A stretch of DNA of 64,000 bases from Actinomyces succiniciruminis (GTDB taxonomy: Bacteria; Actinomycetota; Actinomycetes; Actinomycetales; Actinomycetaceae). The notes below the pieces were generated by a model. That model was given only the letters and a program-made list of their open reading frames with translations, was not told the origin of the DNA and made no database searches. The stretch covers positions 34,400 through 98,399 of the forward strand of contig NZ_LK995540.1 in NCBI RefSeq assembly GCF_900002405.1. The letters run 5' to 3'. Of the stretch, positions 1-64,000 are shown piece after piece (the first letter of the stretch is position 1; each line of letters begins with the position of its first letter). The translations under genes were made by a program, and so were the position numbers.

Positions 1-242
1 CACCAACAGAATGCGCAGGGAAAACAGACATCAGGGTGCCTTTCGGTGGGGCGGGTGCGGACGGCGGCAGTAAATCACAAATCAGAATCGGTCGCGCTAC
101 ACCCAGGGGCAAGCACGGAGACGAGAGCGATCCTCGGCGACCTCTCGGCGGGATCGATCAGACCGCTCAGACCGGCACTAATGACGTGCCGAAACCAATG
201 AAACGGTTCGCGGCTCGCCGATGCCTGCCGGCACCCGGCGCC

Positions 243-1004
243 TTACCGCCGGTCGCCGTCGACCTGGCGCAGCACGCCGTCGCCGCGCCGCGGCACCAGG
301 CGGACCTCCTGGGCACGCGCGGCCGCCTCGCTCCAACGCCAGCCACTGAAGGCCACCGCCTCCGCCAGGGATCGCGACCATGCCACCGGCTCCTCGCCGC
401 GCTCCCGCCCCACCGCCATGTAGTGGCGCAGCAGGCCCGCGCTGGCCAGGGCGTCGTCGAGCGCCGTGTGATGGCGCCCGATCTCCACACCCGCGGTCTC
501 ACAGCAGGTGACCAGCCGCCGCGACGGCGTGGCCATGAAGTGCCGTGCCATCTCCATGGTGCACACGCGCGGCACCCGCGCACCGCGCTCCAACCGGTCC
601 AAACCGCCCAGCGCCTGAGTGAGGAAGCCGACGTCGAAGCGCGCGTTGTGGGCGACCACCGCCCGTCCCGCCAGGTCGCGCACCAGCAGGTCGGCGACGT
701 CGGCCAGGGCGGGCGCCCCAATCAGGTCCTCGGCCACAAGACCGTGAATGTACGTCGGGCCCACATCGACACCGGCGCCCGGGTTCACCAGCGTTGACCA
801 AGTGCGCTCCACGGCGCCGTCGGGGCCCGCCAGTACCAGCCCGATCTCAATGATCGAATCCGCCGCCGGGGACAGGCCCGTGGTCTCCAGGTCGACGACG
901 GCGTAGCCCACCCGCGAAACGTCCACGGTCTCCGGCGCGCCCGCGGCGGGGCGGGGCTGGAGAGTCTGGCGCAGTGGACGACGCGTGCGGTGATAGAAGG
1001 GCAT
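243..1004 (-). CDS. DEDDh-family 3'-5' exonuclease (DNA polymerase III epsilon-like)
   Basis: Predicted 253-aa DnaQ-like exonuclease that removes nucleotides from DNA or RNA 3' ends using two metal ions. The DEDDh motifs are visible: ExoI as DLETTGL, IHG before ExoII, HNARFDVGFL in ExoII, and HHTALDDA in ExoIII with the catalytic His. The reading frame is open further upstream, but I chose the ATG at 1004 because conserved sequence starts soon after it and the extra 21 residues look random. There is no polymerase fusion or BRCT domain, so it may be a stand-alone proofreading or RNase T-like enzyme rather than the replicative epsilon subunit. It is transcribed away from the nitroreductase gene. 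Confidence 0.88.
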   Translation of the reverse strand: MPFYHRTRRPLRQTLQPRPAAGAPETVDVSRVGYAVVDLETTGLSPAADSIIEIGLVLAGPDGAVERTWSTLVNPGAGVDVGPTYIHGLVAEDLIGAPALADVADLLVRDLAGRAVVAHNARFDVGFLTQALGGLDRLERGARVPRVCTMEMARHFMATPSRRLVTCCETAGVEIGRHHTALDDALASAGLLRHYMAVGRERGEEPVAWSRSLAEAVAFSGWRWSEAAARAQEVRLVPRRGDGVLRQVDGDRR

Positions 1005-1102
1005 CGCACCCCATGGTAGGCGTTCGCCGCAGGCCGGCCCCACCCTTGGTTCTCTCCCAACACTCACGGCTGGGACCCGGCCGACCGGGCTAAAGTCGAG
1101 TC

Positions 1103-1939
1103 ATGACGACCACGCCTGCCAACGAGTCCACCGGCGCCGCTGCCGCCGCACCAACCGACGCCCTGACCACCCCGGCGACGACGCCCATCACCAACGCCAC
1201 CATCGCCGCCCAGCTGGCCCACCGCACCATCCGCGCCTACACCTCCGAGCCGGTGGCCGAGGACGTCGTGGAAACCCTGCTCGACGTCGCCCGCCACGCC
1301 GCCAGCTCCTCCTTCCAGCAGCAGGTCACCGTCATCCGGGTCAAGGACCCCGCCGTGCGCGAGCAGCTCCATCTCGCCTCCGGCCAGCCCTACGTGGGCG
1401 GCGACCGCGGGGAACTGTTCGTGTTCGTCGTCGACCTGCACCGCAACGCCGTCATCCGCGAGCGCGCCGGCGCCTCCCTGGAGCCGCTCGAGCGCACCGC
1501 CCTGTTCCTCCAGGGCGTGGAGGACGCCGTCATCGCCGCCCAGAACATGGTCGTGGCCGCAGAGTCCCTGGGCCTGGGAACCGTTTACCTCGGCTCCATC
1601 ATTGGCGACGTCCGTCGCGTCATCTCCGCCCTGGGCCTGCCCGAACGCACCTACCCGCTGCTCGGCCTGCTCGTGGGGCACGCTGCCCAGGAGCCCCAGT
1701 ACAAGCCGCGCCTGCCCCGCGAGATCGTCACCGCCGTTGACGCCTACCCCGACCCCGACGCCCACGCCGACGCCCTGGCCGCCTACGACGCCGAGGTCCA
1801 GCAGTACTACGACCTGCGCGACACCAACAACCGGGTGGACTCCTTCACCACGCAGATCGCCCGGGCGCTGGGCGGCGGCCCCGCCTCACAGGCGCCCGTC
1901 CTGGACGTCCTGCACGAGCAGCGCCTCTGCCTGCACTGA
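1103..1939 (+). CDS. NADPH-dependent nitroreductase / FMN oxidoreductase
   Basis: Predicted 278-aa flavin oxidoreductase of the NfsA/Frp type, using FMN and NAD(P)H to reduce nitro compounds, quinones or flavins. The N-terminal HRTIRAYT segment is the usual phosphate/FMN-binding start, followed by an SSFQQQ stretch. A helix with AQNMVVAAESLGLGTVYLG and a LLGLLVGH strand are characteristic of the family. The first ~30 residues are Ala/Thr rich and may be disordered. TAAAGT lies 6 nt before the ATG with no Shine-Dalgarno, suggesting a leaderless transcript. The next gene starts 11 nt after the stop and may be co-transcribed. The physiological substrate cannot be told from sequence. Confidence 0.85.
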   Translation: MTTTPANESTGAAAAAPTDALTTPATTPITNATIAAQLAHRTIRAYTSEPVAEDVVETLLDVARHAASSSFQQQVTVIRVKDPAVREQLHLASGQPYVGGDRGELFVFVVDLHRNAVIRERAGASLEPLERTALFLQGVEDAVIAAQNMVVAAESLGLGTVYLGSIIGDVRRVISALGLPERTYPLLGLLVGHAAQEPQYKPRLPREIVTAVDAYPDPDAHADALAAYDAEVQQYYDLRDTNNRVDSFTTQIARALGGGPASQAPVLDVLHEQRLCLH

Positions 1940-1950
1940 GGCGAGGCGCG

Positions 1951-2970
1951 ATGCCGCCCCCCTTGGGAGCCGACCGGCCGGGTCGAGCCGGCAGCGCCGT
2001 GCCCGCCCCGGTCGGGCCGGAGGCCCTCCCCGCTGGGTTTGGCGCCGTGCCCGCCCCGGTCGGGCCAGAGGCCCTCCCCGCTGGGTTTGGCGCCGTGCCC
2101 GCCCCGGTCGGGCCAGAGGCCCTCCCCGCCGTACAGCGATTCGACTTTCCCATCGCGCTCATCGCCGGCGAGCTCCTCACGGACGCGGACGCCAACCCTC
2201 CCTCCGCCCCCGGCGGGCGACCCCGCTTCCGCACCCTCGCCCGGGTGGGCGACGGCAACGCGGTCTTTCCACTCGCCTCCCTGACCAAGCCGATCGTCGC
2301 CTGGAGCGCTCTGATCGCCGCCGACCGCCACCTGCTGGACCTCGACGCCCCCGCCGCGCCCGAGCTCCCCGGCGCCACCGTCCGCGATCTGCTCGCCCAC
2401 GCCTCCGGTATCGCCTTCGACTCCGATGCCGTGCTGGCGCCACCGCGACAACGGCGCATCTACTCCAACCGCGGCTTCGAGATCCTCGGTCGGCACCTGG
2501 AGGAGGCCACCGCCACCCCGCTCGAGGCGTGGGTGGAGGAGGCCGTCCTCGAGCCCCTCGGCATGGCGAGTGTCCGCATCCCCGGCTCGCCCGCTTACTC
2601 GGGGACGGGTAGTGCCGCCGACTTGGCCGCCTTCGCCCGCGAGCTCGCGGCCCCCACGCTCGTCTCGCCCGCACTGGCCGAAGCCGCACGCCGCCCCGTC
2701 CACCCCGGGCTGCCGGGCGTCCTGCCCGGATATGGACGCCAAAACCCCAACGACTTCGGCCTGGGGGTGGAGATTCGCGGCGCCAAACAGCCGCACTGGA
2801 CCGCCCCCACAAGCAGCCCCGAGACCTTCGGCCACTTCGGCCAGTCCGGGTCCTTCATCTGGATAGACCCGGTCGCCCGCCGCCAGGCGGTGTTCCTGGG
2901 GGAGCGGCCCTTCGGCGCCGTGCATCGGGAGAACTGGCCCGCGCTCGGCGCCCAGATTCTCGCCCTGTGA
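1951..2970 (+). CDS. Beta-lactamase-fold serine hydrolase with N-terminal repeat
   Basis: Predicted 339-aa class C beta-lactamase/penicillin-binding-protein-like hydrolase. SxxK is present as SLTK near residue 111, the YxN motif as YSN in IYSNRGFEILG, and the third motif as HFGQSGSF (HxG). These support an acyl-serine mechanism, but not a particular substrate; many such actinobacterial proteins are esterases or peptidases. No signal peptide or membrane helix is seen, so a cytoplasmic location is likely. Residues ~16-60 are three copies of a 16-residue AVPAPVGPEALPAGFG unit encoded by near-identical 48-bp DNA repeats, which is unusual ahead of this fold. GAGG precedes the chosen ATG. Confidence 0.8.
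   Translation: MPPPLGADRPGRAGSAVPAPVGPEALPAGFGAVPAPVGPEALPAGFGAVPAPVGPEALPAVQRFDFPIALIAGELLTDADANPPSAPGGRPRFRTLARVGDGNAVFPLASLTKPIVAWSALIAADRHLLDLDAPAAPELPGATVRDLLAHASGIAFDSDAVLAPPRQRRIYSNRGFEILGRHLEEATATPLEAWVEEAVLEPLGMASVRIPGSPAYSGTGSAADLAAFARELAAPTLVSPALAEAARRPVHPGLPGVLPGYGRQNPNDFGLGVEIRGAKQPHWTAPTSSPETFGHFGQSGSFIWIDPVARRQAVFLGERPFGAVHRENWPALGAQILAL
1996..2130 (+). repeat. Three tandem 48-bp direct repeats inside a coding region
   Basis: Units begin at 1996, 2044 and 2092; the third is truncated after ~39 bp. Units 1 and 2 differ by one base over 48 bp. The unit length is a multiple of three, so copy-number change would keep the hydrolase frame and only alter the N-terminal Pro/Ala/Gly linker. 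Confidence 0.95.
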
Positions 2971-3016
2971 CCCTGGCGGCCGCAGTGGGCACACTCGTCG
3001 GGCGCCGTCTTCCCGC

Positions 3017-3823
3017 TCAGTCGAGGTCGACGACGACGGGCACGTGATCGCTGGGGCCCTTGCCCTTGCGCTCGTCCCGGTCGATGGCGGCGTCCCGCAC
3101 GCGCGTCGCGAAGGCCGCCGAGCCGTACACGAAGTCGATGCGCATGCCCTCGTTGCGCGGGAACCGCAGCTGCTGGTAGTCCCAGTAGGTGTAGTTGGTG
3201 ACGCGCTCGCGGGTGACCTCCCGCAGGCCGGCCGCCTCCAGTGCCGCCAGGGCCGCCCGCTCCGGCGCGGACACGTGCGTGGTGCCCTCGAAGACGCTGA
3301 TGTCCCACACGTCCTCGTCGCGCGGCGCCACATTCCAGTCACCCACCAGCGCCAGCGACTGGCCCGGATCCGCCGCCAGCCAGCCGGCCACGGCGTCACG
3401 CAGCGCCGCCAGCCAGGCCAACTTGTACTGGTAGTGCGGGTGGGTCAGCTCCCGCCCGTTGGGCACGTACAGGCTCCACAACCGCACCGGGTCGCCGTTC
3501 CCGCCCCCGACGGTGGCGCCCAGCGCCCGCGCCTCCACCACCGGCTCGGCCCCTGCCTTCGCGGCCCAGCCCGGCTGCCCGGGGAAGGCGGTGACGACGT
3601 CCGTCAGCCCCACCCGGGAGGCGATGGCGACGCCATTCCACTGGTTCAACCCGTGCACGGCCAGTTCGTAGCCGGCCGCCTCGAAGGGTGCGCGCGGGAA
3701 CTGGTCGGGGCGGCACTTGGTCTCCTGCATGGCCAGCACGTCCACGTCCCGGCGCTGCAGGAAGTCGACGACCCGGTCGACGCGGGTGCGGGCGGAGTTC
3801 ACATTCCAGGTGGCCAGGCGCAT
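3017..3823 (-). CDS. xth: Exodeoxyribonuclease III / AP endonuclease
   Basis: Predicted 268-aa exonuclease III-family enzyme of base-excision repair: AP endonuclease and 3'-phosphatase/exonuclease. Signature segments are all present: WNVNSARTR at the N terminus, QETKC with the metal-binding Glu, LVGDWNVAPRDEDVWD with catalytic Asp/Asn, NYTYWDY, and the terminal SDHVPVVVDLD with the Asp-His pair. Length matches the bacterial family. On the minus strand TAGCCT sits 6 nt before the ATG with no ribosome-binding site, a leaderless arrangement. The gene is divergent from the dehydrogenase that starts 61 bp away. Confidence 0.95.
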   Translation of the reverse strand: MRLATWNVNSARTRVDRVVDFLQRRDVDVLAMQETKCRPDQFPRAPFEAAGYELAVHGLNQWNGVAIASRVGLTDVVTAFPGQPGWAAKAGAEPVVEARALGATVGGGNGDPVRLWSLYVPNGRELTHPHYQYKLAWLAALRDAVAGWLAADPGQSLALVGDWNVAPRDEDVWDISVFEGTTHVSAPERAALAALEAAGLREVTRERVTNYTYWDYQQLRFPRNEGMRIDFVYGSAAFATRVRDAAIDRDERKGKGPSDHVPVVVDLD

Positions 3824-3884
3824 GCGTGCAGGCTACCGCGACCACTTGCCGACGACGACGGTGCCGGGCGATTAGGCTCGCCGC

Positions 3885-4721
3885 ATGGGAACCGCACTCA
3901 TCACCGGCGCCACCAGCGGCATCGGCCTGGAGCTGGCCTGGCAGCTCGCCGAGGCCCACCACGACCTCGTCCTCGTCGCCCGCACGCGGACGCGGCTGGA
4001 CCAGGTCGCCAAGCACATCAGCCAGGTGGCGGGCGTGGGCGTGCAGGTGATCGCCGCGGACCTGTCCGTTGCCGCCGACGTCGCCCGCGTCGCCGAGCGC
4101 CTGTGTGTCGAGGCGCCCGCAGCCGGCCCCTCGGCGGGCCCGGCGCGCTCTGATGCCCCCCACACCGCCGCGCAGGTGGCCGCCCGCCCCATCGACCTGC
4201 TCGTCAACGATGCCGGCTTCGCCGTCGGCCAGCCCTTCACCAGTGGCGACATCGCCCAGGAGCGGCGCGCGCTGAACGTCATGGTCGGCGCCGTCATGGA
4301 GCTGACCCATGCGGTCCTGCCGGGGATGATCGCCCGCGGGCACGGCGCCGTCCTGAACGTCTCCTCCGTGACCGCGCTGACCGCCATGGGCACCTATGCG
4401 GCGCACAAGGCCTGGGTGCGCACCTTCACCGAGGGGCTGGCCAGCGAGCTGCGCGGCACCGGGGTGACGGCCACCGTCGTCAACCCCGGGCTGACCCGCT
4501 CGGAGTTCCACGACCGCGCCGGCATGGAGGCCGCCTGGCCGCAGATCGCCTGGTTGCGGGCCGACGACGTCGCCCGGGCCGCGCTCGCGGCGGTGCGCCG
4601 CGGCCAGGTCATCTGCACCCCATCGCTGCGCTACCTCGGCGTCAACGCCCTGCTGCGCCTGGCGCCCCGCGGGGTGGTGCGGCGCGTCGCCGGGCATGCC
4701 AGCGTGCGCACGCGGTACTGA
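3885..4721 (+). CDS. Short-chain dehydrogenase/reductase (SDR)
   Basis: Predicted 278-aa NAD(P)-dependent oxidoreductase of the classical SDR family. Visible are the nucleotide-binding TGATSGIG near residue 8, the NDAG segment, catalytic Ser in NVSSVTALTAMG, and YAAHK matching YxxxK. Around residues 65-95 there is an Ala/Pro-rich insertion before RPIDLLVNDAG that is longer than in most relatives. Substrate is not predictable. TAGGCT lies 6 nt upstream of the ATG, a leaderless-type promoter mirrored by the divergent exonuclease III gene. Confidence 0.87.
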   Translation: MGTALITGATSGIGLELAWQLAEAHHDLVLVARTRTRLDQVAKHISQVAGVGVQVIAADLSVAADVARVAERLCVEAPAAGPSAGPARSDAPHTAAQVAARPIDLLVNDAGFAVGQPFTSGDIAQERRALNVMVGAVMELTHAVLPGMIARGHGAVLNVSSVTALTAMGTYAAHKAWVRTFTEGLASELRGTGVTATVVNPGLTRSEFHDRAGMEAAWPQIAWLRADDVARAALAAVRRGQVICTPSLRYLGVNALLRLAPRGVVRRVAGHASVRTRY

Positions 4722-4857
4722 CCGCGGTACTTGCAGGGCATAGGTCCTGACTTTTCCTGACACCCTGTGATATCCTGCATAAGGTCAGGAAGCCCTGTGT
4801 AGGTCCGTGTTCCCAACGGACGGGGCGTGACATTCCCGGAGCATGAGGGGGTGCCGC
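4722..4857 (+). promoter_or_regulatory. Upstream region of the nrf operon with an inverted repeat
   Basis: This A+T-richer gap holds TTCCTGAC (4754-4761) and its exact inverse GTCAGGAA (4784-4791), separated by 22 bp. TATCCT at ~4771 lies between the arms and could be a -10 box. A second TCCTGAC occurs at ~4745 as a direct repeat, and CCCTGTG occurs twice. The layout fits a dimeric regulator controlling nrfH-nrfA in response to oxygen or nitrite; the regulator is unknown. Confidence 0.45.
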
Positions 4858-5355
4858 GTGGTACGTCTCGTTAGGGCGCTATGGCGCGGCTACACGCGCT
4901 TGTTCAGCGGCTGGACGCGAATCGCGCTGGCGGCGCTGCTCGGCGTGGTCCTGGGGGTCGGCGGCTTCACCGTGTACTACTCGGGCGTAACCGGCTACCT
5001 CGGTGACGATCCGGCCACCTGCGCCAACTGCCACGCGATGGATGAGCAGTACGAGGCCTGGCAGCGGGGCAGCCACCATGACGTGGCGACCTGCAACTCC
5101 TGCCACGCCCCGCACGACAACATCGTCTACAAGTACATCAACAAGGCGGACAACGGCTTCTGGCACTCCCTGAAGTTCACCTTCCAGAACTACCCGGAGA
5201 ACATCCAGATCCGCGAGCACAACCGCGAGATCACCGAGGCTGCCTGCCTCTACTGCCATGGCGACTTCGTCGACCAGGCCACCAACAGTTCCACCCACAA
5301 GGACGAGACGGTGTCGTGCATCCGCTGCCACGACGGCGTCGGGCACATGAGGTGA
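4858..5355 (+). CDS. nrfH: NrfH, tetraheme quinol dehydrogenase subunit of nitrite reductase
   Basis: NapC/NirT-family membrane-anchored tetraheme cytochrome that oxidises menaquinol and passes electrons to NrfA. One membrane helix (IALAALLGVVLGVGG) follows a short basic N terminus, and four CxxCH motifs follow: CANCH, CNSCH, CLYCH and CIRCH. At ~165 aa the length is typical. I chose GTG at 4858 because AGGGGG lies a good distance before it; an in-frame ATG at 4843 has a poorly spaced GGAG and would add five residues. nrfA starts 6 nt after the stop, so the complex is co-translated. Confidence 0.93.
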   Translation: MVRLVRALWRGYTRLFSGWTRIALAALLGVVLGVGGFTVYYSGVTGYLGDDPATCANCHAMDEQYEAWQRGSHHDVATCNSCHAPHDNIVYKYINKADNGFWHSLKFTFQNYPENIQIREHNREITEAACLYCHGDFVDQATNSSTHKDETVSCIRCHDGVGHMR

Positions 5356-5361
5356 CGCGAC

Positions 5362-6885
5362 ATGAGTACCGAGAGGGAAGATGCTGCTATGGAGGACCCC
5401 CAGGTGGATGCTCCGGAACCCGACGACGCCGGGGCGGCGAGTGAGGCCAAGAAGCAGTCCCGGCCCGGCCGCTCCCGCAAACTGGTGCCGGCCCTGGTGC
5501 TGGTGACCGTGGCCGTGGCCGCGGCCGCCGTGACCTGGCTGCTGACCACGATCTTCGAGCACAAGCAGGAGTCGGCGGCCTCCTTCACCGAGGTGGTGGA
5601 GCTGACCGACACCTCCTACGACCCGGCCGTATGGGGGCAGAACTTCCCCATCCAGTACGAGCAGTACCTCAAGACCATCGAGGACACCGACGGCGACTTC
5701 ATCCCCGCAACCCCCACCGCCGATGATCCGCGCGAGTACCACACGCTGTCCCGGATCGAGTCCGAGACCCGCGCGCAGCGGATGTGGCGCGGATACGCCT
5801 TCGCGGTGGACTACACCGAGCCGCGCGGACACGAGTGGGCGCTGGCGGACCAGCGCTACACCGAGCGCACCGGCGAGCGCTTCAACCAGCCCGGCACCTG
5901 CCTGAACTGCCACGCCTCCATGCCCGAGGTCTATGACGAGCTGGGCGACGGCGACCGTGAGGCCGGCTTCCACGCCATGAACGCCATGAGCTACGACGAG
6001 GCCTATGAGCACGCCTCCTCCTCGATCGCCTGCATCGACTGCCACGACCCGCAGACGATGGAGCTGACCATCACCCGGCCCGCCTTCATCGACGGCATCC
6101 GCAAGGCCAAGGCCGCGGAGGGCGTGGAGGACTACGACGTCAACCGGGACGCCACCAACCAGGAGATGCGCACCTACGTGTGCGCCCAGTGCCACGTCGA
6201 GTACTACTTCGCCGGAGACTCCAAGACGCTGACCTTCCCGTGGGACAACGGTCTGACCGTCTACGACGCCATGGACTACTACGACGAGGTCGGCTGGACC
6301 GACTTCACCCACGAGGAGTCCGGCGCCGAGCTGCTCAAGGCACAGCACCCCGACTTCGAGACCTGGTCGCAGGGCATCCACGCCGCCAACGGAGTCACCT
6401 GCGCCGACTGCCACATGGCCTACAGCCGCGTAGGCGCGAACAAGGTCTCCAACCACCAGATCATGAGCCCGATGGCCAGCGACGAGACCATCAACGCCTC
6501 CTGCCTGACCTGCCACCACTCCACCGCGGACGAGATGCGCGAGCGGGTGGACGGCATCCAGACCCGCTGGCAGGAGTCGCTGAACGTCTCCTTCACTGCC
6601 CTGGATGCGCTGATCACCGACATCGCCGCGGCCGATGCGGACGGCAGCGCGTCGGCGGAGGAACTGGCCACCGCCCGCGACTACCAGCGCAAGGCGCAGT
6701 TCGTGATCGACTACTCCTTCTCCGAGAACGGCCGCGGCTTCCACGCCCCGGCGTACTCGATCTCCATCCTCAACCAGTCGACCGACTGGGCCCGCTCCGG
6801 GCAGTTGGCGCTGCGCGGCGTCGAGGTCGAGAACGGGATCGGCCCGGCCATCCCCGAGCAGCACATGCCGGACAGCGGCAACTGA
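5362..6885 (+). CDS. nrfA: NrfA, pentaheme cytochrome c nitrite reductase (ammonia-forming)
   Basis: 507-aa catalytic subunit for six-electron reduction of nitrite to ammonium on the outer face of the membrane. An uncleaved anchor helix lies at residues ~34-54. Five haem motifs are CLNCH (C180), CIDCH (C224), CAQCH (C274), CADCH (C347) and CLTCH (C381). The motif in the position of the catalytic haem is CxxCH, not the CxxCK of E. coli NrfA. Active-site neighbours are conserved: Arg in MWRGYAFAVDYTE, Tyr in CHVEYYF, and His in AQHPDFETWSQGIH. GAGGTGA precedes the ATG. The His-type motif should not need the NrfEFG lyase, consistent with the general System II genes downstream. Confidence 0.95.
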   Translation: MSTEREDAAMEDPQVDAPEPDDAGAASEAKKQSRPGRSRKLVPALVLVTVAVAAAAVTWLLTTIFEHKQESAASFTEVVELTDTSYDPAVWGQNFPIQYEQYLKTIEDTDGDFIPATPTADDPREYHTLSRIESETRAQRMWRGYAFAVDYTEPRGHEWALADQRYTERTGERFNQPGTCLNCHASMPEVYDELGDGDREAGFHAMNAMSYDEAYEHASSSIACIDCHDPQTMELTITRPAFIDGIRKAKAAEGVEDYDVNRDATNQEMRTYVCAQCHVEYYFAGDSKTLTFPWDNGLTVYDAMDYYDEVGWTDFTHEESGAELLKAQHPDFETWSQGIHAANGVTCADCHMAYSRVGANKVSNHQIMSPMASDETINASCLTCHHSTADEMRERVDGIQTRWQESLNVSFTALDALITDIAAADADGSASAEELATARDYQRKAQFVIDYSFSENGRGFHAPAYSISILNQSTDWARSGQLALRGVEVENGIGPAIPEQHMPDSGN

Positions 6886-6902
6886 CGGGGCGCGGGAACG
6901 GT

Positions 6903-7880
6903 ATGACCCAGGCGCAGGACAGCGCGGAGCAGCAAGCAGCAGGCACCGCCGACCAGCCGGATCGGGAGGCACTGGCGGCCTTCCTGGCCACCGCCCCGGA
7001 GGAGCTGAAGGGCTGGGCGGCCGCCCAGCTGGACGCGCTTCCGCCCACCGCCGAGGCAACGGGCGAGGCGGCCGGGAAGGCGGACGCGCCCGACGGCGGC
7101 ACCGCCCCCTCCGGGCCGGACGCGCAGGGCGACTCCGACTCCGACGTCGAGGCGGCGGCCGACGTCGAGGACCTGCTGGTCGACGACGACGATGCCGCCC
7201 CGCGGCCGCGGCGGAGTGCCTCGGCGGGGCGCGAGCGCACCCCCTCGGCGATTGAGCGCCGCACCGGCGTCTCCCGCCTGAACCTGGCGCTGGTGGCGCT
7301 GCTGGCCGCCGCCGTGGTCATCATCGTGCAGCAGGCGGGCCGGGGCGACGCCGCGAGCACGGCCCTGCCCGAAGGCCACCCGTCGGTCGCCGCCACGGCC
7401 GCGGCGAGCGCCGTCGCCGCCATGGATGAGGCCGAGCCGGTGGACGCCGAACGGGAGGCGGAGCTCCAGGCGCAGGCCGAGGCTGACCCCGAGGACATCG
7501 AGTCCCGCCAGGAGCTGGGCGTCATGTACCTGAAGGCGGCCCTCTACCAGGACTCCATCACCTGGCTGCAGCAGATCCTCGACCTCGACCCGGACAACCT
7601 CGACGCCCTGCTGACCATCGGCGTGGCCGAGTACCAGTCCAACCAGTACGAGGAGGCCGAGACGCACTGGCTGCGCGCCTCCGAGATCGATCCGGAGGTG
7701 GCCGAGCCCTGGTACAACCTCGGCTTCCTGTACATGGCCCGCACCCCGCCCGACGCCGAGCGGGCCAACCAGTGCTGGGAGAAGGTGCTCCAGCTCGCCC
7801 CCGACTCGGAGATGGCCGCCAACGTCCGCGGCCACGTGACCACCATGGGATCGGCCACCGCGACGCCGAGCGCGGGGTGA
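6903..7880 (+). CDS. Membrane-anchored TPR protein of the nrf/cytochrome maturation operon
   Basis: Predicted 325-aa protein with an acidic, low-complexity cytoplasmic N-terminal ~115 residues, one membrane helix near 122-140 (LNLALVALLAAAVVIIVQQ), and an outer-face domain of at least three tetratricopeptide repeats (DIESRQELGVMYLKAALYQ, NLDALLTIGVAEYQSNQYE, AEPWYNLGFLYMA). NrfG and the C-terminal part of CcmI/CcmH are TPR proteins that hold apocytochrome c for haem ligation, so a chaperone role for NrfA/NrfH is a reasonable inference. The start at 6903 is 17 nt after nrfA; the reading frame is open upstream only as a shadow of nrfA. Confidence 0.75.
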   Translation: MTQAQDSAEQQAAGTADQPDREALAAFLATAPEELKGWAAAQLDALPPTAEATGEAAGKADAPDGGTAPSGPDAQGDSDSDVEAAADVEDLLVDDDDAAPRPRRSASAGRERTPSAIERRTGVSRLNLALVALLAAAVVIIVQQAGRGDAASTALPEGHPSVAATAAASAVAAMDEAEPVDAEREAELQAQAEADPEDIESRQELGVMYLKAALYQDSITWLQQILDLDPDNLDALLTIGVAEYQSNQYEEAETHWLRASEIDPEVAEPWYNLGFLYMARTPPDAERANQCWEKVLQLAPDSEMAANVRGHVTTMGSATATPSAG

Positions 7881-7884
7881 GCGG

Positions 7885-8577
7885 ATGGAGCTGACCCTTC
7901 CGGTCGCCCTGCTGGCCGGCCTCGTGTCCTTCGCCTCGCCCTGCTTCCTGCCGATCGTGCCCGCCTTCGTGGGGCAGCTGGTGGGCACGGACGCGGGCCC
8001 GGTGCGCCGCCGCACCGCCCTGGCCAACTCGGTGAGCTTCGTAATCGGCTTCTCCGTGGTGTTCATCGCCCTGTGGGCCTCGCTGGGGCTCCTCGGGCGC
8101 TCGCTGGGCCCCCACGTGGTCTACGCGCGCATGGCCGGCGGCGCGGTGCTGGTGCTCATGGGGCTGCATGTGGCGGGCATCCTGACACTGCGGCCCTTCG
8201 ACACGTTGGTGCGGGCGTCGGGTCCCGCCGACGCCGCCGGGTCGCCGCTGCGCGCCGCCCTGATGGGAGTCGCCTTCGGGGCGGGCTGGACCCCGTGCAT
8301 CGGCCCGATCCTCGGCGGGATCCTCGCCCTGGCGACGGCGAGCCCGACGGCGTGGTCCGGCGTCGTCCTCATGGCCGCCTACTGCCTGGGCCTGGGGATT
8401 CCGATCGTCGCCGTCGCCGTGGGCTCGGCCCAGGCCACACGGAGGTTCGACTGGTTCCGCCGCCACCACGTGGGGGTCTCGCTCGTGAGCGGGGGCATCC
8501 TCGTGGTCATTGGGCTGCTTATGATCGCCGGACTGCTGGGAAGACTGTCCGCCCTGATCCCCGCCCCGGGGCTGTGA
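7885..8577 (+). CDS. ccdA: CcdA, thiol-disulfide transporter for cytochrome c biogenesis
   Basis: Predicted 230-aa six-helix DsbD/CcdA-family protein that carries reducing equivalents across the membrane to keep apocytochrome haem-binding cysteines reduced. The paired cysteine motifs are visible: PCFLPIVPAF in helix 1 and WTPCIGPILGG in helix 4, the Cys-Pro or Pro-Cys pairs of the redox shuttle. GGGGTGAGCGG overlaps the end of the TPR gene and serves as ribosome-binding site. Its electron acceptor is likely the TlpA-like thioredoxin encoded at the end of the operon. Confidence 0.92.
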   Translation: MELTLPVALLAGLVSFASPCFLPIVPAFVGQLVGTDAGPVRRRTALANSVSFVIGFSVVFIALWASLGLLGRSLGPHVVYARMAGGAVLVLMGLHVAGILTLRPFDTLVRASGPADAAGSPLRAALMGVAFGAGWTPCIGPILGGILALATASPTAWSGVVLMAAYCLGLGIPIVAVAVGSAQATRRFDWFRRHHVGVSLVSGGILVVIGLLMIAGLLGRLSALIPAPGL

Positions 8578-8591
8578 GGAGGTACCTGAAG

Positions 8592-10112
8592 GTGAGACAG
8601 ACCGACACGCGGCCGACCGGGCCGGCGCAGTCGCCCGCCGCGAAGCAGGCGGGCACCACCGGTGAGCCCGGCGGGGCCGGAGCCGTGGACGGCCTGGACG
8701 ATCAGGCCGCGCCGTCCCCGGGTCAGCTGGCCGGGCAGGTGTACGCCTTCCTCTACAACAAGACCGTCGGCCTGGTGCTGATCCTGTTGGCCGGCCTGCT
8801 GGGCCTGCTGGGTGCGATCCTCCCGCAGATGCCCGCCTCCGCCAGGGTGGATGCCCAGGCCACCGAGCAGTGGCTGGAACAGGTGCGGCCGGTGTTCGGC
8901 GGCTGGACCGGCATCCTGCGCGCGCTGGGCGCCTTCAACATGTTCACCTCGGTGCCCTTCCTGGTCGTGATGGGGCTGCTGGCCGCCTCGATCCTCGCCT
9001 GCACGGCGCACCGGCTGCCGGTGATCTGGCGGGCCGCCCGTCACCCCCGCACCCGGGTGACCGCACGTTTCTTCGACCGGGCCCGGCTGCGTTCCCGCTT
9101 CACCGCGCCGGTGAGTGCCGAGGACGCCTTCGAGATCGTTTGTGCCGACGCCCGCCGACACCACCTGCGCGTGATCGTCGACGAGCGGGGACCCGGTCGC
9201 AACGCCTACTTGGACCGCAACCACTGGGCGCCCTTCGGCACGGTCTTCGCCCACGTCGCCTTCGTGGTGGTCATGGCCGGATTCGTGGTCTCCTCCCTGA
9301 CCGGTTTCCGCGACCAGCAGTTCGCCCTGACCGTCGGCCACCCCAAGGACGTCGGCCATGGCACCGCGCTGACCGTGCAGGCCAACAGCTTCCAGGACAC
9401 CTACTACGAGGACGGCTCTCCCAAGGATTACGTCACCGACCTGACCCTGCTGGACGCCGGCCGCCAGGTCGCCTCCCAGCAGGTGCGGGTAAACACCCCG
9501 CTGAGCTACCACGGCGTCATGTTCCACCAGTCCTACTTCGGGGTCTCCGCCGTCATGCGGGTGGTCGACGCCTCCGGGGCGGAGGTCCTCCACGACGGCG
9601 TCGCCCTGGAATGGACCACGTCGGACAAGATCTTCAACTACGGCCACACCACCCTGCCCGACGGCACCGTCATGTACGTGGTGGAGGCGGCCTCCGGGCA
9701 GGTCGGCACCGGTATCGAGCCCGGCCAGGTGCGCGTCGAGCTGTACCAGGGCGACGCCACCACGCCCAGCGCGCAGGCCGTCCTGGACCAGGGCACGCCC
9801 GGTGCGGTGGGCGACTACACCCTCACCTTCGAGCGGGAGCAGCAGTTCACTGGGCTGATCGTGCGCCGTGACCCCGGCGCCCCGATCGTGTGGGTCGGTT
9901 TCGGCCTGCTGGCGATCGGCACCTGCATGACCATGTTCTTCCGGCACCGGCGCATCTGGGTGCGGGTCACCGAGAGCGACGGCGGTGCCCTGGTGCAACT
10001 GGCCTCCCCGGACCGCCGCGACTTCGGGTTCAGCGCATTCTTCACCGACATGGCCGTCCGCCTGAGCGGACAAATGACGCGGCACGCGGAAAGGACCGAC
10101 GCCGATGCTTGA
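8592..10112 (+). CDS. resB: ResB, System II cytochrome c biogenesis protein
   Basis: Predicted 506-aa ResB/Ccs1 component of the CcsBA haem-handling synthetase. A ~55-residue disordered N terminus precedes three clustered helices (starting VGLVLILLAGLLGLLGAIL), a large extracytoplasmic domain, and a last helix (IVWVGFGLLAIGTCMTMFF), the usual ResB topology. With CcsA it moves haem out of the cell and attaches it to CxxCH motifs. The start is GTG at 8592, 9 nt after AGGAGG; no in-frame ATG fits. The end overlaps ccsA by 8 bp. Confidence 0.92.
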   Translation: MRQTDTRPTGPAQSPAAKQAGTTGEPGGAGAVDGLDDQAAPSPGQLAGQVYAFLYNKTVGLVLILLAGLLGLLGAILPQMPASARVDAQATEQWLEQVRPVFGGWTGILRALGAFNMFTSVPFLVVMGLLAASILACTAHRLPVIWRAARHPRTRVTARFFDRARLRSRFTAPVSAEDAFEIVCADARRHHLRVIVDERGPGRNAYLDRNHWAPFGTVFAHVAFVVVMAGFVVSSLTGFRDQQFALTVGHPKDVGHGTALTVQANSFQDTYYEDGSPKDYVTDLTLLDAGRQVASQQVRVNTPLSYHGVMFHQSYFGVSAVMRVVDASGAEVLHDGVALEWTTSDKIFNYGHTTLPDGTVMYVVEAASGQVGTGIEPGQVRVELYQGDATTPSAQAVLDQGTPGAVGDYTLTFEREQQFTGLIVRRDPGAPIVWVGFGLLAIGTCMTMFFRHRRIWVRVTESDGGALVQLASPDRRDFGFSAFFTDMAVRLSGQMTRHAERTDADA

Positions 10113-11028
10113 GTACTCCCAGGCCCTACTGCTGATCACCACCGCCCTGGTGGTGGTCTCCACCATCGCCTACCTGGGCGCCTTCTTCGCCGCCCGCATG
10201 TCGCGGGCCGCGGCCGCCGCGCCGGCCGGGGGGACGGGCGTCACCGTCGTCGTCGACACCGGCGACGGCGAGCGCACCGTGGAGGTGACCGGCGGGGTCC
10301 AGCGGGCCACGATCAAGCGCTTCACCGTCACCTGGTGGGCCGCCAAGTCCACCCAGCTGGCCCTGCTGCTGCTGACGGGCTCGCTGATCGCCCGGACCAT
10401 CGCCACCGGGCACGCCCCCTTCTCCAACCACTACGAGTTCGCCATCTGCTTCGCCTGGGGCATGATGCTGGCGCAGGTGGTGTTCGAGTGGCGCTACCGG
10501 GTGCGCACCGTGTCGATCATCGTGCTGCCGGTGATCCTGGCGATGCTCATCTACGCCTCCACCCTGTCCTACCAGCCCAGCCCGCTGATGCCGGCGCTGC
10601 AGAACTCCCCGCTGCTGACGCTGCACGTGTTCACCGCCTCCCTGGGCTACGGGGCCGCGGTGGTCTCCTTCGCCGCCGCGGTCATGTACCTGCTGGCCCC
10701 GCACGTGCGTTGGCGGGGCTGGCCCCGGCAGGAGGTGCTCGACGACCTGGCCTACCGGGCCACCGTGGTCACCTTCCCCATGCTGACCCTCATGCTGATC
10801 CTGGGGGCGCTGTGGGGGAACGTCGCCTGGGGCCGCTACTGGGGCTGGGACCCCAAGGAGACGGCGGCGCTGGTCACCTGGCTGATCTACGGCGCCTACC
10901 TGCATGCGCGCGTGACCCGCGGCTGGCGGGGCAACCGCGCCGCCTGGCTGCTGATCCTGGGATTCGCCGCCGTCCTGTTCACCTACCTGGGCAACCTGTT
11001 CTTCGGAGGACTGCACTCCTATGCGTGA
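10105..11028 (+). CDS. ccsA: CcsA (ResC), haem-binding System II synthetase subunit
   Basis: Predicted 307-aa polytopic protein of the haem handling protein family. The diagnostic tryptophan-rich WGRYWGWDPKETAAL motif lies near residue 245, flanked by conserved His residues in NHYEF and in YLHARVTRG. About eight membrane helices are apparent. It works with ResB to bind and present haem. It overlaps resB at its start by 8 bp and the thioredoxin gene at its end by 8 bp, so the three proteins are translationally coupled. Some databases call this subunit CcsB. Confidence 0.93.
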   Translation: MLEYSQALLLITTALVVVSTIAYLGAFFAARMSRAAAAAPAGGTGVTVVVDTGDGERTVEVTGGVQRATIKRFTVTWWAAKSTQLALLLLTGSLIARTIATGHAPFSNHYEFAICFAWGMMLAQVVFEWRYRVRTVSIIVLPVILAMLIYASTLSYQPSPLMPALQNSPLLTLHVFTASLGYGAAVVSFAAAVMYLLAPHVRWRGWPRQEVLDDLAYRATVVTFPMLTLMLILGALWGNVAWGRYWGWDPKETAALVTWLIYGAYLHARVTRGWRGNRAAWLLILGFAAVLFTYLGNLFFGGLHSYA

Positions 11029-11725
11029 CGATTCGAGTGACAAGCTGCCGGAGGAGACCTCCGCCGACGTGAGCGACCGGCCCGACCCCGAGCCCGAGAC
11101 CCGGGCCGATGACCCCGACGAGCCCGACTGGCGCACCGGCATCCGCGGCTCCCGCTTCGGGCAGGTGGCCGTGATGATCGTCGCGGCCTTCGCCATCGCC
11201 ATCGCCGCCTGGTGGGCCGTGGGGCCCGACGACGTCGGCCCGGCCCAGGCCGAGACCGCGGTGGTCACCGAGGTGGACGTGGCGGGGGCGGACAGCGCCC
11301 CGGTGGTGGGGCAGAGGGCTCCGGCCTTCACCGCCACCGACCTCGACTCCCAGGAGGTGGTGTTGGATCCGGACGCCATGGAGGGACGGCCGGTGTGGCT
11401 GATGTTCGTGGCCACCTGGTGCACGGGCTGCCGCACCGAGATGCCCGACGTGCAGGCGGCCGCCGCCGACTACGGGGACGACGTGGAGGTGATCGCGGTC
11501 TACGTGGGGGAGGACGCCGCCGCGGTGAGCGCCTACTCCGAGCGCGTGGGCAATGACTTCACGCAGGTGCCCGACCGCAGCCAGGCGATCTCCGCCGCCT
11601 ACGGGATCATGGGCGTGCCCTCGCACTTCTTCATCGGCGCCGACGGCGTCGTGGAGCAGGTACAGGTCGGCCTGCTCACCCCCGAGCAGATGGACGAGTC
11701 GCTGCGCGCCCTCACCGGCGCCTGA
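11021..11725 (+). CDS. TlpA/ResA-like membrane-anchored thiol-disulfide oxidoreductase
   Basis: Predicted 234-aa protein with an acidic N terminus, one helix at ~47-67 (VAVMIVAAFAIAIAAWWAV), and an extracytoplasmic thioredoxin-fold domain. The active site is WCTGC in FVATWCTGCRTEMPDVQ; the cis-Pro loop is GVPSHFFIG. In System II it reduces apocytochrome cysteines before haem attachment, taking electrons from CcdA. It is the last gene of the nrf operon. ResA and CcsX are alternative names; the residues between the cysteines are not the usual EP pair of ResA. Confidence 0.9.
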   Translation: MRDDSSDKLPEETSADVSDRPDPEPETRADDPDEPDWRTGIRGSRFGQVAVMIVAAFAIAIAAWWAVGPDDVGPAQAETAVVTEVDVAGADSAPVVGQRAPAFTATDLDSQEVVLDPDAMEGRPVWLMFVATWCTGCRTEMPDVQAAAADYGDDVEVIAVYVGEDAAAVSAYSERVGNDFTQVPDRSQAISAAYGIMGVPSHFFIGADGVVEQVQVGLLTPEQMDESLRALTGA

Positions 11726-11738
11726 CCCTCCTTCTCTC

Positions 11739-11774
11739 ACCGAGGTCGGTTGATCTTACGTGCCGAGGTCGGTT
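11739..11774 (+). repeat. Family A 23-bp repeat, two units
   Basis: Two tandem units with the core CCGAGGTCGGTTG and a TTACGTG linker lie 14 bp after the thioredoxin gene. The same unit recurs inverted at 16881-16945 and directly at 56726-56815. Confidence 0.8.
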
Positions 11775-11806
11775 GTGGTGGGCCGATCCGGGGTGTAGGC
11801 CGCAGT

Positions 11807-11935
11807 GGAATGTCCAGATTCGGCACGAACGGTGCCGGCCGTGTCAGCGGCCGCGAACAAAACGTTGAAATCATGCGGATGCCGCATCAGACTGCATCCG
11901 CATCGACGCCGTTAATGCCGAATGTGGACATTTCC
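11807..11935 (+). repeat. Family B ~120-bp inverted-repeat element, copy 1
   Basis: The ends GGAATGTCC and GGACATTTCC are inverted. The arms extend inward as TGTCCAGATTCGGCACGAAC against GTTAATGCCGAATGTGGACA. An inner perfect stem is ATGCGGATGC / GCATCCGCAT, next to the family-conserved AACGTTGAAAT. This is the most divergent of the four copies. No coding gene is seen inside. Confidence 0.8.
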
Positions 11936-12353
11936 GGCCTCTGCCCGTCAGTGTGCAGTGCGCAGCCGCGAGTCCTCCACCACCGTCGGCACCCCACCAT
12001 CCGCACACCCATGCCCTCCCCGTCGTCACCCCTCGAACGCCAAGAGCCGGTTTGAGGCTGTGGTGGTGGCCGGGGTGCTGCGAGGGGAGCGGTAGTACGC
12101 GTGCGCAGGGGTGTCGGGTCGGCTCGCCACGCCGGAGTTGACTGTTTGGGTCTCCCAGCTCGCTGGTGAAGGACATCTGCAACGCTACTTCGAGGTTAAC
12201 AACGCCGGTTAACGGTCTGTTGAAGGCTTGTGGGGCATACAGCAGAACGTAAACTGGCGTCGTTAACGCCCAACCGGCGTTGTAGAAGTTCTAGCCGCCC
12301 TTGCCCACCGGACTGAATCGTTCAGCAGCCGCCGTCGGGTTAGCCTTGGCGGC
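11936..12353. other. Non-coding stretch upstream of pyrE with a long inverted repeat
   Basis: No convincing gene. ACAACGCCGGTT (12199-12210) is exactly inverted as AACCGGCGTTGT (12272-12283), and GTTAAC occurs three times between 12195 and 12267. TAGCCT at 12341-12346 is a probable -10 box 7 nt before the pyrE GTG. Confidence 0.6.
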
Positions 12354-12935
12354 GTGAGTACCGATGTGATCGCCAACGACTCCCACCGCGCCCGCCTGGC
12401 CGAACTCATCCGTGACCTCGCCGTCGTGCGCGGGAAGGTCACTCTTGCCTCCGGGCTGGAGTCCGACTTCTACGTGGACATGCGCCGCGCCACCCTGCAC
12501 CACGAGGCCGCCCCCCTCATCGGCCACGTCATGCTGGACATGCTGGAGGAGGCCGGCCTGAGCACCGAGGACGTCGACGCCGTCGGCGGGCTCACCATGG
12601 GCGCCGACCCGGTGGCCACCGCCATGCTGCACGCCGCCGCCTCCCGCGGGCTGGACCTGGACGCCTTCGTGGTGCGCAAGGCCGCCAAGGACCACGGCAT
12701 GAAGCGCCGCGTGGAGGGCCCCGACGTCGCCGGCCGCAACGTCGTCGTCCTGGAGGACACCTCCACCACCGGCGGCTCCCCGCTGGAGGCCGTCGCCGCG
12801 CTGCGCGAGGCCGGCGCCAACGTGCTCGCCGTCGCCGTGATCGTCGACCGCGCCACCGGGGCGCGCGAGCGGATCGAGGCCGCCGGCCTGCCCTACTATG
12901 CCGCCCTCGGACTGGCGGACCTGGGACTTGACTGA
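12354..12935 (+). CDS. pyrE: Orotate phosphoribosyltransferase
   Basis: 193-aa enzyme of de novo pyrimidine synthesis, converting orotate and PRPP to OMP. The PRPP-binding loop is VVVLEDTSTTGGSPLEA near residues 125-141. VTLASGLESDFYVDMRRATL is the N-terminal substrate segment, and VRKAAKDHGMKRRVEG is the flexible catalytic loop with Lys, His and Lys. The start is GTG; the TAGCCT box is 7 nt upstream with no ribosome-binding site, suggesting a leaderless transcript. The methyltransferase that follows overlaps its last codons. Confidence 0.95.
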   Translation: MSTDVIANDSHRARLAELIRDLAVVRGKVTLASGLESDFYVDMRRATLHHEAAPLIGHVMLDMLEEAGLSTEDVDAVGGLTMGADPVATAMLHAAASRGLDLDAFVVRKAAKDHGMKRRVEGPDVAGRNVVVLEDTSTTGGSPLEAVAALREAGANVLAVAVIVDRATGARERIEAAGLPYYAALGLADLGLD

Positions 12936-13623
12936 CGCCGCCGACCGCCCCGCTGCGGCCGATTCCTCCGACACCGCCGGTGCGGACGCGCCGACGGCGC
13001 GCGTGCGCGAGGTCGGGGTCGGCCCCTGGCCCGGGGGCCCGGATGCGTGGCCCGACGACCCCCGCTACGACCGGGCGCTGCTGGCCGACGGCGACCGCCG
13101 CAACGTCGTCGACTGCTACCGCTACTGGACCATTGAGGCGATCCGCGCCGACCTGGCCGGTCGCGCTCACCCGCTGCACGTGGCCGTGGAGAACCTCTCG
13201 CAGGATCTGAACATCGGGTCGATCGTGCGCACCGCCAACGCCTTCAACGTGGCCGCCGTGCACATCATCGGGCGCCACCGCTGGAACAAGCGCGGCGCCA
13301 TGGTCACCAACCGCTACCTGGACGTGCGCCATCACCCCGAGCCGGACGCGCTGCTGGAGTGGGCCGCCGACGCCGGCTACGAGGTGATCGGGATCGACAA
13401 CGGGCCGCGGGCGGAGCCGCTGGAGAAGGCCGTGCTGCCGGAGCGCTGCCTGATGGTGTTCGGCAGCGAGGGGGAGGGCATCAGCCCGGCGCTGCTGGCG
13501 CGCTGCTCACGGGTGCTGCGGATCGGCCAGTACGGCTCCACCCGCTCCATCAACGTGGCCGCCGCGGCCGCCGTCGCCATGCACGCCTGGGTGCTGCAGC
13601 ACGCCGGGCCCGCCCCCGACTGA
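12928..13623 (+). CDS. SpoU/TrmH-family RNA 2'-O-ribose methyltransferase
   Basis: Predicted SPOUT-class SAM-dependent methyltransferase of tRNA or rRNA ribose. The three SpoU motifs are present: NLSQDLNIGSIVRTANAF (motif 1), VFGSEGEGIS (motif 2) and YGSTRSINVAAAAAVAMH (motif 3), forming the deep trefoil knot. The start is uncertain: TTG at 12928 overlaps the pyrE stop, whereas an ATG at 12898 lies inside pyrE without a ribosome-binding site. The conserved part begins near residue 25 (VREVGVGPWPGG). The target RNA position is not determinable here. Confidence 0.9.
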   Translation: MTDAADRPAAADSSDTAGADAPTARVREVGVGPWPGGPDAWPDDPRYDRALLADGDRRNVVDCYRYWTIEAIRADLAGRAHPLHVAVENLSQDLNIGSIVRTANAFNVAAVHIIGRHRWNKRGAMVTNRYLDVRHHPEPDALLEWAADAGYEVIGIDNGPRAEPLEKAVLPERCLMVFGSEGEGISPALLARCSRVLRIGQYGSTRSINVAAAAAVAMHAWVLQHAGPAPD

Positions 13624-13716
13624 GTCGGGAACGGGCCCGGGGAGACGACGGGACGGGCCCAGTCGTTTGACGCGATCACGACGCGCCGCCGGGCGAGTGC
13701 CGGGGCGCTGCTGGGT

Positions 13717-14154
13717 TTAGGCCTTGTCGGCCTCGATGACCGGGTGTTCGGCCGGGGCGTGGGTGACCTCGATCTTGCGCGGCTTGGCCTCCTCGGCCAC
13801 CGGGATCGTCAGGGTCAGCACGCCGTCGGTGTACTGGGCGGAGATGCGGTCCAGTGCCAGCCCGTGGCCCAGCGTCAGCTGGCGGGCGAAGGTGCCGCTC
13901 GGGCGCTCGTGGGCGAGCCACTGCACGTCCTTGGCATCGGTGGCCGGGCGCTCGGCGCGCACGGTCAGGGTGCGGTCCTCGACGTCCACGTCGATCGTCG
14001 CGGGATCCACGCCGGGCAGGTCAATGCGGGCCACGAAGGACTCGCCCTCCCGGTACAGGTCCAGGGGCATGCCCACGGACGCGGGGGTGCGGACCATGCC
14101 GCCGGTGAGCCAGCGGTCCAGGTCGCGGAACGGGTCAAAGGATGTTGTTGCCAT
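13717..14154 (-). CDS. Hsp20/alpha-crystallin small heat-shock protein
   Basis: 145-aa ATP-independent holdase that binds unfolding proteins. The alpha-crystallin domain covers residues ~35-130, with FVARIDLPGVDPATIDVDVED at its start, the GTFARQLTL beta-strand, and YTDGVLTLTIPVAEEAKPRKI containing the GVLTLTIP motif. I chose ATG 14154, which has GGAGGT 7 nt upstream; a GTG three codons earlier overlaps that site. It is transcribed towards the methyltransferase gene. No HAIR or CIRCE element was recognised upstream, so its heat regulation is open. Confidence 0.93.
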   Translation of the reverse strand: MATTSFDPFRDLDRWLTGGMVRTPASVGMPLDLYREGESFVARIDLPGVDPATIDVDVEDRTLTVRAERPATDAKDVQWLAHERPSGTFARQLTLGHGLALDRISAQYTDGVLTLTIPVAEEAKPRKIEVTHAPAEHPVIEADKA

Positions 14155-14406
14155 GTCAACCACCTCCAGTGGTTACGGCCTCGGAGGATCCGAGAGTCGA
14201 GCGGCGGCGTCCTTGCGCGCCGACCGCCTGTGGCTCAATTGTGGACCCCCTCCCGCCGGAGTGATCCGGGTCATCGCCAACGGTGAAACCCGCCGGTTGC
14301 GGGACTGCGCGACCAAACAGGACCATGATCCGGTTCACGCGCGGGTGAATCCGTGACAGAATCAGCGGTGCACCACTGACTATTCACTTTCATCAGGAGG
14401 CACCCA

Positions 14407-15456
14407 GTGGCCATTGCAACCCCGGAGTCCTATGCCGACATGCTTGACCGCGCCAAGGCCGGCAAGTACGCCATCCCCGCGATCAACGTCACTTCCTCGC
14501 AGACCCTGTCTGCGGCGCTCAAGGGTTTCGCCGACGCCGAGTCCGACGGAATCGTCCAGATCTCCAACGGCGGCGCCGCCTACTGGTCCGGCTCCTCCCG
14601 TCTAGACCGGGTGAAGGGCTCCATCGCCTTCGCGGCCTACGCCCGCGCCGTCGGTGACCTGTACCCGGGCGTCATCGGCCTGCACACCGACCACTGCCCC
14701 AAGAAGATGCTCGAGCCCTGGATCCTCCCGCTGCTCGAGATCGAGGCGGAGCAGGTCAAGCGCGGCGAGCTGCCGATGTTCAACTCCCACATGTGGGACG
14801 GCTCGGCCGAGTCCCTGGACGACAACATCGAGATCGCCGTGGACATGCTGGCCCGCACCAAGGCCGCCAACACCGTCCTCGAGATCGAGATCGGCGCCGT
14901 CGGCGGCGAGGAGGACGGCATCACCGGTGCCGAGAACGCGAACCTGTACACCACCGCGGATGACGCCTTCCGCGCCATCGAGGCCCTCGGCCTGGGTGAG
15001 AACGGCCGCTACATCACCGCCCTCACCTTCGGCAACGTGCACGGCTCCTACAAGCCCGGCCACGTCAAGCTGCGCCCCGAGATCCTCGGCGACATCCAGA
15101 AGGACGTCGCGGCCCGCCTGGGCGACCGCCTGTCCACCAAGGTCGGTGTGAAGGACTCTCCGTTCGACCTGGTCATGCACGGCGGCTCCGGCTCCACCGA
15201 CGAGGAGATCGCCACCGCGGTGCGCAACGGCGTCATCAAGATGAACGTGGACACCGACACCCAGTACGCCTTCACCCGCCCGGTCGCCGACCACATGTTC
15301 AAGAACTACGACGGCGTCCTCAAGATCGACGGCGAGGTCGGCAACAAGAAGACCTACGACCCGCGCGCCTGGGGCAAGGCCGCCGAGGAGGGCATGGCCG
15401 CCCGCGTGGTCGAGGCCTGCGAGCGCCTCGGCTCCGTCGGCTCCGCCAAGCGCTGA
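14407..15456 (+). CDS. fba: Class II fructose-bisphosphate aldolase
   Basis: 349-aa zinc-dependent aldolase of glycolysis and gluconeogenesis, cleaving fructose 1,6-bisphosphate to DHAP and glyceraldehyde 3-phosphate. Zinc ligands are visible in HTDHCPKK, in the GGEEDG segment, and in GNVHGSYKPGHV; LVMHGGSGSTDEEI is the phosphate-binding loop. Length and motifs match the actinobacterial class IIa enzymes. AGGAGG precedes the GTG start. A perfect 15-bp hairpin follows the gene. Confidence 0.96.
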   Translation: MAIATPESYADMLDRAKAGKYAIPAINVTSSQTLSAALKGFADAESDGIVQISNGGAAYWSGSSRLDRVKGSIAFAAYARAVGDLYPGVIGLHTDHCPKKMLEPWILPLLEIEAEQVKRGELPMFNSHMWDGSAESLDDNIEIAVDMLARTKAANTVLEIEIGAVGGEEDGITGAENANLYTTADDAFRAIEALGLGENGRYITALTFGNVHGSYKPGHVKLRPEILGDIQKDVAARLGDRLSTKVGVKDSPFDLVMHGGSGSTDEEIATAVRNGVIKMNVDTDTQYAFTRPVADHMFKNYDGVLKIDGEVGNKKTYDPRAWGKAAEEGMAARVVEACERLGSVGSAKR

Positions 15457-15563
15457 TCGGCCCGACGACGGCGCGCCCGGCGCGGCGTCGTCGTCCCGGC
15501 TCCGGCGTTTCCCGGGGTGCCCGCACGCGGGTGCGGCAGCCTCGGTGCCGTTAAACATGATCT

Positions 15564-15595
15564 GCGGCCCCGGCACCACATGGTGCCGGGGCCGC
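15564..15595 (+). terminator. Perfect 15-bp palindrome after fba
   Basis: GCGGCCCCGGCACCA and its exact complement are separated by only CA. There is no T-tract, as is common for high-GC terminators. It lies 59 bp before the lacI start, so a regulatory role is also possible. Confidence 0.65.
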
Positions 15596-15654
15596 GGGCG
15601 TGCGCGGGCGAGTGTGTATACTCGCCGAACCGTCTCAACGAATCGGAGAAAACG

Positions 15655-16680
15655 GTGGCAACGCTCGCGGATGTGGCCCAACGAGTGGGCGTCAGTCAGG
15701 CGACCGTATCCCGCGCCATCAACGGCAAACCGGGCGTATCGGACAAGACCCGCCAGGCCATTGTGGAGGTCATGCGGGAACTGGGCATGGTGGGCGACTC
15801 CCTGCAGCGGGGTGTTCCCCGGCAGGTGGCCCTGGTGGTGCCCGACCTGTCCAACCCGATCTTTCCCGCCTTCGTGACGGCGATCAGCACCTACCTCGCT
15901 CGCAACAACATGCTGCCGGTGCTGTGCACCTACACGCTCACCGGCGCCTCGGAGAGCTCACTGCTGGAGATGGTGCTCAAGCAGCAGCCGACCGGCGTGA
16001 TCTTCCTGGCCGGTCGCTACGACACCGAGTTCGCCGACCACAGCGACTACGCAATGCTGCGGGAGCGCCGGTTGCCGACCGTCTTCATCAACGCCGCTGC
16101 CCCCGAGTTGCGCGGGCAGTGTGTCATGACCGACGACGCCGCCGGCACCCGCATGGCGATGCGTCACCTCGCCAGCCAGGGGCACACGCGCATCGGCATG
16201 CTCCTGGGCGACCCGCACCACTACCCGAGCCTGATCAAGCATCAGGCGGCATTGAGCTTCGCACAGGAGGCGGGCCTGGAACTCCCGGAGGAGGCCACCG
16301 CGTGGACCACCTACGGCTTCGAGTCCGGGCGCGACGCGGCGCTTCGCCTCGGCGAGCAGGGCATCACCGCGCTGCTGTGCGCCAGCGACCAGCTGGCACT
16401 CGGTGCCATCCGTGCCCTGAAGTCCCTAGGGCTGTCGGTCCCCGACGACGTCTCGGTGATCGGCTACGACGACTCCCCCTGGCTGCCCTATACCTCCCCG
16501 GCGCTGACCACGGTGCGTCAGTCAGTCGACGCGATGAGCCGGGCTGCGGTCGCGGCGCTGCTGCGCTGCACCGAGGATCCGGCTCTGCTGGATGTACGTC
16601 GGGACCTCCTGTTCGAACCCGAGTTGGTGGTGCGCGAGTCGACCGGCATCTGCCCGACGTGGCGGTCCGGCAGCAACTGA
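15655..16680 (+). CDS. LacI-family transcriptional regulator
   Basis: Predicted 341-aa LacI/GalR repressor. The helix-turn-helix is at residues 3-23 (TLADVAQRVGVSQATVSRAI), followed by the hinge helix and a periplasmic-binding-protein-like sensor domain (VALVVPDLSNPIFPAFV; later LGLSVPDDVSVIGYDDSPW). The start is GTG at 15655 with GGAG upstream; a TATACT -10 box is at ~15618. It stands directly before the dextran-type locus in the same direction, so control of that locus by an alpha-glucan-derived sugar is the simplest inference. TTGCG-containing palindromes lie between it and the next gene. Confidence 0.9.
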   Translation: MATLADVAQRVGVSQATVSRAINGKPGVSDKTRQAIVEVMRELGMVGDSLQRGVPRQVALVVPDLSNPIFPAFVTAISTYLARNNMLPVLCTYTLTGASESSLLEMVLKQQPTGVIFLAGRYDTEFADHSDYAMLRERRLPTVFINAAAPELRGQCVMTDDAAGTRMAMRHLASQGHTRIGMLLGDPHHYPSLIKHQAALSFAQEAGLELPEEATAWTTYGFESGRDAALRLGEQGITALLCASDQLALGAIRALKSLGLSVPDDVSVIGYDDSPWLPYTSPALTTVRQSVDAMSRAAVAALLRCTEDPALLDVRRDLLFEPELVVRESTGICPTWRSGSN

Positions 16681-16696
16681 TTTCGTTGTGTGAGGC

Positions 16697-16729
16697 GTCA
16701 CGCAATCAGAACGCAAGAGCTTGCGTGAC
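16697..16729 (+). promoter_or_regulatory. Inverted repeat downstream of lacI (operator or terminator)
   Basis: GTCACGCAA (16697-16705) is exactly inverted as TTGCGTGAC (16721-16729). A nested palindrome ACGCAAG-AG-CTTGCGT spans 16711-16726. It could terminate lacI or bind LacI, since the arms share TTGCG with the palindrome at 16986. Confidence 0.45.
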
Positions 16730-16985
16730 CAGTGGGAGCCGGGGTTGCCGTGCCGCTGTTGGCTGATGTCGCGGCTTCGGTGCAGGTGCGCGATGGGCGG
16801 CGCGCTCCTGGGGTGGCCGCCGCCGGGTAGCTGCGCCTGCGCGAACGGGATGACTTCGGCGTTTCATGGTGCTGCTGCCATATCGACCGACCTCGGTGCG
16901 TAACTTCCACCGACCTCGGCACGTAACTTCCGCCGACCTCGGCGTGTGGGGGCGGGGGCACAAGCGGCTTCGCAAGTCGGTGCGC
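16730..16985. other. Non-coding stretch carrying an inverted family A repeat
   Basis: No convincing gene. Family A 23-bp units lie on the minus strand at about 16881-16945: three copies of CCGACCTCGG separated by GTAACTTCC linkers, ending in the same GTCGATATGG sequence that ends the copy at 56815. Confidence 0.7.
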
Positions 16986-17017
16986 AAGTGTTGCGCAAAA
17001 CTTGTGCTGACTATAAC
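16986..17017 (+). promoter_or_regulatory. Probable LacI operator and promoter of the dextran locus
   Basis: AAGTGTTGC-GCAAAACTT (16986-17003) is an 18-bp palindrome with one mismatch per arm, centred on TGCGCA. TATAAC (17012-17017) fits a -10 box, so the palindrome covers the -35 region, as expected for a repressor site. Confidence 0.6.
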
Positions 17018-17093
17018 CTTCTGTCCGACCGAACCGGGGCTCGCGCAGGAGACGGGCCCAACGGGTAGCACTCGGCTCGATGAGGAGTTTGGA

Positions 17094-18728
17094 ATGATGA
17101 AGACGTCTCGACGGGGCTTCCTGGCGCTGGGCACCGTGGCCACCGCCGCCGCCGGCTTGGCCGCCTGCTCGGGTGGCGGCAGCAGCACCACCGCCGACGG
17201 CAAGCCGATCGTGAAGGTGCAGGTGGTCAAGGACTCCCGCACCGCCAAGATGTCCGAGCTCGCCTGGACCAAGGACCTGGAGGAGGCGGCGGGCTGCTCG
17301 ATCCAGTGGTTGGAGACGCCGTCGGCCTCCTGGGATCAGCAGAAGAAGGCCTCGCTCGCCGCGGGCGACGTCGCCGACATCACCATCGGCGGCTTCGGCT
17401 CCGGCGACATGGCGGACTTCGGCAGCCTGTTCATGGACCTCAAGCCCGAGCTCGGCTCCCTGCCCAACGTGCAGGCCATGTTCGACGCCGAGCCCTACGC
17501 CCAGGTGGTCTCTACCACCACCGACGGCAAGATCCTGGGCACCCCCTCCGTGGCGGGCTCCATCACCGCCCGCTCCTCCAACCACATGTTCATCAACAAG
17601 CAGTGGCTGGACAACCTGGGCCTCGAGGTCCCCACCACCTGGGACGAGCTGGAGACCGTGCTGGAGGCCTTCAAGGACGGCGACCCCACGGGCACCGGTG
17701 CGGACGTCATCCCGCTGGACTTCAACGCCCCCGGCACGGACGGATTCGGCCTGTTCAACCCCAACGTGCTGCTGTCCTCCCGCGGCATCACCGTCTCCTC
17801 CGGCGCCCTGGGCATGTACGCACAGGACGGCGTGGTCAAGAACTACCTCACCGATCCCGCCTACAAGGAGCTGATCGTCTTCCTACGGCGCCTGTGGGAG
17901 AAGGGGCTGATCTCCGAGGAGGCCTTCACCCACGACTGGTCCGCCTACACGTCCACCGCCAAGGGCGACGGGGACGTCGCCAAGGTCGGCGTGACCTGGA
18001 TGTGGACGCCGTCGGACATCTTCGGCTCCACCCTGGGGCCCCAGTACGTCACCATCCCGGCCCTGCAGGCCGAGGCCGGTCAGAGCGAGAAGACCGTGTG
18101 GACCTACAACGGCGACGACCTCGCCTACCTGGCGAACCGGGCCGTGGTCTCCGCCAACCCCACCAACAAGGAGGCCACGCTCGCCGTCGTCGACGCCTTC
18201 TACAGCGCCGACATGACCGTCCAGATGCGCTACGGCGCCTTCGACACCTGCGTGACGCGCAACGGCGACAACGACTACACCGTCCTGGAGCCGGCCGACT
18301 CCACCAAGAACGCCTCCGACTGGCAGTTCACCAACTCCCTGGCCGACGGCGCCCCCGGCTGGATCCGCCCCGACATGGTGCTGAACCTGCCCCCCGAGCA
18401 CACCGAGTACCGCGAGGTCGACGCCGTCTACGACGACGATTACGCCAACATCGACCTCAACGAGGACGTGCTGTACGCCAACATGCCCACCACTCCGGAG
18501 CAGTCGCGCACGCTGTCGAAGAACGCCACCGGCATCAACCAGAACGCCATGAGCAAGTTCGCGCAGTGGATCACCCAGGGCGGCGTCGAGGACGAGTGGG
18601 ACGACTACGTCGCCAGCCTCGAGGCCAACAACCTCGCCGAGTCGATTGCCGTCCAGCAGGAGATCTACGACTCCTACAAGGCCCAGATGGACGAGCTGGG
18701 CGTGGACCTGAACTCGCTGAGCCAGTAA
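17094..18728 (+). CDS. Sugar ABC transporter solute-binding lipoprotein (LplA-like)
   Basis: Predicted 544-aa extracellular family-1-type binding protein. The signal sequence has a Tat-like KTSRRGFLAL and a LAAC lipobox, so it should be lipid-anchored. The length and permease partners resemble the LplA/YtcQ subgroup for oligosaccharides. GAGGAG precedes ATG 17094; a second ATG follows at once. First gene of the locus, preceded by the putative LacI operator and followed by a hairpin and the dextranase gene. The probable ligand is an isomalto-oligosaccharide, inferred from the neighbouring enzymes only. Confidence 0.87.
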   Translation: MMKTSRRGFLALGTVATAAAGLAACSGGGSSTTADGKPIVKVQVVKDSRTAKMSELAWTKDLEEAAGCSIQWLETPSASWDQQKKASLAAGDVADITIGGFGSGDMADFGSLFMDLKPELGSLPNVQAMFDAEPYAQVVSTTTDGKILGTPSVAGSITARSSNHMFINKQWLDNLGLEVPTTWDELETVLEAFKDGDPTGTGADVIPLDFNAPGTDGFGLFNPNVLLSSRGITVSSGALGMYAQDGVVKNYLTDPAYKELIVFLRRLWEKGLISEEAFTHDWSAYTSTAKGDGDVAKVGVTWMWTPSDIFGSTLGPQYVTIPALQAEAGQSEKTVWTYNGDDLAYLANRAVVSANPTNKEATLAVVDAFYSADMTVQMRYGAFDTCVTRNGDNDYTVLEPADSTKNASDWQFTNSLADGAPGWIRPDMVLNLPPEHTEYREVDAVYDDDYANIDLNEDVLYANMPTTPEQSRTLSKNATGINQNAMSKFAQWITQGGVEDEWDDYVASLEANNLAESIAVQQEIYDSYKAQMDELGVDLNSLSQ

Positions 18729-18763
18729 CGGTCTCGGCTCCGACACACCTGAAGGCGGGCGGC

Positions 18764-18790
18764 CGGGCGGTGGGGAGACCCCGCCACCCG
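18764..18790 (+). terminator. Intercistronic hairpin between binding protein and dextranase genes
   Basis: CGGGCGGTGGGG and CCCCGCCACCCG pair over 12 bp (two G-U) around AGA. It probably trims or partly terminates the message so that the binding protein is made in excess. Confidence 0.5.
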
Positions 18791-18863
18791 GGCGGACCCA
18801 CCGGCTGAGCCGCCGACCGCGCGGCAGACCCGGCCGTCCGCCTCCCTGAAGAAGGAGAAACCC

Positions 18864-21851
18864 ATGCAACAGCAACGCCCCGCTCCCGCGCGCGCAGTGC
18901 TCAAGGCCTGCGCCCTCGCCCTGGCCTGCGCCATGGCCCTCACCGGCTGCATGAAGCCGCACCCGCACGCCGGCGGCCGGCCGACCCCCGCCGCGTCCGC
19001 CACCCCCGCCGACTCCGGATCCATCATCACGCCCGCCGACGGCGCCTCCGCCGCCCCCGTCGACGCCCGCACCGAGGCGGTGCGCACCTGGAGCCACGCC
19101 AACGGCGTGAAGAACGCCGAGGGCGTCGTCGCCGCCGACGAGGTGCGCCAGTCGCCGTACTACACGGTGCGGGTCGCCCCCGCCAGCAACCCACAGGACG
19201 CCCAGGAGTCCTTCACCTACCTGTCCATCCCGCGCAACGGGGAGGGCAAGCGCGGCTACACCGGCCCCGACGGCGCCGAGTTCGCCGCCGACGCCGGGGC
19301 CAGCATGTCCTGGTCCACCTTCGAGTACGCCGCCGACGTCGTCGTCGACGTCACCCTGAACACCGGGGCGACCATCGCCTCCGCCGACGAGGTGACCATC
19401 CGCCCCACCTCCCTGAACCTGGACAAGACGCTGGTGGACGACCACACCGTCCGCGTCACGGTGCCCGCCTCCGCCGAGGGGCTGCGCTTCTCGGTGGACT
19501 TCGACCCCGAGCTCATGACCGTGTACGCCGACTCCTCCGGCCTGACCACGCAGGCGGACGGCAACGCGGTGATCGAGACCGAGCCGCGCAACTCCCTGGT
19601 CGTCTTCGCCCAGCCGCCCGCCCCCGCCGACACGGTCCCCACCGCGGCCGACGGCACCATCGAGTACGTCGAACCGGGCGAGATCAAGGACCTGGACTCC
19701 ACCACGGCGGAGATCCTCTACTTCGGGCCCGGCACCTACTGGATGGGCGCGAGCTACCGGGCCATGCTGCCCGAGAACGTCCGCTGGGTGTACCTGGCGC
19801 CGGGCGCCTTCGTCAAGGGCGCCTTCCGCTTCACCGACCCCACCGACGCCGACGGCGGCCAGACCGACTACCGGGTCACCGGCTACGGGGTCCTGTCCGG
19901 CGAGCAGTACCCCTACGAGTCGGATACCGCCAACAACTACCTGCACAAGGAAGCGGACAACTGCCACGCCACCTGCGTGAAGATGCTGCAGTTCGGCTCC
20001 TCCGACGCCGAGCAGCGGCTCCGACTGCAGGGCGTGACCGTCAAGGAGCCGCCGTACCACTCCTTCGTGGTCTACGGCAACGAGGACGCCTTCCACATGG
20101 ACGTGTCCAACTACCAGCAGGTGGGCGGCTGGTACTGGCAGACCGACGGCATCGAGCTGTACTCCGGCTCCACCATGCGCAACACCTTCTTCCACGCCAA
20201 CGACGACGTCCTCAAGCTCTACCACTCGCAGGTGTCGGTCCGTGACACCGTGGTGTGGAAGAACGAGAACGGGCCGGTGATCCAGTGGGGCTGGTCGCCG
20301 TTGAACATCGACGGCGTGGAGGTGGACTCCACCGAGATCATCCACAACCGCATGTACTCCGGCAGCGTCGGCAACAACACCTGCGTCTTCAACTCCTCCT
20401 CCCACTGGAAGGCGCCGAGCGCAACCAACACCGCCGACCCCACCAAGACGGTGCGCAACCTGCGGTTCACCAACACCACGGTTGAAGGCAGCGTCAACTG
20501 CGCCATGCGCATCTACGCCCTGTCCAACACCGAGAACGTCGAGATCGACGGCTTCCACATCGACGCCTGGGGCGGGCAGGACCCCTACCTGCAGCAGAGC
20601 GTGCTCAAGCTGCTGACCAACGCCGACGGCGAAAAGGTCACCCTAGGCAACGAGGTCACGGACCACAACGGCCTGTACCTGCACAACTACACGGTCGGCG
20701 ACGAGGCGATCATCAAGGCCGGCGACAACTGGGCCAGCTACGAGACCGGCAGGCTCAACTTCGACGCCGAGGCCTGGGACGGCTGGAACGCCGAGGCCGA
20801 CGGCCAGCCCCAGGGGCCGGCTCCGGCACTGACCGTAAGCGGCCTGCAGGACGGCGCCACCCTCGCCTCCCGGCAGGTGCAGCTGACCGGAACCACCGAC
20901 GCCGCCCGCGTCGTCGTCACCGTCAACGGCCAGTCGCAGGACGTTCCCGTGGCGGGAGACGCCTTCGACGCCACGGTAGAACTGACCGGGATCACCAACA
21001 CGGTGCGCGTGGCCGCCTACTCCGACGCCGGAGTGGCGAGTGTCGAGCGCTACGTGGTGCAGGCCTTCGGTGACGCCGTCGGCTCCCTGACGGATCCGCA
21101 GGGCGATGACGACGGGCCCGGCAGCTACACCTACCCGACCGACTCCGCCTTCGCGCCCGGGGGCTTCGACCTGACCGGCATGGGCGTCTACCGCGACGGC
21201 GACACGGTGCGCTTCGTGACCAGTGTCGCCAGCGAGGTCACCAACCCGTGGAGCGCCAACGGCATGAGCATCCAGCGGCTGAACCTCTACCTGCGCGCGG
21301 CCGGCGCCGCCGACGGGGCCGATACGGAGGATGCGGAAGTCACGCCGCTGCTGCCGGGGACCAACACCTTCGCCGCGGGCGCCTGGGACTTCGCGATCGT
21401 CGGCGACGGGCGCAACGAGGGCGCCGCCTACGGCCCCGGCGTGTACGACGCCGACGGCAACCGGGTGGGCCAGGTGGCGCTGACGGTGGTCGGCAACCGC
21501 ATCGTCCTCAGCGTCGACGCGAGTGTGCTGGGCGATCTGGACCTGGCCGAGGCGGGCTACCAGGTGTCCATGTACTCCTCCTCGGAGGACGGGGAGGCGG
21601 TCGGCAACGTCCGGCCCGTCTACTCGCCCGAGTGCTTCTCAGGGCAGACCTGCGAGGACTGGGTCGCCCAGTACCGCTTCGGCGGTGGCAAGGGCGAGCT
21701 CACGGGCCAGTCCCCCTACGACACCGACCTGACGGACTCCAACGCGATCGACATGATCACCGGCCAGGCCGACCAGGCAGAGGTGATGGACCTGAGCCGG
21801 GCGCGGATCGTCGCCCCCTACGTGACGCTGGTCGCGCCCAGGGCGGGATGA
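18864..21851 (+). CDS. Secreted GH49 dextranase with glucodextranase-type C-terminal modules
   Basis: Predicted 995-aa glycoside hydrolase family 49 enzyme (dextranase/isopullulanase type) that cleaves alpha-1,6 glucan by inversion. A signal sequence ends in LTGC, a lipobox. Catalytic Asp candidates are D428 in WQTDGIELY and D447/D448 in HANDDVLKLYHS; their spacing of 19 and 20 equals that of the three catalytic Asp residues known in fungal Dex49A. After the beta-helix, residues ~655-735 look like a glucodextranase B (Ig-like) domain and ~740-990 like the glucodextranase C-terminal module, a combination worth noting. AAGGAG precedes the ATG. It would supply oligosaccharides to the transporter encoded around it. 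Confidence 0.85.
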   Translation: MQQQRPAPARAVLKACALALACAMALTGCMKPHPHAGGRPTPAASATPADSGSIITPADGASAAPVDARTEAVRTWSHANGVKNAEGVVAADEVRQSPYYTVRVAPASNPQDAQESFTYLSIPRNGEGKRGYTGPDGAEFAADAGASMSWSTFEYAADVVVDVTLNTGATIASADEVTIRPTSLNLDKTLVDDHTVRVTVPASAEGLRFSVDFDPELMTVYADSSGLTTQADGNAVIETEPRNSLVVFAQPPAPADTVPTAADGTIEYVEPGEIKDLDSTTAEILYFGPGTYWMGASYRAMLPENVRWVYLAPGAFVKGAFRFTDPTDADGGQTDYRVTGYGVLSGEQYPYESDTANNYLHKEADNCHATCVKMLQFGSSDAEQRLRLQGVTVKEPPYHSFVVYGNEDAFHMDVSNYQQVGGWYWQTDGIELYSGSTMRNTFFHANDDVLKLYHSQVSVRDTVVWKNENGPVIQWGWSPLNIDGVEVDSTEIIHNRMYSGSVGNNTCVFNSSSHWKAPSATNTADPTKTVRNLRFTNTTVEGSVNCAMRIYALSNTENVEIDGFHIDAWGGQDPYLQQSVLKLLTNADGEKVTLGNEVTDHNGLYLHNYTVGDEAIIKAGDNWASYETGRLNFDAEAWDGWNAEADGQPQGPAPALTVSGLQDGATLASRQVQLTGTTDAARVVVTVNGQSQDVPVAGDAFDATVELTGITNTVRVAAYSDAGVASVERYVVQAFGDAVGSLTDPQGDDDGPGSYTYPTDSAFAPGGFDLTGMGVYRDGDTVRFVTSVASEVTNPWSANGMSIQRLNLYLRAAGAADGADTEDAEVTPLLPGTNTFAAGAWDFAIVGDGRNEGAAYGPGVYDADGNRVGQVALTVVGNRIVLSVDASVLGDLDLAEAGYQVSMYSSSEDGEAVGNVRPVYSPECFSGQTCEDWVAQYRFGGGKGELTGQSPYDTDLTDSNAIDMITGQADQAEVMDLSRARIVAPYVTLVAPRAG

Positions 21852-21854
21852 CGG

Positions 21855-21897
21855 GTGGTGCGGGCGGGTAGTTCCTCCGCCCCCGCCCGCACCACCT
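21855..21897 (+). terminator. Strong hairpin after the dextranase gene
   Basis: GGTGGTGCGGGCGGG (21855-21869) pairs perfectly with CCCGCCCGCACCACC (21883-21897), a 15-bp stem with a 13-nt loop. Genes continue in the same direction, so it may be a partial terminator or RNA-stability element. Confidence 0.65.
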
Positions 21898-21991
21898 CCT
21901 CTGCGGCCGGCGCCGACAGGGCGGGCCGCAGCCGCCCACCCCGGCGGCTACGCACACGCATAGACAGCACAGAAAGAACAGACAGACTTTA

Positions 21992-23806
21992 ATGACCACG
22001 ATCCAACGCGCACCGCTTCCGCAGGGCCACTCCAACGGCGCCGAACCCCACCCCTGGTGGGCCAACGCCGTCGTCTACCAGGTGTACCCGCGCTCCTTCC
22101 AGGACTCCAACGGCGACGGCTACGGCGACCTGCCCGGCCTGATCTCCCGCCTGGACTACCTGGCCGAGCTCGGCGTCGACGTGATCTGGCTCAGCCCCGT
22201 GTACGTCTCCCCGCAGGAGGACAACGGCTACGACATCGCCGACTACCAGGACATCGACCCGATGTTCGGCACGCTGGCGGACATGGACGCGCTGATCGCC
22301 GCCGCCCACGCGCGGGGCATCAAGATCGTCATGGACCTGGTGGCCAACCACACCTCCGACGAGCACGCCTGGTTCCAGGCCTCGCGCGCCGGCGACGCCG
22401 ACTACGCGGACTTCTACTGGTGGCAGCCGGCCCGTGAGGGGAAGGTGCCGGGAACGCCCGGCGCCGAGCCCAACGATTGGGGCTCCCTGTTCGGCGGACC
22501 CGCCTGGACCTGGGATCCCCAGCGCCAGGCCTACTACCTGCACCTGTTCTCTCCCAAACAGCCGGACCTGAACTGGGAGAACCCGCGCGTACGCGAGGCC
22601 ATCTACAAGATGATGAACTGGTGGATGGACCGGGGCGTGGACGGCTTCCGCATGGACGTGATCACCCTGATCTCCAAGCGGCTCGACGACGCCGGCCGCC
22701 TGCCCGGCACCCCCGGCTCCACCATCGAGGCCCTGCCCGCCGGTGACGACGGGTACTCCTCCGCCATCCCCTTCAGCGCCGACGGGCCGCGGCTGGAGGA
22801 GTTCCTGGCCCAGATGCGCCGGGAGGTGTTCGCCGGTCGGGACGGCTTCCTCACCATCGGCGAGGCCATCGGCGTCGACTCCGCGCGCGCCGGACAGATC
22901 ACCGACCCCGCCCGCGGGGAGCTGGACATGCTGTTCCTGTTCGATCACACCGGCATCGACCAGGGCGGACCCGCCGGCAAGTTCAGCCTGGTCCCCTGGA
23001 AGGTCTCCGACCTGCGCGGCGTGTTCGAGCGCTACGAGCGCGACACCGCCGAGCGCGGCTGGCCCAGCCTGTACTTCTGCAACCACGACCAGCCGCGCGT
23101 GGTCTCCCGCTGGGGCGACGACTCCACCCCGCAGCTGCGCGCCCGCTCCGCCAAGGCCCTGGCGCTGCTGCTGCACCTGCACCGCGGCACCCCCTTCATC
23201 TACCAGGGGGAGGAGCTGGGCATGACCAACGCCGGCTACACCAGCCTGGTGCAGTACCGCGACGTGGAGTCCGTCAACCTCTACGGCCAGCTGGTGCGCG
23301 ATGCCGGGGTGGTCAGCCATGAGGAGATGATGCGCGGCCTGGCGGCCATGAGCCGGGACAACGCCCGCACCCCCATGCAGTGGGACGACTCGCCCTTCGC
23401 CGGGTTCACCTCCCCGGGCGGTGTCGCCCCCTGGATCGACGTCAACGACAACCATGTGGAGCTCAACGCCCGGGCGCAGGTCGACGACCCCGACTCGGTG
23501 TTCTCCTTCTACCGGCGCCTGATCGAGCTGCGGCACACCGAACCGGTGGTGGCGTTGGGGGACTGGCGGGTGGTGGACCCCGACACCGAGGTCTACGCCT
23601 TCACCCGGCGCCTGGGGCGGGCGGGGCTGCTCGTCGTCGTGAACCTCTCCGGCCAGCGCGTGCAGCTGCCCGCCGCCAGCGCGGCCCTGATCGACCGGCC
23701 CGACCCGGAGCGGGTCCTGATCGCCAACGACGCCCCGGACGACGTCGTCGCCGCCCTGCGAGCGGGACGGCTCGAGCCCTGGTCCGCGCTCGCCTACCGG
23801 ATCTGA
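21992..23806 (+). CDS. GH13 oligo-1,6-glucosidase / dextran glucosidase
   Basis: Predicted 604-aa cytoplasmic alpha-glucosidase of family GH13 (subfamily 31-like) that removes glucose from isomalto-oligosaccharides. Landmarks are VVYQVYPRSFQDSNGDGYGD at the start, DLVANHTSDEH, nucleophile D222 in GFRMDVI, acid/base E291 in LTIGEAIG, and D366 in CNHDQPR. The residue after the nucleophile is Val (V223), which in yeast isomaltase and bacterial DexB goes with alpha-1,6 preference. There is no signal peptide. The ribosome-binding site is weak. It follows the secreted dextranase and precedes the permeases, the logical end of the import route. Confidence 0.92.
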   Translation: MTTIQRAPLPQGHSNGAEPHPWWANAVVYQVYPRSFQDSNGDGYGDLPGLISRLDYLAELGVDVIWLSPVYVSPQEDNGYDIADYQDIDPMFGTLADMDALIAAAHARGIKIVMDLVANHTSDEHAWFQASRAGDADYADFYWWQPAREGKVPGTPGAEPNDWGSLFGGPAWTWDPQRQAYYLHLFSPKQPDLNWENPRVREAIYKMMNWWMDRGVDGFRMDVITLISKRLDDAGRLPGTPGSTIEALPAGDDGYSSAIPFSADGPRLEEFLAQMRREVFAGRDGFLTIGEAIGVDSARAGQITDPARGELDMLFLFDHTGIDQGGPAGKFSLVPWKVSDLRGVFERYERDTAERGWPSLYFCNHDQPRVVSRWGDDSTPQLRARSAKALALLLHLHRGTPFIYQGEELGMTNAGYTSLVQYRDVESVNLYGQLVRDAGVVSHEEMMRGLAAMSRDNARTPMQWDDSPFAGFTSPGGVAPWIDVNDNHVELNARAQVDDPDSVFSFYRRLIELRHTEPVVALGDWRVVDPDTEVYAFTRRLGRAGLLVVVNLSGQRVQLPAASAALIDRPDPERVLIANDAPDDVVAALRAGRLEPWSALAYRI

Positions 23807-23822
23807 CAGGAGGAGACCCTCA

Positions 23823-24773
23823 ATGACCACCCTTTCCACGGCGGTTTCCACACCGGCGTCGGCGCGTCGGCGCCCCGGCCTGTGGGCGCGGCTGCGCCAC
23901 CACCTGTCCCGCTACTGGCAGCTGTGGGTGATGGTGGCGCCGGCCATCGCTTTCATCGCCCTGTTCTGCTACGTGCCGATGTACGGGGTCCAGCTGGCCT
24001 TCCGCGAGTACGACATCACCAAGGGGCTCACCGGCGGGGAGTTCGTCGGCCTGGAGTACTTCCGCCAGTTCTTCCGCGACCCCATGTTCACCAGGATCAT
24101 CGGCAACACGCTGCGCATCAGCCTGTGGACCCTGGTGATGGGCTTCATCGCCCCGATCGTGCTGGCGCTGCTGATCAACCAGATCGCCTCCAAGCGCACC
24201 AAGAGCGCGGTGCAGACCATCACCTACATGCCCCACTTCATCTCCACGGTGGTCATGGTCTCCATGATCAACATCTTCCTGGCCCCGGGCACGGGCATGG
24301 TGGGGCGGCTCCTGGGCGGCACCAACCTCATGGGGGAGGCCTCCGCCTTCACCGGCGTGTACTGGGTCAGCGAGGTGTGGCAGCACGCCGGCTGGAACTG
24401 CATCATCTACCTGGCGGCGCTGTCCTCGGTGGATCCGGCCCTGTACGAGGCGGCCAAGCTCGACGGCGCCGGCCGGCTGCAGCTGATCCGCTACGTGGAC
24501 CTGCCGGCCATCCTGCCGACGGCGGGCATCCTGCTGATCCTGAACATGGGCTCTGTCCTGGGGGTCGGCTTCGAGAAGGTGTGGCTGATGCAGAACGCCC
24601 TGAACATCACCTCCTCGGAGGTGATCGCCACCTACACCTACCGGATCGGCATCCTGGGGAGTCAGTTCTCCTACTCCACCGCCATCGGCCTGTTCAACAG
24701 CGTCGTGAACTTCATCTTCCTCGTCGTCGCCAATGGCGTGGCCCGGCGCACCAGCAACACCAGCCTGTTCTAG
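23823..24773 (+). CDS. Sugar ABC transporter permease (LplB-like)
   Basis: Predicted 316-aa membrane subunit of a CUT1-type importer with six helices. The ATPase-coupling EAA loop is visible as YEAAKLDGAGRLQLIRYVDLP near residue 210. Closest in style to LplB/YtcP-system permeases that pair with long LplA-type binding proteins. AGGAGG precedes the ATG, 16 nt after the glucosidase stop. No ATPase gene is present in the locus, so an MsmK/UgpC-type ATPase encoded elsewhere must energise it. Confidence 0.92.
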   Translation: MTTLSTAVSTPASARRRPGLWARLRHHLSRYWQLWVMVAPAIAFIALFCYVPMYGVQLAFREYDITKGLTGGEFVGLEYFRQFFRDPMFTRIIGNTLRISLWTLVMGFIAPIVLALLINQIASKRTKSAVQTITYMPHFISTVVMVSMINIFLAPGTGMVGRLLGGTNLMGEASAFTGVYWVSEVWQHAGWNCIIYLAALSSVDPALYEAAKLDGAGRLQLIRYVDLPAILPTAGILLILNMGSVLGVGFEKVWLMQNALNITSSEVIATYTYRIGILGSQFSYSTAIGLFNSVVNFIFLVVANGVARRTSNTSLF

Positions 24774-24785
24774 AAGGGATGAGAC

Positions 24786-25745
24786 ATGAGCAAGTCAGTT
24801 TCCGCGCCGGCGCCTCGGGTCAAGGTGGCGTTGTCGGCGGAGAGCGGACGGCGGCGGCGCGGCCGCGGCTACCGCAAGCAGCCCATGGACCGGTTCATTG
24901 ACGCGGTCATCGCGGCGATCCTCGTGGTGATCGTCCTGGCCGTCATCTACCCGGTGTGGTTCATCGTCATCGCCTCCTTCTCCGACCCGACGCTGGTGTC
25001 CACCGGGCAGGTCACGCTCGTGCCCCGCGGCATCACCTTCAAGGGCTATGAGCAGATCCTGGCGGACTCGCGCATCTGGACCGGCTACCGCAACACGCTG
25101 CTGTACTCCTTCCTGGGCACCGCCGTGAACCTGGTGGTGACGCTGCCGGCGGCCTTCGCCATGTCCCGCCGGGAGTTCCGCCCGCGCCGGGTGATCATGT
25201 TCTTCTTCGCCTTCACCATGTTCTTCTCCGGCGGGCTCATTCCCAGCTACCTGCTCATGCGGCAGCTGGGGCTGCTGAACTCCATGTGGGTGTTCATCCT
25301 CCCGGGCGCCTTCAGCGTGTTCAACATGATCATCGCCCGCTCCTTCTTTGAGAACTCGATACCGGAGGAGCTGCGGGACGCCGCCCAGGTGGACGGGCTG
25401 TCCTACTTCGGGTTCTTCTTCCGCATCGTGATTCCGCTGTCGGGCGCCATCATCGCGGTGATCGGCCTGTACTACTTCGTGGGGCACTGGAACGACTACT
25501 TCACCGGCCTGGTCTACATCCACAACCAGGAGCTCCAGCCCCTGCAGAACGTGCTACAGATGATCCTGCTGGCCAACCAGACCCAGGCCGGCTCGGCGGG
25601 CATGAGCGCCCTGCAGTCGCAGAACTTCGCCGACCAGATCAAGTTCGGCGTCATCATCGTCTCCACGGTGCCGCTGCTGATCATCTATCCGTTCCTGCAG
25701 AAGTACTTCAACAAGGGCGTCATGATCGGGGCGGTGAAGGGCTGA
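24786..25745 (+). CDS. Sugar ABC transporter permease (LplC/YtcP-like)
   Basis: Predicted 319-aa second membrane subunit. A basic N terminus is followed by six helices, and the EAA loop reads LRDAAQVDGLSYFGFFFRIVIP near residue 200. The C terminus KYFNKGVMIGAVKG is typical of this permease class. AAGGGATGAG precedes the ATG. Its stop overlaps the start of the DUF624 gene by one base, so the two are translationally coupled. Confidence 0.92.
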   Translation: MSKSVSAPAPRVKVALSAESGRRRRGRGYRKQPMDRFIDAVIAAILVVIVLAVIYPVWFIVIASFSDPTLVSTGQVTLVPRGITFKGYEQILADSRIWTGYRNTLLYSFLGTAVNLVVTLPAAFAMSRREFRPRRVIMFFFAFTMFFSGGLIPSYLLMRQLGLLNSMWVFILPGAFSVFNMIIARSFFENSIPEELRDAAQVDGLSYFGFFFRIVIPLSGAIIAVIGLYYFVGHWNDYFTGLVYIHNQELQPLQNVLQMILLANQTQAGSAGMSALQSQNFADQIKFGVIIVSTVPLLIIYPFLQKYFNKGVMIGAVKG

Positions 25746-26443
25746 TGCGCTCGGTGGCGCTCGGCTACGAGCGGCTGTGCCGGGTGATCATGCTGGTGGC
25801 CACCATTAACGCCGCCTTCGTGGTCCACACCCTCGCGGGGGCGGTGGTGCTCGGCTTCTTCCCCTCGGTGGGCGCCGCCTTCACCACCTACCGCACCTGG
25901 CTGCTGGATGAGGACCACGCCTGGAGGGCCCGACGCGCCTGGTCCACCTTCCACACCGCCTGGCGCGCCGAACTGCGCGGGGCCAACCGCTTCGGATGGG
26001 CGCAGGCGGCCGTGGGCGCGCTCCTCGCCTGGGACTACTACCTGGCCAACTGGAACCTGCTGGGCGGGGTCGTGGGCATCGGCGTGTCCGGGCTGCTGCT
26101 GGTGATCAACGCGGGCTACGCCGTGGCGGCGCTGGCGGCCTGGGCGGTGCGCGCCCACGTGGAGGCGCCACTGGGCTGGACACTGCGGGCCGCCGTCGCC
26201 GTGGCCTGCCGGGCGCGGTGCACCGTGAGCATGGTGGTGCTGCTGGGCGTGTCGGCCTGGGTGTGGAGCCGCTGGCCGGGCGTGTTCGTGGCCTTCGGCC
26301 CGTCCATGGTCGTGGGCGTGGTGGCCGCCGCCGTGTACACCTTCGGCGGTCTGCCGGGGCTGGAGGCTCGGGCCATGAGCAGGCGGCGGGCGGCGTCGAC
26401 CGGGGCGGCGGCGGGACGTCCGGCGACGGCGTCGGCGCTGTAG
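25745..26443 (+). CDS. DUF624/YesL-family membrane protein
   Basis: Predicted 232-aa integral membrane protein with about five helices. DUF624 (YesL) proteins are commonly encoded beside LplABC-type sugar importers, but their function is not established. The VGAAFTTYRTWLLDEDHAWRARRAW segment near residue 45-65 between helices is typical of the family. It starts by TGATG overlap with the permease stop. The last ~25 residues are a low-complexity basic tail. It is probably an accessory of the dextran-type transporter. Confidence 0.75.
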   Translation: MRSVALGYERLCRVIMLVATINAAFVVHTLAGAVVLGFFPSVGAAFTTYRTWLLDEDHAWRARRAWSTFHTAWRAELRGANRFGWAQAAVGALLAWDYYLANWNLLGGVVGIGVSGLLLVINAGYAVAALAAWAVRAHVEAPLGWTLRAAVAVACRARCTVSMVVLLGVSAWVWSRWPGVFVAFGPSMVVGVVAAAVYTFGGLPGLEARAMSRRRAASTGAAAGRPATASAL

Positions 26444-26463
26444 GCCTGGAACCACCCTGTCCT

Positions 26464-26532
26464 CTGCTGCGAGCTGTTGCGCCCTGATCCGATGGGTATA
26501 CCCGCACACCAGGGTGCAAAAGCTCGTAGCAG
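26464..26532 (+). repeat. Family C palindromic element, copy 1
   Basis: The outer arms are 23 bp with three mismatches, beginning CTGCTGCGAGCTGTTGCG and ending AAAAGCTCGTAGCAG. At the centre is the perfect palindrome GGGTATACCC. A near-identical copy lies at 29703-29771 in the same orientation. Confidence 0.9.
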
Positions 26533-26627
26533 GACGCAAAGTGTCGGGGTACATCCGAAGGTGGTGGAAACGCCCGCGTGTGCCGGTGAGTTGCCAGGTA
26601 CACTACGGTGAGTTCGGACTAGTCCCG

Positions 26628-26855
26628 ATGAGTGTCACCGGCGAAAGCACGCGGCGCCGGCGGCCGACGGCCCGACAAGTAGTCACGCAGTTCCTCTGGT
26701 CACTGTTGATCGCGCGTGCGCTTTTGGGACTGGAAAACGGCAACCTGCTGTCCATCGCGGCCTGGCTGACCCCGCGTGTCTGGCTTTACCCGCTCTTCTT
26801 CGGCGTCATGGGCGTGTACTCCTACCTGTACTGGATGCGTCACCGGGACGACTGA
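26628..26855 (+). CDS. Small membrane protein of unknown function
   Basis: Predicted 75-aa protein with two hydrophobic segments (VVTQFLWSLLIARALLGL at ~17-34 and VWLYPLFFGVMGVYSYLYW at ~50-68) and charged ends. The frame is open upstream into the family C repeat, which I judge to be non-coding; ATG 26628 is the first start after the repeat. No clear ribosome-binding site is seen. It sits just before the ABC exporter genes and could be an accessory subunit, but I do not recognise it and the call is tentative. Confidence 0.5.
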   Translation: MSVTGESTRRRRPTARQVVTQFLWSLLIARALLGLENGNLLSIAAWLTPRVWLYPLFFGVMGVYSYLYWMRHRDD

Positions 26856-26946
26856 GGCTTCCGCCCGATTGGACGTGACTGCGCCGGTGGCCGTATCACC
26901 CTGTGAGTCCGGCAGGTGAATCAGGGCCAGGTCAGGGGAATCCCGC

Positions 26947-27798
26947 ATGGCTGGACCTGGGGAACCGGCGTACAAACGAGTCATGGAGACGCGGACACCG
27001 GGTGGGGCAGGCACCCAGCACCACCAACACAGCCGACCGGGCGTGGGCTCCCACTCGATCATCACGTTGAACCGTGTGTCGCGAGACTTCGGCCGGCTGC
27101 AGGCACTCGCCCCGCTCGATCTGGAGGTCGGCGCGGGGCGAGTGCTTGGCTTGCTTGGCCCCAACGGCGCCGGCAAGACCACGCTCATGTCGATCATGGC
27201 CTGTGAGCTGGCGCCGAGCACGGGGACGGTGACGGTCGGCGGCACTACGGTCACCGACACCTCCGCTGCGCGCCGGGCCCGGCGCCGGCTCGCGCTCATG
27301 CCCCAGCGCCCGGCGTCGGTCCCGGGATTCAGCGCCCTCGACACGGTCGAGTACGCGGCCTGGACCAAGGGCCTGCCCACGCGCGGGCGACGGGAGGCCT
27401 GCATGGAGGCACTCGACCGGGTGGGACTGGCAGCGCAGGCCAAGCGGCCGTTGCGTACCCTGTCGGGCGGCATGGTCCAGCGCGTGCACCTGGCCGCCGC
27501 CCTCGTCAGCCGCCCCGCCCTGCTGCTACTCGATGAGCCGACCGTGGGCCTGGACCCCGCCCAGCGCATCGCCTTCCGCGGCCTGGTCGAGGGGCTCGAA
27601 GACACCGCCACGGTGCTGGCCACCCACCTGGTCGAGGACGTGCGCGCCCTCAGCGACGAGATAATGGTGCTCGACGCCGGGCAGGTCCGCTTCCGCGGCA
27701 CCACCACGCAGTTGGAGGCGAGAGCGAACTCTGAGGCTCCCGGAGACAACCAACTCGAGCGCGGCTACATGAGCGTGCTCAGTCAGGAGCAGTCATGA
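26947..27798 (+). CDS. ABC exporter ATP-binding protein
   Basis: Predicted 283-aa nucleotide-binding subunit of an ABC-2-type exporter. Walker A is GPNGAGKTT near residue 78, the Q-loop is in LMPQRP, the signature is LSGGMVQR, and Walker B is LLLLDEPTVGLD, followed by the switch His in ATHLVEDV. AGGGGA lies 8 nt before ATG 26947; another ATG at 26983 is possible. The end overlaps the permease start by ATGA. It forms a three-gene transporter with the next two genes. The substrate is unknown; lantibiotic, peptide or lipid export are all possible. Confidence 0.9.
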   Translation: MAGPGEPAYKRVMETRTPGGAGTQHHQHSRPGVGSHSIITLNRVSRDFGRLQALAPLDLEVGAGRVLGLLGPNGAGKTTLMSIMACELAPSTGTVTVGGTTVTDTSAARRARRRLALMPQRPASVPGFSALDTVEYAAWTKGLPTRGRREACMEALDRVGLAAQAKRPLRTLSGGMVQRVHLAAALVSRPALLLLDEPTVGLDPAQRIAFRGLVEGLEDTATVLATHLVEDVRALSDEIMVLDAGQVRFRGTTTQLEARANSEAPGDNQLERGYMSVLSQEQS

Positions 27799-29090
27799 GC
27801 GGCGTGCTGCGCATCGAACTGCGGCGCTCGCTGCTGGTCCGTGTGGCGCCCCTGGCCGCAGTAGGACTGGTGGCCCTGATGCTCAGCGACCGTCACCAGT
27901 GGCAGGGAGTATGGCCCGAGGCATCGGCGGCCATCACCGCCCCGCTGTGCTACCTCGGCCCCGCCCTGGCCGGGGCGGCAGCCTGGGAGGCGCGGCGTCG
28001 CCGCAGGGAAGGCGAGTCCCGCAGCGGCGGCGAGCCCTGGGCCGGACCTTTGCTGGCCGCCTACCTGCTGGCGGGAGCGGGAGTGATCGCGGCTGGCGCG
28101 ATATGCGCGGTGGTGGTCAACCTGTCCGCCTCCGCCCCGGCGGGCTTCCTGTGGCCCTCGTACCTCATCATCGCCCTGGCCGTGGTAAGCGAATGCCTGG
28201 CTGTCGGCGTCCTGTTGGGCCGACTCGGCGGCCCGGCCTGGTTCGCGCCCGTGGTCGCCGTGCTGGCCTGCTTCCTCCGGCTCATCACCACCCAGGGGAC
28301 GGCCGTGGGCGCGCCGGAGAGTCGGCTGACCCGAGTGTTCCTTGCCGGCCACGCCTGGGTGGCATTGACACCCGCAGGGGTGACGCTCGCCGTCGTCGAG
28401 GCCGCGATTGTGATTGCCGCCGCTCTGGCGCTGCCGGGTCTGCTCGCCGCCCCGCGAGCCCGTCGTGAGCGCACCGCCTTCCCCTGGCCGCGGCGAACCC
28501 GAGTGGCAGTCACCGCGGGCTGTGCGGTGTGCGTGCTCGGGACCGGCCTCGTGCTGACCGGTCCGCCGCTGACGGTGGAGCGCGCCATTCCCGAACATCC
28601 CGTATGCACCGATACGCAGCTGCGGCTGTGCGTGTGGCCCGAGGACGCAGCCCGGCTGCCCGCGCTGACCACGCTTGCCGAGCGCGCCGCCGAGCAGGCG
28701 GATGCGCTCGGCCTGGAGCTCCCCGACCACGTCAGTGCCTACGGGCTGGAGCCGGGGGCCTCGAACTTCACCATCGAGTCCGATTCCGTCTGGTTCGCTG
28801 CGAACGACCTGGCGGGAATAATCGTCAGCTCGGCGGTGTCGGTCGACTGCCTGCCGACGGACGCGGATCCTGGCGTGGAGGACTTCTATCGGGCGCACGG
28901 AGAGCTTGCGGGGTTGGTGGAACTGCGCCTGCAGGGCGCCGACGCCCGCCCCGCCGGCATGGGAGACACCAGAGACATCGACCGTGCGGAGATCGCGCGC
29001 GTAGCCAAGTCCGACGAGGCCACACAGGACGCCTGGATGCAAGCGCGCCTCGACACCATGCGTGACAGCGCGGCGGAGCAGTGCCGGTGA
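27795..29090 (+). CDS. ABC exporter membrane protein with large extracytoplasmic domain
   Basis: Predicted 431-aa protein. About six hydrophobic segments fill residues 10-255, then a last helix (VAVTAGCAVCVLGTGLVLTG) leads to an extracytoplasmic domain of ~170 residues at the C terminus. That domain starts with a Cys pair (HPVCTDTQLRLCVWPED) and ends with another Cys (AAEQCR), so a disulfide is plausible. ABC-2 permeases with a C-terminal domain of this kind are seen in actinobacteria; I do not recognise a defined family. It is coupled by overlap to both neighbours. Confidence 0.65.
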   Translation: MSGVLRIELRRSLLVRVAPLAAVGLVALMLSDRHQWQGVWPEASAAITAPLCYLGPALAGAAAWEARRRRREGESRSGGEPWAGPLLAAYLLAGAGVIAAGAICAVVVNLSASAPAGFLWPSYLIIALAVVSECLAVGVLLGRLGGPAWFAPVVAVLACFLRLITTQGTAVGAPESRLTRVFLAGHAWVALTPAGVTLAVVEAAIVIAAALALPGLLAAPRARRERTAFPWPRRTRVAVTAGCAVCVLGTGLVLTGPPLTVERAIPEHPVCTDTQLRLCVWPEDAARLPALTTLAERAAEQADALGLELPDHVSAYGLEPGASNFTIESDSVWFAANDLAGIIVSSAVSVDCLPTDADPGVEDFYRAHGELAGLVELRLQGADARPAGMGDTRDIDRAEIARVAKSDEATQDAWMQARLDTMRDSAAEQCR

Positions 29091-29680
29091 AACTCTACGT
29101 GCGCTCCCGCAGGCTGCTCGCGGCCGGCGCGCTCATGGCGGTCATTGCGGTCATCAGCGCGGTGATCGGCACCAACATGCTGACGCTCGTATCCCGCGGC
29201 GACCCCGTGGCCGTGCCCTACCTGCTGGTGCTCGACGCCTTCATCGCGGTGTTGGCGGTTGGCAGCCTGGGCTCCCCGGTGCCCGCCATGGATCGCGGGG
29301 ACGTCGGCGTGGTCGCGCGGGCCCGCTGGCTGCACCTGGCGGGCATGGGAGCCCTGGGGCTGTTGCTTGTGGTGGCGGCGTCCCTGCCCCGTTCGGGCAT
29401 GGGCGCCCTTGAGGCGGGGCGTGCCTACCTCGCCTGGCTCGGCCTGGCACTGCTGGCAGCCGGCATCCTGCGCGAATCCCTGGCCGCAATCGGTCCGTTG
29501 GCGGGATTCTTCGTCATCGCCTGGTTCGGGCACCCGGCTGGAGCGCCCGCGCCGTGGAACTGGGAGCAGGCACCCGCCACCATGTTGACGTCCTGGTTGG
29601 TCGCCGCCGGGCTGCTGGCAGCTGGCCTGCTCACCTGCGCCCGCCGCTGGCGGGGTGACCTCGGCCTGCCGCGCCCCTGA
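29087..29680 (+). CDS. Second membrane protein of the ABC exporter
   Basis: Predicted ~197-aa protein with five or six hydrophobic segments and no soluble domain. The start is probably GTG 29087, overlapping the upstream stop as GTGA with GGAG 8 nt before; GTG 29081 is an alternative. With its neighbour it would form the transmembrane part of the exporter. No similarity is recognised beyond general permease character. A family C element begins 22 bp after the stop. Confidence 0.65.
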   Translation: MKLYVRSRRLLAAGALMAVIAVISAVIGTNMLTLVSRGDPVAVPYLLVLDAFIAVLAVGSLGSPVPAMDRGDVGVVARARWLHLAGMGALGLLLVVAASLPRSGMGALEAGRAYLAWLGLALLAAGILRESLAAIGPLAGFFVIAWFGHPAGAPAPWNWEQAPATMLTSWLVAAGLLAAGLLTCARRWRGDLGLPRP

Positions 29681-29702
29681 CGCAGGAACACGCCCTTTAC
29701 CT

Positions 29703-29771
29703 CTGCTGCGAGCTTTTGCGCTCTGATCCGATGGGTATGCCCGCACACCAGGGTGCAAAAGCTCGCAGTAG
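29703..29771 (+). repeat. Family C palindromic element, copy 2
   Basis: It differs from copy 1 at about five of 74 aligned bases. In this copy the left arm reads GAGCTTTTGCG, pairing better with AAAAGCTC on the right, while the centre is GGGTATGCCC. Same orientation as copy 1. Confidence 0.9.
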
Positions 29772-29841
29772 GAGACAGGGGGTCGGCACAGGCGTTGAAC
29801 CCTGTGATGTCCAGGAGGCCGGCCTCGCCGTCGTCGGCGGG

Positions 29842-30237
29842 CTACACGGCGATTAGGCGCAGCCCGGGGCCGACGGCGTGCAGGTCGCCCGGGTCCGAGG
29901 TCACTACCGCGTGGCCCTGCTCGCGGGCGTGCAGCACCACATGGACGTCGACGGCGTCGGGGTGTCCGCTGCGGCCGCACAGCAGCCCCACCGCCCGCGC
30001 CGTCATGTCGTCCAGCGGGATGATCTGAACCGCGGGGTCTCCCAGCAGCCGTGCGACTCGCGCCTGGCGGGGTCCTCCTCGCCAGGCCTGGGCGACGACG
30101 CCGGCGGGTACTGCCAGCGCGATCCCGGCCTCGACTGCCCGGCGCAGCAGGGCCCGCATTCTGGCGTCGCCGCGCTCAAGCGCCAGCAGTGCCCCGGTGT
30201 CCAGGGTCAGGCCCGTGACCTCGCCGTCCGTGGTCAC
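29842..30237 (-). CDS. PIN-domain toxin (VapC-like ribonuclease)
   Basis: Predicted 131-aa PIN-domain RNase, the toxin of a type II toxin-antitoxin pair. The acidic residues are in TLDTGALLALERGD at the N terminus and DAVDVHVVLHA and VTSDPGDL towards the C terminus. The VPAGVVAQAWRGG segment is typical of actinobacterial PIN proteins and replaces the classical Glu by Gln. The start is GTG 30237, overlapping the antitoxin stop as GTGA; the longer open frame upstream is a shadow of the antitoxin. Confidence 0.85.
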   Translation of the reverse strand: MTTDGEVTGLTLDTGALLALERGDARMRALLRRAVEAGIALAVPAGVVAQAWRGGPRQARVARLLGDPAVQIIPLDDMTARAVGLLCGRSGHPDAVDVHVVLHAREQGHAVVTSDPGDLHAVGPGLRLIAV

Positions 30238-30461
30238 GCCAGTCCCAGGGCGCGGTCGGCCCAGGCCAGGTCGGCGTCGTCGACCTGGCCCAGCTCGCGG
30301 TCCAAGTCGTCGAGCAGCTCGGTCAGGCCGTCCTCGCATTCGGTTCGGGCGACCGCCGCGCTGATGTACCCGGACACCGAGGCCGCCCGCCCCTGCGCAA
30401 CCGCACGCCGGATGTAGCTGACCTGCTCATCCGGGAGGCTTACCGCAATCTTCTGAGTCAT
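30234..30461 (-). CDS. Antitoxin partner of the PIN toxin
   Basis: Predicted 75-aa protein. The N-terminal MTQKIAVSLPDEQVSYIRRA resembles a ribbon-helix-helix DNA-binding motif; the acidic C-terminal half (DGLTELLDDLDRELGQVDD) would wrap the toxin. The gene order (antitoxin first), small size and four-base overlap with the toxin are those of VapBC-type operons. TATGAA lies 6 nt before ATG 30461, so the transcript may be leaderless. Autoregulation at that site is expected from the family but not shown. Confidence 0.8.
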   Translation of the reverse strand: MTQKIAVSLPDEQVSYIRRAVAQGRAASVSGYISAAVARTECEDGLTELLDDLDRELGQVDDADLAWADRALGLA

Positions 30462-30800
30462 ACTGGATTCATACCGCTCGGGGTGCGATGCCTCGGCCGC
30501 GGGACATGGGTTGCCGAGTCCGGGTTGCGGTGCGCGGGTGACCGCGGGCCTGCAATGGAGTGACGCCGTCCTTGCAAAAAGGTTACAGGATGGTGCCGCA
30601 AGTCCACGCAAAACCCCGTATCCGCCCATGAATATCCCGAATCCGGCTTGCAAGGCTTGCAACAAGGCGGGGTGTCGTGTGTAATGGGGGCGTCAGCGCC
30701 GTCGAGCTGTGGGCCGTTCCGCGGTTCATGGCTCACGATTGGCAGTTGCTCTCTACCCGGGCCTCGGCCCGGCAACCTCGTGTCCAAGGGAGGACAATCA
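30462..30800 (+). promoter_or_regulatory. Divergent control region between antitoxin and sugar-binding protein
   Basis: No gene. TTGCAA occurs at 30572, 30648 and 30657; the last two are 9 bp apart in CTTGCAAGGCTTGCAAC. This spacing suggests a LacI/MalR-type operator for the importer operon. TGTAAT at ~30679 is a possible -10 box. Confidence 0.45.
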
Positions 30801-32150
30801 ATGCGACCCATCACCCGTCGCTCCATGCTCGGTGGCTCCGCGGCGGTCGCGCTCGCCGCGACTCTGGCCGCCTGCTCCAACGGGTCCGACTCCAGCTCCG
30901 GCTCCGGCGACTCCGGGACCGGCTCGGTCTACTTCCTGAACTTCAAGCCCGAGGCCGAGGACGCCTTCAAGACCATCGCCTCCACCTACACCGAGAAGAC
31001 CGGTGTCCAGGTCAAGGTCGTCACCGCCGCCTCCGGCACCTACGAGCAGACCCTGCAGACCGAGGTCGCCAAGTCCAACCCGCCCACGATCTTCAACATC
31101 AACGGCCCGGTCGGCCTGGCCACCTGGCAGGACTACGCACTCGACATCTCGGACGCAGACTTCGTCAAGGACCTCACCGACCCGTCCATGGCCCTGACCG
31201 ACGACTCCGGCACCGTCTACGGCTCCCCGCTCGCAACCGAGGGCTACGGCCTGATCTACAACGGCGAGATCATGGACGCCTACTTCGCGATGGACGGCGC
31301 CAAGGCCTCCTCCATCGACGAGATCAAGGGCTTCGACAAGCTCAAGGAGGTCGTCGAGGACATGCAGTCCAAGAAGGACGACCTGGGCATCGACGGCGTC
31401 TTCGCCTCCACCTCCCTCACCCCCGGTGAGGACTGGCGCTGGCAGACCCACCTGGCCAACTACCCCATCTACTACGAGTTCAAGGACAAGGAGGTCACCG
31501 ACACCCCCGACCTCGAACTGACCTACTCGGACAACTACCAGCAGATCTTCGACCTGTACCTCAACAACTCCACGATCGCCCCCTCCGAGGCCTCCGCCAA
31601 GACCGTCTCCGACTCGATGGCCGAGTTCGCCCTCGGCAAGGCCGCCATGGTCCAGAACGGCAACTGGGCCTGGTCCCAGATCTCCGAGGTCGACGGCAAC
31701 GTCGTCAAGGAGGACCAGATCCACTTCATGCCGATCTACATCGGCGTGGACGGCGAGGAGGACTCCGGCATCGCGCTGGGCACCGAGAACTACCTGTCGA
31801 TCAACTCCCAGGCCTCCGAGGCGGACCAGCAGGCCTCCATCGACTTCCTGAACTGGCTGTTCATGGACGCCGAGGCCGCCAAGCTGCTCACGGACAACTC
31901 TGTGGTCTCCATGGCTCCCTACTCGGCCTTCGCCGAGCTCGCCCCCGCCGACCCGCTCGGTGCCGAGGTCGTGGAGTACATGAACAACGAGGACCTGTAC
32001 CCGATCAACTGGGTGTTCCAGACCTTCCCGAGCCAGGACTTCAAGGATCAGGTCGGTCAGCACCTGTCCCAGTACGCCTCCGGCGCCGAGGAGTGGGACG
32101 ACGTCAAGACCTACTTCGTCGAGGAGTGGCACGCCGAGAAGAGCGCCTGA
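30801..32150 (+). CDS. Sugar ABC transporter solute-binding lipoprotein (CUT1)
   Basis: Predicted 449-aa family-1 binding protein. It has a Tat-like TRRSMLGG and a LAAC lipobox, then a Ser/Gly linker. The mature part has family landmarks: EKTGVQVKV, the YGSPLATEGYGLIYN hinge strand, and FALGKAAMVQNGNWAW. AGGGAGGA precedes ATG 30801; the open frame before it is non-coding. First gene of a four-gene importer operon with no enzyme gene to indicate the sugar. TTGCAA motifs upstream suggest sugar-responsive repression. Confidence 0.9.
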   Translation: MRPITRRSMLGGSAAVALAATLAACSNGSDSSSGSGDSGTGSVYFLNFKPEAEDAFKTIASTYTEKTGVQVKVVTAASGTYEQTLQTEVAKSNPPTIFNINGPVGLATWQDYALDISDADFVKDLTDPSMALTDDSGTVYGSPLATEGYGLIYNGEIMDAYFAMDGAKASSIDEIKGFDKLKEVVEDMQSKKDDLGIDGVFASTSLTPGEDWRWQTHLANYPIYYEFKDKEVTDTPDLELTYSDNYQQIFDLYLNNSTIAPSEASAKTVSDSMAEFALGKAAMVQNGNWAWSQISEVDGNVVKEDQIHFMPIYIGVDGEEDSGIALGTENYLSINSQASEADQQASIDFLNWLFMDAEAAKLLTDNSVVSMAPYSAFAELAPADPLGAEVVEYMNNEDLYPINWVFQTFPSQDFKDQVGQHLSQYASGAEEWDDVKTYFVEEWHAEKSA

Positions 32151-32208
32151 TTCTCCGCACTCCCACAGCGGCCGTTGAGTGGCCCTTGTAGAATCGCGAA
32201 TTGACGAC

Positions 32209-32240
32209 GGCGGCGCCCGGTGACACTGCCGGGCGCCGCC
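32209..32240 (+). terminator. Intercistronic hairpin after the binding-protein gene
   Basis: GGCGGCGCCCGG and CCGGGCGCCGCC form a perfect 12-bp stem with an 8-nt loop, 59 bp after the stop. As in the dextran locus, it lies between the binding-protein gene and the rest of the operon and may set their ratio. Confidence 0.65.
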
Positions 32241-32300
32241 TGTCATTCCCGCTCAAACGCGCCGTCACCACCCCGCCTCCGTGAACCCCTCGAGACACAC

Positions 32301-33146
32301 ATGACCAAGTCGCTCAAGAAGTATTTCGTCGTCTTCACCGGCCCCACGCTGATCGCCTTCCTCATCGCGTTCATCGTGCCCTTCTTCATGGGCCTGTACC
32401 TGTCGCTGACCAAGTTCACCACGCTGACCAACGCCAAGTGGGTCGGCTTCGCCAACTACCAGACCGCCCTGACCGGCAACACCGGCTTCGTCAAGGCGCT
32501 CGGCTTCACGGCCCTGGTCTCGGCCATATCCATCATCACCGTCAACCTCGGCGCCTTCGCCCTGGCCTACCTGCTCACCCGCAAGCTGCGCGGCACCAAC
32601 CTGTTCCGCTCGGTGTTCTTCATGCCGAACCTGATCGGCGGCATCGTGCTGGGCTACACCTGGCAGGTCATGCTCAACGCGATCCTGCGCCACTGGGGCC
32701 AGACCATCGTCAACGACTGGCACCTGGGCATGCTCGGCCTGATCCTGCTGATCAACTGGCAGCTCATGGGCTACATGATGATCATCTACATCGCCGGCCT
32801 GCAGAACGTGCCGCCGGAGCTGATCGAGGCGTCCCAGATCGACGGTGCCGGTAAGTGGATGACCCTGCGTCACGTCACCATCCCGATGGTGATGCCCTCC
32901 ATCACCATCTGCCTGTTCCTCACCCTGGCCAACACCTTCAAGATGTACGACCAGAACCTGGCGCTGACCAACGGCGCCCCGCTCAAGCAGACGCAGATGG
33001 CGGCGCTGAACATCGTCGACCTGATGTACAAGCAGGTCGGCAAGCAGGGCATCGCCCAGGCACAGGCCGTCATCTTCTTCATCATCGTTTCCGTCATCGC
33101 CGTGCTGCAGCTGCGCGCGACCCGCGCCAAGGAGGTTGAAGCGTGA
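32301..33146 (+). CDS. Sugar ABC transporter permease (MalF-type)
   Basis: Predicted 281-aa inner-membrane subunit with six helices. The EAA loop is IEASQIDGAGKWMTLRHVTIP near residue 175. The basic start MTKSLKKYF precedes the first helix. I chose ATG 32301; the open frame upstream runs through the hairpin. Its stop overlaps the next permease as GTGA. Partner ATPase not encoded here. Confidence 0.92.
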   Translation: MTKSLKKYFVVFTGPTLIAFLIAFIVPFFMGLYLSLTKFTTLTNAKWVGFANYQTALTGNTGFVKALGFTALVSAISIITVNLGAFALAYLLTRKLRGTNLFRSVFFMPNLIGGIVLGYTWQVMLNAILRHWGQTIVNDWHLGMLGLILLINWQLMGYMMIIYIAGLQNVPPELIEASQIDGAGKWMTLRHVTIPMVMPSITICLFLTLANTFKMYDQNLALTNGAPLKQTQMAALNIVDLMYKQVGKQGIAQAQAVIFFIIVSVIAVLQLRATRAKEVEA

Positions 33147-34051
33147 GCACCGAGACCCTCGCCCCCATGGGCCCGACGGCCATCAAGCCGATGCAGCCCT
33201 CCAAGCCCGCCCGCCGCAAGCAGACGGCCGGTCAGAATCTGCTCACCGCCCTGCTGACGGTGCTGTCGCTGATCTGGATCATTCCGCTGCTGTTCATCCT
33301 GATCAACTCCTTCAAGGGCAAGTTCTTCATCTCCGACTCGCCCTTCTCCCTGCCCACCGGCGAGACCTTCGCCGGGCTGACCAACTACATCACCGGTCTG
33401 CAGCTGTCCGGCTTCGCCCGGGCCCTGGGCTGGTCGCTGTTCATCACCATCGGCTCGGTGGCGGTGATCGTGCTGCTGACGGCCATGACCGCGTACTACA
33501 TCACCCGCGTCAAGACCTGGTGGACCTCCCTGATCTACTACCTGTTCGCCTTCTCCATGATCGCCCCCTTCCAGCTGGTCATGTTCCCCACCGTCAAGAT
33601 CGCCGACGCGCTGGGCCTGGCGACGCCGTGGGGCATGATCATCCTCTACCTGGGCTTCGGCGGCGGCCTGTCCGTCTTCCTGTTCGCGGGCTTCATCAAG
33701 TCCGTGCCGATGGACATCGAGGAGGCCGCCTACATGGACGGCTGCACCCCGTTGCAGAGCTACTTCCGGGTGGTCATGCCGCTGCTCAAGCCGACCTCGG
33801 TGACGGTCGCGGTCCTGAACGCCATGTGGGTGTGGAACGACTTCCTCCTGCCGAACCTGGTCATCGGCCAGGACGAGCGCTACAAGACGGTCCCCATCGT
33901 CATCCAGATGCTCGTCGGCTCCAACGGCAACCGCGACATGGGCGCCCAGATGGCCATGCTGGTCCTGGCCATCATCCCGATCGTCGTCTTCTACGCCTTC
34001 GGCCAGAAGTACATCGTCGAGGGCGTCGCCGCCGGGGCCGTCAAGGGCTGA
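33143..34051 (+). CDS. Sugar ABC transporter permease (MalG-type)
   Basis: Predicted 302-aa second membrane subunit. About 30 disordered residues precede six helices. The EAA loop is EEAAYMDGCTPLQSYFRVVMP near residue 193. AAGGAGG precedes the GTG start. The Cys in the EAA loop (DGC) is common in carbohydrate permeases of gram-positive bacteria. The C terminus is EGVAAGAVKG. Confidence 0.92.
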   Translation: MSTETLAPMGPTAIKPMQPSKPARRKQTAGQNLLTALLTVLSLIWIIPLLFILINSFKGKFFISDSPFSLPTGETFAGLTNYITGLQLSGFARALGWSLFITIGSVAVIVLLTAMTAYYITRVKTWWTSLIYYLFAFSMIAPFQLVMFPTVKIADALGLATPWGMIILYLGFGGGLSVFLFAGFIKSVPMDIEEAAYMDGCTPLQSYFRVVMPLLKPTSVTVAVLNAMWVWNDFLLPNLVIGQDERYKTVPIVIQMLVGSNGNRDMGAQMAMLVLAIIPIVVFYAFGQKYIVEGVAAGAVKG

Positions 34052-34064
34052 GTCGGCCCGCGCC

Positions 34065-34700
34065 ATGCCCGGTTTCCTAAGACCCGACTCGGCCTTCTAC
34101 CGGGCCTGGTCTGCGGCCGCCGACCTCGTCGTCGTCAACCTGCTCACCCTGCTGGCGTGTCTGCCGATCATCACCGCGGGCGCAGCGCTTACCGCCTGCG
34201 CCCGCGTGGTGATGGAGATGGTGCGCGAGGAGGACACCTACACGGTGCGCACCTGGTGGCGGTCCTTCCGCACCAACCTGGTCCAGTCGCTGGCCTGGTG
34301 GCTGCCGGTGCTGGTCGCGGCGGGACTGGCCGCGTGGATGAATCTGTCGCTGTCCCAGCTGGGCGGCGCCGCCCTGACCGGTCTGGTCGACGCCGGGGCG
34401 CTGCTTATCGTCGCCGTCTTGATCTGGCTGGTGCCGCTGGTCGCCTTCTTCGACAACACCGTCGGCGCGCACGTGGCCAATGCGGCGCGCCTGGCCGTTG
34501 GGGCGCTCGGCCGCACCGCCGTGTGCCTGCTTCTGCTTGCCGCCCCCGTGGTCTTGGTGGTGGCCCTGCCGGGCGCGCGCGCCGCCGCCGGCTGGTTCGT
34601 GGTGTTGCTCGGCGTCGCCTTCATCGGTTACCTCATGGCCCTGGTGCAGCGTCCCGTCATCGACCGCCTGCGTGAGGGCGCCCGTACGCCCACCGGGTAG
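34065..34700 (+). CDS. DUF624/YesL-family membrane protein
   Basis: Predicted 211-aa protein with four or five helices. It matches the YesL pattern better than the copy at 25745: a first helix with VVVNLLTLLACLPIITAGAALTA, then REEDTYTVRTWWRSFRTNL between helices 2 and 3. It lies 13 nt after the permease gene and ends the importer operon. A DUF624 gene thus follows both CUT1 importers in the window. No function is established for the family. Confidence 0.85.
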   Translation: MPGFLRPDSAFYRAWSAAADLVVVNLLTLLACLPIITAGAALTACARVVMEMVREEDTYTVRTWWRSFRTNLVQSLAWWLPVLVAAGLAAWMNLSLSQLGGAALTGLVDAGALLIVAVLIWLVPLVAFFDNTVGAHVANAARLAVGALGRTAVCLLLLAAPVVLVVALPGARAAAGWFVVLLGVAFIGYLMALVQRPVIDRLREGARTPTG

Positions 34701-34725
34701 CGCGGCTCGGCGCCGCGCTACCCGG
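34693..34725. terminator. Bidirectional terminator between convergent genes
   Basis: CCGGGTAGCGCGGC and GCCGCGCTACCCGG form a perfect 14-bp stem around TCGGC. It begins in the last codons of the DUF624 gene and ends 6 bp before the stop of the opposing zinc-protein gene, so it can serve both. Confidence 0.75.
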
Positions 34726-34731
34726 CACCGG

Positions 34732-36030
34732 CTACTGCTTCAGCTCGGCGTCGATCACCGCCATTTCATTGGGCACCACCGACAGGTCCAGGCTGGAAAG
34801 CAGCTTGCCGGTGGAGATCTGCACCAGGTGCAGCTTCTTGGCGGTGGGGTCGGTGATGTAGGCGAAGTCGCCGGCCGTCTTCACGTTGGGGCCGGGCTCC
34901 TGCCAGTTCTCGTTCTCCGTCCAAGGCGTGACCACGTCCACCTGCTTGGTCACCGCGGCCGATGCCGGGTCGATGAGGTTGAGCCGGCCGTCGTAGGTCA
35001 GTACCACTCCCTCCCCGGCGGCGCCGCGGCCGAAGGAGCGGAACCAGTAGGCCGAGCCCAGCTCCACGGTTGTGGTGGTGGCATCGGTCGTATCGATGAT
35101 GCCGACCTTGGTGGGGTGCTCCGGCGCGGCGCCGTCCACCGGCTCAACGGTCTTGTAGTCCGTGAGCACGTACGGGGAGTCGGGGGAGCCGAACTGGTTG
35201 CCGCTGCGCTGGTACGCCTCCGGCACCGGCACCTTGTGGAACTGCCCGTCGCGGAAGACCACCGAGCCGTTGGTGCAGCCGAAGCTGGCCACGTCCTCGC
35301 CCTGTGCAGTGGCCTCGCCGTGGACGCCGGGGCAGTCGGTGGACTCGGCACCGATGCTCCCGTCGGCCTTGCGCTCGTGGACCGTGTGGCGCTCGTCCTC
35401 GGTCCCCTCGGTCACCAGGACGCTGCCACCGGCCAGGGGGACGGCGACGCCGTGGTGCGGGTCGTTCGTCTGGAAGCTGGTCAGCTCGTCGGGGCTGAGT
35501 TGTCCGTCCTCCAAGGCGCTGGTGTCGAAGATGGTGACCGTGCCGGTGCCGTCATCGAAGACGGCCGTCTTCCCGGCGTGGGTGACGACGTGTCCGGGGG
35601 TCTCCGCCGCGATCACGGAGCCGGTGAGGCCGGGGGTGGTGGTGTAGTAGTGGTTGTGGTCGCCGTGGGGCTTGACGATCATTCCCAGGTCCAGGACCTC
35701 GAACCCCTCAGCGGAGGAGACCAGCACATGGCGGCCGTCCCCGGCCGGGTTGAGGCGCAGGAAGCCTTCCTTCTTGATGTCCGCCACGACGGTGCCGTCG
35801 GAGGTGTCGACGATCTGGATGCCGCCGTCGTAGGCGATGGCGGCGCGCGGATCCACATCGCTGACCTCCACCGGCTTCTCCGAGGCGGATGCCTGCGCGC
35901 CCGCGCCGTCCCTATCGCCGTTGGGCGAGCCGGTGGTGGGCGCGGAGGCGTTGGAGCACGCTGCGGCGGACAGCACGAGGACGGCCGCGGTGGCAAGTGC
36001 AAGGGTGTGCGGAAGGTGCTGGACTCTCAT
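34732..36030 (-). CDS. aztD: AztD-like zinc-binding beta-propeller lipoprotein
   Basis: Predicted 432-aa lipoprotein (signal with SAAAC lipobox) whose mature part consists of repeated short beta-strand units of a propeller. The His-rich KPHGDHNHYYTTTPG near residue 125 is the type of metal site seen in AztD, an extracytoplasmic zinc metallochaperone that loads zinc ABC transporters. The start at 36030 gives a normal signal peptide; the longer frame does not. A Zur-like palindrome lies 11-27 nt upstream. No zinc ABC genes are adjacent, so the partner must be elsewhere. The symbol rests on the family resemblance. Confidence 0.72.
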   Translation of the reverse strand: MRVQHLPHTLALATAAVLVLSAAACSNASAPTTGSPNGDRDGAGAQASASEKPVEVSDVDPRAAIAYDGGIQIVDTSDGTVVADIKKEGFLRLNPAGDGRHVLVSSAEGFEVLDLGMIVKPHGDHNHYYTTTPGLTGSVIAAETPGHVVTHAGKTAVFDDGTGTVTIFDTSALEDGQLSPDELTSFQTNDPHHGVAVPLAGGSVLVTEGTEDERHTVHERKADGSIGAESTDCPGVHGEATAQGEDVASFGCTNGSVVFRDGQFHKVPVPEAYQRSGNQFGSPDSPYVLTDYKTVEPVDGAAPEHPTKVGIIDTTDATTTTVELGSAYWFRSFGRGAAGEGVVLTYDGRLNLIDPASAAVTKQVDVVTPWTENENWQEPGPNVKTAGDFAYITDPTAKKLHLVQISTGKLLSSLDLSVVPNEMAVIDAELKQ

Positions 36031-36040
36031 GCCGCAAACG

Positions 36041-36057
36041 GTAATGATTATCGTTAC
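36041..36057 (-). promoter_or_regulatory. Zur-type zinc-repressor box
   Basis: GTAATGATTATCGTTAC is a 17-bp near-palindrome with the TGATWATC core of actinobacterial Zur sites. It stands immediately before the AztD-like gene and would repress it when zinc is sufficient. Confidence 0.65.
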
Positions 36058-36275
36058 GGCTCGCAAGGCGGCGTTGACAATGCGCGCCGGATCCCGCTGC
36101 GTGTGCGTCGTGCGCAGGAGGCCGGAGCCATGGAGGTCGTTTCCGAGAAGGAGCCCTCGCGGCGTCATCTCCTCCTCCGGGCTCTTCCCGGCCGCGATCC
36201 CGTATCGCAACGTGGATGCCGGGCGCGCGCAGAGTCGTCGTGGACGCCCTGATGCTGAGTTTCTCGGGAGGATTC

Positions 36276-37997
36276 ATGATGCGAAGGCAACTGCGCCGTC
36301 GAGCATCGCTGGCGGTCGTCATGGCGGTTGTCATCGGGTTGCTGCTGGCATCCGGTGCCCGGTATGGGCCGGAGCAGTCACAGCCCGCCGTCAAGGAGAC
36401 GGCCACCGCGGTTATCGACTCCGGTGACGTGGACGGTCCGCACGCCCCGGTCGACCGCGTGCCCGCCCACACCACGGTTGAGCTCAGCGATGGCGCGGTT
36501 GTCAGGGATTTCGACCTCGGCGACGTCGAGCTCGGTCCCCAGTCGAATCCCGGGGCGTTCCGGGCGCCGGTGCGCGGCGTCCTGGTCACCCCCGATACCG
36601 AGGCCCAGAGCGCGCCCCTGGTGATCTTCAGTCACCTGCGCACCTTCGGCTGCGCCGATGACACCTTCGGCTACCCCTGCGCAAGGGGCGTCGAGGAGAT
36701 CCGTGCGGACCGGGGCATGACCTATTTCGGCAAGGCCCTGGCCGCGCAGGGGTACGCAGTGCTGATCCCCGACCTGTCCCCACTGTGGTCGGGGGCGGAG
36801 CTGTCCGCCCCCTATGACCAAGTCGCCGGCTGGCTCGCCACCGTCGGGCGCATGCGCGAGGAGGCCATCGCCGCATCGGCTGGAAGGGACTCCGTCCTGG
36901 GGGAAGGACTGACCGGGGCCGTCGACGCGAGCCGGACCGCGCTCATCATGCACTCGCGCTCCGCCGGCATCGCCAATGCCGCGGTGGAGTCCTGGCGGGA
37001 GTCCGCGAGCCCCATCACCTCACTGATGTCCTACGGCGGCGACTACGGTGTCCCGGACGGGCCGGAGGCAGACTTCGCCGCTCCGGCGCCCGCGTATGTG
37101 CCCCTGCTCGCCGTCGACGGCGATGCCGACCGCGATGTCAAGCAGGCCGGCCCCATGTGGCTGGCCGAGCATATCGGCCAGCCGCGCAGTGCCCCGGCCA
37201 TCAGTGTCCGGCTCCCCGGATACGGGCACAACTACATCAACCGGGCGCTGTCGGAGCGCGGCTTCGACGACCGGGTACTGGACGAGGGGATGGAGGCGCC
37301 CAAAGCGGCCGACCACGAGCGCATGCTGACGGACGTAGCCGTGCAGTGGCTGGCCCAGACTGTGCGGGGGGAGACCGGGGCGATCCCCACGTCGTCGATG
37401 GCTGAGCTGCCCGAGCAGCTCGTCGGCATTCCGGCGCGCTGGCTCATCGCCCCCGGAGTCGAGCGAGTGAGCTGGACTGCCTCCGGTGATGCGGCCGACG
37501 CACCGGCACTGACCGCGCTCAATGGCGGAAGCGTGACCACCTGCCGCACCTACGCGGATATGGATCCCAACCAGTATTCGGACCGGTGCCCGTACCCCGA
37601 GGTGGGAGTCCTGTCCTCCCGCTCATTCACGGCCGCCGTCACCCTTACCGATGGCGGTGGTGGGCACCTGGACACGGACGCGCACGACGTGCAGTCCCTC
37701 GCCGTCCACCTGGCGCCCACGGGGGACCGTGCAGACGGCCTGACGCATACGCCACTGCGCGTCGTGGTGACTGCGGCGGATGGCTCTCGATACGTGCTGG
37801 AGCCCTCCGGGAGGCTTGAAGCGCTGCGGAACCTGGCGAGGGCGGACGCGAACGGGGACTACACCCTGGCCACGATCAGGTTCGTGCTGCCTGAAGAGGC
37901 GGCCTCCACCCATGTTGTCGGGGTGGACCTGACTGGTGGCCCCGCTGGAGGAAATATCAGTGTGCGCGGCGTGGACCTGGTGACAGCCGGGCGGTGA
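36276..37997 (+). CDS. Secreted alpha/beta-hydrolase
   Basis: Predicted 573-aa exported protein: a basic start and one hydrophobic helix (ASLAVVMAVVIGLLLASG), then an alpha/beta-hydrolase domain at ~85-390. The nucleophile elbow is probably IMHSRSAG, and LPGYGHNYI carries the catalytic His. The pattern resembles dienelactone or PAF-acetylhydrolase-like enzymes. The C-terminal ~180 residues look like a beta-sandwich accessory domain. GGGAGG precedes ATG 36276. The Zur-like box is ~220 bp upstream and on the other gene's promoter, so zinc control is possible but unproven. Substrate unknown. Confidence 0.7.
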   Translation: MMRRQLRRRASLAVVMAVVIGLLLASGARYGPEQSQPAVKETATAVIDSGDVDGPHAPVDRVPAHTTVELSDGAVVRDFDLGDVELGPQSNPGAFRAPVRGVLVTPDTEAQSAPLVIFSHLRTFGCADDTFGYPCARGVEEIRADRGMTYFGKALAAQGYAVLIPDLSPLWSGAELSAPYDQVAGWLATVGRMREEAIAASAGRDSVLGEGLTGAVDASRTALIMHSRSAGIANAAVESWRESASPITSLMSYGGDYGVPDGPEADFAAPAPAYVPLLAVDGDADRDVKQAGPMWLAEHIGQPRSAPAISVRLPGYGHNYINRALSERGFDDRVLDEGMEAPKAADHERMLTDVAVQWLAQTVRGETGAIPTSSMAELPEQLVGIPARWLIAPGVERVSWTASGDAADAPALTALNGGSVTTCRTYADMDPNQYSDRCPYPEVGVLSSRSFTAAVTLTDGGGGHLDTDAHDVQSLAVHLAPTGDRADGLTHTPLRVVVTAADGSRYVLEPSGRLEALRNLARADANGDYTLATIRFVLPEEAASTHVVGVDLTGGPAGGNISVRGVDLVTAGR

Positions 37998-38204
37998 GGG
38001 CGGCGCGTCCCAGGCCACCAGGCACCGGTGCGATCGGGGTCGTCGTATGAGGTAGTGGTGCCAAGTAGCGGCAAAACCGGGCCCGGTGGTGGGGGCGGGC
38101 GCCGAGACAGATGGGCTCCCGCCCACCGGGCCTCGGGTAGGCTGTCCGCGGCGCGCCCAGGCCGCGCCTGCCCTCCGGGGCACCCACGCACACAGGGAGC
38201 AGCA

Positions 38205-39491
38205 ATGCCAGCCGTCGTCGTCGTCGGAACTCAATGGGGAGACGAAGGAAAGGGCAAGGCGACCGACCAGCTCGGTCAGGGCGTCGACTACGTCGTCAAG
38301 TTCAACGGCGGCAACAACGCCGGCCACACCGTCGTCATCGATGGCGAAACCTTCGCCTTCCACCTCCTGCCCGCGGGCGTCCTCACCCCCGGGGTGACCC
38401 CCGTGATCGGCAACGGCGTGGTGGTGGACCTGGAGGTCCTATTCCAGGAGATCGAGGAGATAACCTCCCGCGGCAAGGACGCCTCCGCACTGAAGATCTC
38501 CGCCAACGCCCACCTGATCCCCTCCTACAACCGGGTCATGGACCGCACCACCGAGCGCTTCCTCGGCGCCCGCCAACTGGGCACCACCGGCCGCGGCATC
38601 GGCCCCACCTATGCGGACAAGATGAACCGCGTGGGCCTGCGCGTGCAGGACCTGTTCGACGAGTCGATCCTGCGGCAGAAGGTCCACTCCGCCCTCGCCC
38701 AGAAGAACAGCCTGCTGCTGAAGGTCTTCAACCGTCCCGCCATCGACCCCGACGCCGTCGCGGACGAGCTGCTGTCCTACGCCGACCGTGTGCGCCCCAT
38801 GGTGGTGGACACCTCCCTGCTGCTCAACCAGGCCCTCGACGCCGGCAAGACCGTCCTGTTCGAGGCCGGCCAGGCCACCATGCTCGACATCGACCACGGC
38901 ACCTACCCCTTCGTCACCTCCTCCAACCCGACCGCCGGCGGTGCCTGCACCGGCACCGGGGTGGGCCCCACCCGCATCGAGGCCGTCGTCGGCGTGGTCA
39001 AGGCCTACACCACCCGCGTCGGCGAGGGGCCCTTCCCCACCGAGCTCACCGACGCCATGGGTGAGCGGCTGCGCGCCGAGGGCGGCGAGTACGGGGTCAC
39101 CACCGGCCGCCCGCGCCGCTGTGGCTGGCACGACGCCGTCGTCACCCGCTACGCCGCCCGCGTCAACGGGCTCACCGACCTGGTCATGACCAAGCTCGAC
39201 GTGCTCACCGGGCACGAGACCATCCCCGTGTGCGTCGCCTACGACGTCGACGGGGAGGTCACCTCCGAGATGCCACTGACCCAGACCGACTTCCACCACG
39301 CCAAGCCGGTTTACGAGGAGCTGCCCGGCTGGAGCGAGGACATCACCGGCGTGCGCCGCTTCGAGGATCTGCCCGCCGCCGCCCGCGACTACGTGCTGCG
39401 CATCGAGGAGCTCGCCGGCTGCCGCATCTCCGCGATCGGGGTGGGGGCGGGCCGCGAGGCCACCATCACCCGGCACCGGCTGCTCGGCTGA
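38205..39491 (+). CDS. purA: Adenylosuccinate synthetase
   Basis: 428-aa GTP-dependent enzyme that joins IMP and aspartate, the first step from IMP to AMP. Landmarks are [11 protein letters not shown] with catalytic Asp, NGGNNAGHT with catalytic His, [16 protein letters not shown], and [24 protein letters not shown] precedes ATG 38205, and the frame before it is non-coding. A strong bidirectional terminator follows. Confidence 0.97.
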
Positions 39492-39505
39492 GCGGTTAAC
39501 GACGA

Positions 39506-39539
39506 CGGCGGCCGGCCCCGCAGGTGGGGCCGGCCGCCG
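39506..39539. terminator. Bidirectional terminator between purA and the envelope-protein gene
   Basis: CGGCGGCCGGCCCC and GGGGCCGGCCGCCG form a perfect 14-bp stem with a 6-nt loop between two convergent genes. Confidence 0.75.
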
Positions 39540-39580
39540 CTGTTGTCACGCGGGCACGCTCACGTCTGGACGGCGCTAGC

Positions 39581-40633
39581 TCACTGGTGTCCGTAGGGGC
39601 CGGACTGCTGGCCGTAGGGCGGCTGGCCGGGCTGGTACTGCTGCGGGTTGCCGTAGCCGGGCTGGCCGGGCTGGTACTGCTGCGGGTTGCCGTAGCCGGG
39701 CTGCTGCGGCTGTACGCCGGGAGCCTGCTGGCCATAAGGCTGCCGCGCGCCATAACCCGGCTGGCCGTAGGGCGGCTGACCGGGCTGCTGGTAAGACTGG
39801 GCCGGGTATCCGGTGGGGTATCCGGTGGCCGAGACGGCGTGCTTCTTCTGGTTCTGGTAGACGACGACGCCAACCACGACACCGACGATCGCTAGCAGGC
39901 CCACGAGGCCGAGAATGACCGGCAGCAGCGAATGCCCGTCGTCGGAGTCGGCACTGGCGGGTGCCGCAACCGCTTCGCTCGTGGGAGTGGGTGTCGCGTC
40001 CCCGGTGGCAGGAGACGGCGCGTCGGTGGGCTCCGCGGAGGCGGAGGGGCTGGGCGTGGCCGGATCGGCGGTGTCCCAGCCGGTCGCCTGGAGGGAGTTG
40101 AGCGCGGCGATATCCTCCCAGTCGGCCTTGTGGCCGGAGATGGTGGCGTTCTCGTCGGCTTCGATGACGTCGCCGGGGAAGGTGAGCGTCATGGTGGCGG
40201 AGTCGTAGTCGCTGAAATCTGTGAGACTGGCGATCTCGACGATATATGTGTTGTCCTGGTGCTTAATCTTGAAGTCGTCGTCGGTGAATCCGATGATGGG
40301 GATTCCGGCCATTGTCAGGATGCAGCTGTTGTCCTCGGTAGAGAGCGTAACGTCGACATCATCATCGGCGTCGTCAATGGCCTTGAGGTCATCGAGCTCC
40401 AGAAAGTCCTCTGTGCAATAAACATCGGGTGTCAAGTTGTCGAAGCTCATGTTCAGGGTCATGTCCACGGTTTTGTTCTCGTGCAGCTCGAGGTCCAAAT
40501 GGGCTGCGGCATACACGCCGTCGTTGTTGTCGGCGACGGCGGCGGGACCCACGAGTGCGGAGCCGAGCAGTAGCGAGGAGCCGGCCACTGCGGCGCCGGC
40601 GCGGCGCAGGGTGGCGGGGGAGAGGATGCTCAT
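39581..40633 (-). CDS. LppM-like envelope protein with Pro/Gly/Gln/Tyr repeat tail
   Basis: Predicted 350-aa secreted protein: signal peptide, an extracytoplasmic domain with two Cys (VYCTEDF, SCILTM) and the strand ATMTLTFPGDVIEADENA, a Pro/Ser/Thr linker, a membrane helix near 230-255 (LLPVILGLVGLLAIVGVVV), and a cytoplasmic tail of PGQPGYG-type repeats. The head resembles the LppM/DUF3153 family of actinobacterial envelope proteins. TACACT lies 6 nt before the ATG on the minus strand, identical to the site of the next paralogue. The repeat tail is of the sort found in actinobacterial proteins that bind partners through low-complexity contacts. Confidence 0.65.
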   Translation of the reverse strand: MSILSPATLRRAGAAVAGSSLLLGSALVGPAAVADNNDGVYAAAHLDLELHENKTVDMTLNMSFDNLTPDVYCTEDFLELDDLKAIDDADDDVDVTLSTEDNSCILTMAGIPIIGFTDDDFKIKHQDNTYIVEIASLTDFSDYDSATMTLTFPGDVIEADENATISGHKADWEDIAALNSLQATGWDTADPATPSPSASAEPTDAPSPATGDATPTPTSEAVAAPASADSDDGHSLLPVILGLVGLLAIVGVVVGVVVYQNQKKHAVSATGYPTGYPAQSYQQPGQPPYGQPGYGARQPYGQQAPGVQPQQPGYGNPQQYQPGQPGYGNPQQYQPGQPPYGQQSGPYGHQ

Positions 40634-40729
40634 GCCGGGAGTGTACGGAACCTTCTGGGCGGCGGCCTAGAGCCGGTCTGGGAGGTGGCCGCTTAAGCGC
40701 CGCCGAAGGATCGACGGGCACGACATAGG

Positions 40730-40769
40730 GCGACGCCCACGCGTCCGGTGCCGGGCGCGTGGGCGTCGC
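40730..40769 (-). terminator. Terminator of the second envelope-protein gene
   Basis: GCGACGCCCACGCG and CGCGTGGGCGTCGC form a perfect 14-bp stem with a 12-nt loop, 11 bp downstream of the minus-strand stop at 40781. Confidence 0.75.
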
Positions 40770-40780
40770 GAGGCGTTTGC

Positions 40781-41662
40781 TCAGTGCTGCGCGTTGGGGT
40801 CTACGGGCGGCTGGTACTGCTGCGGGTTGCCGTAGCCGGACTGGCCGGGCTGCTGTGGCTGGGCGCCGTAACCCGGCTGCTGACCGTAGGGCTGCTGCGG
40901 CTGGGCGCCGTAACCCGGCTGGCCGGGCTGCTGCGGTTGGGCCGGGTATCCGGCCCCGGGGTAGCCGACGGCCGGGGCGGGCTTCTTCCGGCTCCGGGAG
41001 ACGATGAAGGCGATGACGCCGGCAACCACCAGGAGCGCCACCACGACGAGCACGATCCAAATGGCCGAGCTCTTGCCGGCCGAGTCCTTGCCGACCGCCC
41101 GGATGGTACCTGCGTCGGTCAGGTCGTCCCAGGTGACCTTGTTGCCATCGATCTTGGCGCTGTCATCGGCTTCGGTGACCTTGCCGGGGAAGGTGACGGA
41201 AATGGAGATCGAGCTGAGGTAGTCGCCGGCGTCCCCCAAGTCGCCGAAGTCGACGATGTACTCGTCGCCCTCGTGCGTGATCGGGGAGTCGGAGCTGTCA
41301 AGGGCGTCAAGAGAGGCGCCGGTGACGGTCAGGGTGCAGGAGTCGTCCTGGGCGGCGACGTCGAGCTTGGCTTCGTCACCGAGTTCCGCGATGTCGTCGT
41401 CACTGATGCCGCTGAGCTCCAGCATGTCCTCGGTGCAGTAGAGGCTGGGGTCGATGCCGTCGATTCCCGTCGATATGGACATGTCGATGACCTCGTCCTC
41501 GTGGAGCACGAGGTCGAGGCTCATGCTTGCTGAGAGTCCGTAGAGGTCGTCGTTATCGTCGGCGATCGCGGTGGGGCCGAGGAGGGCAGAGCCAAGCAGC
41601 AGCGCGGAGCCGGCCACTACGGCGCCCGCGCGGTGCAGGGAGTTGGGGAAGAGGTTGTTCAT
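40781..41662 (-). CDS. LppM-like envelope protein, paralogue 2
   Basis: Predicted 293-aa paralogue of the preceding gene, with the same order of parts: signal peptide (AGAVVAGSALLLGSALLG), a two-Cys head (LYCTEDM, SCTLTV), the FPGKVTEADDSA strand, a membrane helix (AIWIVLVVVALLVVAGVIA), and a PQQPGQPGYG repeat tail. It lacks the long Ser/Thr linker of paralogue 1. The ATG at 41662 follows TACACT by 7 nt; the bases around the box (TTCCGTACACTCC) match paralogue 1, so promoter and gene were duplicated together. Confidence 0.65.
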   Translation of the reverse strand: MNNLFPNSLHRAGAVVAGSALLLGSALLGPTAIADDNDDLYGLSASMSLDLVLHEDEVIDMSISTGIDGIDPSLYCTEDMLELSGISDDDIAELGDEAKLDVAAQDDSCTLTVTGASLDALDSSDSPITHEGDEYIVDFGDLGDAGDYLSSISISVTFPGKVTEADDSAKIDGNKVTWDDLTDAGTIRAVGKDSAGKSSAIWIVLVVVALLVVAGVIAFIVSRSRKKPAPAVGYPGAGYPAQPQQPGQPGYGAQPQQPYGQQPGYGAQPQQPGQSGYGNPQQYQPPVDPNAQH

Positions 41663-41712
41663 GCCCCGGAGTGTACGGAAGCACCCCACCTCCGGCAACA
41701 AAACGATGACGT

Positions 41713-42510
41713 TCAGTGGCGCCGCGAACGGTGCCGCCACAGTGCGGCCGCGCCCACCGCCGCGCCGGTGACCGCCACCCCTGCCACGATCCAGGTTCCG
41801 TAGCGGTCCCAGGCCGACACGCCTGCACCCGCCTGCGCTCGCCCGGACGCGCTCACGCCGTCGTACAGCAGGTCGGCGTCCTCCCAGGTGACGGTGGTGC
41901 CCTTCACGGTGCCGCCGCCGGCGTCCACGACGGCGCCCGGGAAGGTGATCGACAGACGGGCGTCCACCACCGTGTTCAGTGACTCCGACGACCCAGACGG
42001 CTCAGACGTGGACTCCGCGGTGGCGGCCTGCGTGGGATCGGTCGCCGCGGTGGCGGCGGCATCCGCATCCTCCTGAGCATCGTTGGCGGCGAGTGCGCCC
42101 CCGACACCGGCGATGTGCACCACGTACAGGTCCCCGTCGCGAACCACCAGCTGTTCCGATGCGGCATCCTCGGCGTCGGCGTCGGGGATGGGCACGCCGG
42201 TGACGTGCACCTCGCAGCCCAGTCCCTCGGCGTCGTCGGCGGAACCGATCGGGGAGGCGGTAACCGTCGCGCCGGTGCCGGAGCCGATCAGCGAGTCGGC
42301 GGCGAGGCTCTCACAGTCGGCGCCGTCGGTGAAAACCGTGCCGGTGGTGTCCCGCATGACCAGGTCGACGGCGTAGGTGCCGGCCGCATCCAGGCGCATG
42401 TCCATGTGGGCGGTGCAGCCGGACAGCGCCAGTGCGGCCGCGCCCACCGTGATCGCGAGGCGGTGGGCGAGTGCGCGTTTGCGGCGGTCGGCGAGTGGCT
42501 TCGGAGGCAC
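41713..42510 (-). CDS. LppM-like lipoprotein, divergent paralogue 3
   Basis: Predicted 265-aa lipoprotein (signal ending LSGC). Shared with the two neighbours are a D-C-E-S type Cys in the head (GADCESL), a second Cys (GLGCEVHV), the ARLSITFPGAVVDAGGGTVKG strand, a VTWEDADLL segment matching VTWDDLTDA, and one C-terminal helix. It has a lipobox instead of a plain signal and lacks the repeat tail. The start is GTG 42510 with TAGCGT 6 nt upstream. Its stop is 50 bp from the start of paralogue 2. Confidence 0.62.
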   Translation of the reverse strand: MPPKPLADRRKRALAHRLAITVGAAALALSGCTAHMDMRLDAAGTYAVDLVMRDTTGTVFTDGADCESLAADSLIGSGTGATVTASPIGSADDAEGLGCEVHVTGVPIPDADAEDAASEQLVVRDGDLYVVHIAGVGGALAANDAQEDADAAATAATDPTQAATAESTSEPSGSSESLNTVVDARLSITFPGAVVDAGGGTVKGTTVTWEDADLLYDGVSASGRAQAGAGVSAWDRYGTWIVAGVAVTGAAVGAAALWRHRSRRH

Positions 42511-42668
42511 GCCCCGACGCTACACGGCGGCGGGTGTGGCGGGAAACACCACCCCGGAGGGCCCCAATTCCGCGTTCGGGGGACCTTCGGACGTGACCTG
42601 GGGCGCCAGATGAGGAAGGATAGGACCTGACCCGTTGAGTCACGAGAATCGAAGAAAGAAGGACTCAC

Positions 42669-44519
42669 ATGACAGTGTCTGAGCAGGATGTCCGGGCGGC
42701 TGCACCGGCCAACGCCCCCGAGGACGTCATTGCCTTCGCCGTCCGCCTCGCCGAGCTCGGCAAGCCGGAGGACGTTTACTTCTGCGACGGCTCCGAGGAG
42801 GAGTGGGACCGCCTGACCACCGAGATGGTCGAGTCGGGCATGTTCATCCGCCTCAACCCGGAGAAGCGCCCCAACTCCTTCCTGGCGCGTTCGCTGCCCA
42901 GCGACGTCGCCCGCGTTGAGTCCCGCACCTTCATCTGCTCCGAGAAGGAGGAGGACGCCGGGCCGACCAACAACTGGTACGACCCGACCGAGATGAAGAA
43001 GATCCTCAACGAGAAGTTCGACGGCACCTACGCCGGCCGCACGATGTACGTGATCCCCTTCTCCATGGGTCCGCTCGGCGGTCCGATCTCCCAGCTGGGC
43101 ATCGAGATCACCGACTCCCCGTACGTCGTGGCCAACATGCGCATCATGACTCGCATGGGCGCCAAGGCCATGGACCTCATCAACGAGGGTCGCACCTGGG
43201 TTCCCTGTGTGCACTCCGTGGGCGCCCCGCTGGCCCCCGGCCAGGAGGACACCACCTGGCCGTGTAACGAGGAGAAGTACATCACCCAGTTCCCGGAGAC
43301 CAACGAGATCTGGTCCTACGGCTCCGGTTACGGCGGCAACGCCCTGCTGGGCAAGAAGTGCTACGCGCTGCGCATCGCCTCAACCATGGCCCGCCGCGAC
43401 GGCTGGATGGCCGAGCACATGCTGATCCTGCGCCTGACCGACGAGAAGTCCGGCAAGCAGTACCACGTGACCGCCGCCTTCCCGAGCGCCTGCGGCAAGA
43501 CCAACCTCGCCATGCTCCAGCCGACCATCCCCGGCTACAAGGTCGAGACCGTCGGCGACGACATCGCCTGGATGCGTCCCGGCGAGGACGGCCGCCTGCG
43601 CGCCATCAACCCCGAGGCCGGCTTCTTCGGCGTCGCCCCCGGCACCGCCTACACCACCAACCCGGTGGCCATGGACACCATGAAGGCGAACACCATCTTC
43701 ACCAACGTCGCCCTGACCGATGACGGCGACGTCTGGTGGGAGGGCATCGACGCCGAGCTGCCCGACCACCTGATTGACTGGCAGGGCAACGACTACACGC
43801 CCGCCGACGCCGCCGCCGGTAAGAAGGCCGCGCACCCGAACTCGCGTTTCACCACGCCCGCTTCGCAGTGCCCGATCATCTGCCCCGACTGGGAGGCCCC
43901 CGAGGGCGTCCCGATCGACGCCATCCTGTTCGGTGGCCGGCGCGCCACCAACGTGCCGCTCGTGGCCGAGCAGTACAGCCCCGCCCACGGCGTCTTCATC
44001 GGCTCCTCCGTGGCCTCTGAGGTCACCGCCGCCGCCACCGACGTCAAGGCCGGCTCGCTGCGCCACGACCCCTTCGCCATGCTGCCCTTCTGCGGCTACC
44101 ACATGGCCGACTACTGGGGCCACTGGCTGGAGATGCAGGAGAAGCTGGGCGACAAGTTCCCGAAGGTCTACCAGGTCAACTGGTTCCGTAAGGACGAGAA
44201 CGGCAAGTTCCTGTGGCCCGGCTACGGCGACAACTCCCGCGTGCTCGACTGGATCGTGCGCCGCGCCGCCGGTGAGGTCGACGCGATCGAGGGCGTGACG
44301 GGTCTGTACCCGAAGTTCGAGGACTTCAACCTCGATGGCCTGGACGTCGACGAGTCCGTCTGGAACAAGATGTACGACATCGACCCCGACGCCTGGGCCG
44401 TCGAGATGGACAGCACCGAGGAGTACTACGAGCAGTTCGGCGACAAGGTCCCGGCTGCCCTCCGCGAGGAGCTGGCCAAGTTCCGCGAGCGCATCGCCGC
44501 TGCCAAGGCCAACGCCTGA
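42669..44519 (+). CDS. pckG: Phosphoenolpyruvate carboxykinase (GTP)
   Basis: 616-aa enzyme interconverting oxaloacetate and PEP with GTP/GDP; it can run in the anaplerotic direction in anaerobes. The P-loop with the hyper-reactive Cys is [13 protein letters not shown] near residue 272. The kinase-2/metal site is [11 protein letters not shown], and [12 protein letters not shown] is the GTP-type signature. AAGAAGGA precedes the ATG. A perfect hairpin follows the stop. Confidence 0.97.
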
Positions 44520-44573
44520 GCAGCCGACACTCCCCAGGCGACGCCTGGATGTCAGCGGGCGCCTGAGCGCCTC

Positions 44574-44603
44574 GGGGTCCCCGGTCTTCTGACCGGGGAC
44601 CCC
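44574..44603 (+). terminator. pckG terminator
   Basis: GGGGTCCCCGGTC and GACCGGGGACCCC form a perfect 13-bp stem around TTCT, 54 bp after the stop. Confidence 0.8.
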
Positions 44604-44623
44604 GCCGCATTCGGCGGGCGAAT

Positions 44624-44742
44624 TGTCCAGAATCGGCACGAACGCCCCTCCCTCCCGCCGACGGCGAACCATGATCGGCATCATTTCAACGTTACGCACC
44701 CGGCCGCTCCGCGCCCGCAGGGCGTTTATGCCGATTTTGGAC
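44624..44742 (-). repeat. Family B ~120-bp inverted-repeat element, copy 2 (inverted)
   Basis: The ends are TGTCCAGAATCGGCACGAAC and GTTTATGCCGATTTTGGAC. On the minus strand it carries the family core AACGTTGAAATGATGCCGAT. Its right end contains the last codons and stop of the opposing DUF559 gene. Confidence 0.9.
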
Positions 44743-45607
44743 GTTTTCTGCTGTGTGATCGGTTTCCTGCGGCGAGGAGCTGGTGGATCTCCGCGCCTAC
44801 CTTGCCCAGCTCCACGTCCTTGCGAGTGAATCGGGCTACCCGGTAGCCCTGTTTGATCAGTTCGCGGTCCCGGGTGCGGTCCCGGGCGAACTGGAACTCA
44901 TCCTCGTGGTATGTGTAGCCGTCCAGTTCCAGCACCAGCCATCCCGCGACCAGCAGGTCGACTTCCCCCACCCTGGGAATGTCCACGCCGTCCACGAAGG
45001 GAATTCCGGCGTCGTGCAGCTGCAGACGTGCCAGCGTCTCCAGGGGTGAGCGGGCTCTTGGACTGGCCAGGGCCAGACGTCCTCGGGCTTGAACCGAACC
45101 CGGACCGCGCAGCAGTGTGGCGACCGCCTCTGCCGATGTGTGCCCCTGGTGCAGCGCCGCATCGCAGGCCATTAGGGGCCCTTCACGGCTAGGGGCGCAC
45201 CGCAGGTAGAGGGCCAGCATTAGTGGTACCGGCGCCACCGGGAACTGGGCCAAGGGCGGCAGCTCAAGACCGCTTTCGACATGCAGCACCTCGCCCCGGA
45301 GCGGGGCTCGATTCGAGGTGTGGGGGACTGCCAGGTGGACGGGTGCCCATAGGCGCGGTCGGGGATAGCCGTAGTGCTTCACGGCGTGCAGGCAGGTGAT
45401 CAGCCCGCCATGGACGCGTGCCAGGATCAGGTCCCAGCCCGCGCCGGGTAGAGCCACCACTCCGTGTGGGTAGGCGAACAGGGCGCGAGCCTCGACTAGC
45501 TTCTGGGCATGGCGCCGCTCTGTGCGGTCCAGGCCCAGATCCCGCAGCCGCACGGCGCCGTGGCAGGCCCGTACCCGCGCCAGAATGTCGTCGTCGCACT
45601 GTCTCAT
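44726..45607 (-). CDS. DUF559-type endonuclease-like protein with N-terminal winged helix
   Basis: Predicted 293-aa protein. The C-terminal ~100 residues form a DUF559/Vsr-like domain: SPLETLARLQLHDAGI, VGEVDLLVAGWLVLELDG with acidic residues, and a YRVARFTRKDV strand. The N-terminal half (DDDILARVRACHGAVRLRDL) resembles the winged helix of AbiEi-like antitoxin proteins. The ATG at 45607 follows CAGCCT by 7 nt; an open frame further upstream merely translates repeat B copy 3. The last residues and stop codon lie inside repeat B copy 2. Function unknown; nuclease activity not established for this branch. Confidence 0.7.
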   Translation of the reverse strand: MRQCDDDILARVRACHGAVRLRDLGLDRTERRHAQKLVEARALFAYPHGVVALPGAGWDLILARVHGGLITCLHAVKHYGYPRPRLWAPVHLAVPHTSNRAPLRGEVLHVESGLELPPLAQFPVAPVPLMLALYLRCAPSREGPLMACDAALHQGHTSAEAVATLLRGPGSVQARGRLALASPRARSPLETLARLQLHDAGIPFVDGVDIPRVGEVDLLVAGWLVLELDGYTYHEDEFQFARDRTRDRELIKQGYRVARFTRKDVELGKVGAEIHQLLAAGNRSHSRKRPKSA

Positions 45608-45719
45608 GGTTCCGAGGCTGCCCTGGGCGAGCGCTAGCACGCCAACGGCCCCAACGAGCTCTGTGGATTCACCCTGCACGAACTCGACCTGTGGGTACCG
45701 GTGACTATCGTCGGCGCGA

Positions 45720-45841
45720 TTGTCCAAGAACGGCATAAACGCCCTGCGGGCGCGGAACGGCCGGGTGCGAAACGTTGAAATGACGCCGATCGTGATTCGC
45801 CGTCGGCGGGCGGGAGGGGCGTTCGCGCCGATTTTGGACAA
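45720..45841 (+). repeat. Family B ~120-bp inverted-repeat element, copy 3
   Basis: TTGTCCAAGAACGGCATAAA is inverted as TTCGCGCCGATTTTGGACAA; the 25-bp arms match at about 20 positions. Core GAAACGTTGAAATGACGCCG. Very similar to copy 4, including ~30 bp outside its right end. Confidence 0.92.
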
Positions 45842-46306
45842 TTTGCCGACTGTGCGGAGGCAATCCAGGGAGCTCGACGGCGGTGATCCCGGGGTGAGGA
45901 TGGTGATTGCACCGGATCCGGTGGGGCACCCGAGGAGACATCGGCTGTAACGCCCGGTTCCTCTGGGCTTCTGGGGCCCTGGGGCAGAAGGTCAGCTGGG
46001 GAGCATTCCTGCTCCGGTACGGGGACGGCCTCAAGTGGACCGTCGCGGTTGAGCCGGACATCGACCTGGGCGGTGGGGCCTGGCTGACACGCTGGTGCCA
46101 TACGGTCAGTGCGCCGCTGGTGGGGTCGGCATCCTGGCCGGGGAGGAGAACGATGGCATCGTCGTCCTCATGACGGGCGACGTCGCTAGCGAGGTGGCAG
46201 TAGCGCTGAGCTGGAGTGCGGGTGGCGGGGTGAGACTTGTAGGCACGTCGCTTGCTGCGGCGAAGGTGCCCTTCACGGATGTGAACCGTCGCGATAGTGT
46301 AGTGAT
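45842..46306. other. 465-bp stretch without a recognisable intact gene
   Basis: Two short overlapping plus-strand frames (45907-46173 and 46095-46316) could be remnants of one frameshifted gene; neither matches anything I recognise. TAGTGT at 46295-46300 is a good -10 box for the following gene. Confidence 0.45.
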
Positions 46307-48232
46307 GTGCACGTAATATTGTTTGAAATGGCCTATTGGTACCGGCGCGCCCGCCAGACTCGGGCGAGTAAACGAAGCGTAGGAAGGTCCGGCGGCTTTG
46401 AGACCGACGGGAGGTCGGACGCCGCGCTACGGCATGAAGAAGGAATGCGTGGTCGCGAGGAGGCCGGCTCGTTGTCAGATGCTGGACTCCGGCGTTCTGG
46501 GCAGAGTGATGTTGCGGAAGGTCGCACTAAGGATGCTGAGCATGCTACGCAGGAGGCTGATACGGATATTTCCGCAGTCGGTGCGGAAGCAGATGGACCT
46601 GCGCGCGACAAGAAGAACAAGAAGTTCCGGGGGTACCGGCCTGTCAGTGAAGTTGGCGGAAGAATGCAGCCAGGTTACTATACTATGTTACTGGTGACGG
46701 CATTCATGTCAGTGACGATGGCGCTGGGGATCTGCGTGCTGGTACTCATGCCTGTGTCTGGTGGCTCGCTCTCCGCAAGTAGCATTGATGGACTCATTAG
46801 TTGTCTGCGCCGCTCGGAGGTGCAGGAGACCTTACTGGGGCTCGAAGGCATCATCGCCGGGCTGACGGTGACGCTGGCGGCACTGTCCTGGGTAAGGAAA
46901 AGCCGTCCCGACGACCCGCGCTACTGGCGTGCCTGGCTGAATGATGTGTTTGATGACGCGCGGCGCGAGGAGATCTCGCTAGCGATGATGATGGTGCTTG
47001 CGGCACTGTTTGGTGCCGTGGCGTGGCTGTACCTGGTGGGCGTGTGGCCGACCGGCGGTGTGGAGGAACCCACATATGGTGGTTTTGTCTGTGGAGCGGT
47101 ACTGGTCGTGGTCGCAGGCCTAGTCGGTTTTCTGCCCTATGTCCAGGTGAGTGGTGAGAGCGGAAGACTTAGGGCCTACGCGGAGACGCTTCAAGGGCTG
47201 GTCGCATTCGCACGGTGGTGGATGGCGGTCTCTGACGAGGCTGGTGATTGTGGTGACAGTGGCGAAAGTAGTGGCACACGAGTACGGGAGTGGCTGCCGG
47301 TGAGCATTGCTTGCGGGCTGCTGGCTGCGGCGGTGGTCGTCGTCGTGATGATTTTGTCTGGAGCGGGCGGCCTCCAAGGGATGGTTATGATGATTGGTGC
47401 ATTCGTTGTCAATGCAATTACCGGGACCTTTGCTGTCTACTCGACAATCCCCTGCATTCCCGGAGTTATTATGTGGAAACGTGGCGCCAGATTGAATATG
47501 TGGGTTGTCTTTGCTGTAGGTTCACTTATTGCTTTCATGTACAACCTGCTATTATTGGTGGTCGCGATTGTGTCCATCCGAGGGGAGAGTGTGGGTGGCC
47601 TTCAAAAGATTGCTCTTGCGGTGTTGCTCGCCCCAGTTCCATGGGAAATTGTCTTGGCGGTATATCTGTCGCGGGGCTACCGGATTCCACTCCTGCGGCG
47701 GGTGGGTGCAAGGACTGTCCGAAATAAGAGGGCGTCTCTGCAGAGGTCGTGCCGGTACTACTTTGCGGCAGACTCGGAACCGGATGCCGGCATCAACGAC
47801 GAGGATATGACTGTGATCGCCGACATCCTCCTGCCTAGGCGCAGCGTGCTGGTGCTTCCCTCTGGTGAACGGAGTTGCTCTGACTCGTCTGCCGGAGGGC
47901 GGGAAGGTCTGCGTGAGGAGCCGGTGGCGCGCAAGCATGGCAAGAGCAAGTCGATGCCAAGAGGCTCTTCTAGTCGCTGGCGGCAGCGCGTTGACTTCTG
48001 CGAGCCTGCTGGCGGTTCTGACGAAACAGGCTCCGGGGCTGGGGTCGCTGGACGTCGTATGAAGGACCGTTCTTCGAAGAAGAACCCAGGTAGCGGTCCT
48101 GCCGACTTTGACCGCTCCGAGCCGCAGCCGGACGCGCGGGGTCGCGTCAACGCCCGGGATTACATTGAACAGCTCTTCGAGATCACGCTGTCGACGGCGT
48201 GTACGTATCGGCCCGGTCCTGATGCTCCCTGA
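46307..48232 (+). CDS. Unknown polytopic membrane protein of lower GC content
   Basis: Predicted 641-aa protein. Residues 1-120 are hydrophilic and disordered-looking. About eight membrane helices follow at ~124-150, 178-196, 223-246, 258-280, 330-352, 359-388, 397-424 and 434-454. The C-terminal ~185 residues are basic and Ser/Arg rich. Codons use A and T in third positions far more than the neighbours, suggesting recent acquisition. The GTG start is supported by TAGTGT 6 nt upstream (leaderless type); ATG 46328 is an alternative. It lies between family B copies 3 and 4. I do not recognise the family. Confidence 0.6.
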   Translation: MHVILFEMAYWYRRARQTRASKRSVGRSGGFETDGRSDAALRHEEGMRGREEAGSLSDAGLRRSGQSDVAEGRTKDAEHATQEADTDISAVGAEADGPARDKKNKKFRGYRPVSEVGGRMQPGYYTMLLVTAFMSVTMALGICVLVLMPVSGGSLSASSIDGLISCLRRSEVQETLLGLEGIIAGLTVTLAALSWVRKSRPDDPRYWRAWLNDVFDDARREEISLAMMMVLAALFGAVAWLYLVGVWPTGGVEEPTYGGFVCGAVLVVVAGLVGFLPYVQVSGESGRLRAYAETLQGLVAFARWWMAVSDEAGDCGDSGESSGTRVREWLPVSIACGLLAAAVVVVVMILSGAGGLQGMVMMIGAFVVNAITGTFAVYSTIPCIPGVIMWKRGARLNMWVVFAVGSLIAFMYNLLLLVVAIVSIRGESVGGLQKIALAVLLAPVPWEIVLAVYLSRGYRIPLLRRVGARTVRNKRASLQRSCRYYFAADSEPDAGINDEDMTVIADILLPRRSVLVLPSGERSCSDSSAGGREGLREEPVARKHGKSKSMPRGSSSRWRQRVDFCEPAGGSDETGSGAGVAGRRMKDRSSKKNPGSGPADFDRSEPQPDARGRVNARDYIEQLFEITLSTACTYRPGPDAP

Positions 48233-48390
48233 GTGCGGATGCGCTCATCCTGGGTGATGCGGTGCCTGCGGCGCGCGGTATCGACGAGAGCCCGGAGGTG
48301 GCCCGGCGGATGGGCCTGTGGGGTGGTGAGATGAAGCCGTCGACGCCCGAGCGACCGTTAGCGGGCGCCCGAGCCCCGGACCGTACTCGC
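48233..48390 (+). pseudogene. Possible gene remnant before repeat B copy 4
   Basis: A frame with coding-like content runs from 48223 (LSADALILGDAVPAARGIDE and RRMGLWGGEMKPS) straight into repeat B copy 4. It has no start of its own and no recognised match. This may be the tail of a gene cut by rearrangement; the call is weak. Confidence 0.25.
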
Positions 48391-48518
48391 AAACTGTCCA
48401 AGAACGGCATAAACGCCCTGCGGGTGCGGAGCGGCCGGGTACGAAACGTTGAAATGACGCCGATCGTGATTCGCCGTCGGCGGGAGGGAGGGGCGTTCGC
48501 GCCGATTCTGGACAGTTT
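48391..48518 (+). repeat. Family B ~120-bp inverted-repeat element, copy 4
   Basis: Ends AAACTGTCC and GGACAGTTT are perfectly complementary over 9 bp. The interior is almost identical to copy 3. The end base pair is C-G here, T-A in copy 3 and A-T in copy 1. Confidence 0.92.
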
Positions 48519-48621
48519 GCCGACTGTGCAGAGACAATCCACGGAACTCAACAGCGGCGACGCCGCCGACGGATTAGGTGGGCGCCTTGTGTCAAGACAC
48601 CTGGGCGGCTAGCGTGGTCGC

Positions 48622-49197
48622 ATGACTGCTGCCAACCGCGCTCTGATCATCGTCGATGTCCAGCCGACCTTCTGCGAGGGCGGCGCCCTGGCCGTGGCGG
48701 GCGGGAACGCGGTCGCCGAGCGAGTGGCCGCCTACGCCGCTGCCCACCGCGACGACTACGACCTGGTGGTCACCACCCAGGACTGGCACATCGACCCCGG
48801 CGAGCACTTCTCCGAGACCCCCGACTTCGTGGACACCTGGCCGCCGCACGGCGTCGCCGGCACCGCCGAGGCCGAACTGCACCCGGCCCTGGCGGAGCTG
48901 GCCCCGGATGTGAGCGTGAAGAAGGGCCAGTACGCCGCCGCATACTCCGGCTTCGAGGGCGTGGACGAGACCGGCGCGGGCCTGGACGCGCTCCTGCGCG
49001 CCCACGGCATCGAGGCCCTGGACGTGGTCGGACTCGCCGAGTCCCACTGCGTGAAGGAGACAGCGCTCGACGGCGTGCGCGGCGGGTACCGGGTCCGCGT
49101 CCTGACCGACCTGACCGCCCCCGTCAGCCCCGAGCAGGGTGAGGCCGCCCGCACCGCCATGGCGGAGGCGGGCGTGGAGCTGGCGCCCTCCGCCTAG
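48622..49197 (+). CDS. pncA: Nicotinamidase (isochorismatase fold)
   Basis: 191-aa enzyme converting nicotinamide to nicotinate for NAD salvage. The catalytic triad is visible: Asp in LIIVDVQPTF, Lys in VKKGQY, and Cys in ESHCVKE. Metal ligands are in QDWHIDPGEHF. TAGCGT lies 6 nt before the ATG, a leaderless type. It converges with the next gene, and their stop codons share the four bases CTAG. Confidence 0.93.
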   Translation: MTAANRALIIVDVQPTFCEGGALAVAGGNAVAERVAAYAAAHRDDYDLVVTTQDWHIDPGEHFSETPDFVDTWPPHGVAGTAEAELHPALAELAPDVSVKKGQYAAAYSGFEGVDETGAGLDALLRAHGIEALDVVGLAESHCVKETALDGVRGGYRVRVLTDLTAPVSPEQGEAARTAMAEAGVELAPSA

Positions 49198-50675
49198 TCG
49201 TCCAGCTGGGCGCGCGGCGCCCGCCAAATGCCGAAACGCTCAATCTCGGCCCGCAACGCCGGCCGGGCGGCGACCTCGTCCCAAGGTAGAAATACGTGCC
49301 GCATGCGGTCGTCGACGAGCATCAGCACCTGACTGTCGGCGTCATAGCTGGTCAGCTGCAGGCGGGACATGTCGGCCCAGCGCACGGAGGTGTGCCCGGT
49401 CAGGCGCCAGGCGCCGTCGTCGTCGCGACGACGCTCCTGCCACAGGGCGGCCAGCGTGTGCTCGCTGACGCGCAGGCTCTCGGGGTGGGCGATGTCGATG
49501 CCGCGGTCGGGGTCGTAGGGGAGCGCGACCTCCATGCGGGCGGGCTCTTCGGGTACGTCCCAGACGATGTAGCCGTAGCGCTCGGCCAGTACGCGGGTGG
49601 AGTTGTTCAGGGGTACGTGCGCGCTGGCGCGCAGCTGGTCATAGGCGCGGCGCACCCCGGCGGAGGTCGGGCGCAGTTCGGCGCTGCGTCCGGTCAGGCG
49701 CAGATGCCGGTCGAGAGCCGCCACTTCCTCCGGCCCGAACTCGTCGAGCGCGGCATCGACGACGGCGTCCGGGATGGGCAACGGGTTGTGGATCAGCTGC
49801 TCGATGATGCGGCGCAGCAGCATGGGGGTCGGCTCCCGCTCCTCCAGGTGGATGCAGCAGTAGGCGGCGTCGCGCAGCTCCACCACGTTCAAACCGAGGT
49901 TGTCGTAGACGTTGAAGTCGCGCAGGACACGGATCGACTGATGCGCCAGGGCACGCATGGCCACCAGTGTGTTCGCGCCCGGCACGCCCACGGAGCTGAG
50001 CAGGATGCGCCGGTCGTCATTGCAGGGCAGCAGGGCGGGGCGGCGGTCGAGGTACATGGGCGGACGCGCCGGGGCCGTGCCGTAGGCGGGCTGCGCGGTC
50101 CAGCCCACGCCGACCAGGTAGGGGTCGTTGGAATCGAATACGTGCCGGATTTCGCCGCGGCGCGGGTCCAGGCGTGCCAGCAGGGCGCGTACGGCCTGCC
50201 AGGCGGCCTCGCCGTCGGGCGCGTGCACGCGCAGGTTGCCGAGGGTCTGGGTGTTGGTCCCGACGTAGGTGGCCAGGTCCCGGTCCCAGACGACCCCGGG
50301 GCGGCTAATCGGTGTCGCATCGGTGGTCAGCAGGCCCGGCTCGGCAAACAGGTCGCCCAGATGCTCCCAGGCGCGCAGCACGGCTTCGCGGCGCCCCCAG
50401 ACGGCGATGGTGAGACTGACGGCGGTGAAGCTCGCGTTCGCCTCGGGCACGGCCACGTCGCCCACGCCGATCTCCACCGGCCGCTGCAACTCGGCGCGCA
50501 GTGCCCCGCACAGGCGCGCCAGGGTGTCGAGCGCGGCGGGCGGCTCGTCGACGGCGCCGTAGTCCAGGGTCAAACCCAGCAGCGCCTGTCCGGGCTCCAG
50601 GCCCGCGGTGCGCACCATCCAGTCGTGCCCGGCGAAGGACTCCCACTCGTGCTCGGGTTCGACGACGTCGTTCAT
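49194..50675 (-). CDS. Protein of unknown function, tandem paralogue 1
   Basis: Predicted 493-aa soluble protein with no signal peptide or membrane helix. It shares its whole length with the next gene: GHDW near the N terminus, DEPPA-LD--ARLCGALRAELQRP, RDLAT, LDPRRG with a VGVGWTA strand, YLDRRPALLPC, a Cys-Cys pair (AAYCCIHLE), and C-terminal LPWDEVAARPALRAEIERFGIWR. The alternation of alpha/beta halves vaguely recalls M16 peptidases, but no HxxEH zinc motif is present. I do not know the function. It is transcribed downstream of paralogue 2, separated by 76 bp. Confidence 0.6.
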   Translation of the reverse strand: MNDVVEPEHEWESFAGHDWMVRTAGLEPGQALLGLTLDYGAVDEPPAALDTLARLCGALRAELQRPVEIGVGDVAVPEANASFTAVSLTIAVWGRREAVLRAWEHLGDLFAEPGLLTTDATPISRPGVVWDRDLATYVGTNTQTLGNLRVHAPDGEAAWQAVRALLARLDPRRGEIRHVFDSNDPYLVGVGWTAQPAYGTAPARPPMYLDRRPALLPCNDDRRILLSSVGVPGANTLVAMRALAHQSIRVLRDFNVYDNLGLNVVELRDAAYCCIHLEEREPTPMLLRRIIEQLIHNPLPIPDAVVDAALDEFGPEEVAALDRHLRLTGRSAELRPTSAGVRRAYDQLRASAHVPLNNSTRVLAERYGYIVWDVPEEPARMEVALPYDPDRGIDIAHPESLRVSEHTLAALWQERRRDDDGAWRLTGHTSVRWADMSRLQLTSYDADSQVLMLVDDRMRHVFLPWDEVAARPALRAEIERFGIWRAPRAQLDD

Positions 50676-50751
50676 CTCGGCTCACCTGCCTGACCGCCTG
50701 CTTGCGTGCGGACCGCTGCCGGGTCGGGCGAGGCGGGCCGCCCCGGCGCGA

Positions 50752-52299
50752 TCATTGGATGCTTCCGAAGGTACCGCGCGGCAGGCGCCAGATGCCGTGG
50801 CGTTCCAGTTCGGTGCGCAACTGGGGGTGGGCGACGACCTCGTCCCAGTACAGGCTGACGGTGCGCAGCCGGTCGTCGATCAGCTCCAGGTACTGGTCGG
50901 AGGGGTCGTAGCAGGCCATCACCAGCCGGGTGGAGTCCACCCACCGGAAGCCGGCGGAGTGGTCGGGATGCCAGCGTCTAGGCAGCCCCCGATACACCCA
51001 GTTGAACTGGTGCGCCTGAATCTGGTGGGCGGTCAGCTTGATGGCATCGGGATGGTCGGCGTCGCGCCGATGTTGCGGCCCGTCATGGAGGAGGATGACG
51101 TCGCCTCCGGGCTCATCGATGTGCTTCCAGAGCAGGTAGCCGGCCTGCTCCGCCAGCGGCTCGGTCTGATCGCGCAGCGGCAGGTGCACCGAGGCGCGGA
51201 TCTCCGCGAGAGCCCGCCGCACGCCGTTGGCGGTCGGCTGCACGTTGCCGGCCCGACCGCTGGTGCGTAGCCGCAGGGCGTCGTCGACCGCCGCGGAGGG
51301 GCCGTAGGCCGTCAGCGCCCACTCGATGAGCGGGTCGGGCACGGGCTGGGGGTGGGCGACGACGGCGTCGTGCACCGCCATCACCTCCCGGCCGCCCAGG
51401 CGGCCGTCGTTGGTGTTGAGCGCGAAGCAGCAGTAGAAGGCGTCCCGCAGGGTGATGAACTCGTAGCCGAGGCGGGCCTGCATATCCATCCGGTCCAGCA
51501 TGCCGGCGATCAGGGACTGCATGACGAACCCGGCCACATAGGCGTCGGCGCCCGGGGTGGCGGTGGCGGAGAGCACCACGCCGTCGTCGGGCGGGCACAG
51601 CACCAGGGCCGGGCGCCGGTCGAGGTAGACGGGCGGGCGGACGGGAGGCGCCGCGGCGGGCGGGTCGGCCGTCCAACCGACGCCGACCAGGGCGGGATCG
51701 TTGGTGATGAACACGTGCCGGACTGCGCCGCGGCGCGGATCCAGGTGGGCGAGCAGCTCGCAGGACAGTAGTCGGCCCGCCTCGCCGTCGGGGCCGTGGA
51801 TGGGCATATCCGCCAGGTTCATGGCGGAAACACCAGCGTGGGTGGCCAGGTCCCGGTCCCAGGCGTTGATCTGGCGGGGGAGTAGCGGCGCATTGGCGGG
51901 CAGATCGGGGCGAGTGAAGAGCTCTCCCAGATGCGCCCAGGCGCCGAGCACGGCGGCGCGGCGGCCGCGGATGCGCAGTCCCAGCATGGAGGGCTCCAGT
52001 TCGACGGCGACCTCGGGCACCGAGACCTCGCCGACGCCGACCTCGATCGGGCGCTGCAACTCGGCGCGCAGCGCGCCGCACAGGCGGGCGGCGGCATCCA
52101 GGCGGGCGGGCGGCTCGTCCACCAGGCCGTAGTCGAAGTAGGCGGCCAGCAGCAGCTGCTCAGGGTCGGGATCGGCGAGTACCAGCCAGTCGTGGCCGGC
52201 GGCGCTGGTCCAGGAGCCGACGTCGCCGAGGTCCGGGGGCGGGGTGGAGGGCGCGGTGGAAGCGCTCGCGGGGCTGATGCCGTATCCGCCGTCGCTCAT
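50752..52299 (-). CDS. Protein of unknown function, tandem paralogue 2
   Basis: Predicted 515-aa paralogue of the preceding gene: GHDWLVLAD, DEPPARLDAAARLCGALRAE, LDPRRGAVRHVF, VGVGWTADPP, YLDRRPALVLC, the Cys-Cys pair in AFYCCFAL, and the end LYWDEVVAHPQLRTELERHGIWR. The ATG at 52299 has GGAAGGA upstream; a much longer open frame on this strand is only the shadow of purD. An acidic Ser/Pro N-terminal ~35 residues is specific to this copy. The pair probably arose by duplication and may form a heterodimer; this is inference. Confidence 0.6.
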   Translation of the reverse strand: MSDGGYGISPASASTAPSTPPPDLGDVGSWTSAAGHDWLVLADPDPEQLLLAAYFDYGLVDEPPARLDAAARLCGALRAELQRPIEVGVGEVSVPEVAVELEPSMLGLRIRGRRAAVLGAWAHLGELFTRPDLPANAPLLPRQINAWDRDLATHAGVSAMNLADMPIHGPDGEAGRLLSCELLAHLDPRRGAVRHVFITNDPALVGVGWTADPPAAAPPVRPPVYLDRRPALVLCPPDDGVVLSATATPGADAYVAGFVMQSLIAGMLDRMDMQARLGYEFITLRDAFYCCFALNTNDGRLGGREVMAVHDAVVAHPQPVPDPLIEWALTAYGPSAAVDDALRLRTSGRAGNVQPTANGVRRALAEIRASVHLPLRDQTEPLAEQAGYLLWKHIDEPGGDVILLHDGPQHRRDADHPDAIKLTAHQIQAHQFNWVYRGLPRRWHPDHSAGFRWVDSTRLVMACYDPSDQYLELIDDRLRTVSLYWDEVVAHPQLRTELERHGIWRLPRGTFGSIQ

Positions 52300-52464
52300 G
52301 GGGGTCCTTCCTGCGCCGCGGCCGGGAACCGCGCACACCCGCAGGCTACCGGGGTGAGCCGGCGCCGCCATGGGTAGCGGTGCCCACGGGCGACTCGCCC
52401 GCCCCGGCGGGGAACGGCGAGGCTCCCCCGGGACGGATCGCCGCGAGCCCGCTAGGCTGGGGGC

Positions 52465-53718
52465 GTGAAGATCTTGCTGCTGGGGTCCGGCGCGCGCGAG
52501 CACGCCCTGGCCCGCGCCCTCGCTTCCGACCCCGCCACCACCGAACTCGTCGTCGCCCCCGGCAACCCCGGCACGGCCGACATCGCCACCAACATCAAGA
52601 TCGACCCCACCGCCCCGGAGGAGGTGGTGGACCTGGCCACCCAGATGGTCGCCGATCTGGTCGTCGTCGGCCCGGAGGCGCCACTGGTCGCCGGGGTCGC
52701 CGACGCCGTCCGCGAGGCCGGCATCCCCGTCTTCGGCCCCGGCGCCGAGGCCGCCCAGCTGGAGGGATCGAAGTCCTTCGCCAAGCGGGTCATGGCGTCG
52801 GCCGGCGTGCCCACCGCCGACTCCGTCACCTGCACCACCGAGGCCGAACTGGACACCGCCCTGCGCAACTACGATGCGCCCTACGTCGTCAAGGATGACG
52901 GCCTTGCCGCCGGCAAGGGCGTGGTGGTCACCTCCGACCTCGAGGCCGCCCTCGCCCACGGGCGCGCCTGCCTGGCCAAGGAGGGCGGGGCCGTCGTCGT
53001 CGAGGATTATCTCAACGGTCCGGAGGTCTCCCTGTTCTGCGTCTGTGACGGCGCCACCGTCCGCCCACTCGCCCCCGCCCAGGACTTCAAGCGGCTGGGC
53101 GACGGCGACGTCGGCCCCAACACCGGCGGCATGGGCGCCTACACGCCGCTGACCTGGGCCCCCGATGACCTGACCGAGCAGGTGGTGCGCGAGGTCGCCC
53201 AGCCGGTGATGGACGAAATGGCCCGCCGCGGCACCGCCTTCATCGGCCTGCTCTACTGCGGCCTGGCCCTGACCGATAGGGGCCTGCGCGTGGTCGAGTT
53301 CAATGTGCGCTTCGGCGACCCCGAGACCCAGGCCGTCCTGGCCCGCCTCGACTCCTCCCTGGCCGAGCTGCTGCTGGCCGCCGCCACCGGCCGCCTGGCC
53401 GAGGTTCCCGCCCCGCGCTGGTCGGAGCAGGCCGCCGTCGACGTCGTCCTGGCCGCCCCCGGCTACCCCGGCACCGTCACCACCGGCGGCCTGATCACCG
53501 GCATCCCCGACGCCGAGGCCCTCGACGGCGTCCACGTCCTGCACGCCGGCACCGCCCGCGACGACGACGGCAACCTGATCGCCTCCGGCGGGCGGGTGCT
53601 GTCCGTGGTCGCCCTGGGGGAGACGGTCGCCGACGCCCGCGCCCGCGCCTACGAGGCCATCGGCAAGATCCACCTCGACGGCGCCCAGTACCGCACCGAC
53701 ATCGCCGCCGGCCGCTGA
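52465..53718 (+). CDS. purD: Phosphoribosylamine-glycine ligase
   Basis: 417-aa ATP-grasp enzyme for the second step of purine synthesis, joining phosphoribosylamine and glycine. Landmarks are LLLGSGAREHALA at the start, VGPEAPLVAGVADA, KDDGLAAGKGVV (ATP-grasp loop), GDGDVGPNTGGMGAYTP, and VVEFNVRFGDPETQ with metal-binding residues. The start is GTG with TAGGCT 6 nt upstream and no ribosome-binding site. Confidence 0.97.
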   Translation: MKILLLGSGAREHALARALASDPATTELVVAPGNPGTADIATNIKIDPTAPEEVVDLATQMVADLVVVGPEAPLVAGVADAVREAGIPVFGPGAEAAQLEGSKSFAKRVMASAGVPTADSVTCTTEAELDTALRNYDAPYVVKDDGLAAGKGVVVTSDLEAALAHGRACLAKEGGAVVVEDYLNGPEVSLFCVCDGATVRPLAPAQDFKRLGDGDVGPNTGGMGAYTPLTWAPDDLTEQVVREVAQPVMDEMARRGTAFIGLLYCGLALTDRGLRVVEFNVRFGDPETQAVLARLDSSLAELLLAAATGRLAEVPAPRWSEQAAVDVVLAAPGYPGTVTTGGLITGIPDAEALDGVHVLHAGTARDDDGNLIASGGRVLSVVALGETVADARARAYEAIGKIHLDGAQYRTDIAAGR

Positions 53719-54295
53719 GCCGATCGGTTCTTCCGCCTGCACGTCCAGTCGCTGCGGCGGTCAGCGGCGCGTCTGCGCGTCGGACCTGCGCGGGGGGAGC
53801 GTGTGTGCACTCCGCGGCATCATGTGCGCAGTGGCGGTGTCGCGTGTGCAGCGGGGCCGGATGACGCACCCGAGGGAGGGGCACCCGCGGCGTGCGGGTG
53901 TCATGGATTGCACCACTTTACCCGTTTGTCTGATGCCCGTGACTGACTATGGTCGCGGAATTGCGCGGTTCTTGTGAAGCCTGGGCGGCGCTGACCGGCG
54001 AAAGTGGTGCATTCTGTGCCAGGTGCGGCGCAGCCAGGACCGTCACCCGCCGACGTTGCGCGGCAGGAGGGGCGGGTCTCGTAGCGTGTCGTCCAGATCC
54101 GCCGAACGCATGAGTTCCCCTTACGCACACGAGTCTTGGAGCTTTGCCGGTGTTTAGCGCGTTTATTACTCCGAATCTCGTGTGTCTGGCGACAATGCAC
54201 GCGTATGTACCTAGTGCGCGTGCGTGACACGGTCACAGGTGATGGCTTGCGCTCCGCGCCTCGCCCGTCACCGCCCGCGGTGGCAGGATGGGGGC
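53719..54295. other. 577-bp intergenic stretch between purD and purC
   Basis: No convincing gene on either strand. TGCACCACTTT (53909-53919) is exactly inverted at 54001-54011, enclosing 81 bp. GTGAC-ACG-GTCAC at 54224-54236 is a short palindrome that may be an operator for purC. CAGGAT 6 nt before the purC ATG is a probable -10 box. Base composition between 53900 and 54240 is lower in G+C than the surroundings. Confidence 0.55.
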
Positions 54296-55249
54296 ATGAG
54301 CGAGCTCAGCACCCCTGACGCCCCCTCCACGTCCGCTGCGGGCGGGCCCCCGCCGGCCCCCGACCTGCCCGGCTGGAAGCACGTCTCCTCCGGCAAGGTG
54401 CGCGACGTCTACGCCCCCGCCGAGGTTGGCCCCTGGGCCGGGCAGGACGTGCTGTTGCTGGTCGCCTCCGACCGCATCAGCGCCTATGACCACATCCTGT
54501 CCACTCCGGTTCCGGACAAGGGCAAGGTACTCACCGCCCTGTCCGTGTGGTGGTTCGAGCAGCTCGCCGACATCGTCCCCGGCCACGTGGTCAGCCTGGA
54601 CGTGCCGGCCGCGGTCGCCGGTCGCGCCATGATTTGCCGGCGCCTGAAGATGTACCCGGTCGAATGCGTCGCCCGCGGCTACCTCACCGGCTCCGGCTTG
54701 GTCGAGTACCGCGAGTCCGGCACCGTATGCGGCCTGCCCCTGCCCGCGGGCCTGACCGAGGCGTCGCGCCTGCCAGAGCCGATCTTCACTCCCGCCGCCA
54801 AGGCCGAACTCGGCGAGCACGACGAGAACGTCTCCTTCGAGCGGGTGGTGGAGATGGTCGGCCGCGAGGCGGCCGAGGCGCTGCGCGAGACCACCCTCGC
54901 CCTGTACTCCCGCGCCGCTGATATCGCCCGTGACCGCGGCATCATCCTGGCCGACACCAAGTTCGAATTCGGCCAGGACCCCGCCACCGGCGCCCTGATC
55001 CTGGGCGACGAGGTTCTCACGCCCGACTCCTCCCGCTTCTGGCCCGCCGATGCCTGGACGCCCGGCCGCCCCACCCCCTCCTTCGACAAGCAGTACGTGC
55101 GTGACTGGCTCACCTCGCCCGCATCCGGCTGGGACCGCGGCTCCAATGTCGCCCCGCCCGCCCTGCCCGACGACGTCGTGCAGCGCACGCGGCAGCGGTA
55201 CCTGGAGGCCTACGAGCGCCTTACCGGCAGCCCCCTGGAGCTGGCATGA
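54296..55249 (+). CDS. purC: SAICAR synthetase
   Basis: 317-aa phosphoribosylaminoimidazole-succinocarboxamide synthase, which couples CAIR and aspartate. Landmarks are [10 protein letters not shown] with the ATP-binding loop, [37 protein letters not shown] and [11 protein letters not shown], then [12 protein letters not shown] ~30-residue disordered lead is normal in actinobacteria. The start 54296 has a CAGGAT box 6 nt upstream. The next gene overlaps the stop by ATGA. Confidence 0.96.
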
Positions 55250-55851
55250 GTGCTCCCCAGGCGACGCCGGACCCCACGGCCGTGCGCACGACCCGCAGCT
55301 TCCAGCCGGGGCCCGGCTTCGTGATTGCGCTGGTTGCCGTCGGCGCGGTGCTGCTGCTGGCGCTCGTGGCCGCCGCCGCCAGCGCCTTCGGTGCACCCGG
55401 TCTGTCCGCCATCCTCGGTGGCGTGGCGCTGGTGATCGTCGGGGTGGGGCTGCTGTTGCTGCTGCGCGTACCGGCGCGAAGCGTCGTCGTCAACGCGCCC
55501 CGGCTGCGGCTGGAGCGCAACCGGGCGCGGATGGCGCGGCGGCGGCGCGGGACGCAGCAAGCCGCCGCGACGGGGTACCCGGAAGAACCGGCCCCGCTGA
55601 CGGTGCCCGGCACCGACCTGATCATTCCCGACTCCGGTGGGCGACGGGAGCTGACCACGCTCGACGTCGTGAGCGGGCCGCTGACCACCGCGCTCGCCAC
55701 CACCGCCGCGGGGCGGAAGGCCGATGAGCTGCTGGCCGGAACCACCATCGGCGAGACGCTGATCCGGGTCCTGCAGTTGCTCGCCGGAACGCTCGGCTTC
55801 CTGCTGCTCGCCCTCGGACTCGCCTCGATCCTCGGGCAGGTGATCGTGTGA
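55246..55851 (+). CDS. Unknown membrane protein coupled to purC
   Basis: Predicted 201-aa protein with two helices near the N terminus ([39 protein letters not shown]), a basic loop ([17 protein letters not shown]), a soluble stretch, and a third helix near the C terminus ([18 protein letters not shown]). Translationally coupled to purC (ATGA) and to the next gene (GTGA). Not recognised; the position does not by itself imply a purine role. Confidence 0.6.
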
Positions 55852-56717
55852 CGCCGCCACGCGACCGCCGCCGGGAGGATGAGCGCGGTCCCGTCGACTG
55901 GGGCACGGGGGAGCGCGCCAGGGCCTACGCCGCCCAGGGCGGCGGCACCCGGGCCCGCGCCTATGCGGCGGCGGACACGGATACCGAGCCCGACGTTGAC
56001 TGGGGTGCTCCCGCCTCTCCCGGAGGCGCACAGCGTCGCCGCAGCGACGCCGGCACCGACTGGGGCGTCGGGCGCGGGCCCGCTTCCGCCGCCGCGCCCG
56101 GTCGCAGCCCCTGGCCGCAGGCGGTGCGCCGCCAGCGCCTGGCCGGCATCGTGTTCGCCATGGTCGGGTTGGCGCTGGCCACCTGGTCGGCCATGCACCT
56201 CGCCGCCAATGCGGAGGCCGGCCACCCGTGGCTGCCGCCCTGGCTGGTGATCGTGCTCGGCGGGGCCGGGCTGGTCTCCGCCGCCGGCTACCTGGCCTGG
56301 GCCGGCGGCACCGCCGTGCGCCACGAGGCCGACCGGTGGGAACCCACCGTCGTCGATGCGGCGGCGGGCCTGACCACGGGCGTCGTCGACGCCGCCGACC
56401 CTCACCACCTGCTGGCCGGCGCGGGCCTCGGCGGGCCCGCACTGCCACCGGGGCAGCGCAATGTCGGTGTCGGCGGCTCCGGGGTGAGGGTGGACTCCGG
56501 CCCCAAACCGGTTATGGGCACCTCCACCATGGACCAGTCCGTGCACGCCCCGGCGGGCGTGGCCGGCGCGGTCGGCGGCTTCATGCTCGCCGCCGCGGTG
56601 GTGTGCGCGATCCTCGCGCTGGTGCTGGGCAGCGAATGGCTGTTGGGCACGCTGGCTCTTGCTATCGGTGGCATCCTCGCCGTCCGCCTGGCTGGAGACT
56701 GGCTCGGCGCGATCTGA
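55848..56717 (+). CDS. Unknown membrane protein with disordered N terminus
   Basis: Predicted 289-aa protein. The first ~90 residues are Arg/Gly/Asp rich and contain a repeated DWG motif (VDWGTGER, VDWGAPAS, TDWGVGRG). Four helices follow in two pairs (~105-125, 130-155, 235-255, 258-280). The start is GTG overlapping the upstream stop. It may form a complex with the preceding protein. Not recognised. Confidence 0.6.
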   Translation: MTPPRDRRREDERGPVDWGTGERARAYAAQGGGTRARAYAAADTDTEPDVDWGAPASPGGAQRRRSDAGTDWGVGRGPASAAAPGRSPWPQAVRRQRLAGIVFAMVGLALATWSAMHLAANAEAGHPWLPPWLVIVLGGAGLVSAAGYLAWAGGTAVRHEADRWEPTVVDAAAGLTTGVVDAADPHHLLAGAGLGGPALPPGQRNVGVGGSGVRVDSGPKPVMGTSTMDQSVHAPAGVAGAVGGFMLAAAVVCAILALVLGSEWLLGTLALAIGGILAVRLAGDWLGAI

Positions 56718-56725
56718 CCGCGAGA

Positions 56726-56815
56726 TGCGCGAGATCGGCGGCAGTTTCGCGCCGAGGTCGGCGGTAGTTACGCGCCGAGGTCGGTAGAAGTTACGTGCCG
56801 AGGTCGGTCGATATG
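56726..56815 (+). repeat. Family A 23-bp repeat, four tandem units
   Basis: Units start at 56726, 56749, 56772 and 56795. The consensus is GCGCCGAGGTCGGTNGNAGTTAC. The first unit is the most diverged; the last ends GTCGATATGG, as does the inverted copy near 16880. Confidence 0.9.
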
Positions 56816-56896
56816 GCGGCCTAAGCGATTCACACGGACGCGGCCGGGTAGGCTGGGCCTGGACTCGCTCCCGCCCGACCGCATCCAGGAGGACCG

Positions 56897-57184
56897 ATGG
56901 GACGCATCGTCGTCGAGGTCATGCCCAAGCCCGAGATCCTTGACCCGCAGGGCAAGGCCGTCATGGGCAACCTACCCCGCCTAGGATTCGACCAGTTCAC
57001 CGGCGTGCGCCAGGGCCGCCGCTTCGAGCTCACGGTTGACGGTCCCGTCACCGACGCCCACCTGGCCGCCGCCGCCGAGGCCGCCGAGAAGCTTCTGTCC
57101 AACCCGATCATCGAGGACGTCGTCTCCGTAACCGCCGACCCGGCCGACGGCGCGGACGCCGCGTCGAACCCTGAGGAGGCCTGA
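56897..57184 (+). CDS. purS: FGAM synthase subunit PurS
   Basis: 95-aa small subunit of the three-part formylglycinamidine ribonucleotide synthase (PurSQL). Landmarks are VVEVMPKPEILDPQGKAV and LGFDQFTGVRQGRRFEL. AGGAGG precedes the ATG. purQ starts right after the stop. purL, the large subunit gene, is not in the window. Confidence 0.95.
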   Translation: MGRIVVEVMPKPEILDPQGKAVMGNLPRLGFDQFTGVRQGRRFELTVDGPVTDAHLAAAAEAAEKLLSNPIIEDVVSVTADPADGADAASNPEEA

Positions 57185-57880
57185 GTGACCCGCATCGGCG
57201 TCATCACCTTCCCCGGCACGCTCGACGACGTCGACGCCGCCCGCGCGGTCCGGCTCGCCGGCGCCGAGCCCGTCTCCCTGTGGCACAAGGACGCCGACAT
57301 CCACGGCGTGGACGCCGTGGTGGTCCCGGGCGGCTTCTCCTACGGCGACTACCTGCGCTGCGGCGCCATCGCCCGCTTCGCCCCCGTCATGGACGAGGTC
57401 ATCGCGGCCGCCGGGCGGGGCATGCCGGTGCTCGGCATCTGCAACGGCTTCCAGATCCTCACCGAGGCCCACCTGCTGCCCGGTGCGCTGATCCGCAACG
57501 ACCACCAGAAGTTCATCTGCCGCGAGCAGCGCCTGCGCGTGGAATCCACCACCACCGCCTGGACCAACCTGTTCGAGGAGGGGGAGGAGATCGTCGTCCC
57601 GCTGAAGAACGGTGAGGGCAACTTCATCGCCTCCCCCGATGAGCTGGACCGCCTCGAGGGCGAGGGGCTCGTCGTCTTCCGCTACCTGGACAACCCCAAC
57701 GGCTCCGCGCGCGACATCGCCGGCGTGCGCAACCAGCGCGGCAACGTCGTCGGACTCATGCCGCACCCCGAGCACGCCGTCGAGCCCGGCTTCGGCCCGG
57801 ACTCTCCGGCCGGCGCCCGGCAGGGCGTAGACGGCCTGCGCCTGTTCCAGTCCGCCATCAGCGCGCTGGTCGGCGCCTGA
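57185..57880 (+). CDS. purQ: FGAM synthase glutaminase subunit PurQ
   Basis: 231-aa class I glutamine amidotransferase subunit supplying ammonia to PurL. The nucleophile is Cys in [10 protein letters not shown], and the His/Glu pair is in [28 protein letters not shown] is the oxyanion region. The start is GTG directly after the purS stop (GAGGAGG upstream). It is followed by the promoter region of an unrelated importer, so purL is separately encoded. Confidence 0.96.
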
Positions 57881-58187
57881 GTTCTAGTCGCTGGCCGGCG
57901 TCACGCCGGTTGCGCGTCAACTCCGCCGCCCGGCGGTCTACTCCGTGCGCCACCTTCGGGCCTACCCCCGACGGCCGGGTGGCGCGCCAGCAGCGTTTGG
58001 GGCCGTCATGCGGGTGCGCTGCAACTGCAGGCAACAGTAGGGACGATTGTCCCATTGCACTTAGTTAAGTAAGTGAGTTAAGTTGTGGCGGTCGGTAGAG
58101 ACCGTGACCGATCCAGCGGCGACGTACTTCCCCGGCCGCGTCGAGAGGTCCTCGCCAACGATGGCGAATACGGAAAGTAGGCACGCA
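57881..58187 (+). promoter_or_regulatory. Control region of the family-5 importer operon
   Basis: No gene. AGTTAAGT occurs twice (58063-58070 and 58076-58083), 13 bp apart, in a locally A+T-rich patch that stands out from the surroundings. GGGAC-GATT-GTCCC is a palindrome at ~58040. The patch is a plausible repressor or activator site for the downstream operon. Confidence 0.45.
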
Positions 58188-59891
58188 ATGCAGCTGCGCA
58201 ACACCCCCACCACCCGCCGCTCCTTCCTGGCCTCGACGGCGGCGGTCGCCGCCGTCGGCACCCTCGCCGCCTGCGGGGGCGGCTCGGGCTCGAACTCCTC
58301 CGGCGGAGGGGCGGGCGGCTCGGGCGGCACCCTGACCATCTTCAACGGCGCCACCGGCACCGTCACCGCCAACTTCAACCCCCAGAGCCCCACGGCACTA
58401 CAGCCCACCCGCGGCGTGATCTACGAGCCCCTGTTCTTCTACAACCTCGTCACCGGCGAGGAACCCCAGCCGATGCTGGGCACGGAGTACAGCTGGAACG
58501 ACGACGGCACGGTCCTAACGGTCAAGACCCGCGAGGGCGTCACCTGGTCCGACGGCGAACCCTTCACCGCCAACGACGTGGCCTTCACCTTCAACCTCAT
58601 CCAGAAGACGCCGGCACTGAACACCTCCGGACTGGCGGCGACGGCCGAGGCCCCCGATGACACCACCGTCGTGCTCACCTTCCAGCAGACGTCCTTCACC
58701 TCGGAGGCGGACACCCTGGGCAACCAGGCGATCCTCCCCGAGCACCTGTGGAAGGACGTCGCCGAGCCCGACACCTACACCAACGAGCAGCCCGTCGGCA
58801 CAGGCCCCTTCGTGCTGGACAGCGTCTCCTCTCAGTCCTACTCCCTGGTCGCCAACGAGAACTACTGGAACGGCAAGCCGAAGGTCGAAGAGATTCGCTA
58901 CATCTCCCTGGAGAACGCCGACTCGGCCTCCGCCTCGCTGGTCGCCGGCGAGGTCGACTGGATGAGCGCGTTCCTGCCGAGCATCGACGACATCATCGCC
59001 TCCAACCCCGACCTCACCTACGTCAACACCCCGACGCTGACCAGCTGCATCTACGCCTCCTGCAACCCCGACCTCGGCTCCACCGGCCCGCAGACCGATA
59101 AGGCGGTGCGGCAGGCGATCTACTACGCGATGGACCGCAGCCAACTCAACCAGCTGGCCGGCGGCGGGCTCGCCGGCGAGGCCTCCCCGTCCTACCTGGT
59201 TCCCGGGCGCGACGACGACTGGATCGCCGACCAGGACAACCTGGTCGTGCCGCAGAGCCCCGACGTCGACAAGGCCAAGCAGATCCTCGAAGACGCCGGC
59301 TGGACCGAGGGGTCCGACGGGGTCCGCGTCAAGGACGGCGAGCGCCTGGCACTGAACATCCAGACCGTGACCGGCTGGTCGGACTTCATCTCCATCAACG
59401 ACACCCTGGTGCAGCAGCTCGCCGAGGTCGGCATCGAGCTGAGCACCTCCCAGGTGTCCTGGAACGAGTGGAACCAGAAGGAGGTCACGGGCGACTTCCA
59501 GCTCTCCCTGGACTCGCTCAACCTGGGCGCCTCCACCGACCCCTACTTCACCTACAACCGCATGCTGCACTCCGACAACACCGAGCAGGTGGGGGATTCC
59601 GCCACCGGCGGTAACTACAGCCGCTACGTGAACGAGAAGGTTGACGCGGCCATCCGTGCCGCCGGGCAGACCAACGACCCCGAGGAGAAGAAGGCGCAGT
59701 ACGCGATCGTCCAGGAGCAGATCGCCGAGGACCTGCCCTACATCCCGATCTACGTCAACTCCATGCTCACCGAGTTCAACACCTCCCGCTACACGGGCTG
59801 GCCCACCGAGGACGACCTGTACGCGCTGCCCGCCTCCTGGGGCAGCTGGTCTACCGGCATCATCCTGCAGCGGCTGGAGCCCGCGTCCTGA
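58188..59891 (+). CDS. ABC transporter family-5 solute-binding lipoprotein
   Basis: Predicted 567-aa DppA/OppA-type binding protein. It has a Tat-like TTRRSFLAS and a LAAC lipobox followed by a Gly/Ser linker. Family landmarks are YEPLFFYN, VTWSDGEPFTANDVAFTFN, NQAILPEHLWKDV, GTGPFVLDS and AVRQAIYYAMDR. Family 5 proteins carry peptides, nickel or oligosaccharides. The operon also encodes an SGNH hydrolase, which favours a (possibly acylated) oligosaccharide. I chose ATG 58188; ATG 58161 is an alternative. Confidence 0.9.
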   Translation: MQLRNTPTTRRSFLASTAAVAAVGTLAACGGGSGSNSSGGGAGGSGGTLTIFNGATGTVTANFNPQSPTALQPTRGVIYEPLFFYNLVTGEEPQPMLGTEYSWNDDGTVLTVKTREGVTWSDGEPFTANDVAFTFNLIQKTPALNTSGLAATAEAPDDTTVVLTFQQTSFTSEADTLGNQAILPEHLWKDVAEPDTYTNEQPVGTGPFVLDSVSSQSYSLVANENYWNGKPKVEEIRYISLENADSASASLVAGEVDWMSAFLPSIDDIIASNPDLTYVNTPTLTSCIYASCNPDLGSTGPQTDKAVRQAIYYAMDRSQLNQLAGGGLAGEASPSYLVPGRDDDWIADQDNLVVPQSPDVDKAKQILEDAGWTEGSDGVRVKDGERLALNIQTVTGWSDFISINDTLVQQLAEVGIELSTSQVSWNEWNQKEVTGDFQLSLDSLNLGASTDPYFTYNRMLHSDNTEQVGDSATGGNYSRYVNEKVDAAIRAAGQTNDPEEKKAQYAIVQEQIAEDLPYIPIYVNSMLTEFNTSRYTGWPTEDDLYALPASWGSWSTGIILQRLEPAS

Positions 59892-59937
59892 GCCGCGGCG
59901 ACGGCGGACCCGCCACAGGTGAGTCCGCCGTCACCGT

Positions 59938-60966
59938 ATGCAGGCACCGACCACTCGGAACCCTAAGGACCCCAGGTTGCGTTTTCTCCTACGAAAGATC
60001 GGGTTTTACGCCATCGCCCTGTGGGCGGCCGTAACCCTCAACTTCCTCCTGCCCCGGCTGCTGCCGGGCAACCCCGTTGACATCATGGTCTCCCGCCTGG
60101 CCACGCATGGCCAGGTCAGCCCCGCCACGCGGCAGGCGATCGAGGCCCTGCTGGGCGCCGACACCGGTGCGAGCATGTGGGATCAGTACGTGCAGTACCT
60201 GGGCCAGCTGCTGCGCGGCGACCTCGGCGTATCCGTGGCCTACTTCCCGACCCCGGTAGGGCAGGTCATCGGCCAGACGCTCCCCTGGACGATCGGGCTC
60301 GTCGGGCTGGCGACCATCATCTCCTTCCTGCTCGGCATTGTGCTGGGTACGGCCGCCGGCTGGAAGCGCGGACACTTCTTGGACAACATCATCCCCGGGC
60401 TGACCATGCTGCAGTCCGTGCCCTACTTCTGGCTCGCGCTGATCCTGCTGTTCCTGTTCTCCTCCACCTGGCGGATCTTCCCGATCCACGGCGGCTACGA
60501 CGTGTACGGCACCGTGGTCGGACTCAACTGGCCGTTCATCAAGTCGGTCGTCTACTACGGAATCCTGCCGGCGATCACCATCGTCATCTCCTCGGTCGGC
60601 GGCTGGACGCTGGGCATGCGCAACATGATGGTGTCCACCATGAGTGAGGACTACATCCTCACGGCGGAGGCCAAGGGCCTCACACCCCGCCGCATCCGCA
60701 CCTGGTATGCGGCTCGCAACGCCGTCCTGCCATCCATCTCGGGCTTCGCCATCTCCCTGGGATTCGTGGTCGCCGGCTCGCTGGTCACCGAGCAGGTCTT
60801 CTCCTACCCCGGCATCGGCACCGCCCTGTACCAGGCAGTGAACAACAACGACTACGCCCTCATGCAGGGGATCTTCCTGGTGATCACCCTGTCCGTGCTG
60901 GGCGCCAACCTGATCGTCGACCTGCTGTACGGCGTCATCGACCCGCGCACGCGCGCCCGCGGCTGA
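59938..60966 (+). CDS. ABC transporter permease (DppB-type)
   Basis: Predicted 342-aa membrane subunit with six helices. Landmarks are FLLPRLLPGNPVDIMVSRLA at the N terminus and the coupling loop TAEAKGLTPRRIRTWYAARNAVLP. The final segment (LGANLIVDLLYGVIDPRTR) is characteristic of DppB proteins. It follows the binding-protein gene after 46 nt. Confidence 0.93.
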   Translation: MQAPTTRNPKDPRLRFLLRKIGFYAIALWAAVTLNFLLPRLLPGNPVDIMVSRLATHGQVSPATRQAIEALLGADTGASMWDQYVQYLGQLLRGDLGVSVAYFPTPVGQVIGQTLPWTIGLVGLATIISFLLGIVLGTAAGWKRGHFLDNIIPGLTMLQSVPYFWLALILLFLFSSTWRIFPIHGGYDVYGTVVGLNWPFIKSVVYYGILPAITIVISSVGGWTLGMRNMMVSTMSEDYILTAEAKGLTPRRIRTWYAARNAVLPSISGFAISLGFVVAGSLVTEQVFSYPGIGTALYQAVNNNDYALMQGIFLVITLSVLGANLIVDLLYGVIDPRTRARG

Positions 60967-60979
60967 AGGAGGCTCCACC

Positions 60980-61939
60980 ATGTCCACGCAAACCTCTACC
61001 GCGGCTGGCAGCAGGCCCGCCCGCAGGAGCGGCAGCCGTTTCCGCCTCCGCGTCACCCCCAAGCTCGTCGTCGGCACCACGATCGTCGTGCTCACCATCC
61101 TGTTCGGGCTGATCGGACCGCTCGTGGTCGGCAACCCCTCGACCGTGCGCAACCTCGGCATGACGGCGCCTTCCGGCGAGTTCCCGCTGGGCACCACGCA
61201 GACCGGGCAGGACGTACTCGCTCAACTCACCTACGCCACCCGCGGGTCGCTACTGATCGGGCTGATCGTCGGCAGCCTCACGCTGCTGCTGTCCGCGTTC
61301 TTCGGAGTCGTGGGCGCCTTCATCGGCGGCATCGTGGATGACCTGTTCTCCCTGTTCACCAACATCATGCTGGTGATCCCCGGGCTCCCGCTGGTCATCA
61401 TCATCTCCAGCTACGTGCCCAAGAAGAGCATCTGGCTGGTGGCCTTCATCCTCTCGCTGACCAGCTGGGCGGGGTCCGCGCGGGTACTGCGCGGCGTCAC
61501 CCTATCGGTGCGCAATCGCGACTACGTGCTGGCGTCCCGCGTGAGCGGGGAGAAGACCTGGCGGATCCTGACCATAGAGATCCTGCCCAACCTGATCCCG
61601 CTGCTGGCCTCCCAGGTGGTCGGCGCGGTCATCGCCGGCATCCTCGGCGAGGCCGGGCTGTCCTTCCTCGGCCTGGGCGCTTCGGGCTCCTTCACCTGGG
61701 GCACGATGCTGTTCTACGCCCAGAACGGACTGGCACTCAGGCTCGGCGCCTGGTGGTGGTTCGTGCCGCCGGGCCTCATGCTCGCGCTCTTCGGCGCGGC
61801 ACTATCGATGATCAACTACTCGATCGACGAGACCATCAACCCGAAGCTGCGGGCGGCCACGGACGCGAAGAAACGCCGTCGTGCACGCAAACGCTCCGAG
61901 TCCGCCCGCAACCGCACCCCCCAGAAGGTCGCCGCATGA
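60980..61939 (+). CDS. ABC transporter permease (DppC-type)
   Basis: Predicted 319-aa membrane subunit. A basic N terminus precedes helix 1, and an extracytoplasmic loop contains GEFPLGTTQTGQDVLAQL, the conserved DppC segment. The coupling loop is VLASRVSGEKTWRILTIEILPNL. GAAGGAGG precedes the ATG. The stop overlaps the ATPase start by ATGA. Confidence 0.93.
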   Translation: MSTQTSTAAGSRPARRSGSRFRLRVTPKLVVGTTIVVLTILFGLIGPLVVGNPSTVRNLGMTAPSGEFPLGTTQTGQDVLAQLTYATRGSLLIGLIVGSLTLLLSAFFGVVGAFIGGIVDDLFSLFTNIMLVIPGLPLVIIISSYVPKKSIWLVAFILSLTSWAGSARVLRGVTLSVRNRDYVLASRVSGEKTWRILTIEILPNLIPLLASQVVGAVIAGILGEAGLSFLGLGASGSFTWGTMLFYAQNGLALRLGAWWWFVPPGLMLALFGAALSMINYSIDETINPKLRAATDAKKRRRARKRSESARNRTPQKVAA

Positions 61940-62841
61940 GCCCCCGAACCACGATCGACGGCACCGTCCGGCCTGCCGGCCGCTCCCCCCGGCCCGCCGT
62001 CCTCGATATTGAACACATGTCGATCGACTACGACGTCGACCCACCCGTACACGCCGTCAAGGACGTGTCCCTGACCCTCCACCGCGGTGAGATTCTGGGC
62101 CTGGCGGGGGAGTCCGGCTGCGGAAAATCAACGCTCGCCTACGGCGTGGTACAACTGCTCAAGGACCCGGCCCGCCGCGTGAGCGGCTCCGCGGTCTTCC
62201 ACTCCCGCGAGGGCTACGACATCGACCTGACCGCCCTGACGGGCGCCGACCTGCGGGCCGTGCGCTGGGACAAGATCGCCATGGTCTTCCAGGGGGCGAT
62301 GAACTCCCTGAACCCGGTGCTCAAGGTCAAGACCCAGCTGGGCGACGTGCTGACCACCCACCGTCCGGAGATGAGCAAGCAGCAGCGGCTGGAGCGCAGC
62401 GGCGAACTCCTGGAGAGCGTGGGCGTGGACCGCAATCGCCTGGACGCCTACCCCCACGAGCTGTCCGGCGGCATGCGGCAGCGCGTCATGATCGCCATGG
62501 CGCTCGCCCTCGAGCCGCAGATCCTGATCATGGACGAGCCCACCACCGCGCTCGACGTCGTCGTCCAGCGGGAGATCCTCCAGGAGATCTCCCGGCTGCG
62601 GGAGGAGCTCGGCTTCGCGGTCATTTTCATCACCCACGACCTGCCGCTGTTGCTGGAGATCTCCGACCGCATCGCCGTCATGCGCGACGGGGTGGTCATC
62701 GAGCTCGACGACGCCATCGAGCTGTACACCCACCCCAAGGAGGAGTACACCAAGCAGCTGCTCAGCTCCTTCCCGTCGCTGACCGGCGAGCGAGGCGCGT
62801 TCGTCCGCACCCGCCGCACCCACGTTAAGGAGCAGTCATGA
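61936..62841 (+). CDS. ABC transporter ATP-binding protein (DppD-type)
   Basis: Predicted 301-aa ATPase. Walker A is GESGCGKST near residue 58, the signature is LSGGMRQRVMIAMAL, Walker B is QILIMDEPTTALD, and the switch His is in ITHDLPL. It lacks the C-terminal Fe-S Cys cluster common in peptide-type DppD proteins and ends shortly after KEEYTKQLL. Coupled by ATGA overlaps on both sides. Confidence 0.93.
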   Translation: MSPRTTIDGTVRPAGRSPRPAVLDIEHMSIDYDVDPPVHAVKDVSLTLHRGEILGLAGESGCGKSTLAYGVVQLLKDPARRVSGSAVFHSREGYDIDLTALTGADLRAVRWDKIAMVFQGAMNSLNPVLKVKTQLGDVLTTHRPEMSKQQRLERSGELLESVGVDRNRLDAYPHELSGGMRQRVMIAMALALEPQILIMDEPTTALDVVVQREILQEISRLREELGFAVIFITHDLPLLLEISDRIAVMRDGVVIELDDAIELYTHPKEEYTKQLLSSFPSLTGERGAFVRTRRTHVKEQS

Positions 62842-63662
62842 CCGTCCTTGAAGCGCGGAACCTCGTCAAGGAGTACACACTCCGCAACGGGCTGCACACC
62901 TCCACCCTGCGCGCGGTGGATGACGTCTCATTCCGGCTGGTGCCGGGGAAGACCATTGCGCTGGTCGGACAGTCCGGCTCCGGCAAGTCCACCATCGCCA
63001 AGCTCCTGCTGCAGCTCGAGTCGCCCACCAGCGGCGAGATCCTGCTCGACGGCGAGCCCGTCAGCCGCCGCGGCCGGGGACTGGCACGCTACCGCAGCAC
63101 CGTGCAGATGGTCTTCCAGGACCCCTTCGCCTCCCTGAACCCCTACCACACGATCGGCCACCACTTGGCGCGTCCGGTCCGGCTCCACAATCCGCACCTA
63201 GGCAAGGACGCGGTACGCGAGGGGGTGCTGGAGCTGCTGCGCCGCGTGCGGCTGGATCCGGCCGACGACTACGCCGATCGCAAGCCGCATGAGCTGTCCG
63301 GCGGCCAGCGCCAGCGCGTGGCCATAGCCCGTGCCCTGGCCCCCGACCCGGGCATCCTCATCGCCGATGAACCGGTGTCCATGCTGGACGTGTCGATCCG
63401 CCTGGGGGTGCTCAACCTGCTGGCCGAGCTGCAGCAGGACAACGACCTCGGCGTCCTGTACATCACTCACGACCTGGCCACCGCCCGCCACTTCTCCGAC
63501 GAGATCATGGTGCTCTACCACGGTGACGTCGTAGAACGCGGGCCGGCAGACACGGTGATCCTCCACCCGAACCACGAGTACACCAAGCGGCTCCTGGCCG
63601 CCGCCCCCGACCCGGAGCGCCGCCTGGCCCAGCTGCGCCGTCAGCAGGGGGCGAACCAGTGA
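62838..63662 (+). CDS. ABC transporter ATP-binding protein (DppF-type)
   Basis: Predicted 274-aa second ATPase. Walker A is GQSGSGKST, the signature is LSGGQRQRVAIARAL, Walker B is GILIADEPVSMLD, and the switch His is in ITHDLATA. HPNHEYTKRLLAAAPDP at the C terminus is the usual OppF/DppF ending. Its stop overlaps the next gene by GTGA. Confidence 0.93.
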   Translation: MTVLEARNLVKEYTLRNGLHTSTLRAVDDVSFRLVPGKTIALVGQSGSGKSTIAKLLLQLESPTSGEILLDGEPVSRRGRGLARYRSTVQMVFQDPFASLNPYHTIGHHLARPVRLHNPHLGKDAVREGVLELLRRVRLDPADDYADRKPHELSGGQRQRVAIARALAPDPGILIADEPVSMLDVSIRLGVLNLLAELQQDNDLGVLYITHDLATARHFSDEIMVLYHGDVVERGPADTVILHPNHEYTKRLLAAAPDPERRLAQLRRQQGANQ

Positions 63663-64000
63663 CACCCCCGGCAAACCCGCAACCCCAGCGGTGGCTGTTC
63701 ACCGGCGACTCGATCACCGAGTGGGGCCGCATCGATAAGCGCGACCCGCACGACCTGGGACACAACTACGTGCAGCTCCTGGCCGAGGAACACCTGGCCG
63801 GGCGCACGGTCCTGAACACCGGCATCGGTGGGGACCGCCTGGTGGACCTCGCGGAGCGTTGGCAGCGAGACGTTATCGATCTGGCCCCCGACGTGCTCAG
63901 CGTCTACATCGGCATCAACGACACCTGGCGACGCTATGACGAGGGCATCATCTCTCCCATTCCCGACTTCGAACGGCGGCTGCGGGAACTGCTCGCTCCA
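63659..64000 (+). CDS. SGNH/GDSL hydrolase, 3' end cut by the window
   Basis: 114 codons are visible. Block I is TGDSITEWGR with the nucleophilic Ser, block II is NTGIGGDR with the oxyanion Gly, and block III is GINDTWRRYDEG with the Asn. The C-terminal Asp-x-x-His lies beyond the window. Proteins of this type beside oligosaccharide importers are often deacetylases of plant-polysaccharide fragments. No signal peptide, so it would act inside the cell on imported substrate. The start is GTG overlapping the ATPase stop. Confidence 0.85.
   Translation, partial: MTPPANPQPQRWLFTGDSITEWGRIDKRDPHDLGHNYVQLLAEEHLAGRTVLNTGIGGDRLVDLAERWQRDVIDLAPDVLSVYIGINDTWRRYDEGIISPIPDFERRLRELLAP

Follow-up and report, generated by a model that had tools for sequence, protein, structure and literature searches.

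A DUF559 nuclease gene of Actinomyces flanked by apparently cognate, dispersed 120-bp palindromic elements

Introduction

In the RAYT/REP system, an enzyme gene lies between two cognate palindromic repeats, further copies are dispersed, and the lineages of repeat and enzyme are correlated (PMC2817692, PMC3116915, PMC8266576). The AbiEi antitoxins and Rv2827c autoregulate via 23-bp inverted repeats (PMC7319586), and EDxHD-type homing enzymes form dimers on target sites almost 60 bp long (PMC3943268). The Pfam family DUF559 is still named a 'protein of unknown function'.

The locus described here was found in a window of 64,000 nucleotides, the whole stretch of DNA that was analysed, from Actinomyces succiniciruminis (genome G000, 3.33 Mb). 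It is arranged like RAYT/REP and is not a member of that group, since both the enzyme and the type of repeat are different. Cognate palindromic repeats were present on at least one side of the gene at 26 of 26 loci and on both sides at 17 of 26, dispersed copies occurred in the same genome, and the lineages of repeat and enzyme were correlated. The enzyme, however, is predicted to be an AbiEi-like protein with a Vsr/EDxHD nuclease, whereas RAYT is an HUH tyrosine transposase. The elements are 120–150 bp long with 21-bp arms ~78 bp apart, whereas REPs are 20–40 bp with a GT(A/G)G head, and the flanking copies here are mostly direct repeats and not always inverted.

With the EDxHD/Vsr-like homing endonucleases (I-Bth0305I) and the DUF559/MTES_1575 proteins, the nuclease shares the predicted catalytic-domain fold as well as acidic and histidine residues that are invariant, but it is fused to an AbiEi-like half and tied to dispersed elements, and none was seen in an intron or intein. 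The AbiEi antitoxins (type IV AbiE, Rv2827c) resemble residues 3–182 in their winged-helix and second-domain fold, but the protein here has its own nuclease domain, no nucleotidyltransferase toxin was seen among the annotated neighbours in the window, and the inverted arms lie ~78 bp apart rather than 3–4 bp as in AbiEi sites. MITEs of DDE transposases are likewise short, non-coding, dispersed repeats with terminal inverted repeats, but the elements here show no target duplications, have a fixed length of 120 bp and are linked to a nuclease gene rather than a transposase gene. The reading to which we give an even chance is that of a two-part system, in which the nuclease gene and elements of exactly 120 bp, whose ~21-bp arms would be its recognition sites, persist together.

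Layout of the locus

The PEPCK gene (42669–44519) is the upstream neighbour of the cassette. Element copy 2 (44624–44743, minus strand, 120 bp, covariance-model E 1.7e-16) lies in reverse orientation to copies 3 and 4 and, overlapping the nuclease gene at its 3' end, forms the downstream element of that gene. The nuclease gene (44726–45607, minus strand, 293 aa), assigned by Pfam, an AF2 model and structural matches to an AbiEi-like/DUF559 protein with a predicted Vsr-EDxHD fold, has its first listed in-frame start inside copy 3, and alignments favour the ATG at 45607. Copy 3 (45721–45840, plus strand, 120 bp, E 9.5e-20) is the upstream element and ends 113 bp before this ATG, a spacing that matches A. 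ruminis. The stretch from ~45890 to 46300, taken in the first-pass annotation for possible gene remnants, separates copy 3 from a GC-poor, membrane-protein-like ORF of 641 aa (46307–48232, plus strand), recognised by its reading frame and composition, which is followed by copy 4 (48395–48514, plus strand, 120 bp, E 6.1e-18) and an isochorismatase gene. The flank of copy 3 (45841–45891, plus strand) duplicates that of copy 4 (48515–48565), so that both copies share a direct repeat of 171 bp at 91% identity.

A solo element, copy 1 (11811–11930, plus strand, 120 bp, E 2.8e-19), had an orthologue in the sister genome G012, and none was found at the corresponding place in the sisters G014 and G005 by synteny comparison. 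A weak match at 53899–54021 (minus strand, E 0.017) is a possible decayed element. The E values of the window copies (2e-16 to 1e-19) come from a covariance model built partly from these copies themselves. The description given by the first-pass annotation, with three 120-bp elements bounding a DUF559 nuclease gene and the 641-aa gene and with copies 3 and 4 as direct repeats sharing flanking sequence, was borne out, and the copies were far above chance under the covariance model.

The nuclease protein

The ORF between copies 2 and 3 had been called DUF559-like from its sequence alone, and Pfam agreed (PF04480, E 2e-5, which passes the DUF559 cut-off). In the 21 aligned relatives, the MTES_1575 and DUF559 models were both matched in all 21, AbiEi_4 was matched in 3, and Transposase_17 (HUH tyrosine transposase) was matched in none. 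The AF2 model of the window nuclease had a mean pLDDT of 90. In this predicted model, residues 3–182 were AbiEi-like (6y8q, Z 7.5, a moderate match; Foldseek E 9e-4), with Rv2827c as the first Foldseek match, and residues 185–283 matched I-Bth0305I (Z 11.6), NGO0050 (Z 11.3) and Vsr (Z 9.5). The AbiEi-like N terminus suspected earlier was thereby upheld by structure comparison, together with Pfam matches and a PADLOC AbiEi call on one homologue. Residues E190, E215, D217, E227, D229, H234 and D243 of the nuclease half were invariant. The protein is thus predicted to join an AbiEi-like DNA-binding half to a Vsr/EDxHD homing-endonuclease domain. Neither window protein was matched by NCBIfam or PADLOC, and no AbiEii nucleotidyltransferase toxin lay next door, the annotated neighbours in the window being PEPCK, the 641-aa ORF and isochorismatase.

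Association of the elements with the nuclease gene

The element is 120 bp long, with inverted arms of ~21 bp that lie ~78 bp apart and TGTC...GACA ends. Forty-two elements were aligned over 120 columns without a gap; their ends were invariant, and an asymmetric core around GAATCATGCGG was nearly so. The arm length is close to that of the 23-bp AbiEi repeats (PMC7319586). When elements were oriented by the core, arm mismatches were about equally G-T (60) and A-C (75), which gives no hint that RNA pairing on one strand has been selected for, and an RNA-hairpin reading was rejected. Rfam gave no element match above chance on the element-bearing loci, its matches being tRNAs and sub-threshold overlaps with tRNAs. 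No description of this high-copy Actinomyces repeat was found in the open literature searched.

Nuclease homologues were gathered from relatives and named genomes, and their flanks were examined for elements. An element was present at 26 of 26 Actinomyces nuclease loci (upstream at 21, downstream at 22, on both sides at 17), and its length was exactly 120 bp at 25 of the 26 and 128/129 bp at one (L099). The upstream element ended ~100–220 bp ahead of the start codon and the downstream element began within ~50 bp of the stop codon, and in most loci the flanking copies were direct repeats. In a sequence-blind test, repeats were detected on either side of 18/20 nuclease loci and on both sides of 12/20, against 15/300 and 0/300, respectively, of random 850-bp intervals.

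The source genome carried ~51 distinct dispersed elements under the covariance model, 34 of them exactly 120 bp. Among the genomes G000–G022, elements were found in 17/17 genomes with the nuclease and 2/6 without it (Fisher p 0.0017, with genomes treated as independent); G009, which holds elements and a nuclease remnant, was counted among those without it, and in G013 elements were present and the nuclease was undetected. The covariance model matched none of 16 genomes of other genera of the order.

It is unlikely that the elements are operators, through which the protein would repress its own gene, with the dispersed copies as a regulon or decoys, the nuclease domain acting elsewhere and the movement of elements incidental. 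Such a role would suit the autoregulation of AbiEi and Rv2827c on 23-bp inverted repeats (PMC7319586) and the position of the element ~100–220 bp before most starts, but an equally regular element at the stop codon at 22/26 loci, the ~51 copies per genome and the nuclease residues that remain invariant argue against it.

Covariation of arms and nuclease lineage

The arm sequence varied by nuclease lineage (for example TGTCCAAATCGGAGACAAAGG, TGTCAATTCTGCTGCCGTCGA and TGTCCGTCAGAATGACATTGG). Upstream and downstream arms differed by 9% within a locus, compared with 47% between loci, and the arms of paralogues in the same genome differed by 34–54%. Protein and arm distances were correlated (Mantel r 0.81, permutation p 0.0005, shared ancestry not corrected for), and by domain the value was 0.79 for the winged-helix part and 0.67 for the nuclease part. 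In 16/20 arm pairs, changes had occurred on both sides with pairing kept, and in the A. oris/naeslundii group, comparison of orthologous sites showed that the two arms of an element had changed in concert. Paralogues at 34–48% identity often had their own elements, with other arms and lengths (9/15 on either side), and G015 carried three paralogue-type elements with entirely different arms and the same core. From these comparisons, the element ends and the nuclease appear to have evolved together.

Outside the genus, Miniimonas arenae was found to carry a DUF559 gene between elements of 148 and 149 bp with arms CTTTGACTGGTC..., and similar sequences occurred at ~20 further places in its genome. 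In a class-wide sample of DUF559 genes, 6/17 loci had a repeat common to both flanks, compared with ~7% of controls, and some of these matches were short and uncertain.

Movement and rearrangement of the elements

At the same place, the nuclease cassette lay in opposite orientation in G000 relative to the sisters G012 and G014; in G005 it was absent and only a short palindrome of two arms was found there. The sister comparison fits inversion between inverted elements together with gain or loss of intervals, in line with the excision suspected in the first-pass annotation for the interval between copies 3 and 4. In two close species, one element was a clean 120-bp insertion, the sole clean filled/empty site found, and several other elements were common by descent. 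Among 109 elements, target duplications were no more frequent than in shuffled flanks, whether sought right at the element ends or with an offset of up to 6 bases, though ancient ones may since have decayed. Those recently multiplied copies that were examined lay inside larger MITE-like units, and every full copy of a 690-bp MITE that was found contained the element, so that no internal empty site was seen. As only one clean filled/empty site and no target duplications were found, nuclease-driven spread of the elements is put forward as no more than plausible.

The terminal inverted repeats, and the nesting of copies in larger MITE-like units, would also be expected of ordinary non-autonomous transposable elements mobilised by another transposase, the nuclease gene often hitchhiking with them or being carried as composite cargo between two copies. 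This is rather improbable, since the arms follow the nuclease lineage, a flanking element is present at every close-family locus, no target duplications were found and a second genus shows the architecture again, with arms that are unrelated. Still less probable is host domestication, with the nuclease recognising the elements as sites of chromosome structure or repair that are kept for the benefit of the cell; many elements at orthologous sites across species and the fixed length would be consistent with it, but whole genomes of the genus are without the system and sister genomes have lost or inverted the cassette at the corresponding site.

The 641-aa gene

The foreign-looking composition reported for the 641-aa ORF was recovered, with a GC content of 0.55–0.63 compared with ~0.66–0.75 around it in 500-bp windows. 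Homologues at 24–32% identity were found in nine further genomes of this genus. They were poorer in GC than the DNA around them, lay in differing neighbourhoods and usually had no elements near; one lay likewise downstream of PEPCK (G011, L065). The family is fast-evolving, and a scan of the 641-aa protein against the genome contigs gave no match. The gene was absent from G012, G014 and G005. The segment is thus accessory, as first described, with the 641-aa gene missing from three sister genomes and the nuclease cassette missing from one and in opposite orientation in two, and the comparison of relatives did not find conserved presence with normal composition. The 641-aa gene is best regarded as belonging to an accessory family of its own, a passenger that landed between the direct-repeat copies 3 and 4.

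Of the overall interpretation in the first-pass annotation, the accessory segment with direct-repeat flanks stood, and a main interpretation in terms of defence or competition did not: a defence or competition island of nuclease and 641-aa membrane protein would accord with the patchy distribution, the AbiEi-like half of the nuclease and the GC-poor, fast-evolving, membrane-protein character of the 641-aa family, but it is very improbable, as the two genes occur independently, the 641-aa homologues standing alone in varied neighbourhoods usually without elements, and PADLOC matched neither window protein.

Discussion

The link missed in the first annotation is that the repeats go with the nuclease throughout the genus and track it in sequence, as judged by comparison of the genomes. 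The reading has accordingly moved from a defence segment to a nuclease with cognate dispersed palindromic elements, and suggests a previously undescribed nuclease-and-repeat partnership. In the two-part system preferred here, the AbiEi-like half would bind the arms and the Vsr/EDxHD half would cut DNA at or near the element; such cuts may lead host repair to copy, convert and rearrange the elements, and nuclease and repeats would thereby persist together, as RAYT transposases do with REP palindromes, although the enzyme is unrelated. Binding, cutting and nuclease-driven spread are steps that we infer.

Several observations were counted against this two-part system, namely the single clean filled/empty site, the elements shared by descent, the lack of target duplications, the copies nested in MITEs, the elements of G013 with no detected nuclease, the Mantel test that ignores shared ancestry, the moderate AbiEi match (Z 7.5) and the 3–4 bp spacing in known AbiEi sites. 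A broader proposal, held tentatively and at somewhat less than even confidence, is that genome-resident, selfish AbiEi-EDxHD nucleases recognise and cut fixed-length, palindrome-ended elements of their own and propagate them in several actinobacterial genera, each lineage with its own arms and with an origin independent of transposases.

If DUF559 proteins have cognate adjoining and dispersed elements, their DNA target would be readable from sequence and directly testable. If true, the partnership would be a second, unrelated enzyme-plus-dispersed-palindrome arrangement besides RAYT/REP, with a nuclease replacing the transposase, and would explain a repeat that occurs in many copies in Actinomyces genomes.

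Genes and Other Repeats in the Window and in Related Genomes

Homologues of the 641-aa gene, a GC-poor ORF resembling membrane proteins (window 46307-48232), occupied one conserved position within a polysaccharide-type gene cluster at three loci (L071, L073, and L078), where their third-position GC was about 0.5, compared with more than 0.9 in the surrounding cluster. Three neighbouring LppM-like ORFs on the minus strand (window 39581-42510), one of them with a Pfam LppM match, are possibly duplicates; proline/glutamine-rich tails were common to two of them.

A separate inverted-repeat family based on ACCGACCTCGGCACGTAACTT was observed at window positions 11726-11773, 16874-16956, and 56750-56820, and an 87-bp direct repeat with inverted ends of its own was present at 26461-26547 and 29700-29786 (89% identity between copies).

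Variants and Carriers of the 120-bp Element

Elements of 121 bp with other arms (inverted ends), TGTCCAGATGGGACGACTTTG or TGTCCACGGTGAACAACTTTAA, and the core GCTCTGACC were found at L262:2880-3000, at the corresponding places in L264-L267, and at L074:7992-8112. Those of L262 and L264-L267 were similar to elements that adjoin nuclease paralogues at L299, L301, and L304.

The 120-bp element was also nested within a MITE-like unit of about 660-690 bp with ends CTGTGTTGTCTCATGACTTCTGAGA and target duplications of about 14 bp, which was polymorphic between two species, G010 (L188:4270-4926 and L188:6677-7360) and G007 (L203:7313-8008).

In G000, the genome containing the window, repeats of about 300 bp were observed on contigs L308, L312, L316, L319, L321, L322, L324, L327, and L330, with ends similar to GGCTCTTCCGGTTTG and a 120-bp element in their central part. 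These repeats represent a recent expansion within this genome.
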